This document shows positions 1 through 52,559 of a stretch of DNA of 52,559 nt, piece by piece. Source of the DNA: Nocardia ninae NBRC 108245 (GTDB lineage: Bacteria; Actinomycetota; Actinomycetes; Mycobacteriales; Mycobacteriaceae); assembly GCF_007990755.1 (NCBI RefSeq), contig NZ_BJXA01000067.1, forward strand, positions 1 through 52,559, written 5' to 3'. Position 1 is the first letter of the stretch. Each line of letters begins with the position of its first letter. A program made the translations under genes and the position numbers. The notes below the pieces were generated by a model that saw nothing but the letters and a program-made list of their open reading frames with translations, had not been told where the DNA came from and ran no database searches.

Positions 1-1
1 G

Positions 2-688
2 GCCATGCGCCCGCCGCGGGCCGCGCCGCGCCGGGCCGCCGCGACACCCGAGCCGGAGCCGAAGGGCAAGGCGCGCAAACTGCGCTGGTTCGTTCTCGCG
101 TTCGCGCTGGTGCTGGCCGTCGGTGTCGGACTGCTGGTCGGCTACAAGATGATTCGCAGCAACTACTACGTCGGGGCCGACAACGGCTCCGTGGTGATCC
201 TGCGCGGGTTACCCGGCTCGGTGCTCGGATACTCGATCCACGACGTGAATCTCGTCGGCTGCGTCACCAAGACCGGGGAACTGTCCCTGGTCGACCCCGG
301 CGGCGATCTGCCGTCGTCGTGCAAGCAGCTGAAGGTCACCGATCTCAAGCAGACCGGCCGCGAACAGGTCGGTAAGGGCCTGCCGCCCGGCTCGCTGGAC
401 CGGGCCAAGGACCAGATGCGCTCCATCGCGCAGGGCGAGCTGCTGCCGCCGTGCCCGGCGAAGACGTCGGTGCCCCAGCCCGGCGTGCTGCCGACCACCG
501 AGCCACCGCCGCCCGGACCGGCCGCTCCGAGTACCGCGGCCGCCCCGACCTCCGAGCCCGCACCGCCGGCTCCGCCCGTCCCCGGCAACGGTGACGCGGG
601 CACCGATCTCAAGACACCGACGAAGTCGGAAGCACCGGTTCCGCCGAACCCCCAGATCGCGGGGGAGAACTGCCGGGTGACGGACTGA
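2..688 (+). CDS. pstP: PP2C-type Ser/Thr phosphatase PstP, C-terminal part (cut by window edge)
   Basis: Only the end of the gene is present; the frame is open to the left edge, so the first ATG at 5 is internal. The cytoplasmic PP2C catalytic domain lies outside the window. What remains is a basic, Pro/Ala-rich juxtamembrane linker, one membrane segment (about residues 28-50 of the visible part, WFVLAFALVLAV onwards) and an extracellular domain starting NYYVGADNGSVVILRG, typical of actinobacterial PstP, followed by a Pro/Thr-rich tail. In this family PstP dephosphorylates PknA, PknB and their substrates. The stop overlaps the rodA start by one base (TGATG), so it heads a translationally coupled operon pstP-rodA-pbpA-pknA-pknB. 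Confidence 0.9.
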   Translation, partial: AMRPPRAAPRRAAATPEPEPKGKARKLRWFVLAFALVLAVGVGLLVGYKMIRSNYYVGADNGSVVILRGLPGSVLGYSIHDVNLVGCVTKTGELSLVDPGGDLPSSCKQLKVTDLKQTGREQVGKGLPPGSLDRAKDQMRSIAQGELLPPCPAKTSVPQPGVLPTTEPPPPGPAAPSTAAAPTSEPAPPAPPVPGNGDAGTDLKTPTKSEAPVPPNPQIAGENCRVTD

Positions 689-2178
689 TGTCCGCGCCGG
701 CACCGCCGTCCGCTGGGGCCTTTCCCAGTCCTCCCGGCGGCTTCGCTCCCGCGCCACCGCCGAGCACCAGACGCAATGCCGAGCTGTTGCTGCTGGCCGG
801 CGCGGCGGTGATCACCACGGCCTCACTGTTTTTGGTGGAGGCCAGCCAAGAGCAGTCGGTCACCTGGGATATCGCCAAGTACGGCCTGGCTTTTCTGGCG
901 TTGTTCGGCGTCGCCCACCTCGCGGTGCGCCGGTTCGCGCCCTTCGCCGACCCGCTGCTGCTGCCGATCGTCGCGCTGCTCAACGGACTCGGACTGGTGC
1001 TGATCCACCGGCTCGACCTGGCCGATGAGCAGAACGCGGTCTACAACTCCTGGCCGATGCCGTCTCCCGACGCCAACCAGCAGATCCTGTGGACCACCCT
1101 CGGCATGATCGTGTTCATCGGGCTGCTGATCGCGCTGCGCGACTACCGCACGCTGGCCCGCTACGGCTACACCCTCGGCTTGATCGGATTGATCGCGCTG
1201 GCGCTGCCCGCCGTGCTGCCCAGCCGCTTCTCCGAGATCAACGGCTCCAAGAACTGGATCAAGATCACCGGATTCAGCATCCAGCCCGCGGAGTTCTCGA
1301 AGATCCTGCTGATCATCTTCTTCGCCTCGGTGCTGGTGGCCAAGCGCGATCTGTTCACCGCCGCCGGCAAGCACCTGCTCGGCATGGAGTTTCCGCGCGG
1401 GCGCGACCTCGGCCCGATCGTGGTGGTCTGGATCGTCTGCGTCGGCGTGCTCGTCTTCGAGAAGGATCTCGGCACCTCGCTGCTGATCTTCAGCACGGTG
1501 CTGGTGATGCTCTACATCGCCACCGAGCGGGTCGGCTGGCTGGTGATCGGCGGCGCGCTGCTCACCCTCGGATTCTTCTTCGCCTACCAGACTTTCGGGC
1601 ACGTGAAGATCCGCACGCAGACCTGGCTGCATCCGTTCGACGACTACAACAACACCGGCTACCAGATCTCCCAATCGCTGTTCGGGCTGGCCACCGGCGG
1701 GCTCGCGGGGACCGGCCTCGGCAGCGGACGCCCGAACCAGGTGCCCTTCGCCAAGACCGACTTCATCATCACCACGATCGGTGAGGAGCTCGGCCTGATC
1801 GGGCTCACCGCGGTGCTGGTGCTGTTCCTGGTGTTCATCGTGCGCGGCCTGCGCACCGCCCTGGCCGTGCGCGACAGTTTCGGCAAGCTGCTGGCCGCCG
1901 GCCTGGCCTTCACGGTCGCGATCCAGCTGTTCGTCGTGGTCGGCGGTGTCACCAAACTGATTCCGCTGACCGGTCTCACCACACCCTTCATGTCCTACGG
2001 CGGCTCGTCGCTGCTGGCCAACTACGCGCTGCTCGCGCTGCTGATCAAGGTCTCGGACGCGGCACGCGCGCCGGCACCGGCCCGCAAGAGCGTGCCCGCG
2101 GCCCCGATCGCGGAGGCGACCACCGAGCTGCTGCGCAAGCCCGACGCGGGCCGACCGGAAGCGGGGCCCGCCACGTGA
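688..2178 (+). CDS. rodA: RodA, SEDS-family peptidoglycan glycosyltransferase
   Basis: A 496-residue polytopic protein of the FtsW/RodA/SpoVE (SEDS) family, which polymerises lipid II into glycan strands during elongation. About ten or more hydrophobic helices are visible after a short Pro-rich cytoplasmic N-terminus. Family signatures are present: NGSKNWIKITGFSIQPAEFSK near residue 188, the loop RPNQVPFAKTDFI and the C-terminal YGGSSLLANYALL. The ATG overlaps the pstP stop, and the stop overlaps the GTG start of pbpA. RodA partners a class B PBP, so the coupling to pbpA supports the RodA rather than the FtsW assignment. The tail is Ala/Pro-rich and cytoplasmic. Confidence 0.95.
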   Translation: MSAPAPPSAGAFPSPPGGFAPAPPPSTRRNAELLLLAGAAVITTASLFLVEASQEQSVTWDIAKYGLAFLALFGVAHLAVRRFAPFADPLLLPIVALLNGLGLVLIHRLDLADEQNAVYNSWPMPSPDANQQILWTTLGMIVFIGLLIALRDYRTLARYGYTLGLIGLIALALPAVLPSRFSEINGSKNWIKITGFSIQPAEFSKILLIIFFASVLVAKRDLFTAAGKHLLGMEFPRGRDLGPIVVVWIVCVGVLVFEKDLGTSLLIFSTVLVMLYIATERVGWLVIGGALLTLGFFFAYQTFGHVKIRTQTWLHPFDDYNNTGYQISQSLFGLATGGLAGTGLGSGRPNQVPFAKTDFIITTIGEELGLIGLTAVLVLFLVFIVRGLRTALAVRDSFGKLLAAGLAFTVAIQLFVVVGGVTKLIPLTGLTTPFMSYGGSSLLANYALLALLIKVSDAARAPAPARKSVPAAPIAEATTELLRKPDAGRPEAGPAT

Positions 2179-3641
2179 ACACACCACTACGCCGGGTCGC
2201 CATCGCGGTGATGCTGATGATCGTCGCGTTGCTGGTCAACGCGACCTACGTCCAGGTGATCAAGGCCGACGACTACCGCACCGACCCGCGCAACTCCCGG
2301 GTGCTGCTCGACGAGTACTCGCGCCAGCGCGGGCAGATCTCCGCGGGCGGCACGGTGCTCGCCAACTCGGTGGCCACCGAGGACCGCTACAAGTACCTGC
2401 GCACCTACCCCAGCTCCCCCGAGGCGTTCGCACCCGTCACCGGCTTCTACTCGATGCAGTACGGCAGCAACGGGCTGGAGCGGGCCGAGGATTCGGTGCT
2501 CAACGGTTCCGACAGCCACCTGTTCGGCTCGCGACTGGTCGACATGGTGTCCGGACGCGATCCGCGCGGCGGCAACGTGATCACCACCCTCGACCCGGCC
2601 ATGCAGCAGGTGGCCTACGACCAGCTGACCAGCAAGGGTTACACCGGTTCGGTGGTGGCGATCGAGCCGAGCACCGGCCGGATCCTCACCATGGTGTCCA
2701 CCCCGAGCTACGACCCGAACCAGCTGTCCGGCCACGACGGCGCCCGCGGCACCCAGACCTGGGAGGCGCTCAGCGCCGACGAGAAGCAGCCGATGCTGAA
2801 TCGGGCTGTCTCGCAGACCTATCCGCCCGGCTCCACCTTCAAGGTGGTGGTCACCGCGGCCGCGCTGGCGAACAACGTCGCGACGCCGGAGGATCAGTTC
2901 ACCGCGGCGCCGAACATCACGCTGCCCGGCACAAGCACCACGCTGGAGAACTACAACGGCTCCAACTGTGGTGGCGGCCAGAGCGCCTCGCTCTACGAAG
3001 CGTTCCGGCTCTCCTGCAACACCGCGTTCGCCGAACTCGGCGTCAAGGTGGGCGCCGCGAAACTCAAGGACCAGGCCGCCGCCTTCGGCATCGGCGAGAA
3101 CCGGGGCATCCCGATCCCGGTCGCCGAGAGCACGGTCGGCACCATGCCGGACAACGCCGCGCTGGCCCAGAGCAGCATCGGACAGCGCGACGTGGCGCTG
3201 ACCCCGCTGGACAACGCGGTGATCGCGGCGACGGTCGCCAACGGCGGCGTCCGGATGGAGCCGCACCTGGTCGACCAACTGCAGGGGCCCGACCTCAGTG
3301 AGTTGTCCAAGACCAAGCCGGTCTCGCTGGGCCAAGCGTTCAATGCCCAGGTAGCGTCATCGCTGACGAATCTGATGATCGCGTCGGAGGAGAACACCGG
3401 CGGTAGCAGGTCTTCCCGCTATCAGATCGCGTCCAAGACCGGCACCGCCGAGCACGGCAGCAATCCCCGCAATACCCCACCGCACGCCTGGTACATCGCC
3501 TTCGCGCCCGCGCAGAACCCGAAGATCGCCATCGCGGTGATCGTGGAGAACGGCGGCGACCGGGCTCTCGGCGCGACGGGTGGCAAGGTGGCCGCGCCGA
3601 TCGCACGCGCGGTCTTGGACGCCGGTCTGCGAGGGGGCTGA
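2175..3641 (+). CDS. pbpA: PbpA, class B penicillin-binding protein (transpeptidase)
   Basis: A 488-residue class B PBP that cross-links peptidoglycan and pairs with RodA. It has one N-terminal membrane anchor (residues about 8-28) and a periplasmic transpeptidase domain. All three active-site motifs are visible: SxxK as S220-T-F-K223, SxN as S280-C-N282, and KTG as K421-T-G-T. The start is GTG at 2175 in a GTGA overlap with the rodA stop. Length and motif spacing fit PbpA of mycobacteria. Nothing suggests loss of function. Confidence 0.95.
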
Positions 3642-3672
3642 ACGATATGGATGTGCGAGTGAAGGTACGGGG

Positions 3673-5181
3673 ATGCTGAACAACGGTGCGATGATCGCCG
3701 ACCGGTACCGGCTGCAGCGCCTGATCGCGACCGGCGGCATGGGCCAGGTCTGGGAGGCGTTGGACACCCGGCTGGACCGCCGGGTGGCGGTCAAGGTGCT
3801 CAAATCGGAGTTCTCCGCCGACCCGACGTTCCGGCAACGGTTCCGCACCGAGGCAAGGACCACCGCCCAGCTGAACCACCCCGGCATCGCCGGGATCTAC
3901 GACTACGGCGAGACCACCGACCCGCAGGGCAGTGAAACCGCCTATCTGGTCATGGAATTGGTGCAGGGCGAGCCGCTGAACACGGTGCTGAACCGGCTCG
4001 GCAGGCTCTCGGTGGGCCAGGGTCTCGACATGCTCGAGCAGACCGGTCGCGCGCTGGACGTGGCGCACCGGGCCGGCGTCGTGCACCGCGACGTGAAGCC
4101 GGGCAACATCCTGGTGACGCCGACCGGTCAGGTGAAGATCACCGACTTCGGCATCGCCAAGGCGGTCGACGCCTCGCCGGTGACCAAGACCGGCATGGTG
4201 ATGGGCACCGCCCAGTACATCGCGCCGGAGCAGGCGGTCGGCGAGGACGCCACCGCCGCCAGCGATGTGTACTCCCTCGGCGTGGTCGGCTACGAGGCGC
4301 TCGCCGGGACCAGGCCGTTCAGCGGCGACGGCGCGATCACCGTAGCGATGAAGCACGTGCGCGAAACGCCGCCGCCGATGCCGGGCGACCTGCCTGCCAA
4401 CGTGCGTGAGCTCATCGAGATCACCATGGGCAAGGATCCGAAGGGCCGCTACTCGCGCGGCGGCGAATTCGCCGACGCGGTCGCCGCGGTGCGCGCGGGC
4501 CGCAGGCCGCCGACCCCGACCGGGGCCAACCCGTCGATGTCGATGACCGGCGCCACCCGGGTGCTGCCGCCCGGGCCCACCGTCGCATTGCCTTCCACGC
4601 CATCGGAGTTCGACGGCGCGACCGTGCACTACTCCACGCCCGCAGGCGCGGCCCTCAACAATGCCGGCTACGCCAACGGCACCGGTGCGCCCGCGACGAT
4701 GCTCAACAGCGGTACCGGAGGCAATCAGCTGCCGCCGGAGCACGGCAAGAAGTACACCACCACGCAGAAGTGGATGGCCGCGCTCGGCGCGGGCGCGGTG
4801 CTGCTGCTCGCCATCGTGCTCTACCTGATGTTCGGTGGCGATACGAACCCGGATTCGAAGGTCCCGCCTGCCACCACGACCACGCAGGCGCCGAAGCCAC
4901 CACCGCCGCCGGTGACCAGCACGACGACGCCCAAACCCGTTCCGCCGCCGGTGGTGACCACGGAGCCGACCACCACAGAACCGACCACCACCACGCCGGA
5001 ACCGACGACGACCACGCCGTCGCCGACCACCACGCCGCCGAGCAGTACCAAGACGACGACAACAACACCGCCGACGACCCTGCCCCGAATCCCCACTATC
5101 GACATACCATTTCCGGGGAACAGTGCTCGAAGCTCCGCCACCCCCAGCGCGCCCAAAACCTCTTCGCAAGGACAACAATGA
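3673..5181 (+). CDS. pknA: PknA, transmembrane Ser/Thr protein kinase
   Basis: A Hanks-type kinase of 502 residues from ATG 3673 (another ATG at 3691). Kinase motifs: glycine loop ATGGMGQV near 19-26, catalytic Lys41 in VAVKVL, HRD with Asp140, DFG with Asp158, and activation-loop threonines T171 and T173 in [12 protein letters not shown], matching the PknA autophosphorylation region. A linker follows, then one membrane helix (about 366-388, [21 protein letters not shown]), then an extracellular tail of roughly 100 residues made almost only of Thr and Pro, without PASTA domains. The frame could be extended 5' to 3580, but that would overlap the end of pbpA and lacks homologous sequence. The stop overlaps the pknB start (ATGA). 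Confidence 0.94.
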
Positions 5182-7082
5182 CGACCCCGAAGAATCTCTC
5201 CTCCCGCTATGAGCTGGGCGAGATCATCGGGTTCGGCGGCATGTCCGAGGTGCACAAGGCGCGCGATCTGCGGCTCAGCCGGGACGTGGCGATCAAGGTG
5301 CTGCGGGCAGATCTGGCCCGCGACCCCACCTTCTATCTGCGGTTCAAGCGCGAAGCCCAGAACGCCGCCGCGCTGAATCATCCGGCCATCGTCGCGGTGT
5401 ACGACACCGGCGAGGCCAAGGTCGACGACGGCCCGCTGCCCTACATCGTGATGGAGTACGTCGACGGCGACACGCTGCGCGACATCGTGCGCGGCCAGGG
5501 GCCGCTGCCGCCGCGCCGCGCCATGGAAGTCGTCGCGGACGTGTGTGCCGCATTGGATTTCAGCCACAAGGCCGGCATCGTGCACCGCGACATGAAGCCG
5601 GCCAACATCATGATCAACCGGGCCGGCGCGGTGAAGGTGATGGACTTCGGCATCGCCAGGGCGCTCGCCGACAGCTCCAACCCGATGACCCAGACGGCCG
5701 CGGTGATCGGTACCGCACAGTATCTTTCGCCCGAGCAGGCGCGCGGCGAGACGGTGGACGCCCGTTCGGACGTCTACTCCGTCGGTTGCGTGCTGTTCGA
5801 AATCCTCACCGGTGAGCCGCCTTTCACCGGTGACTCGCCGGTCGCGGTCGCCTACCAGCACGTCCGGGAGGACCCGCGGCTGCCGTCGCACGTGCATCCC
5901 GGGGTGCCGCGCGAGCTGGACTCGGTGATCCTCAAGGCGATGAGCAAGAACCCGGCCAACCGCTACCAGAGCGCGGCCGAGATGCGGGCCGACCTGATCC
6001 GAGTGCTCGGCGGGCAGAAGCCCATCGCGCCGATGGTGATGACCGACGAGGACCGCACCACCGTCTTCGGCTCGAACGAGCCCGCGCCGCGCAGCTACCG
6101 CACCGTCGAGCGCAACGACGACACCGCCGAGCAGGGGCCGCCCGAATCCGGCGGACCGCGTCGCTCCATCTATGTCGCCGTCGCCGCGGCCGCCGGTGTC
6201 GCCGTGCTGCTCGCCTTGTTCTGGGTGTGGGTCGGACCGGGCAGCAAGCCGGAACAGGTTGCGGTGCCGGACCTTTCGGGCAAGTCCGCGCAACAGGCGG
6301 CCGACACGCTCCAGCAGGCCGGTTTCGCCGTCTCCATCCAGCAGAAACCGGACAGCACGGTGGACACCGGCAACGTCATCTCCACCGCACCGCTCGGCGG
6401 TGCGCGGGCGGACAAGGGCAGTAACGTCACCATTCAGGTGTCCACCGGCCCGGCCCAGGTGCAGGTGCCGAAGCTCGACGGGATGAGCCAGCAGGAGGCC
6501 GAGGTCGCATTGCGCAACGGCAATCTGCAAATGGATCGGAATGTGGTGCGTAAGCCGTCCAGCACGCAGGACACCGACAAGGTCATCGGGCAGGATCCGT
6601 CGGCGGGTTCGCGGGTGGATGTGGACCGGGCCATCGTCGTCACCATCGGCTCCGGCCCGGAATCCGTCCGGGTGCCGAACGTGATCGGTCAGGACATCGA
6701 CGTTGCCCGGCCGAACCTGGTGGACAGCGCCGGATTCAAGATCTCGATCCAGGAGGTGCCGTCGTCGCGGCCCAAGGGCGAGGTGCTCTCGACCAGTCCC
6801 GCGGGCGGCACGACGGCGGAGAAGGGCTCAACGGTCACCGTGCAGGTGTCCAGTGATCAGATCAAGATGCCGTCGCTGGTGGGTCTCACGGTCGCGCAGG
6901 CGGTGGACAAGCTGCGCGCGGAAGGCTGGACCGGCACGCAGAGCCAGATCAGTCAGTCCCCGCAGGGCACCTTCGACACCAGCAGCGTGGGCCGGATCCT
7001 CAGCCAGCAGCCGTCCGCCAGTGGTTCCATCCCGAAGAACGGGACCGTGTCGGTCGGCGTGGGCGTCCTCGGCCCGCCGTGA
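5178..7082 (+). CDS. pknB: PknB, PASTA-domain Ser/Thr protein kinase
   Basis: A 634-residue receptor kinase sensing muropeptides or lipid II and controlling cell-wall synthesis and division. The kinase domain (about 1-280) has Lys40 in DVAIKVL, HRD with Asp138, DFG with Asp156, and T171/T173 in [12 protein letters not shown], the same numbering as M. tuberculosis PknB. A juxtamembrane linker precedes one helix at 331-352. The extracellular part contains four PASTA repeats (about 359-425, 426-493, 494-560, 561-634). ATGA overlap with pknA. Known family substrates encoded in this window are CwlM and the MurJ pseudokinase fusion. Confidence 0.96.
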
Positions 7083-7100
7083 GATAGCGGTATCGGCGAA

Positions 7101-7118
7101 ACACCGACCGGTCGGTGT
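7101..7118. promoter_or_regulatory. Perfect 18-bp palindrome after pknB
   Basis: ACACCGACCGGTCGGTGT is a perfect palindrome 18 bases after the pknB stop and about 65 bases before the CBS gene. It has no loop and no T-tract, so it looks more like an operator (TetR-family operators often have this GACCGGTC-centred form) than a terminator. The regulator is unknown. Confidence 0.4.
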
Positions 7119-7184
7119 GATCAGCGGCAGAATTGGGTGTGCTCCATCCGGATCAGCAGTGCTGAGCAACGAGGAGGACGCCTT

Positions 7185-7604
7185 ATGACTACCGCCAGGG
7201 ACATCATGAAACCCGGTGCGCAGTGGATCTCCAAGGAGGAGACCGTCGGGAAGGCCGCTCGGGTGATGGCCGAACTCGGCGTCGGATCACTGGTCATCGC
7301 CGACGACAACGATCGCATGTGCGGCATCATCACCGACCGCGACATAGTCGTGAAATGCGTTGCGCAGGGCCGTTCGCCGGCCACCACACGGGCCGAGGAA
7401 CTCTGCGAGTCCACGCCACGCTGGGTCGCCGCCGACGCCGACGTCGAGGAGGTGCTCGACCAGATGGAGAGTCATCGGGTCAAGCGGATGCCGGTGATCG
7501 ACAACAAGCGGCTGGTCGGCATGATCAGCGAGGCCGACCTGGCCAGGCACCTCGACGACAACCAGCTCGGTGAGTTCGTGACGGCGGTCTACGGGCGGCC
7601 CTAG
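7185..7604 (+). CDS. CBS-domain pair protein, HRP1-like
   Basis: A 139-residue soluble protein made of two CBS motifs (about 8-62 and 73-128), with the signatures GIITDRDIVVKCVAQG and RMPVIDNKRLVGMISEADLARHL. Overall it resembles hypoxic response protein 1 of mycobacteria (N-terminus MTTARDIM, same spacing). CBS pairs bind adenine nucleotides and act as energy or redox sensors; the partner is unknown. ATG 7185 has a strong ribosome site (GAGGAGG) and was chosen over upstream in-frame codons. No DosR-type box was recognised upstream. The 18-bp palindrome at 7101 may control it. Confidence 0.85.
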   Translation: MTTARDIMKPGAQWISKEETVGKAARVMAELGVGSLVIADDNDRMCGIITDRDIVVKCVAQGRSPATTRAEELCESTPRWVAADADVEEVLDQMESHRVKRMPVIDNKRLVGMISEADLARHLDDNQLGEFVTAVYGRP

Positions 7605-7895
7605 GCCCCGGACCGCAACTTCGCCACCGGGCCTGGGCTCCACCTGCACTCGGGTGGGTGTGCTGAGCACGAGGCCTCCGGTGTGCGAATTCTGCTCGGC
7701 CGCAAAACTCGATGCCGGAGGCCGCGCCCGCGGCGGCGTATCGGCGCGGCAGCGTGGCCGCAATCGGCGCGGCAGCGTGGCCGCACTCGCACCGTCGCGA
7801 TGTTTCGGTATCAAAGAGCCGCAGATGTCAGGTGATTTAGGTTCCACCTAACGCATTGCGGCGCCGGTTGTTTCACCGAAACAGCTGAATGCTGC
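7605..7895. other. Gap after CBS gene with inverted and tandem repeats
   Basis: No convincing coding sequence. It holds an inverted repeat GGCCTCCGG (7673-7681) / CCGGAGGCC (7715-7723), which may form a long hairpin between the convergent genes on either side, and the perfect 23-bp tandem duplication listed separately. Confidence 0.5.
7740..7785. repeat. Perfect tandem duplication, 2 x 23 bp
   Basis: Positions 7740-7762 and 7763-7785 are identical head-to-tail copies (core GGCGCGGCAGCGTGG) in the intergenic gap. No divergence between copies suggests a recent duplication or slippage. Confidence 0.8.
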
Positions 7896-8198
7896 TCAGT
7901 AGTGCTGGTAATCGGACCCGGGACCGGCCATGCAGGTTACTTCCCCGATCGGCACCCAGCCTGTTACGTGCGCAAGGTGCACGATGTAGTAGAAGGTGTT
8001 TCCATCCTTTTTGTACAACTGGTACCCGTAGGGATAGCCATCTTCTTTGATTTCGGTGAACTGCCCGTCCTGCCCGCAGTGCAAAGGGGGCTTGAGCAGG
8101 CTTTGCGCCGAAGCAGTGCCGGCAGCCATGCTGCTCAACATCATTGCGGCGACGGACGCGCCGGCGACACTCGCGGCGAGCCTCCGAAGGTTTATCAT
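7896..8198 (-). CDS. Small secreted protein of unknown function
   Basis: A 100-residue protein from ATG 8198. The N-terminus is a classical Sec signal peptide: MINLRR, a hydrophobic Ala-rich core, and a cleavage site after ASA (mature protein near QSLLKPPLHC). The mature part, about 68 residues, has two cysteines (in LHCGQDG and EVTCMAG) that could form one disulfide, and is rich in Tyr and Gly. An in-frame ATG at 8240 would add 14 residues but spoil the signal peptide. I do not recognise the family. The upstream region is AT-rich with a direct repeat (8287-8316), suggesting its own regulated promoter. Confidence 0.65.
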   Translation of the reverse strand: MINLRRLAASVAGASVAAMMLSSMAAGTASAQSLLKPPLHCGQDGQFTEIKEDGYPYGYQLYKKDGNTFYYIVHLAHVTGWVPIGEVTCMAGPGSDYQHY

Positions 8199-8286
8199 GG
8201 AAGTGTTCCAATCTGTGTTGTGAACTGTGAATTGCTGCATGCGTGCAGCTCCGGGTGTTGGGGAGTGGCAGCTCCCCAACACCAGG

Positions 8287-8316
8287 TTCTATAAGATCTT
8301 GTGTTCTATAGGATCT
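8287..8316 (-). promoter_or_regulatory. Direct repeat upstream of the small secreted protein
   Basis: TTCTATAAGATCT (8287-8299) and TTCTATAGGATCT (8304-8316) differ at one base and are offset by 17 bp, about 90-120 bases before the start of the gene at 8198. They stand out as AT-rich in a high-GC region. On the - strand each contains TATAGAA, so they may be a promoter, an operator pair, or both. Confidence 0.4.
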
Positions 8317-8455
8317 GACGCGTCGAGCCCGAAATCGGTTCCATCGAACTCGGAAGTTTTCTCGGCAGCCCAGAGTTGGCAGTCATCGACGTTCGATCAC
8401 GAATCTCCAGCCGCCGCAACGACGTAGGACAGTGCGTGCTGAACCTTGGTTCGTC

Positions 8456-9583
8456 TCAGGACAGCTCGAGGTGACCGTTCATCGACATCGCCTCCGCCGC
8501 GAGCTCGGTCAACTCGATCACCTCGACGCCCTGCTCGCGCAGCTTCTCCACGCCAACGCAGTTCGTCACGAAGGTCGCGGGTTCCCGCCAGGCCAGCACG
8601 ACCCGGGGAATTCCCGCCCGCAGGATCCGGTCGGTACACGGCGGCCGGGTCGCGGTGGCCCGCTGCGAACACGGTTCCAGCGTGGTGTAGATCGTCGCCC
8701 TGGCCAGCCGCGGATCGTCCGCGTCGAGCTTGTCCAGCGCCGACTCCTCGGCATGCACCTTCGCGTCGGTCTCGCGCGAGTAGCCGGTGGCGATCTCCAC
8801 ATCGTCGGCCACGATCACCGCGCCGACGGAGAACGCCGTCTCGCTCGGCGGGCAGCGCCACGCGAGTTCGATGGCGCGCCGCATGTACCGAGTGTCGCGC
8901 TCCGCCATGGGCTCGGACTTCGGGCGGTAGCGCAAGACCGCGACGTCGCCGAACAAGGCGATGTCGACCAGCCGCATGCGGCGGTGCGGGGCGCCCGGAT
9001 AGCTTGCGGCATCGAGGAATCGCGGGGCTGCGGGGTCACCCACCAACAGAGGTGCGACCGCCAGATGCAGTTCGTCGGCGAGGTCGGCGGCAAGAAAGGT
9101 GGTGTGGATGCGGGTGCCGCCCTCCACCATGAGGCGGCCGATGCCGCGGCGACCGAGGTCGTCCAGGAGAGCACCGAAGTCGAGTTCGGCGCCGAGCGAG
9201 ACGATTTCGGCGAGGCCGAACAGGCGATCGGCGAGCCGCGCTGCGCCCGCCTCGGTGGTGTACACGAGCTTGTCGCCGCCGTGATGCCAGAACCTCAGGT
9301 CCGGATCCAGGTCACCGCTCGCCGTGACGGTGATCTTCAGCGGGTACGCCGGTTTGCCCGCCTCGACCCGTGCGGTCCTGCGCTCGGCGCTGTCGACAAG
9401 CAGTCGAGGGTTGTCGCGGCGCAGTGTTTCGGCACCGATCAGGATCGCGTCGGAGTCCGCGCGCACCTGATCTACCCGGTCGAAATCCGCCGGGTCCGAC
9501 AGCCGAAGACGCTCAGGGCTCGCATCGTCGATGTATCCGTCGACGCTCACCGCGACCGACAGCAGCACATAGGGACGGGTCAC
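8456..9583 (-). CDS. RibD-type deaminase/reductase with reversed domain order
   Basis: A 375-residue protein. Residues about 1-215 match the RibD C-terminal reductase / dihydrofolate-reductase-like fold (VSVDGYIDD near 13, LMVEGGTRIHTTFL near 152). Residues about 230-375 form a cytidine-deaminase-like domain with zinc ligands H-A-E (KVHAEESAL) and PCS...PPCTDRIL, the form typical of the riboflavin deaminase. Canonical RibD carries the deaminase first; here the order is reversed. Predicted role: deamination and reduction in riboflavin synthesis or a related pyrimidine conversion. Start is GTG at 9583. It follows trpG on the same strand after a 127-bp gap full of short repeats. No other riboflavin gene is nearby, so the pathway is inferred. 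Confidence 0.75.
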   Translation of the reverse strand: MTRPYVLLSVAVSVDGYIDDASPERLRLSDPADFDRVDQVRADSDAILIGAETLRRDNPRLLVDSAERRTARVEAGKPAYPLKITVTASGDLDPDLRFWHHGGDKLVYTTEAGAARLADRLFGLAEIVSLGAELDFGALLDDLGRRGIGRLMVEGGTRIHTTFLAADLADELHLAVAPLLVGDPAAPRFLDAASYPGAPHRRMRLVDIALFGDVAVLRYRPKSEPMAERDTRYMRRAIELAWRCPPSETAFSVGAVIVADDVEIATGYSRETDAKVHAEESALDKLDADDPRLARATIYTTLEPCSQRATATRPPCTDRILRAGIPRVVLAWREPATFVTNCVGVEKLREQGVEVIELTELAAEAMSMNGHLELS

Positions 9584-9594
9584 TGCCGCACCTC

Positions 9595-9707
9595 CGGTCG
9601 CTGACTGCGTCCCTGATGTCCCGGTCGCTCACTGCGTCCGTTCACTGCACGCCTCCCGGTCGCTGACCACGTCCCCGCACCGCCTCCCGGTCGCACACAC
9701 TGCGTCC
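9595..9707. repeat. Four imperfect 18-20 bp repeats between trpG and the RibD-like gene
   Basis: Copies start at 9595 (CGGTCGCTGACTGCGTCC), 9622 (one base different), 9657 (GACCACG variant) and 9688 (20-base variant). Spacer lengths differ (27, 35 and 31 bp between starts), so this is not a CRISPR array. It fills the gap between two co-directional genes. Confidence 0.65.
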
Positions 9708-9710
9708 GAT

Positions 9711-10355
9711 TTACTGCAGCACCAGCGCGGCGACCTCTGCCTCGAGCATCTCCACCAGGCCCTCGGCCGGGCGCTCGCCACAGACGCCGAGCCAGTTGGC
9801 CAGCATCCGGTGCCCGCCCTGGGTCAGCACCGATTCGGGGTGGAACTGCACACCGTGGATCGGCAGGGTGCGATGCCGCATGGCCATCACGATGCCGGAT
9901 TCGGTGCGCCCGAGTACCTCGAGCTCGTCGGGCAGCGTGTCTTCGGGGACGGTCAGCGAGTGGTAGCGCGTCGCGGTGAACGGGTCGGGCAGGCCGGCCA
10001 GCACACCGGCGCCGATGTGGAAGACCGAGCTGGTCTTGCCGTGCAGCAACTCGGGCGCGCGGGTCACCGTCGCGCCGAAGGCTTCGCCGATGGCCTGATG
10101 GCCCAGGCACACGCCGAGCAGCGGCACGGTATGCCGGGCGCAGGCCCGCACCAGGTCGATGCTGGCGCCCGCGCGATCGGGGGAACCGGGCCCGGGGCTG
10201 ATCAAAATGCCGTCGAATTCGGCTACGACGGCGTCGACATCGGCCAGGTTCGGGTCGTCGTTGCGCCACACCACGGCCTCGGCCCCCAGCTGCCCGAGGT
10301 ACTGGACCAGGTTGAAGACGAAGCTGTCGTAATTGTCGACGACCAGAACACGCAT
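9711..10355 (-). CDS. trpG: Glutamine amidotransferase subunit TrpG/PabA
   Basis: A 214-residue class I glutamine amidotransferase. Signatures: DNYDSFVFNLVQYL at the N-terminus, SPGPGSP near 54, the nucleophile elbow GVCLGHQ (Cys about 81) and the catalytic HPE in GVQFHPESV. It supplies ammonia to the chorismate-using partner for anthranilate or 4-amino-4-deoxychorismate. The orthologue in this position in mycobacteria (Rv0013) is annotated trpG; a PabA role is equally possible since the large subunit is not nearby. ATG 10355 is divergent from crgA (171 bp apart). The DUF881 gene that neighbours it in mycobacteria is not seen here. Confidence 0.9.
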   Translation of the reverse strand: MRVLVVDNYDSFVFNLVQYLGQLGAEAVVWRNDDPNLADVDAVVAEFDGILISPGPGSPDRAGASIDLVRACARHTVPLLGVCLGHQAIGEAFGATVTRAPELLHGKTSSVFHIGAGVLAGLPDPFTATRYHSLTVPEDTLPDELEVLGRTESGIVMAMRHRTLPIHGVQFHPESVLTQGGHRMLANWLGVCGERPAEGLVEMLEAEVAALVLQ

Positions 10356-10526
10356 GATCCGAGATTACGTCCCCGCACGGCACCGCGTCGCATCCAATAC
10401 CAGTTGGGATAGCCTAGAGGCACACCGGAGGGCGCCAGAGCCTCGTCCACCGTGGCGAGCGAGCTCCGCACCACCACCCGCGCCTGCCCCGCCGGTACCG
10501 ACCTGCACGCCGAATACGAGGACGTC

Positions 10527-10790
10527 ATGCCCAAGTCGAAGGTCCGGAAGAAGACCGATTACACGATCAACCCTGCCAGCCGGACGCCGGTGAAGGTGAA
10601 AGCCGGACCGTCGCCGGTCTGGTACGTCACCATCATGCTCGGTTTCATGCTCGCCGGGCTGGTGTGGCTGCTCGTCTATTACCTCGCCGCCGATCACATC
10701 AGCTGGATGAGTGATCTGAACGCCTGGAACTTCCTGATCGGATTCGGCCTCATGGTGGTCGGTCTGATCATGACCATGCGGTGGCGCTGA
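10527..10790 (+). CDS. crgA: CrgA, cell-division membrane protein
   Basis: An 87-residue protein with the CrgA signature start MPKSKVRKK, a basic N-terminal tail and two hydrophobic helices (about 32-52 and 65-83, [20 protein letters not shown] and [17 protein letters not shown]). CrgA links FtsZ, FtsQ, FtsI and CwsA at the septum in actinobacteria. ATG 10527 was chosen because family members begin MPKSKVRK; upstream frame lacks homology. Position next to trpG, the PH-domain gene and ppiA matches mycobacteria. Confidence 0.95.
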
Positions 10791-10861
10791 CACCACATCT
10801 GGGCTGTTCCAGGTAACGCAGGCACCACATCTAGATTACAGACGTGTCATTCATGCACACC

Positions 10862-10890
10862 TGTGGATGAACCTGTGGACAACTCGAGGA
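10862..10890 (-). promoter_or_regulatory. Two DnaA boxes fused to an oriC-type CTCGAGGA element
   Basis: On the - strand, TCATCCACA (10862-10870, one mismatch to TTATCCACA) and a perfect TTGTCCACA (10874-10882) lie 12 bp apart. The 16 bases at 10875-10890 (GTGGACAACTCGAGGA) are identical to 31208-31223 inside oriC. The pair sits 20-50 bases before the PH-domain gene. Confidence 0.6.
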
Positions 10891-10910
10891 GTGCTTGGGG
10901 AAAGTGACCC

Positions 10911-11393
10911 GTGACACCTGATTCTCCCGATCCACAGCCCCGCGAAGCCACGCCTCGGCTCGCCTGGACCACGCCGACACCGGCCCTCGTCGCGGTGACC
11001 GGTGGCGGTATCGTGCTGGCCGTTGCCGCGATCCTGTCCAACGAGGCCGCGAGCCGCCTGCTCATCGGGCTGGCGGCGGCGGGGCTCCTGGTGATGGCCG
11101 GCCTCGGCTTCCGCCAGCGACCACGGCTCACCGCCGTCGCGGGCGCCGACCCGCGGATGGTCGTGCGCACTCTGCTCGGTGCCGACGAATACACCCGCGA
11201 CCAGATCATCCGTGCCAGGGTGGTGGACTACCGCCGCCTCGGCCGTAAGATGCCGATGCTGGAAATCGACGTCGACCACGACGGCACCGAGCGGCTGCTG
11301 ATCTTCGGCCGCTGGGATCTGGGTGCCCGGCCCGACGACGTCTACGACACCTTGGTACGCACCCTCCGGTTGTCCGGCGAGACCACCCGCTGA
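10911..11393 (+). CDS. PH-domain membrane protein (Rv0010c-type)
   Basis: A 160-residue protein from GTG 10911. Residues about 24-68 form two hydrophobic helices (VAVTGGGIVLAVAAIL and LLIGLAAAGLLVMAGLG), followed by a cytoplasmic bacterial PH-like domain (about 70-150: RPRLTAVAGADPRMVV, ending FGRWDLGARPDDVYDTL). It corresponds in position and layout to the PH-domain membrane protein beside crgA and ppiA in mycobacteria. Molecular function is not established. Its promoter region carries two DnaA-box-like sites, so DnaA may influence its expression. Confidence 0.8.
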   Translation: MTPDSPDPQPREATPRLAWTTPTPALVAVTGGGIVLAVAAILSNEAASRLLIGLAAAGLLVMAGLGFRQRPRLTAVAGADPRMVVRTLLGADEYTRDQIIRARVVDYRRLGRKMPMLEIDVDHDGTERLLIFGRWDLGARPDDVYDTLVRTLRLSGETTR

Positions 11394-11462
11394 AAACCCC
11401 GTCCGCCCGCGAGTAGCAGCAACGCGGTCGTTGTGCTTCGCCGCGCTATCCGGCTATCCCGT

Positions 11463-11476
11463 GTTTCACGTGAAGC
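11463..11476. promoter_or_regulatory. parS-like site
   Basis: GTTTCACGTGAAGC differs by one base from the consensus GTTTCACGTGAAAC bound by ParB. It lies between the convergent PH-domain and rhomboid genes, 20 kb from oriC. Confidence 0.6.
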
Positions 11477-11496
11477 CACACGCCACGAATGCCGGG

Positions 11497-12363
11497 TCAC
11501 GCCAACGACATAGCGGTGGCGCCGATCACCCCGAACGACACCAGCGCCAGGGCCGCGACGGCGATCCAGCCGACGAGCCGTGCGGTCTCCTGCGATTTCA
11601 CACGCAACCAGCCCGGCAGGAAGAGAATGCCCAGTGTCGCGAGCGTGCCTGCGGCCAGCCCGCCGAGATGTCCCCACAGGGAGATGCCCGGCAACGAGAA
11701 GCTGATGAAGACGTTGATGCCGATCAGGATCAGCATCTGATTCGGGTTCTGCCGCAGCCGGATCAGGATGACGGTGATCGCTCCGAACAGGCCGTATACC
11801 GCGCCCGACGCACCCGCGGTGAAGCTGTCCTGCGCGAACACCATGACCGCGGCGGAACCGCCTAGCAGCGATACGAGATAGACCGCGAGGTAGCGCAGCC
11901 GCCCGAGCACCAGCTCGCCGTCCCGGCCGATCACATACAGCGCGAACATGTTGAGCAGTAGATGGATCGGACCGTAGTGCAGGAAGCCGGAGCCGATCAC
12001 CCGCCACCACTCGCCGCCGGCCACCGCCGGTGGATAGAGCATCCAGTCGATGAACAGCGCCGAGGCCCGGTTCGCCATCAGGCTTTGGGCCTGCACCGCG
12101 GTGATCGCGTAGATCGCCACGTTGATCGCGATCAACGCGTAGGTCACATACGGCAGCGACGCCCTGGCCACCGGTGCGCCTGCGACGGTGCGCACCGGCG
12201 CCACGTCACGCTGCCCTTGCCGCAGGCAGTCGACACAGTGCTGGCCGACCGCCGCGGGGCGCAGGCATTCCGGGCAGGAGGGCCGTCCGCAGCGCGTGCA
12301 CGCCAGGCCGGTCGGACGATTGGGATGGCGAACGCACGTCGGCGCAGGCGGCTGGGCGGTCAT
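11497..12363 (-). CDS. Rhomboid intramembrane serine protease with zinc-ribbon-like N-terminus
   Basis: A 288-residue protein from ATG 12363. Residues about 8-50 hold several CxxC/CxxH pairs (CVRHPNRPTGLACTRC, CPEC, CVDC), a B-box-like metal-binding module. The rest is a rhomboid domain of six or more helices with the catalytic Ser in GASGAVYGLFG and catalytic His in WGHLGGLAAG; HYGPIHLLLNM is the conserved helix-2 motif. It cleaves membrane-protein substrates within the bilayer. It starts four bases after the ppiA stop, so the two genes form an operon. Confidence 0.92.
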   Translation of the reverse strand: MTAQPPAPTCVRHPNRPTGLACTRCGRPSCPECLRPAAVGQHCVDCLRQGQRDVAPVRTVAGAPVARASLPYVTYALIAINVAIYAITAVQAQSLMANRASALFIDWMLYPPAVAGGEWWRVIGSGFLHYGPIHLLLNMFALYVIGRDGELVLGRLRYLAVYLVSLLGGSAAVMVFAQDSFTAGASGAVYGLFGAITVILIRLRQNPNQMLILIGINVFISFSLPGISLWGHLGGLAAGTLATLGILFLPGWLRVKSQETARLVGWIAVAALALVSFGVIGATAMSLA

Positions 12364-12367
12364 AAGC

Positions 12368-12895
12368 TCATTCGATCGTGATCTTGGTGATTTCGACGGG
12401 TTCCAGGGGGCGGTCATTGCGATCGGTCGCCGTCTTGGCGATGGCATCGACGACCTTGCGCGACTCCGGATCTACGACCTCACCGAAGATGCTGTGCTTG
12501 CGGTTGAGGTGCGGCTGCGGGCCGACGGTGATGAAGAACTGCGACCCGTTGGTCGCCGGTCCGGCGTTGGCCATGGCCAGCAGATAACCGCGGTCGAAGC
12601 GCAGTTCCGGGTGGAACTCGTCGCCGAACTCGTAGCCGGGTCCGCCGCGTCCGGTGCCGGTGGGGTCGCCGCCCTGAATCATGAACCCGTCCATCACCCG
12701 GTGGAACACGGCGCCGTCGTAGAACGGGCCGGTGCTGCCGCCGCTCGCATTCGGGGTGGTGTACGGCGCCGAACCGTCGGCGAGCCCGATGAAGTTGCGG
12801 ACCGTCTTGGGGGCGTGGTTACCGAAGAGCGAGATCTTGATGTCGCCGCGATTCGTGTGGAGCGTCGCCACAGCGGTCTGATTCGGTGAGGTCAC
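12368..12895 (-). CDS. ppiA: PpiA, cyclophilin-type peptidyl-prolyl isomerase
   Basis: A 175-residue cytoplasmic cyclophilin that speeds cis-trans isomerisation of Xaa-Pro bonds. Visible motifs: FGNHAPKTVRNFIGLADG, FHRVMDGFMIQGGDPTGTGRGGPGYEF (catalytic Arg in FHRV) and NGSQFFITVGP. Start is GTG 12895. There is no signal peptide. Its place next to crgA and the PH-domain gene matches mycobacteria. It is the first gene of a pair with the rhomboid protease. Confidence 0.95.
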   Translation of the reverse strand: MTSPNQTAVATLHTNRGDIKISLFGNHAPKTVRNFIGLADGSAPYTTPNASGGSTGPFYDGAVFHRVMDGFMIQGGDPTGTGRGGPGYEFGDEFHPELRFDRGYLLAMANAGPATNGSQFFITVGPQPHLNRKHSIFGEVVDPESRKVVDAIAKTATDRNDRPLEPVEITKITIE

Positions 12896-13138
12896 GCCGC
12901 AATGCTACGGTCCCGCCGCCTGGGAACCGCAGCGCACCGGCCGGTACCACCCGTGTCGGGTTGCGCCGGTAGGCGAGTTCCGGTGCGCCAGGCGAAGTTA
13001 CCCGCGATGCAACGGCGGTCGTCCGCGCCGGCCTTCAGGCCTGCCACCTGAGCCGATGGGTAGGCGTCACGGCGCACCCGGGCGAGCCGCTGAGCTGGAG
13101 CTACTGCATGAACGGCGCGGTTGTGCCAGCATGGGCCA

Positions 13139-13351
13139 ATGACCATGGGGCCCCTACATGTATCCGCACGTACTCGTAACCGGCTCATCGTCGCGGCGGC
13201 CGTCGCGCTGGCGGGTGGCGTGGCCTGGCTGGTACGCAGCAAGCGGCCGCAGCCGCCGGCCCCGGCCCCGGCGCCGCCGCGCATCGGGTACTCCCGCAAC
13301 GGCTCCGCGCCCACACCGGTAGCCGGAGCGGGCGCGGAGAACGGCCGCTAA
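13139..13351 (+). CDS. Short single-pass membrane protein, possible reduced CwsA
   Basis: A 70-residue protein (ATG 13139; ATG 13145 also possible). One hydrophobic helix (about 20-36, LIVAAAVALAGGVAWLV) is followed by a basic stretch RSKRP and a Pro/Ala-rich tail. In mycobacteria the gene between ppiA and the tRNAs is cwsA, whose C-terminus has the same plan (helix, RR/SKRP, Pro-rich). Here only that part is present and the long N-terminal helical region is missing. I infer a truncated or minimal CwsA; the evidence is position plus topology, not sequence identity. No clear ribosome site is seen. Confidence 0.45.
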   Translation: MTMGPLHVSARTRNRLIVAAAVALAGGVAWLVRSKRPQPPAPAPAPPRIGYSRNGSAPTPVAGAGAENGR

Positions 13352-13355
13352 AGGT

Positions 13356-14198
13356 TCAGCGACTGACGGTCTTCTTGTACTGCCGGACTGCCAGCGGTAC
13401 GAAGATCGCCATGATCACCACCACCCAGATCAGCGTGGTCACCTCCGGATTGCGCAGCGACCACGCGGTGGGCGTGGGTGCCACCGCACTGGTGTTGCCG
13501 AAGAGGTCGCGCGTCGCCTGGGTGAGCGCGGAGACGGGATTCCACTCGGCGATCACCCGCAGCACCGTCGGCAGCTTGTCGCTCGGCACGAAGGTGTTGC
13601 CGATGAAGGTCAGCGGGAACACCACGATGAAACTGGCGTTGTTGAAGACCTCCGGCGCCCGCACCAGCAGCCCGACGTAGGCCATGATCCAGGACACCGC
13701 GTAGGCGAACAGCAACAGCAGCAGGAACGCCAGCACCGCGTCCAGGAACGAGCCACGGATCCGCCAGCCGATCGCCAGACCGGTCAGCGACATCACCGTC
13801 AGGCTGACCACGTTGATCACCACGTCGCTGAGCGTGCGCCCGATCAGCACGGCCGACGGCGCCATCGGCAGCGAACGGAATCGGTCGATGATGCCCTTCT
13901 GCATGTCCTCGGCCAGCGCCGCGCCGGTGAACGACGCGCCGAACACCACGGTCTGCGCGAAGATGCCGCCGATCATGAACTCCCGGTAGCTCACCCCGGG
14001 GATCTCGATCGCCGAGCCGAAGATGTAGGCGAACAACAGCACGAACATGATCGGCGAGAGCGTCGAGAAGATCAGCACGTCGGGCACGCGCCTGATCTTG
14101 ATGACCCCGCGCTTGGCGATGGTCAGGCTGTCGCTCACCACCATCGACAGTTTGTCGCCGAGCGAGAGCCGCTCGTGCACCGGAGCCATGGTGGTCAT
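13356..14198 (-). CDS. ABC-2 type transporter permease (DrrB-like)
   Basis: A 280-residue ABC-2 permease with six hydrophobic segments and the family motif FGNTFVPSDKLPTVLRVIAEWNPVSALTQATRDLFGN near the C-terminus, typical of daunorubicin-resistance DrrB-type exporters. The ATG at 14198 overlaps the stop of the ATPase gene (ATGA), so the pair is translationally coupled. Likely exports a lipid, drug or secondary metabolite; the substrate cannot be read from sequence. It ends four bases beyond the convergent small membrane protein. Confidence 0.9.
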   Translation of the reverse strand: MTTMAPVHERLSLGDKLSMVVSDSLTIAKRGVIKIRRVPDVLIFSTLSPIMFVLLFAYIFGSAIEIPGVSYREFMIGGIFAQTVVFGASFTGAALAEDMQKGIIDRFRSLPMAPSAVLIGRTLSDVVINVVSLTVMSLTGLAIGWRIRGSFLDAVLAFLLLLLFAYAVSWIMAYVGLLVRAPEVFNNASFIVVFPLTFIGNTFVPSDKLPTVLRVIAEWNPVSALTQATRDLFGNTSAVAPTPTAWSLRNPEVTTLIWVVVIMAIFVPLAVRQYKKTVSR

Positions 14199-15202
14199 CG
14201 GGTCGTTCCTTCCACTGCGGCCTGCCGCTCTGCCGCGGCGCGGCCGTTGTCGTTGGTCAGTTCCTCGGCCTCGTGCCCGGTGAGGGTCAGGAAGACATCG
14301 TCGAGCGAGGGCCTGCGCAGGCCGACGTCGTTGATCCGCACGTCGTGTTCGGCGAGCTTGCCGATCGCCGCGACCAGCGCCTGTGATCCGTCGGCCACCG
14401 GGACGGTGAGGCGGCGCAGCCCGGGCTCGACGTGAATCTCGCCGTCGGCCAGGCCTTTCAGCGCCTGCATCGCGGTACCGAGGTTGTCGGCGTGGTCCAC
14501 GGTGAGCTCGATCCGGTCACCGCCCACCAGGGTCTTGAGCTCGTCGGCGGTGCCACGGGCGATGACCCTGCCGTGGTCGATCACCGCGATGGCGTCGGCC
14601 AGCCGGTCGGCCTCGTCCATGTACTGGGTGGTGAGCAGCAGCGTGGTGCCGCCCGCCACCAACTCCTCGATGACGTCCCACAGCGCGAGCCTGGCCCGCG
14701 GATCCAGGCCGGTGGTCGGCTCGTCGAGGAACAGCACCGGCGGGTTCGCGACCAGCGCACCCGCCAGATCGAGTCGCCTGCGCATACCGCCGGAGTACGT
14801 TTTCACCGGCCGGTCCGCGGCGTCGCTGAGCCGGAACCGCTCGAGCAGTTCGCGTGCGCGCTCCTTACTGCGCTGGACCCCCATGTGATACAGCCGTCCC
14901 ACCATTTCCAAATTCTCGAAGCCGGTGAGATATTCGTCCACCGCGGCGTATTGGCCGGACGCGCCGATGCGGGAGCGCAGGGTTCGTGGCTCGCGCAGCA
15001 CATCGATGCCCGCGACGGTCGCCCGCCCGGCGTCCGGCACGAGCAGGGTGGTGAGCACCCGGACCGTGGTGGTCTTACCTGCGCCGTTGGGTCCGAGCAG
15101 CGCGGTGACGGTCCCCGCCGGGACCGAGAGGTCGAGTCCATCGAGGGCGACCAGATCGCCATATCGTTTGACCAGACCCTCGGCGACTATTGCGTCGGGC
15201 AT
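14195..15202 (-). CDS. ABC transporter ATP-binding protein (DrrA-like)
   Basis: A 335-residue ATPase from ATG 15202 (ribosome site AGGAG). Walker A GPNGAGKTTTVRVL, Q-loop GASGQYAAVDEYLTGFENLEMVGRLYHM, signature TYSGGMRRRLDLAGALV, Walker B PVLFLDEPTTGLDPRAR and H-loop in LLLTTQYMDEADRLAD are all present. The C-terminal 100 residues match the DrrA accessory domain. It partners the permease downstream. Longer upstream frames to 15661 are rejected because family members start with MPDAIVAEGLVKRYG. Confidence 0.93.
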   Translation of the reverse strand: MPDAIVAEGLVKRYGDLVALDGLDLSVPAGTVTALLGPNGAGKTTTVRVLTTLLVPDAGRATVAGIDVLREPRTLRSRIGASGQYAAVDEYLTGFENLEMVGRLYHMGVQRSKERARELLERFRLSDAADRPVKTYSGGMRRRLDLAGALVANPPVLFLDEPTTGLDPRARLALWDVIEELVAGGTTLLLTTQYMDEADRLADAIAVIDHGRVIARGTADELKTLVGGDRIELTVDHADNLGTAMQALKGLADGEIHVEPGLRRLTVPVADGSQALVAAIGKLAEHDVRINDVGLRRPSLDDVFLTLTGHEAEELTNDNGRAAAERQAAVEGTTR

Positions 15203-16148
15203 GATTCTCCTGAGTTCGTGAGTTTTTCGTGGGATGTATTTGCACGACGCCAGTGATCTGGTGCCGACCGAATTCGCTGGGCCAAGGAAAAGGCCGATAC
15301 CCGAGTCAGTATTGCGCCACCCACCGACAATTTCATCCGATTTGCGCCGGTTTGCGATCTTGAGAATGCGCGAGCCCGCCACCATCGGGCATCCGCCGGT
15401 GCCGCGGTTGCCCGATGTTGCCCTCGGGGTGCGCCGAGGGCGCGGACACGGTGTGCGAGGTGGTGCGCAATCGCTCGATCCTTCTGTTGGGCAACGTGGC
15501 GAGTCTTTCTCTCTACAAAGTACAGAGTTTATGGCGGGTTGCCCACCCCCGACTCCGCCTGGACGCGCCTCCCACAAACGAAGGCCGCACCTCGATCCAG
15601 GCGGTGCTCGGGGGTGCCGGATCGAAGTGCGACCGGTTCGATACTCCCGCGTGCGGCCCACCGAGTCGTGCGTAGCGGACTACCCGAATCGTCGCCGCGC
15701 GGTACTCGTGCACCGGGCTGCGCCCACGCGAAAGCGCCCGAGCCCCTTGCTCGCTCGGACCGTTCGATCGACCGGGACCCGCTGAACACGAACGCATGTT
15801 CGCATCGGGGTACGACAGATTCCGCCGACGAATACCGACGCACATCGCGTCGGTCGCCCATCGCAGTCGAATCGTCCTCGCGGGACAGCGATTCTCCCCA
15901 CACAGCGACCGGTCGGCTTGTTTTATCCTGCCGTAGCCGACCCGAATCACAGCGCGTATCGAGCGGGTATCGACCTGCGCAACAGTGGTTTTGGCAAACA
16001 CCAGGCCACCGCCGAACAGTGGTCCCAGGGAGGGGCCCACCTACCCGAAACGGTCACGAACTAGCAGAAAGTAAGCGGACCCAAAAAATCTTCAAAAAGT
16101 GGCACTCCCCACGCGCACACAATCGGGAATCATCGCGTAGGATCATTC
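15203..16148. other. Long gap between the ABC operon and the 6C RNA
   Basis: About 950 bases with open frames on both strands but none with start, ribosome site and recognisable protein features. It must hold the promoter of the ABC operon near 15203-15260. The last 70 bases hold the promoter of the 6C RNA (TAGGAT at 16138-16143). Confidence 0.5.
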
Positions 16149-16219
16149 AAGTCGGCCCCTCCCCCCCGGGCCGACCTTACGCGGGCCTCGGCTAACTCCC
16201 CCCCTTCGCCGAGGCCCGC
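16149..16219 (+). ncRNA. 6C small RNA (B11-type)
   Basis: Two consecutive hairpins each carry a run of seven cytosines in the loop, the defining plan of the actinobacterial 6C RNA. Hairpin 1: GTCGGCCC (16151-16158) / GGGCCGAC (16168-16175). Hairpin 2: CGGGCCTCGGC (16182-16192) / GCCGAGGCCCG (16208-16218). The leader CATTCAAGTCGGCCCCTCC follows a -10-like TAGGAT at 16138-16143, placing the 5' end near 16149. The C-rich loops are on the + strand, fixing the orientation. In mycobacteria this RNA pairs through the C-rich loops with G-rich translation-initiation regions. Hairpin 2 may also end transcription from the convergent gene at 16239. Confidence 0.85.
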
Positions 16220-16238
16220 TCCCCATTTCCGGACCAGG

Positions 16239-17168
16239 TCAGACGGCCTGATTCTCCCCGGGTAACACCGATCGCCAGGCCGTAGCCAGACGCTGATCGC
16301 GCACCCGTCCGGCGATCCCGAGCAGCGGACGATCCCGCTCCCATCGCTGTCCGGTCACCGAATCCACGGACGCCCACAGCGAATCCAGCTCCGCCAGCAA
16401 CCGCTCGACGGACTCGAAGATGCCACCCAGCGCGATGTGCACGCCCGGCGAACTCGGCGCATCGAGATCGAGTCCACGCACCGCCGCCACCACGGTGAGC
16501 AGTCGCTCCAGCACGGACTGCGACCAGCCCGCCTCGCGCGCCACCCGCACCAGCCAGCCGAGCGCCGCGGCCAGCACATGGATGTCCTCGATCGTGCGGA
16601 ACGGCTTGAGGTAATCCAGGTAGCCGTCACCCGGTAACACCTCTGCCGCAACATCTGTCAGTGTGACCATGGCATGCGGGATCTCCGGGGCAAACGGAGT
16701 CTCGGGCAGATTCGTCACGTGCACCCCGGTCGCACGGGCGTCGACCAGGGTGGCGCGCAACCGATTCCGGCCGTCCTCGGCCGCTCCCACGCTGGCCAGC
16801 ACCACCAGCCGCTGCGCCAGCTTGCCCAGCGTGGCAAAGGTTTTGGTCCCGTTGAGCCGGAACTCGCCGCCGTCCTCGGTCAGCGTGGTCCGGATCGCCG
16901 CCGGATGCCCGCCACCCGCTTCGGTCGCACACAACGCGACCAGTTCGTCAGCGGGCAGATCCGGGATCAGCGTGCGTACCGCCTCCTGATACCCGGACAG
17001 GAACGCGTAACCGAGCCGGTCGGCGCCGAAGCCGCCCGCGATGGCGACATCGACCGGTTTGCCGAATCGGTTCGCGGCCACCCGATGTCGTGTCCAGGCC
17101 GCGCCGGCATCATCGAGCGGCGTGGAGGCGAGCGGTTCGGTCAGCAGGAAATCGAGCACGGAGTCCAC
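16239..17168 (-). CDS. Acyl-CoA dehydrogenase-like flavoprotein (short)
   Basis: A 309-residue protein from GTG 17168 resembling acyl-CoA dehydrogenases in its middle part: ALCATEAGGGHPAAIRTTLTEDGGEFRLNGTKTFATLG fits the FAD-binding beta domain, and the helical C-terminus follows. It is shorter than typical members (about 380), with the N-terminal helical domain and the usual catalytic Glu region not obvious, so it may be a divergent or non-dehydrogenase member. The next gene on the same strand (flavoprotein at 17209) is 40 bases upstream, suggesting co-transcription. Confidence 0.7.
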   Translation of the reverse strand: MDSVLDFLLTEPLASTPLDDAGAAWTRHRVAANRFGKPVDVAIAGGFGADRLGYAFLSGYQEAVRTLIPDLPADELVALCATEAGGGHPAAIRTTLTEDGGEFRLNGTKTFATLGKLAQRLVVLASVGAAEDGRNRLRATLVDARATGVHVTNLPETPFAPEIPHAMVTLTDVAAEVLPGDGYLDYLKPFRTIEDIHVLAAALGWLVRVAREAGWSQSVLERLLTVVAAVRGLDLDAPSSPGVHIALGGIFESVERLLAELDSLWASVDSVTGQRWERDRPLLGIAGRVRDQRLATAWRSVLPGENQAV

Positions 17169-17208
17169 CCGTGCACGGTAACCGGCGGTGCGATGGAGAG
17201 CGGCTCGA

Positions 17209-17709
17209 TCACCCGGCGGCGCGTGCCGACTCGGGCCGGGCCTGCCAGATCCGGCTGCGCAGATCCCGGCCTCGAATCACCTGGATCCGCCACGGGTCCA
17301 GCCGCAGGATCTGCAGCTTCGGGTCCTGCGGTGAGTGCCAGAACTGGCCGAGGTCGTATCCGGCGCCCGGCGGGCTGGTCTGCCGATACAGCTGCCACAC
17401 CCGCTCTCTGATCTCGGGCGCGTCGGCCCACTCGGCCGTCGCGTCTACCGCAACCGAATTGTTGCCCGGTGCCCAGTAGGAGAAGTTCACATGTGGATTG
17501 GCGGCGATGTGTGCCGCTTTGACCGGGGTCTTGTAGGTGGCCAGCCAGCCGAGTGGAGTGCCGTCCGCGTGCTCCCAGACCGGGATCAGCACCCGGGTCC
17601 GCGGCCGATGCTGCTTGTCCACGGTCACCATGGTGGCGTAGCCGATCTGCCCGACGTAGGTGTCGAACTCCGTCTCGATGTCGGCGAAAGCCGTCACCTT
17701 GCTCGTCAT
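17209..17709 (-). CDS. Pyridoxamine 5'-phosphate oxidase-like (PPOX) flavin/F420 protein
   Basis: A 166-residue split-barrel protein of the PPOX superfamily, which binds FMN or F420. Recognisable elements: IGYATMVTVDKQHRPRTRVLIPVWE, GWLATYKTPVKAAHIAANPHVNFSYWAPGNNSVAV and the C-terminal LQILRLDPWRIQVI. Probably a small oxidoreductase; the substrate is unknown. ATG 17709. A short inverted repeat (17804-17818) lies 95 bases upstream and may be its operator. Confidence 0.82.
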   Translation of the reverse strand: MTSKVTAFADIETEFDTYVGQIGYATMVTVDKQHRPRTRVLIPVWEHADGTPLGWLATYKTPVKAAHIAANPHVNFSYWAPGNNSVAVDATAEWADAPEIRERVWQLYRQTSPPGAGYDLGQFWHSPQDPKLQILRLDPWRIQVIRGRDLRSRIWQARPESARAAG

Positions 17710-18036
17710 GCTGCCATTCCTTTCGTGCGACCGATCACAACGGACCGGCTACCTGTAGACGTGCGCACATTCCGTTCGCTGCTGTCCCGAGCCGGTTCGA
17801 TCGGTTACTTCTAGTAACTGACAGCATCATGCGTCACCGATACTGAACAGGGAAGACGGCACATTGAAGTCACTCGGTTACTCCGCAGATACCGACAACT
17901 CGATCGACCCGACCATCGGACGAACACCCGAATCGACGCTGGTGACCATCCGGCAACCTACGGCGCTGCACATGCGCGTTCCGCCGACGAGCGGTAACAC
18001 TGAGGAGGACCATCCGCCCCGAAAGGAGCCCGACCT
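17710..18036. other. Divergent promoter region
   Basis: A 327-base gap between divergent genes. It contains the inverted repeat at 17804-17818 and the ribosome site GAAAGGAG before 18037. A possible 86-codon frame from 17864 overlaps the next gene and shows no protein features. Confidence 0.5.
17804..17818. promoter_or_regulatory. Inverted repeat, possible operator
   Basis: GTTACT-TCT-AGTAAC, six-base perfect arms around three bases, AT-rich in a GC-rich context, within the divergent promoter region of the PPOX gene. This form is common for small dimeric repressors. The regulator is not in the window. Confidence 0.35.
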
Positions 18037-18747
18037 GTGCCGAAACCGGACGAAGCTCGCAAGAGGGCACTTTTCGACAACGAGGCGCGACTGTCCTGGG
18101 TGCTGGCCGCACTGGCCGGCTTGATCGGCGCGGCGGCGTTCATGCACACCGCTGGCTACTTCGTCACGTTCATGACCGGCAATACCGAACGGGCCATCCT
18201 CGGCCACTTCAACGATCAGAAGGACACGGCGGCCGCGGCGGCGGGACTGCTCGCGTCGTTCGTCGGTGGCGTCGTGGTCGCCTCCTGGTGCCGCAGACAC
18301 TATTGGTCCGGGCATCCGCACGGACCGACCCTGCTTACTACGTTCAGTTTGGCCACCGCGTCGATCATCGACATCGTCCGGTTCCAGAATCCGGAGACCG
18401 CCGACATCGACTTCGTGCCGATCCTGTTCGTCGCGTTCGGCGTCGGCGCGCTGAACACCTCGTTCGTGAAGGACGGCGAGGTGTCGGTGCCGCTGAGCTA
18501 TGTCACCGGGACCTTGGTCAAGCTGGCCCAGGGCATCGAACGCCACATCAGCGGCGGCGACTACGCCGACTGGCTCGGCTACTTCCTGCTCTATCTGAGC
18601 TTCGCGCTCGGCGCCCTGCTCGGTGGCCTGTTGAGCATGCTGGTCGCCGGCTGGGCGATGCTGATCACCGCGACCGTGGTCTGCCTGATCGTCACCGGCT
18701 ACACCTACCTGCATCTCGACCGGCACGGACCGCTGTCGGGCCGCTGA
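18037..18747 (+). CDS. YoaK/DUF1275 family membrane protein
   Basis: A 236-residue protein with about six membrane helices. The DUF1275 hallmark GYFVTFMTGNTERA (residues about 46-59) is present, as is the second motif SYVTGTLVKLAQGI, which is its internal duplicate. GTG 18037 has a good ribosome site (GAAAGGAG). The function of the family is not settled; members look like small-molecule transporters. Stands alone on the + strand. Confidence 0.88.
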   Translation: MPKPDEARKRALFDNEARLSWVLAALAGLIGAAAFMHTAGYFVTFMTGNTERAILGHFNDQKDTAAAAAGLLASFVGGVVVASWCRRHYWSGHPHGPTLLTTFSLATASIIDIVRFQNPETADIDFVPILFVAFGVGALNTSFVKDGEVSVPLSYVTGTLVKLAQGIERHISGGDYADWLGYFLLYLSFALGALLGGLLSMLVAGWAMLITATVVCLIVTGYTYLHLDRHGPLSGR

Positions 18748-18787
18748 CTCCTGTGCACTCGTCGGTTGCGCCGGTTACGGTTGCCGC

Positions 18788-19978
18788 GTGGAGGAGAAAT
18801 TCGGGGTCGACGCCGATCAGTTCGCGGCGCTCGTCCTGCAGCAACTGACCGAGGCCGGCGAGCACGACGCGAAGTACGATCCGGACGAGTTCACGATCAC
18901 CGTCGGCGACCTGGAGCTGTACCTGGGCAATGTCTTTCGGGAGGCCGCCCATCTCCCCGCCGACGATCGGGATGCCCGGATCGCCCGCTACATCGCAGGC
19001 GTCAAGGACGCCGACGGACCGGACACCTGGCTCGAGTGCCGTGCCCTGCTGCGACCGATCCTGCGCCCCAACGGCTTCGGACTCAACACCCCGACCAAGG
19101 AGACGCTGCCGATCTCCCGCCCCGCGTTCCCGTTCCTCGACGAACTGGTCGCGATCGACAAGCCGAATTCCCGCTCGATCGTCTCCGGAGCAACGCTGGA
19201 ACGTTGGGGTATCGCGGCCGACGAGGTCTTCGCCGCGGCGCGCGAAAACCTCACCGCCCTGGTCGGTTCCCACGGCATCGAGGAAGCAGGCCTGCTGCAT
19301 TTCGCCGACAACGGCGACGGCTACTGCACCTCCTGGCCGCTGATCCCCGGCTGGCTCGCCGGCTCCGGTGACGGCACCCACCGCCCCATCGCCTTCATGC
19401 CCGACGTCGACACCTTGCTCATCGTTCCTGACGACGGCGACCTCACGCCCCTGTTCGAGCACGTCGAGCAGCAGTACCGCGCCGCCGTCCGCCCCATCTC
19501 CCCGCAGGGATACACGGTCGACGACAACGGCACCGTCATCCCCCTCGACCAGGTACCCGACCACCGCCACCACGCCCTAGCCCTGCGCGCCCGCTGCGGT
19601 TTGGCCATCACCGAGTACGACACCCAAACCGAGGCCCTGAAAACCGCGATGGAACGCGACTTCGTCTACCCCCACCACGACGACCTCGACCCCGCCTTCG
19701 TCGCCTCGGTCCTCTACGTAGCCGCCGAAGAAGGCCCCCACACCGTGACCGTCTGGGGCCAAGGCGTCGAATACCTACTCCCCGAAGCCGACCGCATCCT
19801 CTTCTGCACCGAGGAGAACGGCGAAATGCAAACCCTCTTCGAAGTCCCTTTCGCCGCCGCAGCCGAAATCACCGGCCTGACACCGATTCCCGGCATGTCC
19901 CCCCGCCGCTACGAAATCCGCCACTGGCCGAACCCCGAAACCCTCACCCGCCTAGAGGCCGCCGCAGTACCGCACTGA
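18788..19978 (+). CDS. Hypothetical cytoplasmic protein, possibly YtpQ/DUF1444-like
   Basis: A 396-residue acidic protein from GTG 18788, with no signal peptide or membrane helix. Sections such as YCTSWPLIPGWLAGSGDGTHRPIAFMPDVDTLLIVPDDGDLTPLFEHVEQQYRAAVRPISPQGY recall the DUF1444 (YtpQ) plan of a predicted peptide- or cofactor-handling domain, but I am not certain. Codon use is typical of the window. It lies 40 bases after the DUF1275 gene and may be co-transcribed. A hairpin follows the stop. Confidence 0.6.
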   Translation: MEEKFGVDADQFAALVLQQLTEAGEHDAKYDPDEFTITVGDLELYLGNVFREAAHLPADDRDARIARYIAGVKDADGPDTWLECRALLRPILRPNGFGLNTPTKETLPISRPAFPFLDELVAIDKPNSRSIVSGATLERWGIAADEVFAAARENLTALVGSHGIEEAGLLHFADNGDGYCTSWPLIPGWLAGSGDGTHRPIAFMPDVDTLLIVPDDGDLTPLFEHVEQQYRAAVRPISPQGYTVDDNGTVIPLDQVPDHRHHALALRARCGLAITEYDTQTEALKTAMERDFVYPHHDDLDPAFVASVLYVAAEEGPHTVTVWGQGVEYLLPEADRILFCTEENGEMQTLFEVPFAAAAEITGLTPIPGMSPRRYEIRHWPNPETLTRLEAAAVPH

Positions 19979-19990
19979 GCTTCGCCCCCC

Positions 19991-20014
19991 GGCGGCACGT
20001 AACCGCGTGCCGCC
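19991..20014 (+). terminator. Hairpin after the hypothetical gene
   Basis: GGCGGCACG (19991-19999) / CGTGCCGCC (20006-20014), nine perfect pairs with a six-base loop, 13 bases after the stop at 19978. There is no T-tract, as is usual in high-GC actinobacteria. Confidence 0.6.
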
Positions 20015-20247
20015 CTAGGGGTTCGGCGACAGGTAGAAGCTCAGCGAAACAAGTCGCCGAATAACAAGTCGCCCGGCCAATCGTTCGAAACTGCCGCTAG
20101 CTCGCTTACTTGCCGGCGCTGTATTCAGCGACCTAAGCGTTAGCGAGGCAGGAAGTTACCTCAGGTACGCGACCAGAAGCGGGGGTACGGGGCGAAGCCC
20201 CGCCGGGCGGGGTGTGGGGGCTACGCCCCCACAAGACACGACGAAAC
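20015..20247. repeat. Gene-free stretch with GC-rich hairpins
   Basis: Contains two hairpins: GGGGC-gaa-GCCCC (20189-20201) and a nine-pair stem TGTGGGGGC (20213-20221) / GCCCCCACA (20225-20233). Together they look like a REP-type palindromic element. No coding frame is supported. Confidence 0.4.
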
Positions 20248-20280
20248 GAGCCCCGCACGCGCTTTCCGCGTGCAGGGCTC
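20248..20280 (-). terminator. Terminator downstream of tRNA-Ala
   Basis: A 14-base stem (20248-20261 against 20267-20280) with one mismatch and a CTTTC loop, 15 bases after the 3' end of tRNA-Ala. It ends the tRNA-Ile/DLW-39/tRNA-Ala transcript. Confidence 0.75.
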
Positions 20281-20294
20281 GCCTACGAGTGGAG

Positions 20295-20367
20295 TGGAGC
20301 CTAGGGGAATCGAACCCCTAACCCCTGCCTTGCAAAGGCAGTGCTCTGCCAATTGAGCTAAGGCCCC
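20295..20367 (-). tRNA. alaT: tRNA-Ala (UGC)
   Basis: A 73-base cloverleaf. Acceptor GGGGCCT pairs with AGGCTCC, D arm GCTC/GAGC, anticodon stem GCCTT/AAGGC around UGC, T arm with GGTTCGATT. The CCA end is not encoded. It follows tRNA-Ile in the usual order after gyrA. Confidence 0.97.
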
Positions 20368-20370
20368 GAG

Positions 20371-20478
20371 TCAGCGGGTGGTGACTTCGTGCCACAGGTC
20401 GGCGTCGGTGCGCTGGCGCAGCTTGGAGATGCCGATGAGAACCGCGACCACGGCGCCTACCGTGACAAGAAACTTCAT
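20371..20478 (-). CDS. DLW-39 family micro-protein
   Basis: A 35-residue frame between the two tRNA genes, starting MKFLVTVGAVVAVLIGISK and ending DADLWHEVTTR. The DLW tripeptide and position between tRNA-Ile and tRNA-Ala match the actinobacterial DLW-39 family. One N-terminal hydrophobic helix makes it a likely membrane micro-protein. A GGGTGGGA ribosome site precedes the ATG at 20478. The role is unknown. Confidence 0.85.
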   Translation of the reverse strand: MKFLVTVGAVVAVLIGISKLRQRTDADLWHEVTTR

Positions 20479-20507
20479 GGTTCCCACCCTACTGTGATGT
20501 TCGGGAG

Positions 20508-20581
20508 TGGGCCTAGGAGGACTTGAACCTCCGACCTCTTCGTTATCAGCGAAGCGCTCTAACCGCCTGAGCTATAGGCCC
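20508..20581 (-). tRNA. ileT: tRNA-Ile (GAU)
   Basis: A 74-base cloverleaf. Acceptor GGGCCTA/TAGGCCC, D arm GCTC/GAGC, anticodon stem CTTCG/CGAAG around GAU, T arm GGAGG/CCTCC with TTCAAGT. No encoded CCA. It heads the short transcript with DLW-39 and tRNA-Ala. Confidence 0.97.
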
Positions 20582-20684
20582 GTATCGACTCTTGTTTTCT
20601 TCCACCTGAGCCGAGGCTAGAGATTACCCGACTTGCCCGTGAACGACCAAAACGGCTGGTAGCGGAGGTGCCGATCAACGAAAA

Positions 20685-20723
20685 CGGCCGGTGTCGTCCC
20701 CTGTGAAGGGACGACGCCGGCCG
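20685..20723 (-). terminator. Intrinsic terminator of the gyrBA-DUF3566 transcript
   Basis: A 16-base stem (20685-20700 against 20708-20723, one G-T pair) with a seven-base loop CTGTGAA, followed on the - strand by TTTT. It lies just after the DUF3566 stop at 20740. Confidence 0.85.
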
Positions 20724-20739
20724 CTGGGTGTTCGTGGCG

Positions 20740-21960
20740 CTAGTCGGGATCGGCGAGCGTCACCTGGATGCCGCCGACCAGATCACAGCACTGGTTGTAG
20801 ATGAACGTGCCGACGGTGCCGAGCGCGGTGAACAGCACCACGTTGATCAGCCCGATGACGCCCGCGTAGCCGAAGACCGTGCCCGCGTCGATGAGCCCGA
20901 CCGATCCGCTGTCCTGGGACACCATGTCGGTGAAGGTGTTGTTCAACCGTTCCCAGACACCCATGCCCTCGAGCACGATGTACAGCAGGCCGACCGCGAG
21001 CATCCACACGAAGAACATGGCCACGCTGATCACCAGCGAGATCTTCAGGGTCGACCAGGGGTCGATCCGGCGGATCTGCACGGTGGCCCGCAGCGGCTCG
21101 CCGGTGGCGACGGCCGCGGCGACCGCGACCGGCACCGCGGGCGAGATGGGCGGCTGCTGGCCGGTGTGGTGTTCGGCCGACGGCGGCAGCGGGTGCCTGA
21201 TCTCGGACAGGTCGGGCATGTCCTTGATCAGCTCGGGGCGCGCAATGCTGCGGGTCGGTCCGTCGATGCCGACGGACTTCACCATCGCCGCTTCCTTGCG
21301 GGCCGCTTTGGCGGCGAGGTCGGCGGTGGTGCGCGCGTTGGTCACGCCACCGCCCAGGCCGCCGCCGCCCGAACCGCCTTGGCCCCCTGAGCCGCTCGGC
21401 CGTCCGGTGACCGGCGCCTGGCCGGGCCGGTACAGGTTGGACTGTGGTTCCCGCTGCGGCAGCTGCGCCCAGCCGTCCTGGAACGGCGATTGGCCACCGC
21501 CGTTGCCACCGGACTGATCCCCCGACTCGGGCGCACCGGGCTCTGAGTTGTTCATGCGGACAGTCTGATCGAACGGATCTTGGCCGCCGTGACCGGGAGC
21601 CTGCTCCGGCCCCGATTGCTTGCCCGCGAAATCGCCTTGCTGGTCTTGCATTTCGCGTTGCTGCCCGCCCTGCTGGCCGCCGGATCGGTCGCCACCTTGC
21701 TGTCCACCGCCCTGCGAGCCACCGTGCTGCTGCTGGCTGCCGTGTTGCTGCCCGCCCTGCTGGCCAGCGGCGGACTGCCCACCACCCGGTTGGCCGCCGT
21801 TCGGCTGGCCGCCTGCTGGCTGCCCGCCACCCGGTTGGCCGTTCTCGGCCGACGAGTTCGGCCGGGGGATCGGCCGCGGCGGAATCGGTGACGGTGCGAT
21901 CCGCTCGGTCACACCGTTCGTCGGGTGCCGCTCGTCATTCGGCTGATTCGGAGTGGTCAA
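20740..21960 (-). CDS. DUF3566 membrane protein (Rv0007-type) with Gln/Gly-rich N-terminus
   Basis: A 406-residue protein starting at TTG 21960 (AAGGA ribosome site). The C-terminal 130 residues are the DUF3566 domain: [21 protein letters not shown], two membrane helices and the closing IQVTLADPD, close to the mycobacterial protein after gyrA. The N-terminal 270 residues are disordered; residues about 41-100 are a Gln/Gly-rich repeat ([12 protein letters not shown] and similar), longer than in mycobacteria. It is transcribed with gyrB-gyrA, 42 bases after the gyrA stop. In mycobacteria this family takes part in cell-envelope and septal processes; the exact role is unclear. Confidence 0.88.
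21661..21840 (-). repeat. Gln/Gly-rich coding repeat in the DUF3566 protein
   Basis: Codons about 41-100 encode an imperfect tandem repeat of GQPxGG and QQGG units with His and Ser interruptions. Length variation by slippage is likely between strains. Confidence 0.7.
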
Positions 21961-22002
21961 TGGGAATCCTTAGATCCGTTCGTTGCCGCCGCTGTTGGGT
22001 TA

Positions 22003-24525
22003 CTACTCAGAGGAACCGGTGTCGCTGTTTTCGCCGGCGAGCAGATCGGGATCGGGCTCATCGGCATTGCGCGCGATAGCAAGCAACGTATCGCCCTCAC
22101 CGAGGTTCATCAATCGCACGCCCTTGGTCTGTCGTCCAGCCTTGCGAACCTGCTTGGCCACCGTCCGGATGACACCACCACCGGACGTGATCGCATACAA
22201 CTCATCCTCGTCCTCGACGATGAGTGCACCGACCAGGGTGCCACGCTTGGGGTCGTACTGAATGGTCAATACGCCTTTACCACCCCGGCCCTGCGCCGTG
22301 TACTCCTCGATCGCAGTCCGCTTAGCGTAACCGCCGGCGGTGGCCACCAGCAGATATGTATCCGGCCGCACAACGTTCAACGACAAGAGTTCATCGGAGG
22401 CGTTGAACCGCATGCCCTGCACACCGGAGGTGGCGCGGCCCATCGGACGCAGCGCCTCGTCGGTGGCGGAGAAGCGGATCGACTGGCCGAGGGCCGAGAC
22501 CAGCAGCAGGTCGTCGTCGGACGAGCACAGCACGGCGCCGACCAGTTCGTCTTCGTCGCGCAGGTTCACCGCGACGATGCCGCCGGTGCGGTTGGAGTCG
22601 AAATCGGTCAGCTTCGACTTCTTCACCAGGCCGTTCTTGGTGGCGAGCACCAGGTACGGCGAGTCCTCGTAGGACTTGAGCTGGATGATCTGGGCGATCT
22701 TCTCGTCCGGCTGGAAGGCGAGCAGGTTCGCCACGTGCTGGCCGCGCGCGGTGCGGCTGGCCTCGGGCAGCTCGTAGGCCTTGGCGCGGTACACCCGGCC
22801 CTTGTTCGTGAAGAACAGCAGCCAGTCGTGGGTCGAGGAGATGAAGAAGTGCTTGACCAGGTCGTCCTGCTTGAGCCCGGCACCCTGCACGCCCTTGCCG
22901 CCGCGCTTCTGGCTGCGGTAGAGGTCGGTCTTGGTGCGCTTGGCGTAGCCGGTCTCGGTGATCGTGACGACCACGTCCTCGCGGGCGATCAGGTCTTCGT
23001 CGGCCACGTCACCGTCGGCGGCGATGATCCTGGTGCGCCGGTCGTCGCCGTACTTCTCGACGATCTCGGCCAGCTCGTCCCGCACGATGGCGCGCTGGCG
23101 CTCCGGCTTGGCGAGGATGTCCTTCAAATCGGCGATCTCGAGTTCGATCTTGGCCAACTCGTCGACGATCTTCTGCCGCTCCAACGCCGAGAGGCGACGC
23201 AGCTGCATGTCGAGGATCGCGGTGGCCTGGATCTCGTCGATATCCAGCATCTGCATCAGGCCGGTGCGCGCGGTGTCGGTGTTGGCCGAACGCCGGATCA
23301 ACGCGATGACCTCATCGAGCGCGTCGAGCGCCTTGACCAGGCCGCGCAGGATGTGGGCCCGCTCCTCGGCCTTGCGCAGCAAGTACTTGGTGCGCCGGAC
23401 GATGACGTCCAACTGGTGCTTGACGTAGTACCGGATCATCTGGTCCAGCCGCAGCGTGCGCGGCACACCGTCGACGATGGACAGCATGTTGCAACCGAAG
23501 CTGGTCTGCAGCTGGGTGTGCTTGTACAGGTTGTTCAGCACGACCTTGGCGACGGCGTCCCGCTTGACAGTGACGACGATCCGCATGCCCGCGCGGTCCG
23601 AGGACTCGTCGTGGATGTCGGAGATGCCCGCGATCTTGCCGTCGCGTACCTGCTCGGCGATCGAGTTGATGAAGTTGTCGGTGTTGACCTGGTACGGCAG
23701 CTCGGTAATGACCAGGGTGGTACGACCCTTGTTGTCTTCCTCGATCTCGACCACACCGCGCATCCGGACCGAGCCGCGGCCGGTGGTGTAGGCATCGTGG
23801 ATGCCCTGGCCACCGACGATGAGACCGTAGGTCGGGAAGTCCGGGCCCTTGACCCGCTCCATACAGGCGGCCAGGGTGGACTCTTCGTCGGCGTCGAAAT
23901 TGTCCAGCGCCCAGTAGATCGCCTCGGCCAGCTCACGCAGGTTGTGCGGCGGAATGTTGGTCGCCATGCCGACCGCGATGCCGTTGCTGCCGTTCATCAG
24001 CAGCGCGGGCACCCGGCTCGGCAGCACGGTCGGCTCCTGCGAGCGGCCGTCATAGTTGGGGATGAAATCGACCGTCTCGTGGTCGATCTCGCGCAGCATC
24101 TCCATCGCGAGCGGGGTCAGCCTGCACTCGGTGTATCGCATGGCGGCCGCGCCGTCGTTGCCGCGGGAACCGAAGTTGCCCTGGCCGTCGACCAGCGGGT
24201 AGCGCAGCGACCACGGCTGCGCCATGCGCACGAGGGTGTCGTAGATCGAGCTGTCACCGTGCGGGTGGTAATTACCCATGGTCTCGGCGACCGGGCGCGC
24301 GGACTTCACGTAGCCGCGGTCGGGCCGATACCCGTTGTCGTACATGGCATACAGCACACGCCGGTGCACCGGCTTGAGGCCGTCGCGCACCTCGGGCAGC
24401 GCGCGGCCGACGATCACGCTCATCGCGTAATCGATGTAGCTGTTCTGCATTTCCTGCTGGATGTCGACCGGATCGATCCGGTCGCCGCCGGTGCCTCCGT
24501 ACGGAGGCAGCGTCGTGTCGGTCAT
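22003..24525 (-). CDS. gyrA: DNA gyrase subunit A
   Basis: An 840-residue subunit that cuts and rejoins DNA in the GyrA2B2 enzyme. Catalytic Tyr131 lies in [10 protein letters not shown]. The quinolone-resistance region reads [20 protein letters not shown]: Ser92 sits where E. coli has Ser83, followed by Ser93 and Asp96. M. tuberculosis has Ala at that Ser83 position. The C-terminal domain has the GyrA box QKRGGKG and beta-pinwheel repeats. No intein. ATG 24525, 54 bases after the gyrB stop, so the two are one operon. Confidence 0.98.
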
Positions 24526-24579
24526 GAAGTCTCCTTAGCGGGCCTGGTGCGGTTGCGGTGACGGGGCACGCGCACCGGC

Positions 24580-27208
<2,629 letters not shown>

Positions 27209-27222
27209 GTTTCACGTGGAAC
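27209..27222. promoter_or_regulatory. parS-like site at the end of dciA
   Basis: GTTTCACGTGGAAC, one base from the consensus, seven bases beyond the dciA stop. The same variant occurs at the rsmG start (37102-37115). Confidence 0.65.
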
Positions 27223-27229
27223 GCCGGGT

Positions 27230-27787
27230 CTATCCGTAGGTATCGCGGGGTCCGCGGCCTCTGACGTGACGTTCCCCCTTGCGCCAGCTGGGCGCGGCGG
27301 GGCCGGTGATCTTGAGCGACGTCACGACACCCGGGCCGACCGCGGCGTTGATCTTCGCCAGGATCTGACTCTGCAGCATGCGCAATTGGGTTGCCCACGC
27401 GGTGGATTCGGCGGCGATGCTCAGCACGTTGTCCTTCAAGGTCAACGGCGTGGCGTGTGAGGCGATGTCCTCGCCGACGACGCCGGCCCAGCGGCCGAAC
27501 ACCATCCCCTCGGCGACCTTGGTGGACCAGCCGCGATTCTTGGCCAGCGAGCCGGTCAGCTTGCCGAACAGCTGGGGATCGCGGGCATCCGGTCCGGCCC
27601 CCGACCAGCCGCTGCGCCTGCGCGCCCCGGTCCGCAGCTTCCGCTGTGGTGAGGATCGCCCTTGCCCGACCGACTTGCCGCTCGCCTTCGCCGCCGCGCG
27701 GGCCTCTTCCAGCGCCCGCCTGGCCAGATCGATACCGCGCAACTCCGGCTCTTTACCTGCCGGTTGGGCGCCCTGTTGATCGGTCAC
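27230..27787 (-). CDS. dciA: DciA (DUF721), DnaB helicase loader/recruiter
   Basis: A 185-residue protein from GTG 27787. It has a basic, disordered N-terminus ([16 protein letters not shown]) and the DUF721 KH-like core ([44 protein letters not shown]). DciA replaces DnaC/DnaI as the helicase-recruiting factor in most bacteria. Position after recF matches Rv0004 of M. tuberculosis. The C-terminal tail is basic. A 155-base gap separates it from recF and holds a strong palindrome. Confidence 0.92.
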
Positions 27788-27877
27788 CAGGCTCCTCTCG
27801 AATCGCGCGGCCAGAGGGTCACTCTACGACAAGGCACCGACAAAACGGCCGCTCCGGGCACGGCACCGGAGGCACTA

Positions 27878-27902
27878 GTTATCAACAGGACCTGTTGATA
27901 AC
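27878..27902. promoter_or_regulatory. 25-bp palindrome made of two DnaA-like half sites
   Basis: GTTATCAACAGG (27878-27889) and CCTGTTGATAAC (27891-27902) are perfect 12-base arms around one base. Each arm contains TTATCAACA, one base from the DnaA box TTATCCACA, in opposite orientation. It lies between recF and dciA, 90-115 bases before the dciA start. There is no T-tract, so an operator or DnaA site is more likely than a terminator. Confidence 0.5.
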
Positions 27903-27942
27903 CATGCTTTTCTGTGCATACGTCATAGTGCGAACGCGATCG

Positions 27943-29124
27943 TCACGGTGACGGTGTGGCGGGCTCGGCGATCCTGGAGGTTCGGCCGTCCGGTCCACCG
28001 CTGGTTTCCACGCGCAGGGGCACGGCGGCGAGTTCGGCAGGCACGTCCTCGGGCACCGCCGCGGTGATCAGGACCTGTTCCGCGCCCGCCGCCACGGCCG
28101 CGAGCGCGGTGCGGCGGCGGCGGTCGAGTTCGGCGAAGACGTCATCGAGCAGCAGCACGGGTTCGGAGCCGGTGGCGCGCAGCAGCTCGAACGCACCGAG
28201 GCGCAGTGCGAGGGCGAACGACCAGGATTCGCCGTGGCTCGCGAAACCCTTGGCCGGTGCGTCACCGAGGTTCAGGTCGAGCTCGTCGCGGTGCGGCCCG
28301 ACCAGGCACACACCACGTTCCAGCTCTTTCGGCCGGGCGGCGGCGAGCTCGCGCAGCATGATCGCCTCCAGTGCCTCGGTGTCGTCCGGCTGGGGTTCCC
28401 TTGCGGGGTCCAGGAATTCGGGCGGCAGCGTCGCGCTGCGGTAAGCGATTGCGGCAGGCCGGGATTCGGGGGCGATGGCGGCGTAGGACTGCGCGAGGTA
28501 CGGGTACAGATCGTGCACCAGGCGCAGCCGGTAGGTCAGCAGCACCGAGGCGTGCGTGGCCAGGTGGCCGTCCCACACGTCGAGGGTGCCCAGCTCGGTC
28601 TTCGATCTGGCTTGCCGCCCAGCGGATTTCAGCAGCGCCGAGCGCTGCCGCAGCACTCGGTCGTAGTCGCTGCGGACGGCGGCGAGCCTGGGCAGGCGGG
28701 CTGTGCACAACTCGTCCATGAACCGGCGGCGCTCCCCCGGATCGCCGCGCACCAACGCGAGATCCTCCGGAGCGAACAGCACCGTCTGCAGGATGCCGAG
28801 GATCTCTCGTGGTCTGCGGGCCGGCGAGCGATTGATCTGTGCGCGGTTGGCGGCGCCCTGGTTCAGCTCGATGTCGATGCGCAGTTCGCGGCCGCTGTTG
28901 ACCACGGACGCGCCGATTCGGGCCTTGTCGGCACCCAGCCTGATCAGCGGTGCGTCGGCCGCGACCCGATGCGAGCCGAGGGTGGCCAGGTAGCCGATCG
29001 CCTCGAGCAGGTTGGTCTTGCCGTTGCCGTTCGAGCCGAGGAAAACCGTTCGGCCTGGGGATAATTCGAGTTCGGCGTGTTCCCAGGAGCGGAAGTCACG
29101 CAGTGACAGTGTTCGGATGAACAT
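27943..29124 (-). CDS. recF: RecF, replication-repair SMC-like ATPase
   Basis: A 393-residue protein with Walker [25 protein letters not shown], the RecF-type signature region before [22 protein letters not shown], and Walker [21 protein letters not shown]. RecF loads RecO/R and RecA at gaps. ATG 29124. It is separated from dnaN by 222 bases with a palindrome GTTGTGCACAAC, so it may have its own promoter as well as read-through. Confidence 0.96.
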
Positions 29125-29165
29125 CCGTTATCCGGCCCCTACCTGCATGAATTCGGTCCCACGAT

Positions 29166-29177
29166 GTTGTGCACAAC
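29166..29177. promoter_or_regulatory. GTTGTGCACAAC palindrome upstream of recF
   Basis: A perfect 12-bp palindrome formed by two overlapping TTGTGCACA half sites (one mismatch to the DnaA box TTGTCCACA). It lies about 40 bases before recF. A related TTGTGCACC occurs in oriC at 31382-31390. Confidence 0.4.
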
Positions 29178-29346
29178 CCCTTGGTGTTGGCGCCGACGTT
29201 GCCGACGCCCACCCACAGAGTGTGGAAGACCTGTGCATGAACGGCGTCCACCTCGACCGCCGTGTTGCCGAATCCCACAGCGGCGCTACTGATTTCGCAG
29301 CGGCCGAGGCAGCAAACGAGCTCGGATCGCGGTCGTGCACAGGGGT

Positions 29347-30522
29347 TCAGCCCGGCAGCCGGACCGGCATCAACAGGTAGGTGTAGGGACTGTCCAGTGC
29401 GGCGAACGCACCCGACTCGAGTACCTTCGGCTCCTCGTCGACCGCGGGCAGCAGCACCGCGGGTCGGCTCGGCGTGGTGAACCCGAAGGTGACCCGCTCG
29501 GCATGCAGCGCGGACAGGCCGTCGATCAGGTAGCCCGGGTTGAACGCGATAGTCAGCGATTCGCCGCGGAAGTCGGCTTCGAGCCATTCCTCGGCGCGAC
29601 CGGCGTCGTCCCCACCCGCGGACAGTTGCAGTCCCTCGGTGGAGAACTCCAGACGCACCTGGGCACCACGCTCGGCGACCAGGGCGACGCGCTTGATGGC
29701 CTCGGTCAGCACCGACACCTGCAGGGTGGCGATGGAGGTGTGTTCCTTCGGCAGCAGCTGACGGAACTTCGGGAACTCGGCATCGAGCAGCCGGGTGGTG
29801 GTCCGGCGGCCCGCGTTCACGATGCCGAGCAGGCCGTCCGAGCCGGCACCGGTGCCGAGCGAAAGCTGCACGGGGGCATCGGAGGTGCCCAGTGTCTTGC
29901 CTGCCTCCGACAGCGTCCTGGCCGGGATGAGCACTGCGGTCTCGATATTCGCGTCGGCGGGCGACCATTCGATGTGCCGGACCGCGAGGCGGAATCGGTC
30001 GGTGGCCGCGAGCACCACCTTCGAGCCCTCGATCTCGACGCGGATACCGGTGAGCATCGGCAGCGTGTCGTCCCGGCCCGCCGCGACGGCGACCTGGCCG
30101 ACCGCGTTGGCGAACACCTCGACGCTCAGTTCGCCGGACTGCTGCGGTACCTCGGGAAGCTGGGGATAGTCCTCGACCGGCATGGTCGGCAGGGAGAACT
30201 TCGCACTGCCACAACTGATCAGCACGCGGGTGCCGTCGACGGAGACGTCGACCGGCTTGTTCGACAGTGCCTTGGTGATGTCGGCGAGCAGCCTGCCGGA
30301 GACGAGCACCTCGCCGGGACCGGCGACCTCGGCGGCGACGCGCATCTGCGCGGAGACCTCGTAGTCGAAGCCGGAGACCGTCAGCCCGCTGTCGTCGGCC
30401 ACGAGCAGCACACCGCCGAGCACGGGCACAGGAGGCCGGGACGGGAGGCTACGTGCCACCCAGGCAACGGATTCCGCGAAGTCCTCTCGGGCGACCCGAA
30501 ACTTCATGCTTGCAAGCTCCAT
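29347..30522 (-). CDS. dnaN: DNA polymerase III sliding clamp (beta subunit)
   Basis: A 391-residue three-domain clamp with the family start [40 protein letters not shown] and the closing [14 protein letters not shown] that forms part of the protein-binding pocket. Two starts are possible, ATG 30522 and ATG 30507 (MKFRV); the first matches relatives that begin MELA. It is the first gene to the left of oriC, transcribed away from it. Confidence 0.97.
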
Positions 30523-30960
30523 CGCCCGATCTGTCCTCTCCCAGTTCCGTGAGCTGTTATGCGGTGGCCGGACATTCGTCCTCCAAGCCTGTCGGCTCGT
30601 TCAACGTTGGTTGTTCGCGAAGGGTGCTGGATCGGCCGCCATCAAAAGTGTGGCACAGGCGACCGACAACAAACCGTACCCGCGACTGGAGCTATGGCCT
30701 AGTCCGACCCGCTAGATGGCGGGTGGCGAGTCGCGAGCCGAGCAAGGAGAGCCGGAGGTCCCGAGTCGTGTCAGCAGCGAGGCGGGTTGTCAGCGATCCG
30801 GTGAGTTGCCTCGGGCCGACGAGACCATCCGCTGAGTCAGGGATCGAGTCCCGTGCGATCGATGGGTGTGTGGGATTGACGCATCCAGGATCCACTCCGG
30901 CTCTTCTCCTTGCCTTGGGACAGGAGTCCCTCGAGACGTGACCCTCTTCGACCGACTTTC

Positions 30961-31020
30961 CACACACCTGTTTTCAAGAGAGTTCTTCTAGGAGAAGAAC
31001 TGAAGTAGTAGTAGGCACTG
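30961..31020. other. AT-richer segment of oriC with inverted repeat, possible unwinding element
   Basis: Contains AGTTCTTCT (30981-30989) - AGG - AGAAGAACT (30993-31001), a perfect inverted repeat, preceded by TTTTCAAGAG and followed by GAAGTAGTAGTAG. It is the least GC-rich part of oriC and lies beside the box cluster, as expected of a DNA-unwinding element. That role is inferred. Confidence 0.4.
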
Positions 31021-31183
31021 TGGAATCTGTGCACTGACGCCGTATCCGCTGGTCAACGGGCGTGGTGCCGTGGGGATGAGCAGAGAGTGTCTCGAGGATG
31101 AACGAGGGGCGTCTGTGGAGTTCCGAAGTTGTCCCACATTCATCCTCGAGCGCTCCTCGAGTTGTTCCACCGAATTCACCCGG

Positions 31184-31192
31184 TTGTTCACA
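31184..31192 (+). promoter_or_regulatory. DnaA box in oriC
   Basis: TTGTTCACA, one mismatch to TTGTCCACA. Confidence 0.7.
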
Positions 31193-31206
31193 CGTGTGTA
31201 CCGATA

Positions 31207-31215
31207 CGTGGACAA
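31207..31215 (-). promoter_or_regulatory. DnaA box in oriC joined to a CTCGAGGA element
   Basis: On the - strand TTGTCCACG, one mismatch to the consensus. It directly abuts CTCGAG at 31216-31221. The 16 bases 31208-31223 recur at 10875-10890. Confidence 0.7.
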
Positions 31216-31220
31216 CTCGA

Positions 31221-31260
31221 GGAATCCTCGAGGACTCCACATGGACTCCTCGAGGATTCC
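31221..31260. repeat. oriC palindrome pair 1 (22-bp period)
   Basis: Copy 1, GGAATCCTCGAGGACTCC at 31221-31238, runs into ACA to give TCCACA, the right half of a DnaA box. Copy 2, GGACTCCTCGAGGATTCC, is at 31243-31260. Starts are 22 bp apart, about two helical turns. Confidence 0.8.
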
Positions 31261-31396
31261 CCAACCCGGTGACCGAACGCCGCGCTGGTCACCGCCTGTG
31301 CGCAAGTCGGGCTGGGGATGCTGGGGATGAAGCCCTGTTAGCGGAGACCGCGCAGTCCATCCCCACACCTGTTAGCCAATCGGTGCACAAACCGGT

Positions 31397-31436
31397 GGAT
31401 TCCTCGAGGACTCCACAAGGATTCCTCGAGGAATCC
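31397..31436. repeat. oriC palindrome pair 2 (22-bp period)
   Basis: Copy 3, GGATTCCTCGAGGACTCC at 31397-31414, and copy 4, the perfect palindrome GGATTCCTCGAGGAATCC at 31419-31436. Both run into ACA, giving TCCACA. Starts are again 22 bp apart. The pair lies just before the dnaA terminator. Confidence 0.85.
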
Positions 31437-31443
31437 ACAGGGC

Positions 31444-31475
31444 AAAAAAAGCACCGCCCCAGGTCAGGGCGGTGC
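31444..31475 (-). terminator. Intrinsic terminator of dnaA
   Basis: On the - strand a nine-pair stem GCACCGCCC / GGGCGGTGC (31467-31475 and 31451-31459) is followed by seven Ts (31444-31450), 17 bases after the dnaA stop. A classical rho-independent terminator, rare in this GC-rich window, that shields oriC from dnaA transcription. Confidence 0.95.
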
Positions 31476-31492
31476 TCGGTTGTTAGTAAAGC

Positions 31493-33556
31493 TCAGCGCG
31501 AGCGCTGTTTGATTCGGGCTGTTAGTTCTTGGACCTGGTCGTACACCCGACGCCGCTCGGTCATCTCCTTGCGGATTTTCTTCTCCGCGTACATCACCGT
31601 GGTGTGGTCGCGGCCGAACGCCTGACCGATCTTCGGCAGGGACAGATCGGTCAGCTCGCGGCACAGGTACATGGCGATCTGGCGGGCCTGCGCGAGTGGC
31701 CGCGCCTTGCCCGGCCCGGTCAGCTCCTCGAGCGTGGTGTTGAAGTACTCGGCGGTGACCGCCATGATCGTCGCCGCGTTGATCTCCAGCGCCGCCGTAT
31801 CGGGCATCAGGTCGCGCAGCACGACCTCGGCCAGCGGCAGATCCAGCGGTTGCCCGTTCAGCGAGGCGAACGCGGTCACCCGGATCAGCGCGCCCTCCAG
31901 CTCGCGGATATTGCGCTCGACCCTGGTGGCGATCAGTTCCATCACGTCGTGCGGCACGTCCAGGCGGTCCATCCGAGCCTTCTTGCGCAGGATGGCGATC
32001 CGGGTCTCCAGCTCGGGCGGCTGCACGTCGGTGATCAGACCCCACTCGAACCGGGTCCGCAGCCGTTCTTCCAGCGTGGCCAGCTGCTTGGGCGGGCGGT
32101 CCGAGGAGACGACGATCTGCTTGTTGGCGTTGTGCAGGGTGTTGAAGGTGTGGAAGAACTCTTCCTGGATACCTTCCTTGCCCTCGATGAACTGGATGTC
32201 GTCGACCAGCAGGATGTCGGTCTCGCGGTAGCGGCGCTTGAACGCCACCTTCCGGTCGTCCCGCAGGCTGTTGATGAAGTCGTTGGTGAACTCTTCGGTC
32301 GAGACGTACTTCACCCGCATGCCGGGAAACAGCCGCTGAGCGTAGTGGCCGGCCGCGTGTAGTAGGTGCGTCTTGCCCAAACCCGAAGCGCCCCAGACGA
32401 ACAGCGGGTTGTAGGCGCGTGCGGGCGCCTCCGCGATGGCGACCGCGGCGGCGTGCGCGAAGCGGTTGGACGCGCCGATGACGAACGTCTCGAAGGTGTA
32501 CTTCGCATTCAGGCTGGCCGAGGAACTCGACGGGGCCGAGCTCTCCTGCGACTTGGTGAAGTAGGTCGGCCAGGAGTTACGGGCGTTGACCACGGGCTCG
32601 TCGTCGCGGTCGGACCGCGGGTTCTCCGACTCACGGACCGACTCGTGCGCGGCCGCCAGGCCGGGATCGTCGGACTGCGCCTCGCGCACCGGCGCCCGGA
32701 CCGGACCGCGCACGGCGGCGGGGCCTGGGTCGGGTGTGAACAACGACTCCTGGCCGGGCGGGATCGATTCGCGGCGCGGGGGCAGGCCCTGCTCGCGGCG
32801 CTGCGCCGGGGTGGGTTCGTGGCGCGGCGCGGACTGCAGGTCGGCTTGGGGGGCGTATTCGTCGCGGACCGGGTATTCGTCGTGGCCGTAGTCCTGCCGG
32901 TCGTACTCGCCCGCGGACGCGTACTCCGGCGCGTACTCGGCGTCGGTGTAGTCGGATCCGCTGTTGTAGCTGGGGGTTTGTGCGTACTCGTTGGTCTGGG
33001 CGTAGCGCGGCTGCTGGTAATCGTCGCGGCCTTGGTATTCGCCGCCTGGGTAACCGGCTTGGCCGCGGTTGTTGTCGCCACGTCCGTTGTCGCGAGGTCC
33101 ACTGTCGCGGGGCCCGTTGTCCCGATGACCGTTGTCCCTGGGACCGTTGTCGCGATGACCGGTATCGCGGGGACCGTTGTCGCGGTGCCCGTTGTCCCTG
33201 GAACGTTCGGGCGTGCTCGTCATCCTGGCGTGCCGGGGGTTGTTGCCTGGCCGCTCGGTGCTCTGGGCGGCCGGCGCGGCGATGCGCACGCCGAGCCCTT
33301 CCACCTGGGGGCCGAGGCGCCGGGCCAGTGACCGCAGGATCGGCTCGCGCAGATCGCGTTCGATGGCCTCTTGAGCCAGCGAGGAAGGCACCGAGAGCAG
33401 GGCGAACCCCTGCGCCACCGTCAGCGGCTTGACCAGTTTCAACCAGGCCTGCTGCGCTCGGGTCACCGGCGGAATGGCACCGTCGGATGAGCCGGTGGTC
33501 AGCTCGGCAACTACCTCGGGCCACACCGTGGCCAACACGTCCTGCTCGTCGTCCAT
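31493..33556 (-). CDS. dnaA: DnaA, replication initiator, with expanded linker
   Basis: A 687-residue initiator from ATG 33556 (strong ribosome site GGGGAGGAAA). Domain I about 1-95; domain II is unusually long (about 96-350), disordered, with an RDNGx pentapeptide repeat at 120-159 and Tyr/Gln/Asp-rich sequence after; AAA+ domain III from about 353 with Walker [17 protein letters not shown] and Walker [16 protein letters not shown]; domain IV ends with the DnaA signature [18 protein letters not shown], which reads the DnaA box. Mycobacterial DnaA is about 507 residues, so the extra length is in the linker. A DnaA box dyad upstream suggests autoregulation. Confidence 0.98.
33080..33199 (-). 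repeat. 15-bp coding minisatellite in dnaA (RDNGx)8
   Basis: Codons 120-159 encode eight consecutive RD(N/T/S)G(H/P/R) pentapeptides, mostly RDNGH and RDNGP. The regular 15-base period suggests expansion by slippage. Confidence 0.9.
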
Positions 33557-34220
33557 GCAGTTTCCTCCCCGGAAGTAGGTCGATAGGAGCAGACGGTCGG
33601 GGCACGCGGGGAGGTGGTGGTGACGACCATGCTCGATCGGTACCGTGATCCCGCATACGTCCGTAACCGGTCCGGACGCTGCCCGGATCCCCATTCCGGG
33701 CCGCGGCGTGGCACCGTCGGCCCTACGAATATGCCACTCCAGGGGTCTTTCCACACAATTATCCACAGATGTGGAGAACCCTGGGGAGTTGTGAAATGCG
33801 GCTGCTCGGCCCGCGGATAACGCTCTGACCTGCGATTGTGCAGCAACCCTTCGGCAAAGCAGGTTGCCGATGCGGTCGGGCGTGGCTAGGGGTGTGGACG
33901 AACTCACGGTAATACTCACAGGGCCGGACAGTGATATGCACAGCCTTGGAGTGTGGGCGCCGCGGTTCCTGCTGGTCGGGCGATCGGGGCAGCCCGGGTG
34001 GGGCGAGTTTGACCCGCTCCTAGGCGATCAGTACCCTCGTACAGTCACCCTTTGGTGCGGTGGCGGTCTTGTGCTGACCGCGTGTGGGTCGTGATCGACC
34101 GACTGTGCGCCAAGACCGACGCGCCGATGATGACCAGACCTGCGATTCATCGCGAATACCTGTTTCACCGAAAAAGCTTCGGGCATCAACTGATGCCCAC
34201 TGACTCGAGGAGTGTTGACC
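33557..34220. other. dnaA-rpmH divergent promoter region
   Basis: A 664-base gap holding the promoters of dnaA (left) and rpmH (right). The DnaA box dyad is at 33759-33778, with CTTTCCACA at 33747-33755 beside it. No coding frame is supported. Confidence 0.8.
33759..33778. promoter_or_regulatory. DnaA box dyad upstream of dnaA
   Basis: TTATCCACAGATGTGGAGAA: a perfect DnaA box TTATCCACA on the + strand and TTCTCCACA (one mismatch) on the - strand, two bases apart. It lies about 200 bases before the dnaA start, where it could autoregulate dnaA or act as a second origin element. Confidence 0.8.
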
Positions 34221-34364
34221 GTGGCCAAGGGCAAGCGGACGTTCCAGCCGAACAACCGTCGTCGGGCGCGCGTCCACGGCTTCCGTCTCCGGATGCGTAC
34301 CCGTGCGGGTCGCGCCATCGTTTCGGCGCGCCGCCGCAAGGGCCGCGCCGAACTCACTGCCTGA
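34221..34364 (+). CDS. rpmH: 50S ribosomal protein L34
   Basis: A 47-residue, strongly basic protein ([20 protein letters not shown] then [20 protein letters not shown]), the L34 family. Start is GTG 34221 with AGGAG upstream inside ACTCGAGGAGTG. It is too short to stand out among open frames but is unmistakable. It heads the rpmH-rnpA-yidD-yidC-khpB-rsmG transcript, divergent from dnaA. Confidence 0.98.
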
Positions 34365-34385
34365 TCCTCGCTCGCGGACGCTCGG

Positions 34386-34802
34386 GTGTTGCCTGAGTCG
34401 TATCGGTTGCATCATCGTGCCGACTTCTCCCGGACGGTGCGCCGCGGCCAGCGAGTCGGGAGGCGCGATGTAGTCGTGCACGTGCTCACGCACGGGTATG
34501 ACGGAGTCGTGGACGTAGATGGACGACATGGTGATCCAGCCGGTGCGCTGGTCCGCGTAGGCGGGCCGCGCTTCGGGCTGATCGTCAGCAAGGCGGTGGG
34601 CAACGCGGTGATTAGACACCGTGTGGCCCGCCGCCTGCGTCATATGTGCGGCCAGATGATTCCCGAGCTGCCCGCCGACACCGATATCGTGATCCGTGCG
34701 CTGCCCGGTGCGGCCGACGCCTCCGCCGAGGAGCTGCTGCGCCAGCTGCGTGGCGCGGTGCGCAAGCTCGGTGTCGGCTCAGCAGGAGCCGGTTCGGCAT
34801 GA
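34386..34802 (+). CDS. rnpA: Ribonuclease P protein component
   Basis: A 138-residue basic protein that helps the RNase P RNA cut tRNA 5' leaders. MLPESYRLHHRADFSRTVRRGQR is the family N-terminus, and GLIVSKAVGNAVIRHRVARRLRH is the RNR-type RNA-binding motif (here RHR, as in related actinobacteria). GTG 34386, 21 bases after rpmH. The stop overlaps yidD (ATGA). Confidence 0.96.
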   Translation: MLPESYRLHHRADFSRTVRRGQRVGRRDVVVHVLTHGYDGVVDVDGRHGDPAGALVRVGGPRFGLIVSKAVGNAVIRHRVARRLRHMCGQMIPELPADTDIVIRALPGAADASAEELLRQLRGAVRKLGVGSAGAGSA

Positions 34803-35197
34803 GCCTGCCCGCGAAGATCGGCCGGTTACCGGCGAACGCACTGATCTTTCTGATCGAGTTGTATCGGACCTACGTCTCCCCCACCCGCATGCCGGTGTGC
34901 CGATTCACCCCGACCTGCAGCGAGTACGCGGTCACCGCATTGCGGACGCGCGGCCTGTTCGTCGGCCTCGGATTGGCAGCCGTGCGACTGGCCAAATGTG
35001 CGCCCTGGCACCCTGGTGGGTGGGACCCCGTTCCGGAGCGGAAGCGAAGCACCGTTCGCACCGCACCAGGGACCGTGGCAGCCACCGAGCCGGCGCCGCA
35101 GGAAACCAGCCTGCAGGCCGATCCGGTGTCGGAGCCGAACGCTTGGAAAGGATCACCGCGCGCGGTGATCGGCGATACGAACGACGGGAGTGCATAG
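34799..35197 (+). CDS. yidD: YidD, membrane protein insertion efficiency factor
   Basis: A 132-residue protein; the first 80 residues are the YidD core with [29 protein letters not shown] and HPGGWDPVP. The tail is Pro/Thr/Glu-rich and variable. ATG 34799 is in the ATGA overlap with rnpA. It aids YidC-dependent insertion and sits between rnpA and yidC as usual. Confidence 0.94.
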
Positions 35198-35201
35198 AGC
35201 C

Positions 35202-36296
35202 GTGCTCGACTTCATTTATTATCCGGTGTCCTGGATTTTGTGGTTCTGGCACCGGGTTTTTGCCGCAGTGCCCGGCCTCGGTAAAGACAGTGGCCTTGCC
35301 TGGGCGCTGGCCGTCGTGTTCCTGGTGTTCACCCTCCGAGTGCTGCTCTATAAGCCGTTCGTGAAGCAGGTGCGCACCACCAAGCAGATGCAGGAGCTGC
35401 AGCCCCAGATCAAGGAGCTGCAGAAGAAGTACAAGAACGACCGCCAGAAGATGGCGGTCGAGATGCAGAAGCTGCAGAAGGATCACGGCTTCAACCCGCT
35501 GATGGGTTGCCTGCCGATCCTGGCGCAGGTGCCGGTGTTCCTCGGCCTGTTCCACGTGCTGCGCTCGTTCAACCGCACCGGCCACGGCTTCGGCCAGCTG
35601 GGGCTGTCGATTACCGAGAACGCGAACACGCCGAACTACGTCTTCAACGCGGCCGACGTCCAGTCCTTCCTGAGCGCCCGCATCTTCGGCGCGCCGATCT
35701 CGGCCTTCATCACCATCCCCAACTCCGAGCTGCAGGCCTTCGCCATCGACGGCGGCGTCCCGAGCAAGGTGGCCATCGCTGCCGTGGCGATCCCGCTGAT
35801 GATCATCGCCGGTCTGGCCACCCACTTCAACGCGCGCGCCTCGGTCGCCCGGCAGACGCCGGAAGCGGCGGCCAACCCGCAGGCCGCGATGATGAACAAG
35901 CTTGCGCTGTGGGTCTTCCCGCTCGGCGTGATGGTCGGTGGTCCGTTCCTGCCGATCGCCATCCTCCTGTACTGGGTCTCCAACAACATCTGGACCTACG
36001 GCCAGCAGCACCTCGTCTTCGGCAAGATGGAGAAGGAAGAAGAGGCCAAGAAGCAGGCCAAGATCGAGCAGCGGGCGCAGAACGCGCCGAAGCCAGGCGC
36101 CAAGCCGGTCAACACCCGGAAGAAGACGGCTACCGATGCCGTCGAGGACGCCACAGACGCTGTGGACGCGGTCGACGCTTCCCCCTCCACCAACGGGACC
36201 GGCAAGACCACCGGCAAGGCCGCGGGGCAGCGCAGGCCGGGTGGCCAGAAGCGGCCGGGCAACCGGGGCCGAGCGAACCAAAAACGCCGACGCTGA
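35202..36296 (+). CDS. yidC: YidC/Oxa1 membrane protein insertase
   Basis: A 364-residue insertase from GTG 35202 (GGGAG nine bases upstream); an in-frame GTG at 35190 would overlap yidD. The start [20 protein letters not shown] and five hydrophobic helices are present. The conserved helix-1 Arg lies in [35 protein letters not shown], whose second half is the coiled cytoplasmic hairpin. The C-terminus is basic and Ala/Gly/Arg-rich, a ribosome-binding type tail. Confidence 0.95.
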
Positions 36297-36401
36297 TCGC
36301 ATTTCGGTGGCCGGCGGGCCACCACGCTGAGCAACCCCTTGATCGCGCACCGTCCGGCGGCGAGCGCACGGCGAGCGTGATGAGCAGATGAAGGAAATCA
36401 A

Positions 36402-36953
36402 ATGACAGTTGAGACCGACGGAGGGGACGCCACAGTGGCGACGACGATGGTGAACGCGGAAACGGACGCCGACGATGTCGTGAACGATGCCGAGGAAGCC
36501 CTGATCGAAGAGGGCGAAATCGCGGGCGACTACCTGGAGCAGTTGCTCGACGTGCTCGACTTCGACGGCGACATCGACCTCGACGTGGAGGGCGACCGCG
36601 CCATCGTGAGCATCGACGGTGGCCGGGATCTGTCAAAGCTGGTGGGCCGCAACGGCGAAACGCTGGACGCGCTACAGGAGTTGACCCGGCTGGCGGTGCA
36701 GCAGGCCACCGGTGTGCGCAGCAGGCTGATGCTGGACGTGGCCGGTTGGCGCGCCAAGCGCCGCGAAGACCTGAGTGCGCTCGGCACCGCCGCCGCGCAG
36801 CGGGTGCTGGAGTCGGGTGCGCCGGAGTCGCTGGCGCCGATGACTCCGTTCGAGCGCAAGATCGTGCACGACGCGGTGGCGGTGATCGATGGCGTCAACA
36901 GCGAGAGCGAAGGCGTCGAGCCGAACCGGCATGTGGTGGTCGTTCCCGCCTGA
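36402..36953 (+). CDS. khpB: KhpB/Jag, KH-R3H RNA-binding protein
   Basis: A 183-residue protein with an acidic N-terminal stretch (about 1-45), a KH domain (VSIDGGRDLSKLVGRNGETLDALQELTRLAVQQAT) and a C-terminal R3H domain (LAPMTPFERKIVHDAVAVIDGVNSESEGVEPNRHVVVVP). It binds RNA with KhpA and influences cell-wall growth and division in Gram-positives. It follows yidC by 105 bases. The ribosome site AAGGAAA precedes ATG 36402. Confidence 0.93.
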   Translation: MTVETDGGDATVATTMVNAETDADDVVNDAEEALIEEGEIAGDYLEQLLDVLDFDGDIDLDVEGDRAIVSIDGGRDLSKLVGRNGETLDALQELTRLAVQQATGVRSRLMLDVAGWRAKRREDLSALGTAAAQRVLESGAPESLAPMTPFERKIVHDAVAVIDGVNSESEGVEPNRHVVVVPA

Positions 36954-37099
36954 GCGTCGGACACGTTAGGGCACGGCGCATTTCGTCACCCTGACGGGTA
37001 GTGGTTGGATAGGGCCTCTGGTCTTCGGATCGGGGGCCTTGTTCGTGTCCTGCAGCTGATTGTCCGTATGTCGCCGCTGATCGATTCGAGTTCGGAAGG

Positions 37100-37888
37100 A
37101 TGTTTCACGTGGAACGAGATCTCGGTGGAGCCACCGCGTTGCCTGCCGAGCTGGAACCCCCAGCCTCGGCCGCCGCGGTGTTCGGCGACCGACTCGATCT
37201 CGCGCGCCAGTACTGCGCGGCCCTCGCGACCGCAGGCGTCGAGCGCGGACTCATCGGCCCCCGCGAGGTACCCCGCCTCTGGGATCGCCACATTCTCAAC
37301 TGTGCGGTGATCGGCGAACTGATCGCCGAAGGTTCCTCCGTGGTCGACATCGGCAGCGGCGCCGGCCTCCCCGGCATCCCGTTGGCCATCGCTCGTCCAG
37401 ACCTCCGCATCACTCTGGTCGAACCGCTGCTGCGCCGCACCATCTTCCTGAGTGAGTTCATCGAGGCGGCCGGCCTCGACGTCACCGTGGTGCGTGGCCG
37501 AGCCGAGCAGTCCGGCGTGATGAAAGAAGCAGGCGGCGCCGACGTCGTCACCTCCCGTGCCGTCGCCCCCCTCGGCAAGCTCGCCCAGTGGTCCCTACCC
37601 CTGCTCCGCGACCACGGCCGGATGCTCGCCCTCAAAGGTGTCAGCGCCGCCGAGGAACTCGAGCGCGACGGTGAGGCGCTTGCCCGTGCCGGTGCCGGCA
37701 ACGCGATGGTCGTCGAATGCGGCGCCGGTCTCGTCGCCACGCCCACCCTCATCATCAGCGCCGAACGCCTCCCCCGGGCCGAGCGTGCGCATCGACCACG
37801 GAGCGAGAAGGCGACCGCGCGCCGAGAGGCGAGGGCAGCGAAGCGCGCTGACAAGCCTGCGGCAGGTCGGATCCGGAAGGCGAAGTAG
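37100..37888 (+). CDS. rsmG: RsmG, 16S rRNA m7G methyltransferase
   Basis: A 262-residue methyltransferase (GidB) that makes m7G527 of 16S rRNA; loss gives low-level streptomycin resistance in related bacteria. SAM-binding motif [40 protein letters not shown]. The tail is basic. The start is uncertain: ATG 37100 lies right behind GGAAGG, while in-frame GTG 37109 has that motif at the ideal eight-base distance. A parS-like site (37102-37115) covers both start codons. Confidence 0.95.
37102..37115. promoter_or_regulatory. parS-like site 1 (over the rsmG start)
   Basis: GTTTCACGTGGAAC, one mismatch. It translates as FHVE in the rsmG frame. Confidence 0.75.
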
Positions 37889-37937
37889 GAGTAGTCGGGC
37901 GTTGCGATTCGTGTGTGCGGGTCGCCTGACTCGACCG

Positions 37938-37951
37938 GTTTCACGTGAAGC
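37938..37951. promoter_or_regulatory. parS-like site 2
   Basis: GTTTCACGTGAAGC, one mismatch; 50 bases after the rsmG stop. Confidence 0.75.
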
Positions 37952-39124
37952 ATGGGGAGTTGCTGTTCCCCGCAACGGGATTGCTGCCGCGTTTAGTTGT
38001 CGCAGTCCTGTCGGCGTATGACCGAGTCGGTATCTACGACGCGTGCCGGGTGAGCCCGTGCGTTTCGCTAGTCCGCAGCCGCGTCGGATCCGCGAGTGCA
38101 TGCCCCGCCCCTCCCCTGAGCGGAGCTGACTTAGTCGCCAGTCAGAGGAGCGGCGGCGGCAAGACGGCCATCGTGGTGATTCTCCTCGCCTCCGCTCGAT
38201 GAGTAGCGGGGCAGCTGTCGTCCTTTCGGGCACGCAAGTTCGCGGTGCGAGACTGCACGAATCCGTGGGGCCGGACCCGCCACTACGAGGAGTCGGTAGC
38301 GCGTCCCGTTCGATCTGAACGGGCAGCCCGCAGTTGAGTTCACTCGGTCAATCCACTGACGAACCGCGCACCGCCCCATCCCGCCGCTCGCGGACTCCCG
38401 TCCGCAATAGGGAGGTCGATCGTGGGCGGACCTATGTCTGCGGACCGGCGCACCTACCGGCAACACATCGGTCACCCGCTGGAGCGCATCGGCAGCTTCG
38501 TCCTCCACCGCATCCTTGAACACAGTCGGGTCATCCATTGGGGTCAGACATGCGGCGGGACCGCTAGACCCGATGAGTGCGGCAGACAGCATCACTGGCA
38601 CTCGCAGAGCGGTACCCGCAAAGCTCCTCGAGATAGCGACAGCCCGCACGGATCCTCTACGGTCTAAGTCCTCCGAACCAGTGGACAGAAGCGCCGGCTG
38701 GTGCCCGGACCTGGTGTGCCAGCGCGAGAGTGAATCGGCTGCGCGGATCTGCCGGACTGCCTCTCTGGGAGTTGGCTTGGGTGCGTGAACGTTGTACTGC
38801 GTCGGCTACGGCTCGTCGGTTTACTGGATCGGAGGTGAGCGTTTTTCTCTCGTGTGCGGTTGGTGCCCGTGCGTTCATAGGTCTGCAGGTGCGTGGGCGA
38901 CCCGTGCCTGAGGAGGATCGGGGTCCGCACGAGTGAGCTGTCTCGGGTCGGCGGGTTGCGGTGTGACGGTTGGCCTGAGGGGCCGCTGGGTGAGGCGTCC
39001 AGAGATCTGCGGATGAACTCGACGACGGGTCTGCCGGTGTCGCCGTTGGTCGACGACCGACGGGTGTGTGAAAGAGCAGACAGGTGTGTCCGCTGCACCT
39101 CCGTCGCGCCAATGTCGGCACGCG

Positions 39125-39138
39125 GTTTCACGTGAAAC
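39125..39138. promoter_or_regulatory. parS: parS site 3 (perfect)
   Basis: GTTTCACGTGAAAC, exact match to the ParB-binding consensus. Confidence 0.95.
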
Positions 39139-39319
39139 GGATTGCACGTCAGGGGTGAGTCGACTGCGGGGACCAACTCGGAGGTGTTCTCCCCCGCGCT
39201 CGTCGTCTGGCGCGCGGCTGATTCGCTCGCTTGCAGTAACCGCCGGTCCGTCCGATCGGTGGAAGGTTCGGTGGTGGTGGTCGGGAAGCGGTGCACCGAT
39301 CCGGGTAAGCCCTCTCCTT

Positions 39320-39333
39320 GTTTCACATGAAAC
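39320..39333. promoter_or_regulatory. parS-like site 4
   Basis: GTTTCACATGAAAC, one mismatch at the centre. The symmetry extends four bases further on each side (39316-39337). Confidence 0.85.
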
Positions 39334-39533
39334 AAGGACCCAGGTTCCGGGTTTCGATGGGCGGTGGAGTCCTGGGCGCCTCGAGGGCGCGGAGTCACGT
39401 GACGGATCGCTGGGTGGGATGTTGTGCTGCTTCGGCGTGCCGCCGAAGATTGTCTGCGGACCCCCCCTCAGTCCATTTGGGGACTGGCCCCGTCCCGGCA
39501 GTCGGCGCGAACGTCGACAGCAAATCCGTCGAT

Positions 39534-39547
39534 GTTTCACGGGAAAC
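39534..39547. promoter_or_regulatory. parS-like site 5
   Basis: GTTTCACGGGAAAC, one mismatch; the same variant as the site inside parA. Confidence 0.75.
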
Positions 39548-39600
39548 GAAACTGCCTTTGGTCCTCTGTCCGGCAAAGGCGCCTCACGGTTCGAGGGGTG

Positions 39601-39614
39601 GTTTCACATGAAAC
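39601..39614. promoter_or_regulatory. parS-like site 6
   Basis: GTTTCACATGAAAC, one mismatch; same variant as site 4. Confidence 0.85.
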
Positions 39615-39745
39615 GACGAGCTGATCCTGAGTCGCTTCCACAACCAAGATCGGCCACGGGACAAGTTGTCCGGTGGGTGCGGAAGTCGCTCGTCGTGCCG
39701 GACTTCCACCGCGACGGGACCGGCAACCCCCTTGGCGGATCCCGG

Positions 39746-39759
39746 GTTTCATGTGAAAC
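39746..39759. promoter_or_regulatory. parS-like site 7
   Basis: GTTTCATGTGAAAC, one mismatch; the reverse complement of the variant at sites 4 and 6. Confidence 0.85.
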
Positions 39760-40037
39760 ATCGGGGATCGGTGGCCGAATCGGGTGAGATTGGCGTGTCC
39801 TGGATACATTGCCGCGATTCAGCTTTCCTATCCCGCTCGCGGCTGGCAAGCTAGTGGGCGTCGGGCGTGAGCGTAGGTGCCACGGAGGAATTGGTGTCGC
39901 GACGAGAGCTCCGCTCGGTCGATCGGGCGCCGCGAACCCGGTTGAGCATCATGTTCGAACCGACACCAGCTGTTTGATGACACGGCGCCGACGCTCGTCG
40001 GAAGCGTGATCTGAAGTTCTCGGGTTAGGAGCTGTCT

Positions 40038-41048
40038 ATGTCGAGCGGTCCGGCGAATGTTTCACGGGAAACTACGTCGCGCGTGCCGGGAATGCTGGAC
40101 TCCAGCAATTTCGACACGGAGACATTCGGAAGCACACCGTTTGGGAACATCTCCCCTAGCGAGACCCCGATCGCGGCCGAAGCACAACGCGCCAGCCAGA
40201 TTCTCCATCCAGGAAAGGTGACAGTGCAGAAACCGCACGAGCAACGCATCATCACCATCGCCAATCAGAAGGGCGGCGTCGGTAAGACGACCACCGCGGT
40301 GAATCTCGCGGCCGCCCTGGCGCATCAGGGGATGACCGTCCTCGTGATCGATCTGGACCCGCAGGGCAACGCCAGCACCGCCCTCGGCATCGAGCACCAT
40401 TCGGGTGTGCCGTCCAGCTACGAACTTCTGATCGGCGAGGTGTCGGTCAGGGACGCGATCCAGCAGAGCCCGCACAACGAGCGGTTGCTGTGCATCCCGG
40501 CGACCATCGATCTGGCCGGCGCGGAGATCGAACTGGTGTCGATGGTGGCCAGGGAGGGCCGGCTCAAGGCCGCCATTCAGGAGGCCAACATCGCGGGCTA
40601 CGACATCGACTACGTGATGATCGACTGCCCGCCGTCGCTCGGCCTGCTGACCGTCAACGCGATGGTCGCCGCCAAGGAGGTGCTGATCCCGATCCAGTGC
40701 GAGTACTACGCGCTGGAGGGTGTCGGGCAGTTGCTCCGCAATATCGGCCTGGTGCAGGCGCACCTGAATCCCGACTTACACGTGTCGACCGTGATCCTCA
40801 CGATGTACGACGGCCGGACGAAGCTGGCCGACCAGGTCGCCGAGGAGGTGCGCGGGCACTTCGGTGACGTGGTGCTGCGGTCGGTGATTCCGCGCAGCGT
40901 GAAGGTGTCCGAGGCACCGGGCTACGGAATGACGGTGCTCGATTATGATCCAGGCTCCCGAGGCGCGATGAGCTACCTCGATGCCGGACGCGAAATGGCG
41001 GCCAGGGCAACGGCGATGGCGCATGCCGCGGCCGAAGCCGCGGAGTGA
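40038..41048 (+). CDS. parA: ParA, chromosome-partition ATPase
   Basis: A 336-residue Walker-type ATPase. Deviant Walker A KGGVGKTTTAVNLAAAL, Walker A' in VLVIDLDPQGNASTALG, Walker B YVMIDCPPSLGLLTVNAM. The first 65 residues are a variable extension before RIITIANQKGG. ATG 40038 has AGGAG seven bases upstream. A parS-like site lies in codons 8-12. ParA moves the ParB-bound origin. The next gene is parB, 70 bases downstream. Confidence 0.96.
   Translation: MSSGPANVSRETTSRVPGMLDSSNFDTETFGSTPFGNISPSETPIAAEAQRASQILHPGKVTVQKPHEQRIITIANQKGGVGKTTTAVNLAAALAHQGMTVLVIDLDPQGNASTALGIEHHSGVPSSYELLIGEVSVRDAIQQSPHNERLLCIPATIDLAGAEIELVSMVAREGRLKAAIQEANIAGYDIDYVMIDCPPSLGLLTVNAMVAAKEVLIPIQCEYYALEGVGQLLRNIGLVQAHLNPDLHVSTVILTMYDGRTKLADQVAEEVRGHFGDVVLRSVIPRSVKVSEAPGYGMTVLDYDPGSRGAMSYLDAGREMAARATAMAHAAAEAAE
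40059..40072. promoter_or_regulatory. parS-like site 8 (inside parA)
   Basis: GTTTCACGGGAAAC, one mismatch, encoding NVSRET near the parA N-terminus. Confidence 0.7.
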
Positions 41049-41118
41049 GCTGGCTGGATGAGAGCCGGGTCGGCAAGACCCGGTTTGGTGGCGGAACGAG
41101 GAAGGGGTCAGTGGACCG

Positions 41119-42138
41119 ATGAGTCAGGCGAAGAAGGGTGGGCTAGGGCGCGGTCTTGCCGCGTTGATCCCGACGGGACCGGCGGCGGCGCCGGGGCTCA
41201 GCAGTCAAGCGGCCAGCGTCATCGGTCTGGACCCGATCGGGCCGCAGCCCGCTTCGGCCTATCTGCATCGGGTCCCGGACCCGGCGGAGGACGACCTCTC
41301 CCCCGGCGGCGCGACCTATCGCGAGATTCCGCCGGAACAGATCGAGCCCAATCCGAAGCAGCCGCGTCAAGTGTTCGAGGCGGAGGCGCTGGACGAGCTG
41401 GTGCACTCGATCAAGGAATTCGGCCTGATGCAGCCGATCGTGGTGCGTCGGGTCGAACCGGGTGTCGACAAGTATCAGCTCGTCATGGGCGAACGGCGGT
41501 GGCGCGCTTCGCAGGTTGCGGGGCTCGCCGCGATCCCGGCGATCGTCCGGGATACCGCCGACGAGTCGATGCTGCGCGATGCCTTGCTGGAGAACATCCA
41601 CCGGGTGCAACTCAACCCGCTGGAAGAGGCGGCGGCCTATCAGCAGCTGCTCGAAGAGTTCGGCGTCACCCACGAGGTGCTCGCCGATCGCATCGGCCGT
41701 TCCCGCTCAGCCGTGACCAACATGATCCGCCTGTTGAAGCTGCCGATCTCGGTGCAGCGGCGGGTGGCGGCGGGCGTGCTGTCGGCCGGACACGCGCGTG
41801 CCCTACTCGGGCTGACCGCGGGAGCGGACGCGCAAGAGGAACTAGCCAAGCGCGTTGTCGCCGAGGGGCTCTCCGTGCGGAGCACCGAGGAGGCGGTCAT
41901 TCTCGCGAACCAGGAGACGACGCCCGCTCCGGATCCGGCGGCCCCGCCGACCCCGCAGCGCAAGCCGATTCACATGCCGGGTTTGCAGGATGTCGCCGAC
42001 CGCTTGTCGGGATCGTTCGACACCCGGGTCATCGTGAGCATGGGCAAGCGAAAAGGCCGGATCGTCGTCGAGTTCGGCTCGGTCGACGACCTCGAGCGGA
42101 TCGTCAGCTTAATGGAACAGAGCAAGCGCGATTTGTGA
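41119..42138 (+). CDS. parB: ParB, parS-binding CTPase
   Basis: A 339-residue centromere protein. The start [14 protein letters not shown] is the ParA-contact motif. The CTPase/ParB-Srx domain has [27 protein letters not shown] and GERRWRAS; the HTH region includes [19 protein letters not shown]; the C-terminal dimer domain ends [22 protein letters not shown]. It spreads from parS as a CTP-dependent clamp; its targets are the sites listed here. ATG 41119. Confidence 0.97.
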
Positions 42139-42415
42139 CAGAAGTGACCGAAATAGACTTGTGAAGGCGACAGGTAAGAGCCCCGGGCCGAAACGTCACT
42201 GTGACGCAGCAGCTTTCGTGAGTTAGCGGAGCACACGACCCGCCCCGGACGGACCAGCACAAGTTCTTGACCAACAGCACAGCGACGTGGAATGAGGCGG
42301 GTTCTCTTGATCGCTTATTCTTGCTGGCAAGAAAATAGTGGTGCGGTGTGAGTGAACGAACCGCGTGTCAGTGTGCCTCGCGCACACTGGGGCCGAGCGC
42401 AAGCGAGGCGGCGAC

Positions 42416-43192
42416 ATGAGTGTGGACGAATCGGACAGCTGGAGGCTGAGCAGAGCAGTGTCGACCAGCGTCACGGCCCTAACCCTCGGCGGGCTCGACA
42501 AGCTCCCCGCGCACTCCCGGCGCTGCGTGTTCTGGGAGATGGATCCCGCCGTCGCCGAGGACTCCCGCGGCTTCAGCGATCCGGTCTTCGAGAAGGAGGC
42601 CTGGCTCTCCACCGTGCTACTGGAGTGGGGCTCCTGCGGGCAGGTGGCGAACGTCAACGGCAACGTCGCGGGGTGTGCGCTGTATTCGCCACCTAGCGCC
42701 GTGCCGCGGGCCACCCTCTTCCCCACCTCGCCGGTAAGCCCGGACGCGGTCCTGCTGACCACGCTGCAGGCCGAATTTCCGTATCAGGAGGCGGAGGTTG
42801 CCCACCAGCTGATGCAGGCTGTGGTGGCCGATCTGGTGCGCCGCGGCGTGCGCGCGCTGGAGTCCTTCGGGATTCGTTCCGATCCGCCGTCGCAGGCGCT
42901 GTCGGAGCGCTTCGGCTCGATGACGCTGATGGAGCGAATCATCTCGCCGATCAAGGGATCCGGGGCGAACGCACCGGGTTCGAAGACCGAGTGCTCGCCG
43001 GAGACCTGCATGATCGAGGCGGACTTTCTCGAGGAGGTCGGCTTCAAAGTGGTCGCGCCGCACCACCGTTTCCCCCGGCTGCGCCTGGAACTCGACTCCG
43101 ATCACTACTGGAAGGAAGATGTCGAGCGCGCGCTCGACCAGCTGCTCGCCGCCGCGGCGATGACGCCCCCCGCCCGGGCCGGAGTTCGCTGA
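42416..43192 (+). CDS. GNAT-like acetyltransferase (Rv3916c-type)
   Basis: A 258-residue protein from ATG 42416. It corresponds in place (parB then this gene then cwlM, convergent) to a conserved mycobacterial hypothetical. The fold looks like a divergent GNAT: GQVANVNGNVAGCALYSPP, HQLMQAVVADLVRRGVRALESFG and EADFLEEVGFKVVAPHHRFPRLRLEL. No substrate is known. An upstream start at 42365 is possible but lacks a ribosome site. Confidence 0.75.
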   Translation: MSVDESDSWRLSRAVSTSVTALTLGGLDKLPAHSRRCVFWEMDPAVAEDSRGFSDPVFEKEAWLSTVLLEWGSCGQVANVNGNVAGCALYSPPSAVPRATLFPTSPVSPDAVLLTTLQAEFPYQEAEVAHQLMQAVVADLVRRGVRALESFGIRSDPPSQALSERFGSMTLMERIISPIKGSGANAPGSKTECSPETCMIEADFLEEVGFKVVAPHHRFPRLRLELDSDHYWKEDVERALDQLLAAAAMTPPARAGVR

Positions 43193-43214
43193 CACCTGCC
43201 GGACGAAGACAAAG

Positions 43215-43249
43215 AAGAGCCCCTGCCGATCGAATCGGCAGGGGCTCTT
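43215..43249. terminator. Bidirectional terminator between the GNAT-like gene and cwlM
   Basis: Perfect 16-base arms (43215-43230 and 43234-43249) around CGA, with A-rich and T-rich flanks, placed between convergent genes. Confidence 0.92.
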
Positions 43250-43261
43250 TGCTCGAGCCGA

Positions 43262-44455
43262 CTACATACGGTCGGCGGCGGCGAGTTCCTCCGCCAGCAG
43301 TTCCGCGAAAGTGTATGTGCCCGTTGGCTGGTCGTCCTGCCCGAGCAGATACAGCCGCTTGACCGAGATCAGGATGGCCTCGGCGATCACGTCGCGCATG
43401 CGCGGATTGGTGAGCACGGTGGCGTCGTATTCGTTTGTCAGATAACCGATATCGACCTGCACGGTCGGCATCTTGGTGAGCCGCAACAGATCCCAGGTCC
43501 TGGCGTGCGTCCGGCAGTCCTGCAGCGAGGTGCGCGCGACGACCTCACGCTGGATGAAGCCGGCCAGCACCTGGCCGATCATCGACACCGAGCCGTGTGA
43601 GTTGCCGAAGTAGAAGCCCGCGACACCGTTGGCCAGCGGGCTCGGGTTGGTCGCGCAGCGCAGCGAGATCATCAGGTCGGCATCGAAGGTGTTCGAGATT
43701 TCGGCGCGTTCCGCGTCGGTCGGGTTCTTGCCCCAGGATCGCGACAGGAAGGTTTCCATGCCGGTGGCCGCCATCCGGCCTTCGAGCCGACTTGCCAAGT
43801 CCCACAGGATTTCCGACTCGTACACGTCGCCGAATTCGGTCGGTACCGGATGCCCCTTGTCGGGTCCGCCGAGACCGGGATCGATGATGATCCGCTTGCC
43901 GGTGAGCTGCGGCCCGGCCCGGTGCACCACTTCTTCCTCGGCGATCCGATGCGGGTTACCGCCGGTGACGCGAGCGCCGAGCAGGTCGAGCGAGCGCAAC
44001 GTGTCCGGCCCGCAGATGCCGTCGGCGGCAAGCCCGATCTCCCGCTGGAAGGAGGACAGCCCCTCGTGCGTGTGCGGGCCGAAGTAGCCGTCCACCCGGT
44101 GCACGTAGAAACCCAGGTCCTGCAGCTTGCGCTGCAGGGTCGCGACATCGTCGCCGTACAGCGGTGCGGAGAGCTGATAGATCAGCGTGCGGGCACCGAG
44201 CCGGTAGGACGCCTCTTTGAGCGCCCGATAGGTGGCCGGGCCGACCACACCGTCGACGAGCAGTCCGCGATGCTGCTGGAATGCGCGGACCGCCGAGTCG
44301 AGACGGTGGTCGAAGGAGGCCTCGGTGTCTTTCCAGTACTCGCGGGCGTCGGCGTGTTCGGTATCGACGTGCGCGTGTAAGAACCCGAGACTTGCCAGGG
44401 TGCTCCGAACCTCTGCTACGGCTGGACCGCTATCGCCGTGACGAAGTCGGTGCAT
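43262..44455 (-). CDS. cwlM: CwlM, degenerate amidase and PknB-regulated activator of peptidoglycan synthesis
   Basis: A 397-residue protein from ATG 44455. Two peptidoglycan-binding domains (about 1-85 and 90-150) precede an amidase-3 fold (about 180-370). Zinc ligands look lost: the usual DPGHGG reads DPGLGG, and the SxHxN-type motif reads SLRCATN, as in mycobacterial CwlM, which is cytoplasmic and not an active amidase. There is no signal peptide. The C-terminal PTGTYTFAELLAEEL matches the segment phosphorylated by PknB in M. tuberculosis, which lets CwlM activate MurA. Transcribed with or next to trxA. Confidence 0.93.
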   Translation of the reverse strand: MHRLRHGDSGPAVAEVRSTLASLGFLHAHVDTEHADAREYWKDTEASFDHRLDSAVRAFQQHRGLLVDGVVGPATYRALKEASYRLGARTLIYQLSAPLYGDDVATLQRKLQDLGFYVHRVDGYFGPHTHEGLSSFQREIGLAADGICGPDTLRSLDLLGARVTGGNPHRIAEEEVVHRAGPQLTGKRIIIDPGLGGPDKGHPVPTEFGDVYESEILWDLASRLEGRMAATGMETFLSRSWGKNPTDAERAEISNTFDADLMISLRCATNPSPLANGVAGFYFGNSHGSVSMIGQVLAGFIQREVVARTSLQDCRTHARTWDLLRLTKMPTVQVDIGYLTNEYDATVLTNPRMRDVIAEAILISVKRLYLLGQDDQPTGTYTFAELLAEELAAADRM

Positions 44456-44643
44456 GCGTGAGAGCCCTTTCCTTCCGTCAATCCGGGTACCCACTCATGC
44501 GATGGGATACACCTTCGCACGACCGGCGTCGGTCGATTGTCTCAGACCCGGACGGGAATTCGGCATTCCCGGGTCCAGGCATCCTACGGCGCGTCGATCG
44601 ATCTCGACGTCCTTTGGCGCCTATGGCATTTCCGCGACAGGTG

Positions 44644-44997
44644 TCAGATTTCGCCGTCGAGTTCGCGCAGAAGGGCGGCTTTGCCCTTCGCTCCGACGAT
44701 CTGCTTCACCGGCTTACCGCCGCGGAACAGCATCATAGTGGGCAGCGAGAGGATCTTGTAATCGCGGGCGGTGCCGGGGTTCGCGTCGACGTCCAATTTC
44801 GCGATGGTGAGTTTGTCCGCGTGCGTGCCCGCGATCTCCTCCAGCACGGGGGCGATCATCTTGCACGGCCCGCACCAGGTGGCCCAGAAATCGACGAGAA
44901 CGGGCTTCTCGCTGAGCAGCACGTCGTCGGCGAACGAGGCGTCGGTGACGGTGATCGTCTTCTTGTCACCAACGGTGGTCTTGGCACTATCGGACAT
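44644..44997 (-). CDS. trxA: Thioredoxin
   Basis: A 117-residue thioredoxin from ATG 44997 (AGGAG before it). Active site DFWATWCGPCKMIAP, cis-Pro in SLPTMMLF, and LFRGGKPVKQIVGAKGK. Reduces cytosolic disulfides with TrxB. It follows trxB on the same strand by 109 bases and likely shares its promoter. Confidence 0.97.
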   Translation of the reverse strand: MSDSAKTTVGDKKTITVTDASFADDVLLSEKPVLVDFWATWCGPCKMIAPVLEEIAGTHADKLTIAKLDVDANPGTARDYKILSLPTMMLFRGGKPVKQIVGAKGKAALLRELDGEI

Positions 44998-45106
44998 GGG
45001 GTTTCTCCTTGCTGAATCGCGGTGCACCCGTGGGGGTTCGTGGCCACGGGAGCCACCGCTCTAGAGCCCCATCGCTCAGGTGCCGGGCGACGGGGCTGTC
45101 AGAGGG

Positions 45107-46093
45107 TCAGTTGGCGGGTACGGCGACGTTCTGGCCGGCGTGGTCCAGGGTGTTGGAGCTGATGTCGCCCTGCTCGGCGAGCCAGCGCTCGGCGTCGATG
45201 GCCGCGCGACAGCCGGTGCCCGCCGCGGTGATCGCCTGACGGTAGGTGTGGTCGACCAGGTCGCCCGCGGCGAACACGCCGGGCACCTTCGTCGCGGTCG
45301 ACGGATGCACCACCTGGACGTAGCCTTCGTCGTCCAGTTCCACCTGGTCGCGGACCAGTTCGCTGCGCGGATCGTGGCCGATCGCGACGAACAGGCCGGT
45401 CGCGGCCAGCTCCGAGGTCTCCCCCGTGCGGGTATCGCGCAGCACCAGGCTCGTCACGCTGGTGTCGCCCTTGACCTCGGCGACCTCGGCGTTGAGCACG
45501 AACTTGATCTTCTCGTTGGCCTTGGCCCGCTCCAGCATGATGCGCGAGGCCCGGAACTCCTCGCGGCGGTGCACGATGGTGACGCTGCTGGCGAACTTGG
45601 TCAGGAAGGTGGCCTCCTCCATCGCGGAGTCGCCGCCGCCGACCACGACGATGTCCTGGTTCTTGAAGAAGAAGCCGTCGCAGGTGGCGCAGGCGCTCAC
45701 GCCGCGGCCGAGCAGCCGCTGCTCACCGGGCACGTTGAGGTAGCGGGCGGCCGAACCCATGGCGAGGATCACCGCGTAGGCCTGGTAGGTCTCGTCGCCG
45801 ACGGTGACGGTCTTGATCGGGCCGCTGAGGTCGAGCGCGTCCACGTCCTCGGTGCGGATGTCGGCGCCGAAGCGCTTGGCCTGCTCGCGCATCTCCTCCA
45901 TCAGGTCCGGGCCCATGATGCCCGCGCGGAAGCCGGGGAAGTTCTCTACTTCGGTGGTCGTCATCAGCGCACCACCGAATTGGGTGCCTTCGAAGACCAG
46001 CGGCTGGAGCTCGGCCCGGGCCGCGTACACGGCGGCCGTGTAGCCGGCCGGTCCGGAGCCGACGATGATCAGGTCGCGAACTGGCGCACTCAT
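45107..46093 (-). CDS. trxB: Thioredoxin reductase
   Basis: A 328-residue NADPH-dependent flavoprotein. FAD motif [19 protein letters not shown], redox-active CATC in [18 protein letters not shown] motif [16 protein letters not shown], and the closing [25 protein letters not shown] 46093 has GGAAGG. The promoter resembles a disulfide-stress sigma type (46133-46158). Linked to trxA and to the sigM-rsmA pair upstream, as in mycobacteria. Confidence 0.97.
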
Positions 46094-46132
46094 GAGGCCC
46101 TTCCGGGGGAGAAATCAATGGACGTCTCGGTC

Positions 46133-46158
46133 AACAACAGGGTAATGGCTATTGTTCC
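46133..46158 (-). promoter_or_regulatory. SigH/SigR-type promoter of trxB
   Basis: On the - strand GGAAC, 18 bases, then GTT (46158 to 46133). This fits the thiol-stress ECF consensus GGAAY-N18-GTT. The predicted start is about 33 bases before trxB. Confidence 0.6.
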
Positions 46159-46246
46159 TGGACCGGTCGGCTACCACGTGAGGTTCGGCTCAGTGCCGTT
46201 CGGGGAGCGCTGAGCCACCCGCGGCATCGATTGTCGGGTGCGTCAC

Positions 46247-47101
46247 TCAACCGATGTCTTGCACGGTGAACTGCTGAGGATCGCCTGTAGTGCAACCGGT
46301 TCCGACGACCAGCGCGGTGATTTTGGGGGTCCGCGGACCGGTGAGCAGGATGAGCACCGCGTCTTTGCCGTGAAAGCGCATGTTGTTCGAGCCGAGAATG
46401 GTGCGGTCCAGCCCGTTGGCGCGCATGCAGCGCTCCCTGGCGGCCGCGCTGCCGAGCAGGCCGGTGGCGTCGTTGCGGCCGAGCGCGCTGAGCATCGCGG
46501 GCGCGCTGAGATCCTCGCCGAGGTGGGCGACGTCGGAGGTCGGCTGGGCGATGGGCGGGGCGTCGTTGCCGCGCACCGCGGTGAGCGCGATCGAGGCGCA
46601 GGCGACGACCGCTACCGCGGCGGCCGCGGCGGTGAGCCAGCGCAGCCTGCTCCGACGGCGGTCGTCGAGCGAGATCGGCGCGACGGGTGGGGTGGAAAGC
46701 GCAGGGGCTGCGGTGTTTTCGTGCGGTGCCGCGTTTTCCGGTGGTGCTGCGTTTTCCGGCGGTGCCGAGACCGGCAGCCGATAGATGGTCGCGCCCTTTT
46801 CGGTGGGCTCCTCGTGCAGATCGAAACCGTCTACGAATTGTTCCAGCTCGGCGGCGAGATCGTCGGGCATGCGGTGGATGATGCGGTCGCTGCGCCCGAG
46901 GGCGCGCAACTCGGCGCTGACCTCGTCGAGCGCGTGCACGAAACGCAACGCCGCCCCGTCCTGCCGGACGGCGGGCCACAGCTGCTCGCGCAACTCGGGT
47001 GTCACATTGTCGGCGTGCAGGTCGGCGAGCAGCTCGGCCGAGAACGGAGGCTGCGGCACGGACCGGGTTGCCATCGCACCTCCAGTATTCTCATCTGACA
47101 T
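46247..47101 (-). CDS. rsmA: RsmA-like anti-sigma factor (of SigM)
   Basis: A 284-residue single-pass membrane protein downstream of sigM. N-terminal cytoplasmic part about 1-155, one helix near 160-180 (LRWLTAAAAAVAVVACASIALTAV), extracytoplasmic C-terminus with two or more cysteines. A short repeat PPENAA-PPENAA-PHENTA occurs before the helix. Start is ATG 47101, or ATG 47074, which has the better ribosome site (GGAGG). It has the position and plan of the mycobacterial SigM regulator; sequence identity is inferred, not measured. Confidence 0.8.
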   Translation of the reverse strand: MSDENTGGAMATRSVPQPPFSAELLADLHADNVTPELREQLWPAVRQDGAALRFVHALDEVSAELRALGRSDRIIHRMPDDLAAELEQFVDGFDLHEEPTEKGATIYRLPVSAPPENAAPPENAAPHENTAAPALSTPPVAPISLDDRRRSRLRWLTAAAAAVAVVACASIALTAVRGNDAPPIAQPTSDVAHLGEDLSAPAMLSALGRNDATGLLGSAAARERCMRANGLDRTILGSNNMRFHGKDAVLILLTGPRTPKITALVVGTGCTTGDPQQFTVQDIG

Positions 47102-47177
47102 CGCGGGGGTCCCCTCGAGGGTGGGGAACTACATGGACATCGTCTACGGGTTCGTCACTATTAATGACGCAGCTCAA

Positions 47178-47852
47178 CTACTTCCGGTTCCCCGGATCGC
47201 GCAGAAATTCCAGTCGTTCTTGGAGACGTTGCCGACCGCGGGCGCAGCGACTCTTGATCGTCCCTTCCGGAACACCGAGCATAGCGGCGGCTTCGGCCAC
47301 GCTATACCCCTCGAGATCGATGGCAACGAGAGCGGTGCGCTGGTCCGGCGGCAGCGAGAACAGCGCTTGGTCGACCACCAGTGACATCTCCATCTCGGCC
47401 ACCGCGTCCCGGTCGTCGCGGGGTTCGGGCATCGTCTCCGGGTCGAGGGAGACGGCCTTGCGGATCTTGTTGCGCCGGATCCGGTCCAGACAGGCGTTCA
47501 CCACGATCGCGTGCAGCCAGCTGCGCACCTCGGCCTCGGCGCGGAACGAGGCGGCGGTGCGGTGGGCCGAGAGCAGCGCGTCCTGCAGCGAATCCGCCGC
47601 GTCCTCGCGTGTATAGGAGGTGCGCAGCGCGGTCTGCCACAGATGATCGTTGTGCCTGCGTAGCAGCTCGGCGAAGGCGTGCCGCTGGCCGCCCACATGC
47701 GCCTGCAGCAGCTCGACATCGGTGTAGTCGGCGCCCACGAACGAGCGTTCGCGGTACGCGACTGACCGCGATGTCCCCCCGCGGTAGTCCTCGTTCAGTT
47801 CCGACGACAAAATGCCAACCCCTTGGACAGCGCTCACGGTGGCGACGGACAT
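47178..47852 (-). CDS. sigM: ECF sigma factor SigM
   Basis: An ECF sigma factor of up to 224 residues. Region 2: DVELLQAHVGGQRHAFAELLRRHNDHLW, EDAADSLQDALLSAHRTAASFRAEAEVRSWLHAIVVNACLDRIRR. Region 4: LPPDQRTALVAIDLEGYSVAEAAAMLGVPEGTIKSRCARGRQRL. The start is not certain: ATG 47852 lacks a good ribosome site, and a TTG about 60 bases downstream has AAGGGG. It directs RNA polymerase to SigM promoters and is held by RsmA. Gene order sigM-rsmA-trxB-trxA-cwlM matches mycobacteria. Confidence 0.92.
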   Translation of the reverse strand: MSVATVSAVQGVGILSSELNEDYRGGTSRSVAYRERSFVGADYTDVELLQAHVGGQRHAFAELLRRHNDHLWQTALRTSYTREDAADSLQDALLSAHRTAASFRAEAEVRSWLHAIVVNACLDRIRRNKIRKAVSLDPETMPEPRDDRDAVAEMEMSLVVDQALFSLPPDQRTALVAIDLEGYSVAEAAAMLGVPEGTIKSRCARGRQRLQERLEFLRDPGNRK

Positions 47853-48100
47853 GGCTGACCATCGCCGAAATTTCGCAGCATCCAGGATCGAAACACCAGA
47901 ACCCGGGAAGCTCCCCTGCTGAGAGCGCCAGGAGATCATATCGTCCGTCGCGATTCGTCAGCAACTAAACGGGGGATGCGGTGGCAGACCTCCTGCGGAG
48001 AGGGCAGGGCGCCAACTTATTTCGCGAGCACACGGTTACTCGCCGGGTATCGGCCGACCGGGTCGATTCACCAGCCGTCAGCCGTCGGCGTCAGGACAAC

Positions 48101-51100
48101 TCAAGCGGCAGCGTCGAAACGTATATCAGCGATCGAAGTTTGGAACTGACCACCGGAGTTTCCCAGTCCGGTGATCCAGACGAGCACATAGCGAGCGGCT
48201 TGATCGGTGCGTACCGGTATGTCGGTGATCCCGTCGCCCAGCTTGGCCGTGCCGATCAGCTGGGTCTGATCCAGCGTCGGCTGCGCGGTCGGCGAGGTGC
48301 GGATCTCGACTGTGGTGCCCGGGCTCGGCGAGTTGATCGAGACGTTCGTCAACTTCGCCGGGCTCGGCAGCGTCGATAGCAGTCCGACCCCCCGCTTCAG
48401 CGCGGGGAACTGCTGGTAGTACTGATCCGTGCGCCACATCGTGGCCGGATTCTGATCGAGCACCGCGTTGACGTTGCCCACCCCGTCCGGGGTGCCCTCC
48501 GGGGAGAACACCGTCTCCGCGGTGATCGGCACCGGCACCCCGCCCGAGGCTGAGGTCGGTCCGGCGGCCGCCGGGGTCGTGGGTGGCGCGCTGTTGGTGG
48601 TGAGGCCGATATTGCGCTGCTCGTTGAGCGGTGCGTCGGAGGCGCCGGGCGCGAACACGCTGACCATCCACCAGATCACGATCCCGACCACCAGTGCGGC
48701 CAGGATGCCGAGGCCGACCATGATCCACATCATCCGCTGGGATCTCTCGCGTTCGGCCGCGAGCAGGTCCGGGTCGGCGAGCGACTCGTCGGGCGCGGCA
48801 GGCGTCGCCCGCTGGCCGAGCCGGAGCACCGGGATGAAATCGGTCTTCTGATCCACCACCGACGCCTGCTCGAGCACGTGCTGCACGGTCGCGGCGGTGC
48901 GTACGCCCTTGTTCGACTCCAGCGACCGCACCGCGACCGCCGAGATCTCGAAGGGCACCTCGGGTCTTATCTGGCGCGGTTCCACCGGCGTGCCGTCCGG
49001 GCCGAAGTCGGCGAGCCGCAACCCTCCGACGGTTGCGGCGGTGCCGGTGACGCCGCCGGAGCGGATCGGCCAGCGGGCGGTGATCAGCGCGTAGAGCATG
49101 GCGCCGAGACCGCGCACATCGGACTGCGCGTCCGAGTCGGCCAGGGTGCCGGGGAAGGCGAGTACCGCGTCGCCGGTCGCGCTGATCCGCACCCGGTCCG
49201 GGTGGTCGATGGACAGCGAGCCACCGCCGCGATGGGCCAGCTCGGCGGCCGACGCCAGCGCGCGGATCGCGCGGGCGGCACCGATCGGCGAGGGCACCGT
49301 CTCGGCCATCTCGCGCAGCGAGCGACCCGGGGTCCACTCGGCCACCACGATGCCGCCGGAACTACCGCGCACCACATCGAGCACCCGGGCCAGGCCGGGT
49401 GAGTTGATCCGCCCGAGCCGCAGCGTGCGGGACAGAATGGCCTGCGGGCCGTCGTGGCCGGAGTTCTCACTGGCCTTCTGGTCGGCGTCGACGAAGGTCA
49501 GCGCGACCTCGCGGTCGAGCTTGATGTCGAGCGCCTGCCAGAACTTGAGGCCGCGTGCCCCGCCGTGCCCGGCGAGCAGGCGGTACCGGCCGCCGGCCAC
49601 CGACGCGCCGGGAATCAGCTTCGGTCCGCGCGGCGTACGCCGGGCACCGCCACCGAGCGGCGGCATCTCCGGCGAGCCGATCGGGATCATCCCGGTGTCG
49701 TACATCGGATCGCGTGCCGGGATCTGACCCTGGCGATCGCGTGGTTCCGCGTCGCGTCCCTGCGGGGCCGCGTCGGGCCCTTGCTGACCGTCGTACTCCG
49801 GTGCAGTCCCGTCGTGATCCCGCGCGTCGTAATCGGGCGGGCCGGTGCCGATCTCGCGGTTCGCGTACGCGGGATCCGACGGCTCTCCCCCGGGTGGCGG
49901 AGCGTCCGTCGAAAGCCCGCCTGCCGTGGTCGCAGAAGAATCAGCGGCTGGGACGCCGCCCACCGCGTCGTCGCTCACCCTCGGTCCTCCTTCGCCCTGG
50001 TATGTCGAGGTTCCGGCGATTTCGCCACTTGTGCTTCTCTGCCGAACAGGGTACGGGAACTCGCCCATGCCGGTGATGTCAACGGCATCGGCTCGGATCA
50101 CGGGCAAGACCATGGTCTGAGCATCCATGTACGGGTCGTACCCAGGGTAGGCCAAATATGGATCTGGCCTGCGCAATACCTGAGTTGCGTACTGATCGTC
50201 GACCGGGCCGTCGAGATCGAGATCCGGCGCGGGCGGCGTCCAGCCGAGGCGGCGCGAGATCGCGACGGTGATCGCGACGATCTCCGGCACCCCGGCCAGG
50301 CGCATCAGGCCGAAGGCGACCGCGAACATGACGACCGCCGTGATGGCCACCCGAACGAGCGAACCCGGTCCGCCGAAGGACGCGGTCAGGCGGTCCAGGC
50401 CGAGCACCCGGTCCACGATCCACATGACGGCCCCACCGGCCACCGAGGCGAACAGCACCCGAGTGATGGTCCGGCTGACGTTCGACATGCGCAGGTCGCC
50501 GAGACTGCGGTGCAGTAGATAACCACCAACCACGGCGCCGACCGCGAATCCGAGGCCGTTCGCGACGCCGAGCGCGATCACCACATGCTCGGCATCGGTG
50601 ACCATCGGGGCGATCGCCGAGAAGACGATCTTGGCGGCGGTGATGCCGAGGATGATCCAGGTCGGGATCCACGCCTGCTCCCTGGCGTAGAACACCCGCA
50701 GATGAATCAGCACCAGCGCGTAGGGGATCAGCGAGAACGCCGACCAGCTGACCGCGAGGCCGAGGCGCGAGGCGTCGTCGCTGCCGAAGTTGCCGTATCC
50801 GTAGAGCGCCTGCCCGACCTGTGGGCCGGCCAGCGTCAGGAAGGTGACCACCGGCAGCAGGGCGATCATGGTCAACCGGGTCGCGGCGGACAGGTCGTCC
50901 ACCACCGCGGGGGTGTCGTCGGCGGCGGCGTTGCGGCTCAACCGCGGCATGATCGCGGTGAGCACCGTGACGCCGAGGACGCCGTAGGGCAATTGCAGCA
51001 GCAGCCACGCGTTGTTGTAGATCGCCGGGCCCGCCGCGTCGGCGTGCGAGGAGATACGGGTCGCGAAAACGAAGCCGGCCTGACTGATCAGGACGTAGAG

Positions 51101-52559
51101 GATGATGGCCGCGCCCATGCCGCCGAACTGCTTGAGCCGGTCGTCGACACCCCAGAGCGGCCGCAGATCGATGTGTTCCCGGCGGATCGCGGGCACCAGG
51201 CTGATCGCCTGCACCACCACGCCCAACGTGACGCCGACGCCGAGGACCAGCAGTTTCGGCTCACCCATCCGCACCGGGTTCAGGCTGATCTCGCCCGGCA
51301 TCAGCACATAGAGCCCGAGCACCGTGAGCACGACCAGGTTGTTGAGCACCGGCGCCCACGCACCGGGTTTGAACTGCTGGCGGGTATTCAGGATGGCCGT
51401 CAGCAAGGCGGACATGCCGTAGAACAGGATCGCGGGCAACAGCAGGAACGCCAGTGCCGTGGTGAGTCCGGTGTTGACCTTGCCGTCGTCGGACAAGAAC
51501 ACGTATGTGGTCAGCAGCGGTGCGGCCGCGGTGGCCAGCAGCGCCGCGGTGGCGAGCACCACGAATGCGGCCGTGACGAGTCGCCGGACGAAGGCCGCCC
51601 CGTTGTCGGGGTCCTCCTGTTCCGCGCGCACCAGCGTCGGCACCACGATCGCGGTGAGCACCGCGCCGAGCACGAGTTCGGCGATCATGTTCGGGATCTG
51701 GCTGGCCACGGTGAACGCGCTGGCGATGGCCGGACCAAGCACGGTGAGCAGCAGCAGCTGCTTACCGAAACCGGTCACTCGGCTGATCAGAGTCGCGAAC
51801 GCGATCGACCCGGAGTCACTGAGCAGTCGGGCACTCGAACTCGGCTTCTGCTCCGCAGCCTTGGTGGCAGCGGGCCACTCCTTGGTCCGTGGCCGGTTGC
51901 CCACCTCGGCAGGCTCGGCGACCGCGGGCGCAGGCGGCCTGCGGCGCGGCGGCGGGTACGGCTCGGGCCGTGCTTGCGGCGGGGCGTAGCGCGGCGGTGG
52001 CATCCGGCTGGACTGCGGCGGACCGGCAGACTGCGGGCCGGGCGGTTTGGGTCGGGGCGAGCCGGTCGGAATCGGTCCGGATTGGCCGGGTGCAGGTCGC
52101 GCCGCGCGTAGGTCGCCGACTGGGGTCGCGTTGGGCTGACCGGATGCGGGTCGCGCCGGGCGTGCGTCGTTGCCGGGACTCGCACCAGGTTGACCCGGTG
52201 CGGGCCGTGCGGGACGTGCGTCGTTGCCGGAACCCCCGCCGGGCTGACCGGGTGCCGGTCGTGCGGGACGTGGATCGTTGCCGGAACTTCCGCCGGGCTG
52301 ACCGGGTGCCGGTCGTGCCGGGCGTGGATCGCTGGCGGGAATTGCGCCGGATTGACCGGGTGCCGGTCGTGCGGCTGGGCGCGGAGGGCTGGCCGGGATC
52401 GCGCCGGATTGGCCGGGCCGCGGGGGACTCGCGGGTATCGCGCCGGACTGGCCGGGCGGCGGTCCAGGACGCTGACCGGGCGGAGTCGGACGAGGTTGCT
52501 GGGGCGGCACCGGGTATTGCCGCTGTCCGGGGTGCGGTGCGGGGGCGGGCCGTTGGGCC
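48101..52559 (-). CDS. murJ: MurJ lipid II flippase fused to pseudokinase and extracellular domain (5' end cut)
   Basis: The frame is open to the right edge, so the start lies outside; at least 1485 residues are visible. In order, numbered from the in-window GTG at 52510: a Pro/Gly/Ala-rich N-terminus with about 18-residue repeats (20-150); MurJ core with about 14 helices from 226 (SARLLSDSGSIAFATLISRV, TGFGKQLLLLTVLG); an acidic linker; a kinase fold (GRYRLLAGHGGARGLKFWQA...) without catalytic Lys, HRD or DFG, hence a pseudokinase; one helix (MMWIMVGLGILAALVVGIVIWW); and a secreted galactose-binding-like domain. The same fusion exists in mycobacteria (MviN), where PknB phosphorylates the pseudokinase to recruit FhaA. 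Confidence 0.95.
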   Translation of the reverse strand, partial: AQRPAPAPHPGQRQYPVPPQQPRPTPPGQRPGPPPGQSGAIPASPPRPGQSGAIPASPPRPAARPAPGQSGAIPASDPRPARPAPGQPGGSSGNDPRPARPAPGQPGGGSGNDARPARPAPGQPGASPGNDARPARPASGQPNATPVGDLRAARPAPGQSGPIPTGSPRPKPPGPQSAGPPQSSRMPPPRYAPPQARPEPYPPPRRRPPAPAVAEPAEVGNRPRTKEWPAATKAAEQKPSSSARLLSDSGSIAFATLISRVTGFGKQLLLLTVLGPAIASAFTVASQIPNMIAELVLGAVLTAIVVPTLVRAEQEDPDNGAAFVRRLVTAAFVVLATAALLATAAAPLLTTYVFLSDDGKVNTGLTTALAFLLLPAILFYGMSALLTAILNTRQQFKPGAWAPVLNNLVVLTVLGLYVLMPGEISLNPVRMGEPKLLVLGVGVTLGVVVQAISLVPAIRREHIDLRPLWGVDDRLKQFGGMGAAIILYVLISQAGFVFATRISSHADAAGPAIYNNAWLLLQLPYGVLGVTVLTAIMPRLSRNAAADDTPAVVDDLSAATRLTMIALLPVVTFLTLAGPQVGQALYGYGNFGSDDASRLGLAVSWSAFSLIPYALVLIHLRVFYAREQAWIPTWIILGITAAKIVFSAIAPMVTDAEHVVIALGVANGLGFAVGAVVGGYLLHRSLGDLRMSNVSRTITRVLFASVAGGAVMWIVDRVLGLDRLTASFGGPGSLVRVAITAVVMFAVAFGLMRLAGVPEIVAITVAISRRLGWTPPAPDLDLDGPVDDQYATQVLRRPDPYLAYPGYDPYMDAQTMVLPVIRADAVDITGMGEFPYPVRQRSTSGEIAGTSTYQGEGGPRVSDDAVGGVPAADSSATTAGGLSTDAPPPGGEPSDPAYANREIGTGPPDYDARDHDGTAPEYDGQQGPDAAPQGRDAEPRDRQGQIPARDPMYDTGMIPIGSPEMPPLGGGARRTPRGPKLIPGASVAGGRYRLLAGHGGARGLKFWQALDIKLDREVALTFVDADQKASENSGHDGPQAILSRTLRLGRINSPGLARVLDVVRGSSGGIVVAEWTPGRSLREMAETVPSPIGAARAIRALASAAELAHRGGGSLSIDHPDRVRISATGDAVLAFPGTLADSDAQSDVRGLGAMLYALITARWPIRSGGVTGTAATVGGLRLADFGPDGTPVEPRQIRPEVPFEISAVAVRSLESNKGVRTAATVQHVLEQASVVDQKTDFIPVLRLGQRATPAAPDESLADPDLLAAERERSQRMMWIMVGLGILAALVVGIVIWWMVSVFAPGASDAPLNEQRNIGLTTNSAPPTTPAAAGPTSASGGVPVPITAETVFSPEGTPDGVGNVNAVLDQNPATMWRTDQYYQQFPALKRGVGLLSTLPSPAKLTNVSINSPSPGTTVEIRTSPTAQPTLDQTQLIGTAKLGDGITDIPVRTDQAARYVLVWITGLGNSGGQFQTSIADIRFDAAA
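52061..52453 (-). repeat. 54-bp-type coding repeats in the MurJ N-terminus
   Basis: Units of about 18 codons resembling RPAPGQPGGSSGNDPRPA recur at least six times with drift, over residues 20-150. The central two units are nearly identical at DNA level, suggesting recent expansion. Confidence 0.8.

Follow-up and report, generated by a model that had tools for sequence, protein, structure and literature searches.

CTCGAG sites abutting DnaA-type boxes at the Nocardia replication origin and their co-occurrence with a candidate C5-cytosine methyltransferase

The region between dnaA and dnaN of Nocardia ninae NBRC 108245 carried a conserved element in which the hexamer CTCGAG directly abuts DnaA-type boxes, and among the 73 family genomes compared, clusters of this hexamer occurred only where one particular C5-cytosine methyltransferase was also encoded. 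We estimate at roughly 0.6 the probability that methylation of CTCGAG, probably through the hemimethylated state after origin firing, tunes the loading of DnaA. The DNA analysed, hereafter the window, was the 52,559-nucleotide stretch of contig NZ_BJXA01000067.1.

The 18-bp pattern GGANTCCTCGAGGANTCC was present in four exact copies on the plus strand, all lying between dnaA (31493..33520, minus strand, with the stop near 31493; the stretch as used for the searches) and the ORF at 29347..30522 (minus strand, from its translation), which we take to be dnaN from its position. Copy 1 (GGAATCCTCGAGGACTCC, 31221..31238), copy 3 (GGATTCCTCGAGGACTCC, 31397..31414) and copy 4 (GGATTCCTCGAGGAATCC, 31419..31436, a perfect palindrome) ran on into ACA, copy 2 (GGACTCCTCGAGGATTCC) spanned 31243..31260, and the starts were 22 bp apart in both pairs. 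The first-pass annotation, made from the letters of the window, had described these positions, the spacing, the palindrome and the ACA extensions, all of which held. When up to one mismatch was allowed, the window contained four copies against a mean of 0.00 in 100 dinucleotide shuffles, and the four origin copies were the sole perfect matches in the 9.7-Mb genome, which had no match with one mismatch; chance was therefore excluded as their source. The seven genome matches with two mismatches were scattered or overlapped the origin copies.

The core hexamer CTCGAG occurred 35 times in the 52.6-kb window (shuffle mean, 24.1), and nine of these formed a dense cluster within about 500 bp in the non-coding dnaA-dnaN region, the same number as had been claimed for 30930 to 31430. 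Besides the four 18-mer cores at 31227, 31249, 31403 and 31425, the cluster comprised a hexamer at 31216..31221, which stands 11 bp away from that of copy 1, a pair with an 11-bp step at 31145 and 31156 (31145..31161), one at 31091..31096 in a TTCATCCTCGAG context on the minus strand, and one at 30930..30935. The pairs 31145/31156 and 31216/31227 were both 11 bp apart, and the Nocardia sites largely follow an 11-bp lattice (11 and 22 bp), the 22-bp period corresponding to two of its steps. Two 11-bp pairs elsewhere in the same genome (C82:7539 and C83:29101) had no further CTCGAG in the surrounding 2.1-2.2 kb. Outside the origin the hexamer was undepleted, at 26 occurrences against the whole-window shuffle mean of 24; deamination of m5C could deplete CTCGAG, and a Vsr endonuclease could offset such a loss.

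The 18-mer pattern was strongly conserved in the genus. The exact pattern was present in 145 of 148 genomes, with 409 sites in total. In the 90 genomes whose origin was retrieved, 253 of 256 genome-wide copies fell within the sequence taken from around dnaA, the others being found in G056 (two) and G124 (one). This sequence extended about 1.35-1.5 kb beyond dnaA; for some genomes it additionally covered dnaA itself together with as much as 1.5 kb on its other side. An origin alignment was built from 80 of the 90 fetched genomes, the ten with fewer than five CTCGAG, several of which had longer intergenic regions cut at 900 bp, having been dropped before counting. In this alignment, the frequency of the modal base was 0.942 in the 18-mers and 0.770 in the remaining origin core, and when four 18-base windows were drawn at random 20,000 times, 5 draws equalled the conservation of the 18-mers. 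Among these 80 genomes, selected for at least five CTCGAG, eight of the nine hexamer positions were kept in 44 to 80: 31227 and 31249 in all 80, 31156 in 78, 31403 in 77, 31425 and 31091 in 74 each, 31145 in 70 and 31216 in 44. The unconserved ninth, at 30930, was kept in two. Drift at the neutral rate, the outcome named beforehand as speaking against the sites, was thus not what the relatives displayed, and the 18-mers represent a real, strongly conserved origin element that is probably functional.

Two observations within the genus are recorded here. In G056 (L168:2275-2303), two overlapping 18-mers stood 11 bp apart, 12.7 kb from dnaA and beside a TTGTCC-type sequence; they may be a copy that has moved, or may serve to titrate DnaA. 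A divergent group of Nocardia (G003, L201:680-1150; G004, G014, G103, G108 and G140) carried 1-4 perfect canonical DnaA boxes and 1-4 CTCGAG in the 900 bp that follow dnaA, within which dnaN was not met; this is the reverse of the main group, with its fewer canonical boxes and more CTCGAG.

The hexamers were fixed in position relative to DnaA-type boxes, in the register CTCGAG-N3-TCCACA, in several genera. In Nocardia, 183 of the 227 TCCACA located 0-24 nt after CTCGAG were exactly 3 nt after it, and the corresponding figure in the pooled non-Nocardia genera was 20 of 40; these contexts were unique sequences but are related by descent. The window contained six CTCGAG-N3-TCCAC against 0.04 expected, five of them in the origin. 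The Nocardia 18-mer reads as the two-sided form TGTGGA-N-TC-CTCGAG-GA-N-TCCACA, in which ACA may be missing from either end or from both. DnaA-type 9-mers directly abutted the hexamers of copy 1 (GACTCCACA, 31233..31241, plus strand), copy 3 (GACTCCACA, 31409..31417, plus strand) and copy 4 (GAATCCACA, 31431..31439, plus strand). These 9-mers had 2-3 mismatches to TTRTCCACA and hence lay outside the canonical boxes as defined here (at most one mismatch). Two 9-mers with one mismatch were found between dnaA and dnaN, TTGTTCACA (31184..31192, plus strand) and TTGTCCACG (31207..31215, minus strand), the latter a near-canonical box directly abutting the CTCGAG at 31216, and a perfect TTRTCCACA was absent from this interval. 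Both the scarcity of canonical boxes and the overlap of a conserved origin element with DnaA half-boxes, as proposed from the window alone, were therefore borne out. A CTACTACTACTT repeat at 31003..31014 (minus strand), which we take to be DnaA-trio-like, adjoined GATTCCACAG (within 31018-31036) and was highly conserved in the genus; together, 31003-31036 is a probable unwinding element.

Outside Nocardia, CTCGAG clusters were detected in genera g10, g15, g20, g23 and g27 and in genome G225 of g22, with steps of 11, 12 or 15 bp. Genera g23 and g10 included 12- and 15-bp arrays with variable flanks, and many 12-bp array units kept the hexamer alone. As flanks and spacings vary among the cluster-bearing genera, the hexamer CTCGAG is the common unit. 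Among 80 named loci, the six of Nocardia and Rhodococcus had 6-13 CTCGAG in the region beside dnaA. The remaining 74 included 58 that were parsed, with dnaN starts located approximately, by pattern; 55 of the 58 had 0-2 CTCGAG and three had 4-5, the latter in 1,500-base stretches in which dnaN was not located. In cluster-free genera, with up to 12 genomes per genus, the top nine words listed included no comparable enriched palindrome, and GTGCAC in g9, g11 and g18 was part of TGCACA boxes.

The sixth match to CTCGAG-N3-TCCAC in the window (10875-10888) lay about 20 kb from the origin, between an ORF at 10452-10790 that we take, from its sequence, to be crgA-like and the ORF at 10911. Here the tandem boxes TCATCCACA and TTGTCCACA were followed at once by CTCGAG (10862..10888, minus strand). 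The crgA region was compared in 20 genomes, of which 11 belong to the genus and nine to other genera. In the genus, crgA was located in eight of 11; both boxes were present in all eight, and the abutting CTCGAG in seven, G047 having CTCGCG. In the other genera, crgA was located in five of nine (G169, G251, G226, G156 and G193), and all five had perfect boxes beside it, none of them with CTCGAG in the abutting register. In G226 a CTCGAG stood 2 nt beyond the opposite end of one box, and in G156 a CTCGAG-N3-TCCAC was found about 50 bp from the boxes, inside the next ORF. In Nocardia there is hence a second locus at which CTCGAG accompanies DnaA boxes.

A search with PF00145 found one C5-cytosine methyltransferase of about 380 aa in 10 of 11 cluster-bearing genomes, the eleventh being the incomplete G161. 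Of three cluster-free genomes, two carried it as well (G188 and G172, but not G209). The copy in the genome of the window (G000:C35:75469-76599) belonged to PF00145/TIGR00675 by profile and was 73-93% identical to eleven other copies, and the gene was present in all eight genus genomes checked, including G047. When ORFs within about 2-3 kb were compared, the conserved neighbour scanned was a Vsr-type gene adjoining the methyltransferase or within about 1.5 kb of it; PF03852 was detected in all three loci scanned, and 13 of 14 further loci had a related ORF. Distant relatives on plasmids (six records) had an adjoining Vsr gene in three and a second methyltransferase in one; in these six records no neighbour was annotated as an XhoI-like nuclease, and one neighbour lacked a Pfam hit. 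Phage relatives were all less than 60% identical. The tree of the enzyme broadly followed that of DnaA, many forks of both being weak, and the enzyme accordingly looks vertically inherited. It is the best candidate for the CTCGAG enzyme.

The joint distribution of enzyme and cluster was tabulated for 73 family genomes. Both were present in 29, the enzyme without the cluster in 13, the cluster without the enzyme in none, and neither in 31, which gave a Fisher p of 1.4e-10, a value uncorrected for kinship and drawn from sites that are not independent within a genus. A cluster was defined as at least three CTCGAG. At least five were counted in 24 of the 29 positive genomes, the threshold being a loose one with four marginal cases (G182 and G201 with four scattered CTCGAG, G003 and G108 with three); the 31 enzyme-negative genomes had a maximum of one. 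The enzyme was scored as present at a match of at least 63% identity, G157 (48%) thus counting as negative, as did G238 and G250, which were not among the matches listed. The table was drawn from the 76 family genomes whose origin had been retrieved, after G096 (origin ending at the contig end), G161 (incomplete) and G088 (stretch cut) had been set aside. Of these, G088 had the enzyme and six CTCGAG in 1,497 bases after dnaA. G161, 66% complete, also had six CTCGAG; the enzyme was not found there, fragments of a different C5-methyltransferase were seen, and it is a possible exception to the pattern.

Clusters were thus absent from all 31 genomes scored as lacking the enzyme, but the converse failed in 13 of the 42 enzyme-bearing genomes, which had 0-2 CTCGAG (four of g16, five of g6, g26, g28, g31 and G260 of g11). 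Because of these 13, the enzyme is not sufficient for the cluster, or it has another main role or specificity, and it is at most necessary. In a kinship-corrected test, in which, as in the comparison of DnaA residues below, Gordonia with its unparsed intergenic region was placed by hand in the cluster-free rows, three supported independent pairs were available (means of 1.5 for, 0 against and 1.5 tied), a number at which significance is unreachable.

The best single contrast was provided by genus g22. G225 carried the enzyme together with eight CTCGAG, in an array of mostly 11-bp steps whose ends carry TGTGGAGTA-CTCGAG in the same register, and the five other sampled genomes (G168, G193, G209, G238 and G250) were without the enzyme and had 0-1 CTCGAG. 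As G225 fell inside g22 (SH-aLRT 80) and the long branch of its enzyme joined the tree about where descent predicts, joint loss of enzyme and cluster in the other g22 genomes is the likely history.

We propose as the origin-control element a CTCGAG methylation site bordered, on a single side or on each, by a DnaA-type box starting at the next base, in its composite form TGTGGA-N3-CTCGAG-N3-TCCACA, with about eight hexamers among weak DnaA boxes from dnaA to dnaN. The candidate enzyme, an apparently solitary C5-methyltransferase encoded beside the Vsr-type gene, would most likely methylate CTCGAG. Firing of the origin would leave the sites hemimethylated, which, directly or via a reader covering CTCGAG and the GGANTCC arms, could change how DnaA loads at the abutting boxes, and the changed loading may time or limit re-initiation, as Dam and SeqA do in E. 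coli. The coupling of methylation to DnaA loading is suggested by the abutting geometry. Against this proposal count the enzyme-bearing genomes without a cluster, the undepleted CTCGAG in the rest of the window, and the conservation of the GGANTCC arms, which exceeds what a plain hexamer methylase would need.

The conserved arms speak for a dedicated, sequence-specific origin-binding protein that, independently of methylation, recognises CTCGAG (in Nocardia together with the GGANTCC arms) along an 11-bp lattice, and that competes or cooperates with DnaA. The 11/22-bp phasing in Nocardia, the near-exclusive location at the origin with no visible regulon, and the overlap of the sites with DnaA half-boxes all agree with such a protein, which would also be compatible with the methylation model as its reader. 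The 12- and 15-bp spacings and variable flanks in other genera, however, fit poorly with one rigid footprint, and the co-occurrence with the C5-methyltransferase is left unexplained. The first-pass annotation had offered another origin-binding protein overlapping DnaA as one of two explanations; the overlap with half-boxes stood, while the partner best supported by the comparison was a putatively orphan methyltransferase. We regard the methylation-independent protein as a less probable explanation that nevertheless deserves weight.

The other explanation offered at the outset, a variant DnaA box specific to the lineage, appears unlikely. DnaA would here bind NNNTCCTCGAG or the palindrome itself, and indeed the TCC of DnaA boxes stands in the same register in TTGTCCTCGAG and in CTCGAG-N3-TCCACA, and CTCGAG-rich Nocardia genomes have few canonical boxes (intergenic stretches partly cut at 900 bp). 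On the other hand, no DnaA residue in domains III-IV separated 39 cluster-bearing from 23 cluster-free sequences at a frequency difference above 0.6, and RDHTTVM was invariant in the 62 sequences compared. The many 12-bp array units that retain the hexamer alone, and the cluster-free relatives that carry canonical boxes with the same DnaA type, likewise spoke against it. A DnaA of changed specificity is thus an improbable partner of the sites.

A different writer was also considered, namely the gamma-class N6-adenine methyltransferase of Nocardia (Eco57I/TaqI type, PF07669). It was present in all six Nocardia first tested, at 56-86% mutual identity, and for MamA of M. smegmatis, an adenine methyltransferase homologue, CTCGAG specificity is predicted by REBASE, according to the available part of PMC7526240. 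Nevertheless, cluster-bearing G072 and the genomes sampled from cluster-bearing g10, g20, g23 and g27 gave only weak matches (E 1e-8 or worse) or none, and the gene was present in cluster-free G163, so that we consider this assignment very improbable. Across 32 genomes, the presence of neither PF07669 nor PF01555 methyltransferases followed the clusters, the latter being patchy (10 of 32). PF02384 methyltransferases, found in 11 of 14 genomes, were diverse, and cluster-bearing G169 and G219 were without them. The adenine enzyme was located at G000:C31:84380-86344 (L260, L289) and also in G003, G017, G088, G096, G108 and G163. It could be a candidate for the orphan ATCGAT m6A methyltransferase that Blow et al. 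(2016, PMC4752239) report, in the part available, for Nocardiaceae.

The perfect or near-perfect 18-bp palindromes are hardly likely to act as single-stranded hairpins, for example as primer or loading sites, since N4 and N15 were complementary in 75 of 250 18-mers against 80.5 expected by chance, and this lack of covariation favours double-stranded recognition.

The methylation reading has close parallels in known systems. The Dam methylase of the Dam/SeqA system of E. coli is solitary, as the candidate here appears to be, and the Dcm-Vsr pair of E. coli consists of a solitary C5-methyltransferase adjoining a Vsr endonuclease, with CCWGG as the Dcm target. We know of no role of Dcm as an origin regulator; unlike that of Dcm, the putative target here is clustered at the origin. 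As at E. coli oriC, where GATC is methylated (PMC13076061, as far as available), short palindromic methylation sites are found among DnaA boxes, but here the site is the hexamer CTCGAG, the modification is probably m5C and not m6A, and the abutment to DnaA boxes is fixed. A likeness by description also exists to MamA and MSMEG_3213-3214 of M. smegmatis, with predicted CTCGAG specificity; these comprise a methyltransferase with an apparent restriction partner, and the available part of that source (PMC7526240) reports no link to origin clusters.

The first-pass annotation knew of no description of these sites, which proved incorrect for the core. CTCGAG clusters between dnaA and a polymerase III gene in Nocardia/Nocardiaceae, their correlation with an orphan methyltransferase specific for CTCGAG, and a proposed Dam-like role in replication are all given in the available part of Blow et al. 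(2016, PMC4752239). Motif, place, taxonomic group and the correlation with a methyltransferase, here a putative orphan, are the same, and as the core cluster is published, the origin 18-mers are part of a described phenomenon. Beyond the available text of that paper go the 18-bp motif, the DnaA-box register, the C5 class, the Vsr partner and the crgA site, and searches of an open-access library turned up neither the 18-bp form nor a fixed register to DnaA boxes. The core is therefore known; the abutment to DnaA boxes, the finer architecture and the candidate C5-methyltransferase/Vsr writer are apparently new. The prior publication of the main association lowers the surprise, and what is added is the link to DnaA boxes and to the C5-methyltransferase/Vsr pair.

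How actinobacteria restrict replication to a single round per cycle is, to our knowledge, poorly understood, and we know of no m5C-based origin control. Now that a writer can be suggested, the composite site is defined and one genus offers a natural contrast, the question of origin control becomes testable in common laboratory strains of Rhodococcus. We put forward tentatively, and with less confidence than the tuning of DnaA loading as such, that Nocardiaceae couple DnaA binding to m5C via the composite of CTCGAG and DnaA box, a putative orphan Dcm-Vsr-like writer and a reader on the 11-bp lattice. If true, this would constitute an m5C-based origin licensing system, which in Nocardia would also act at an extra-origin DnaA site near crgA.
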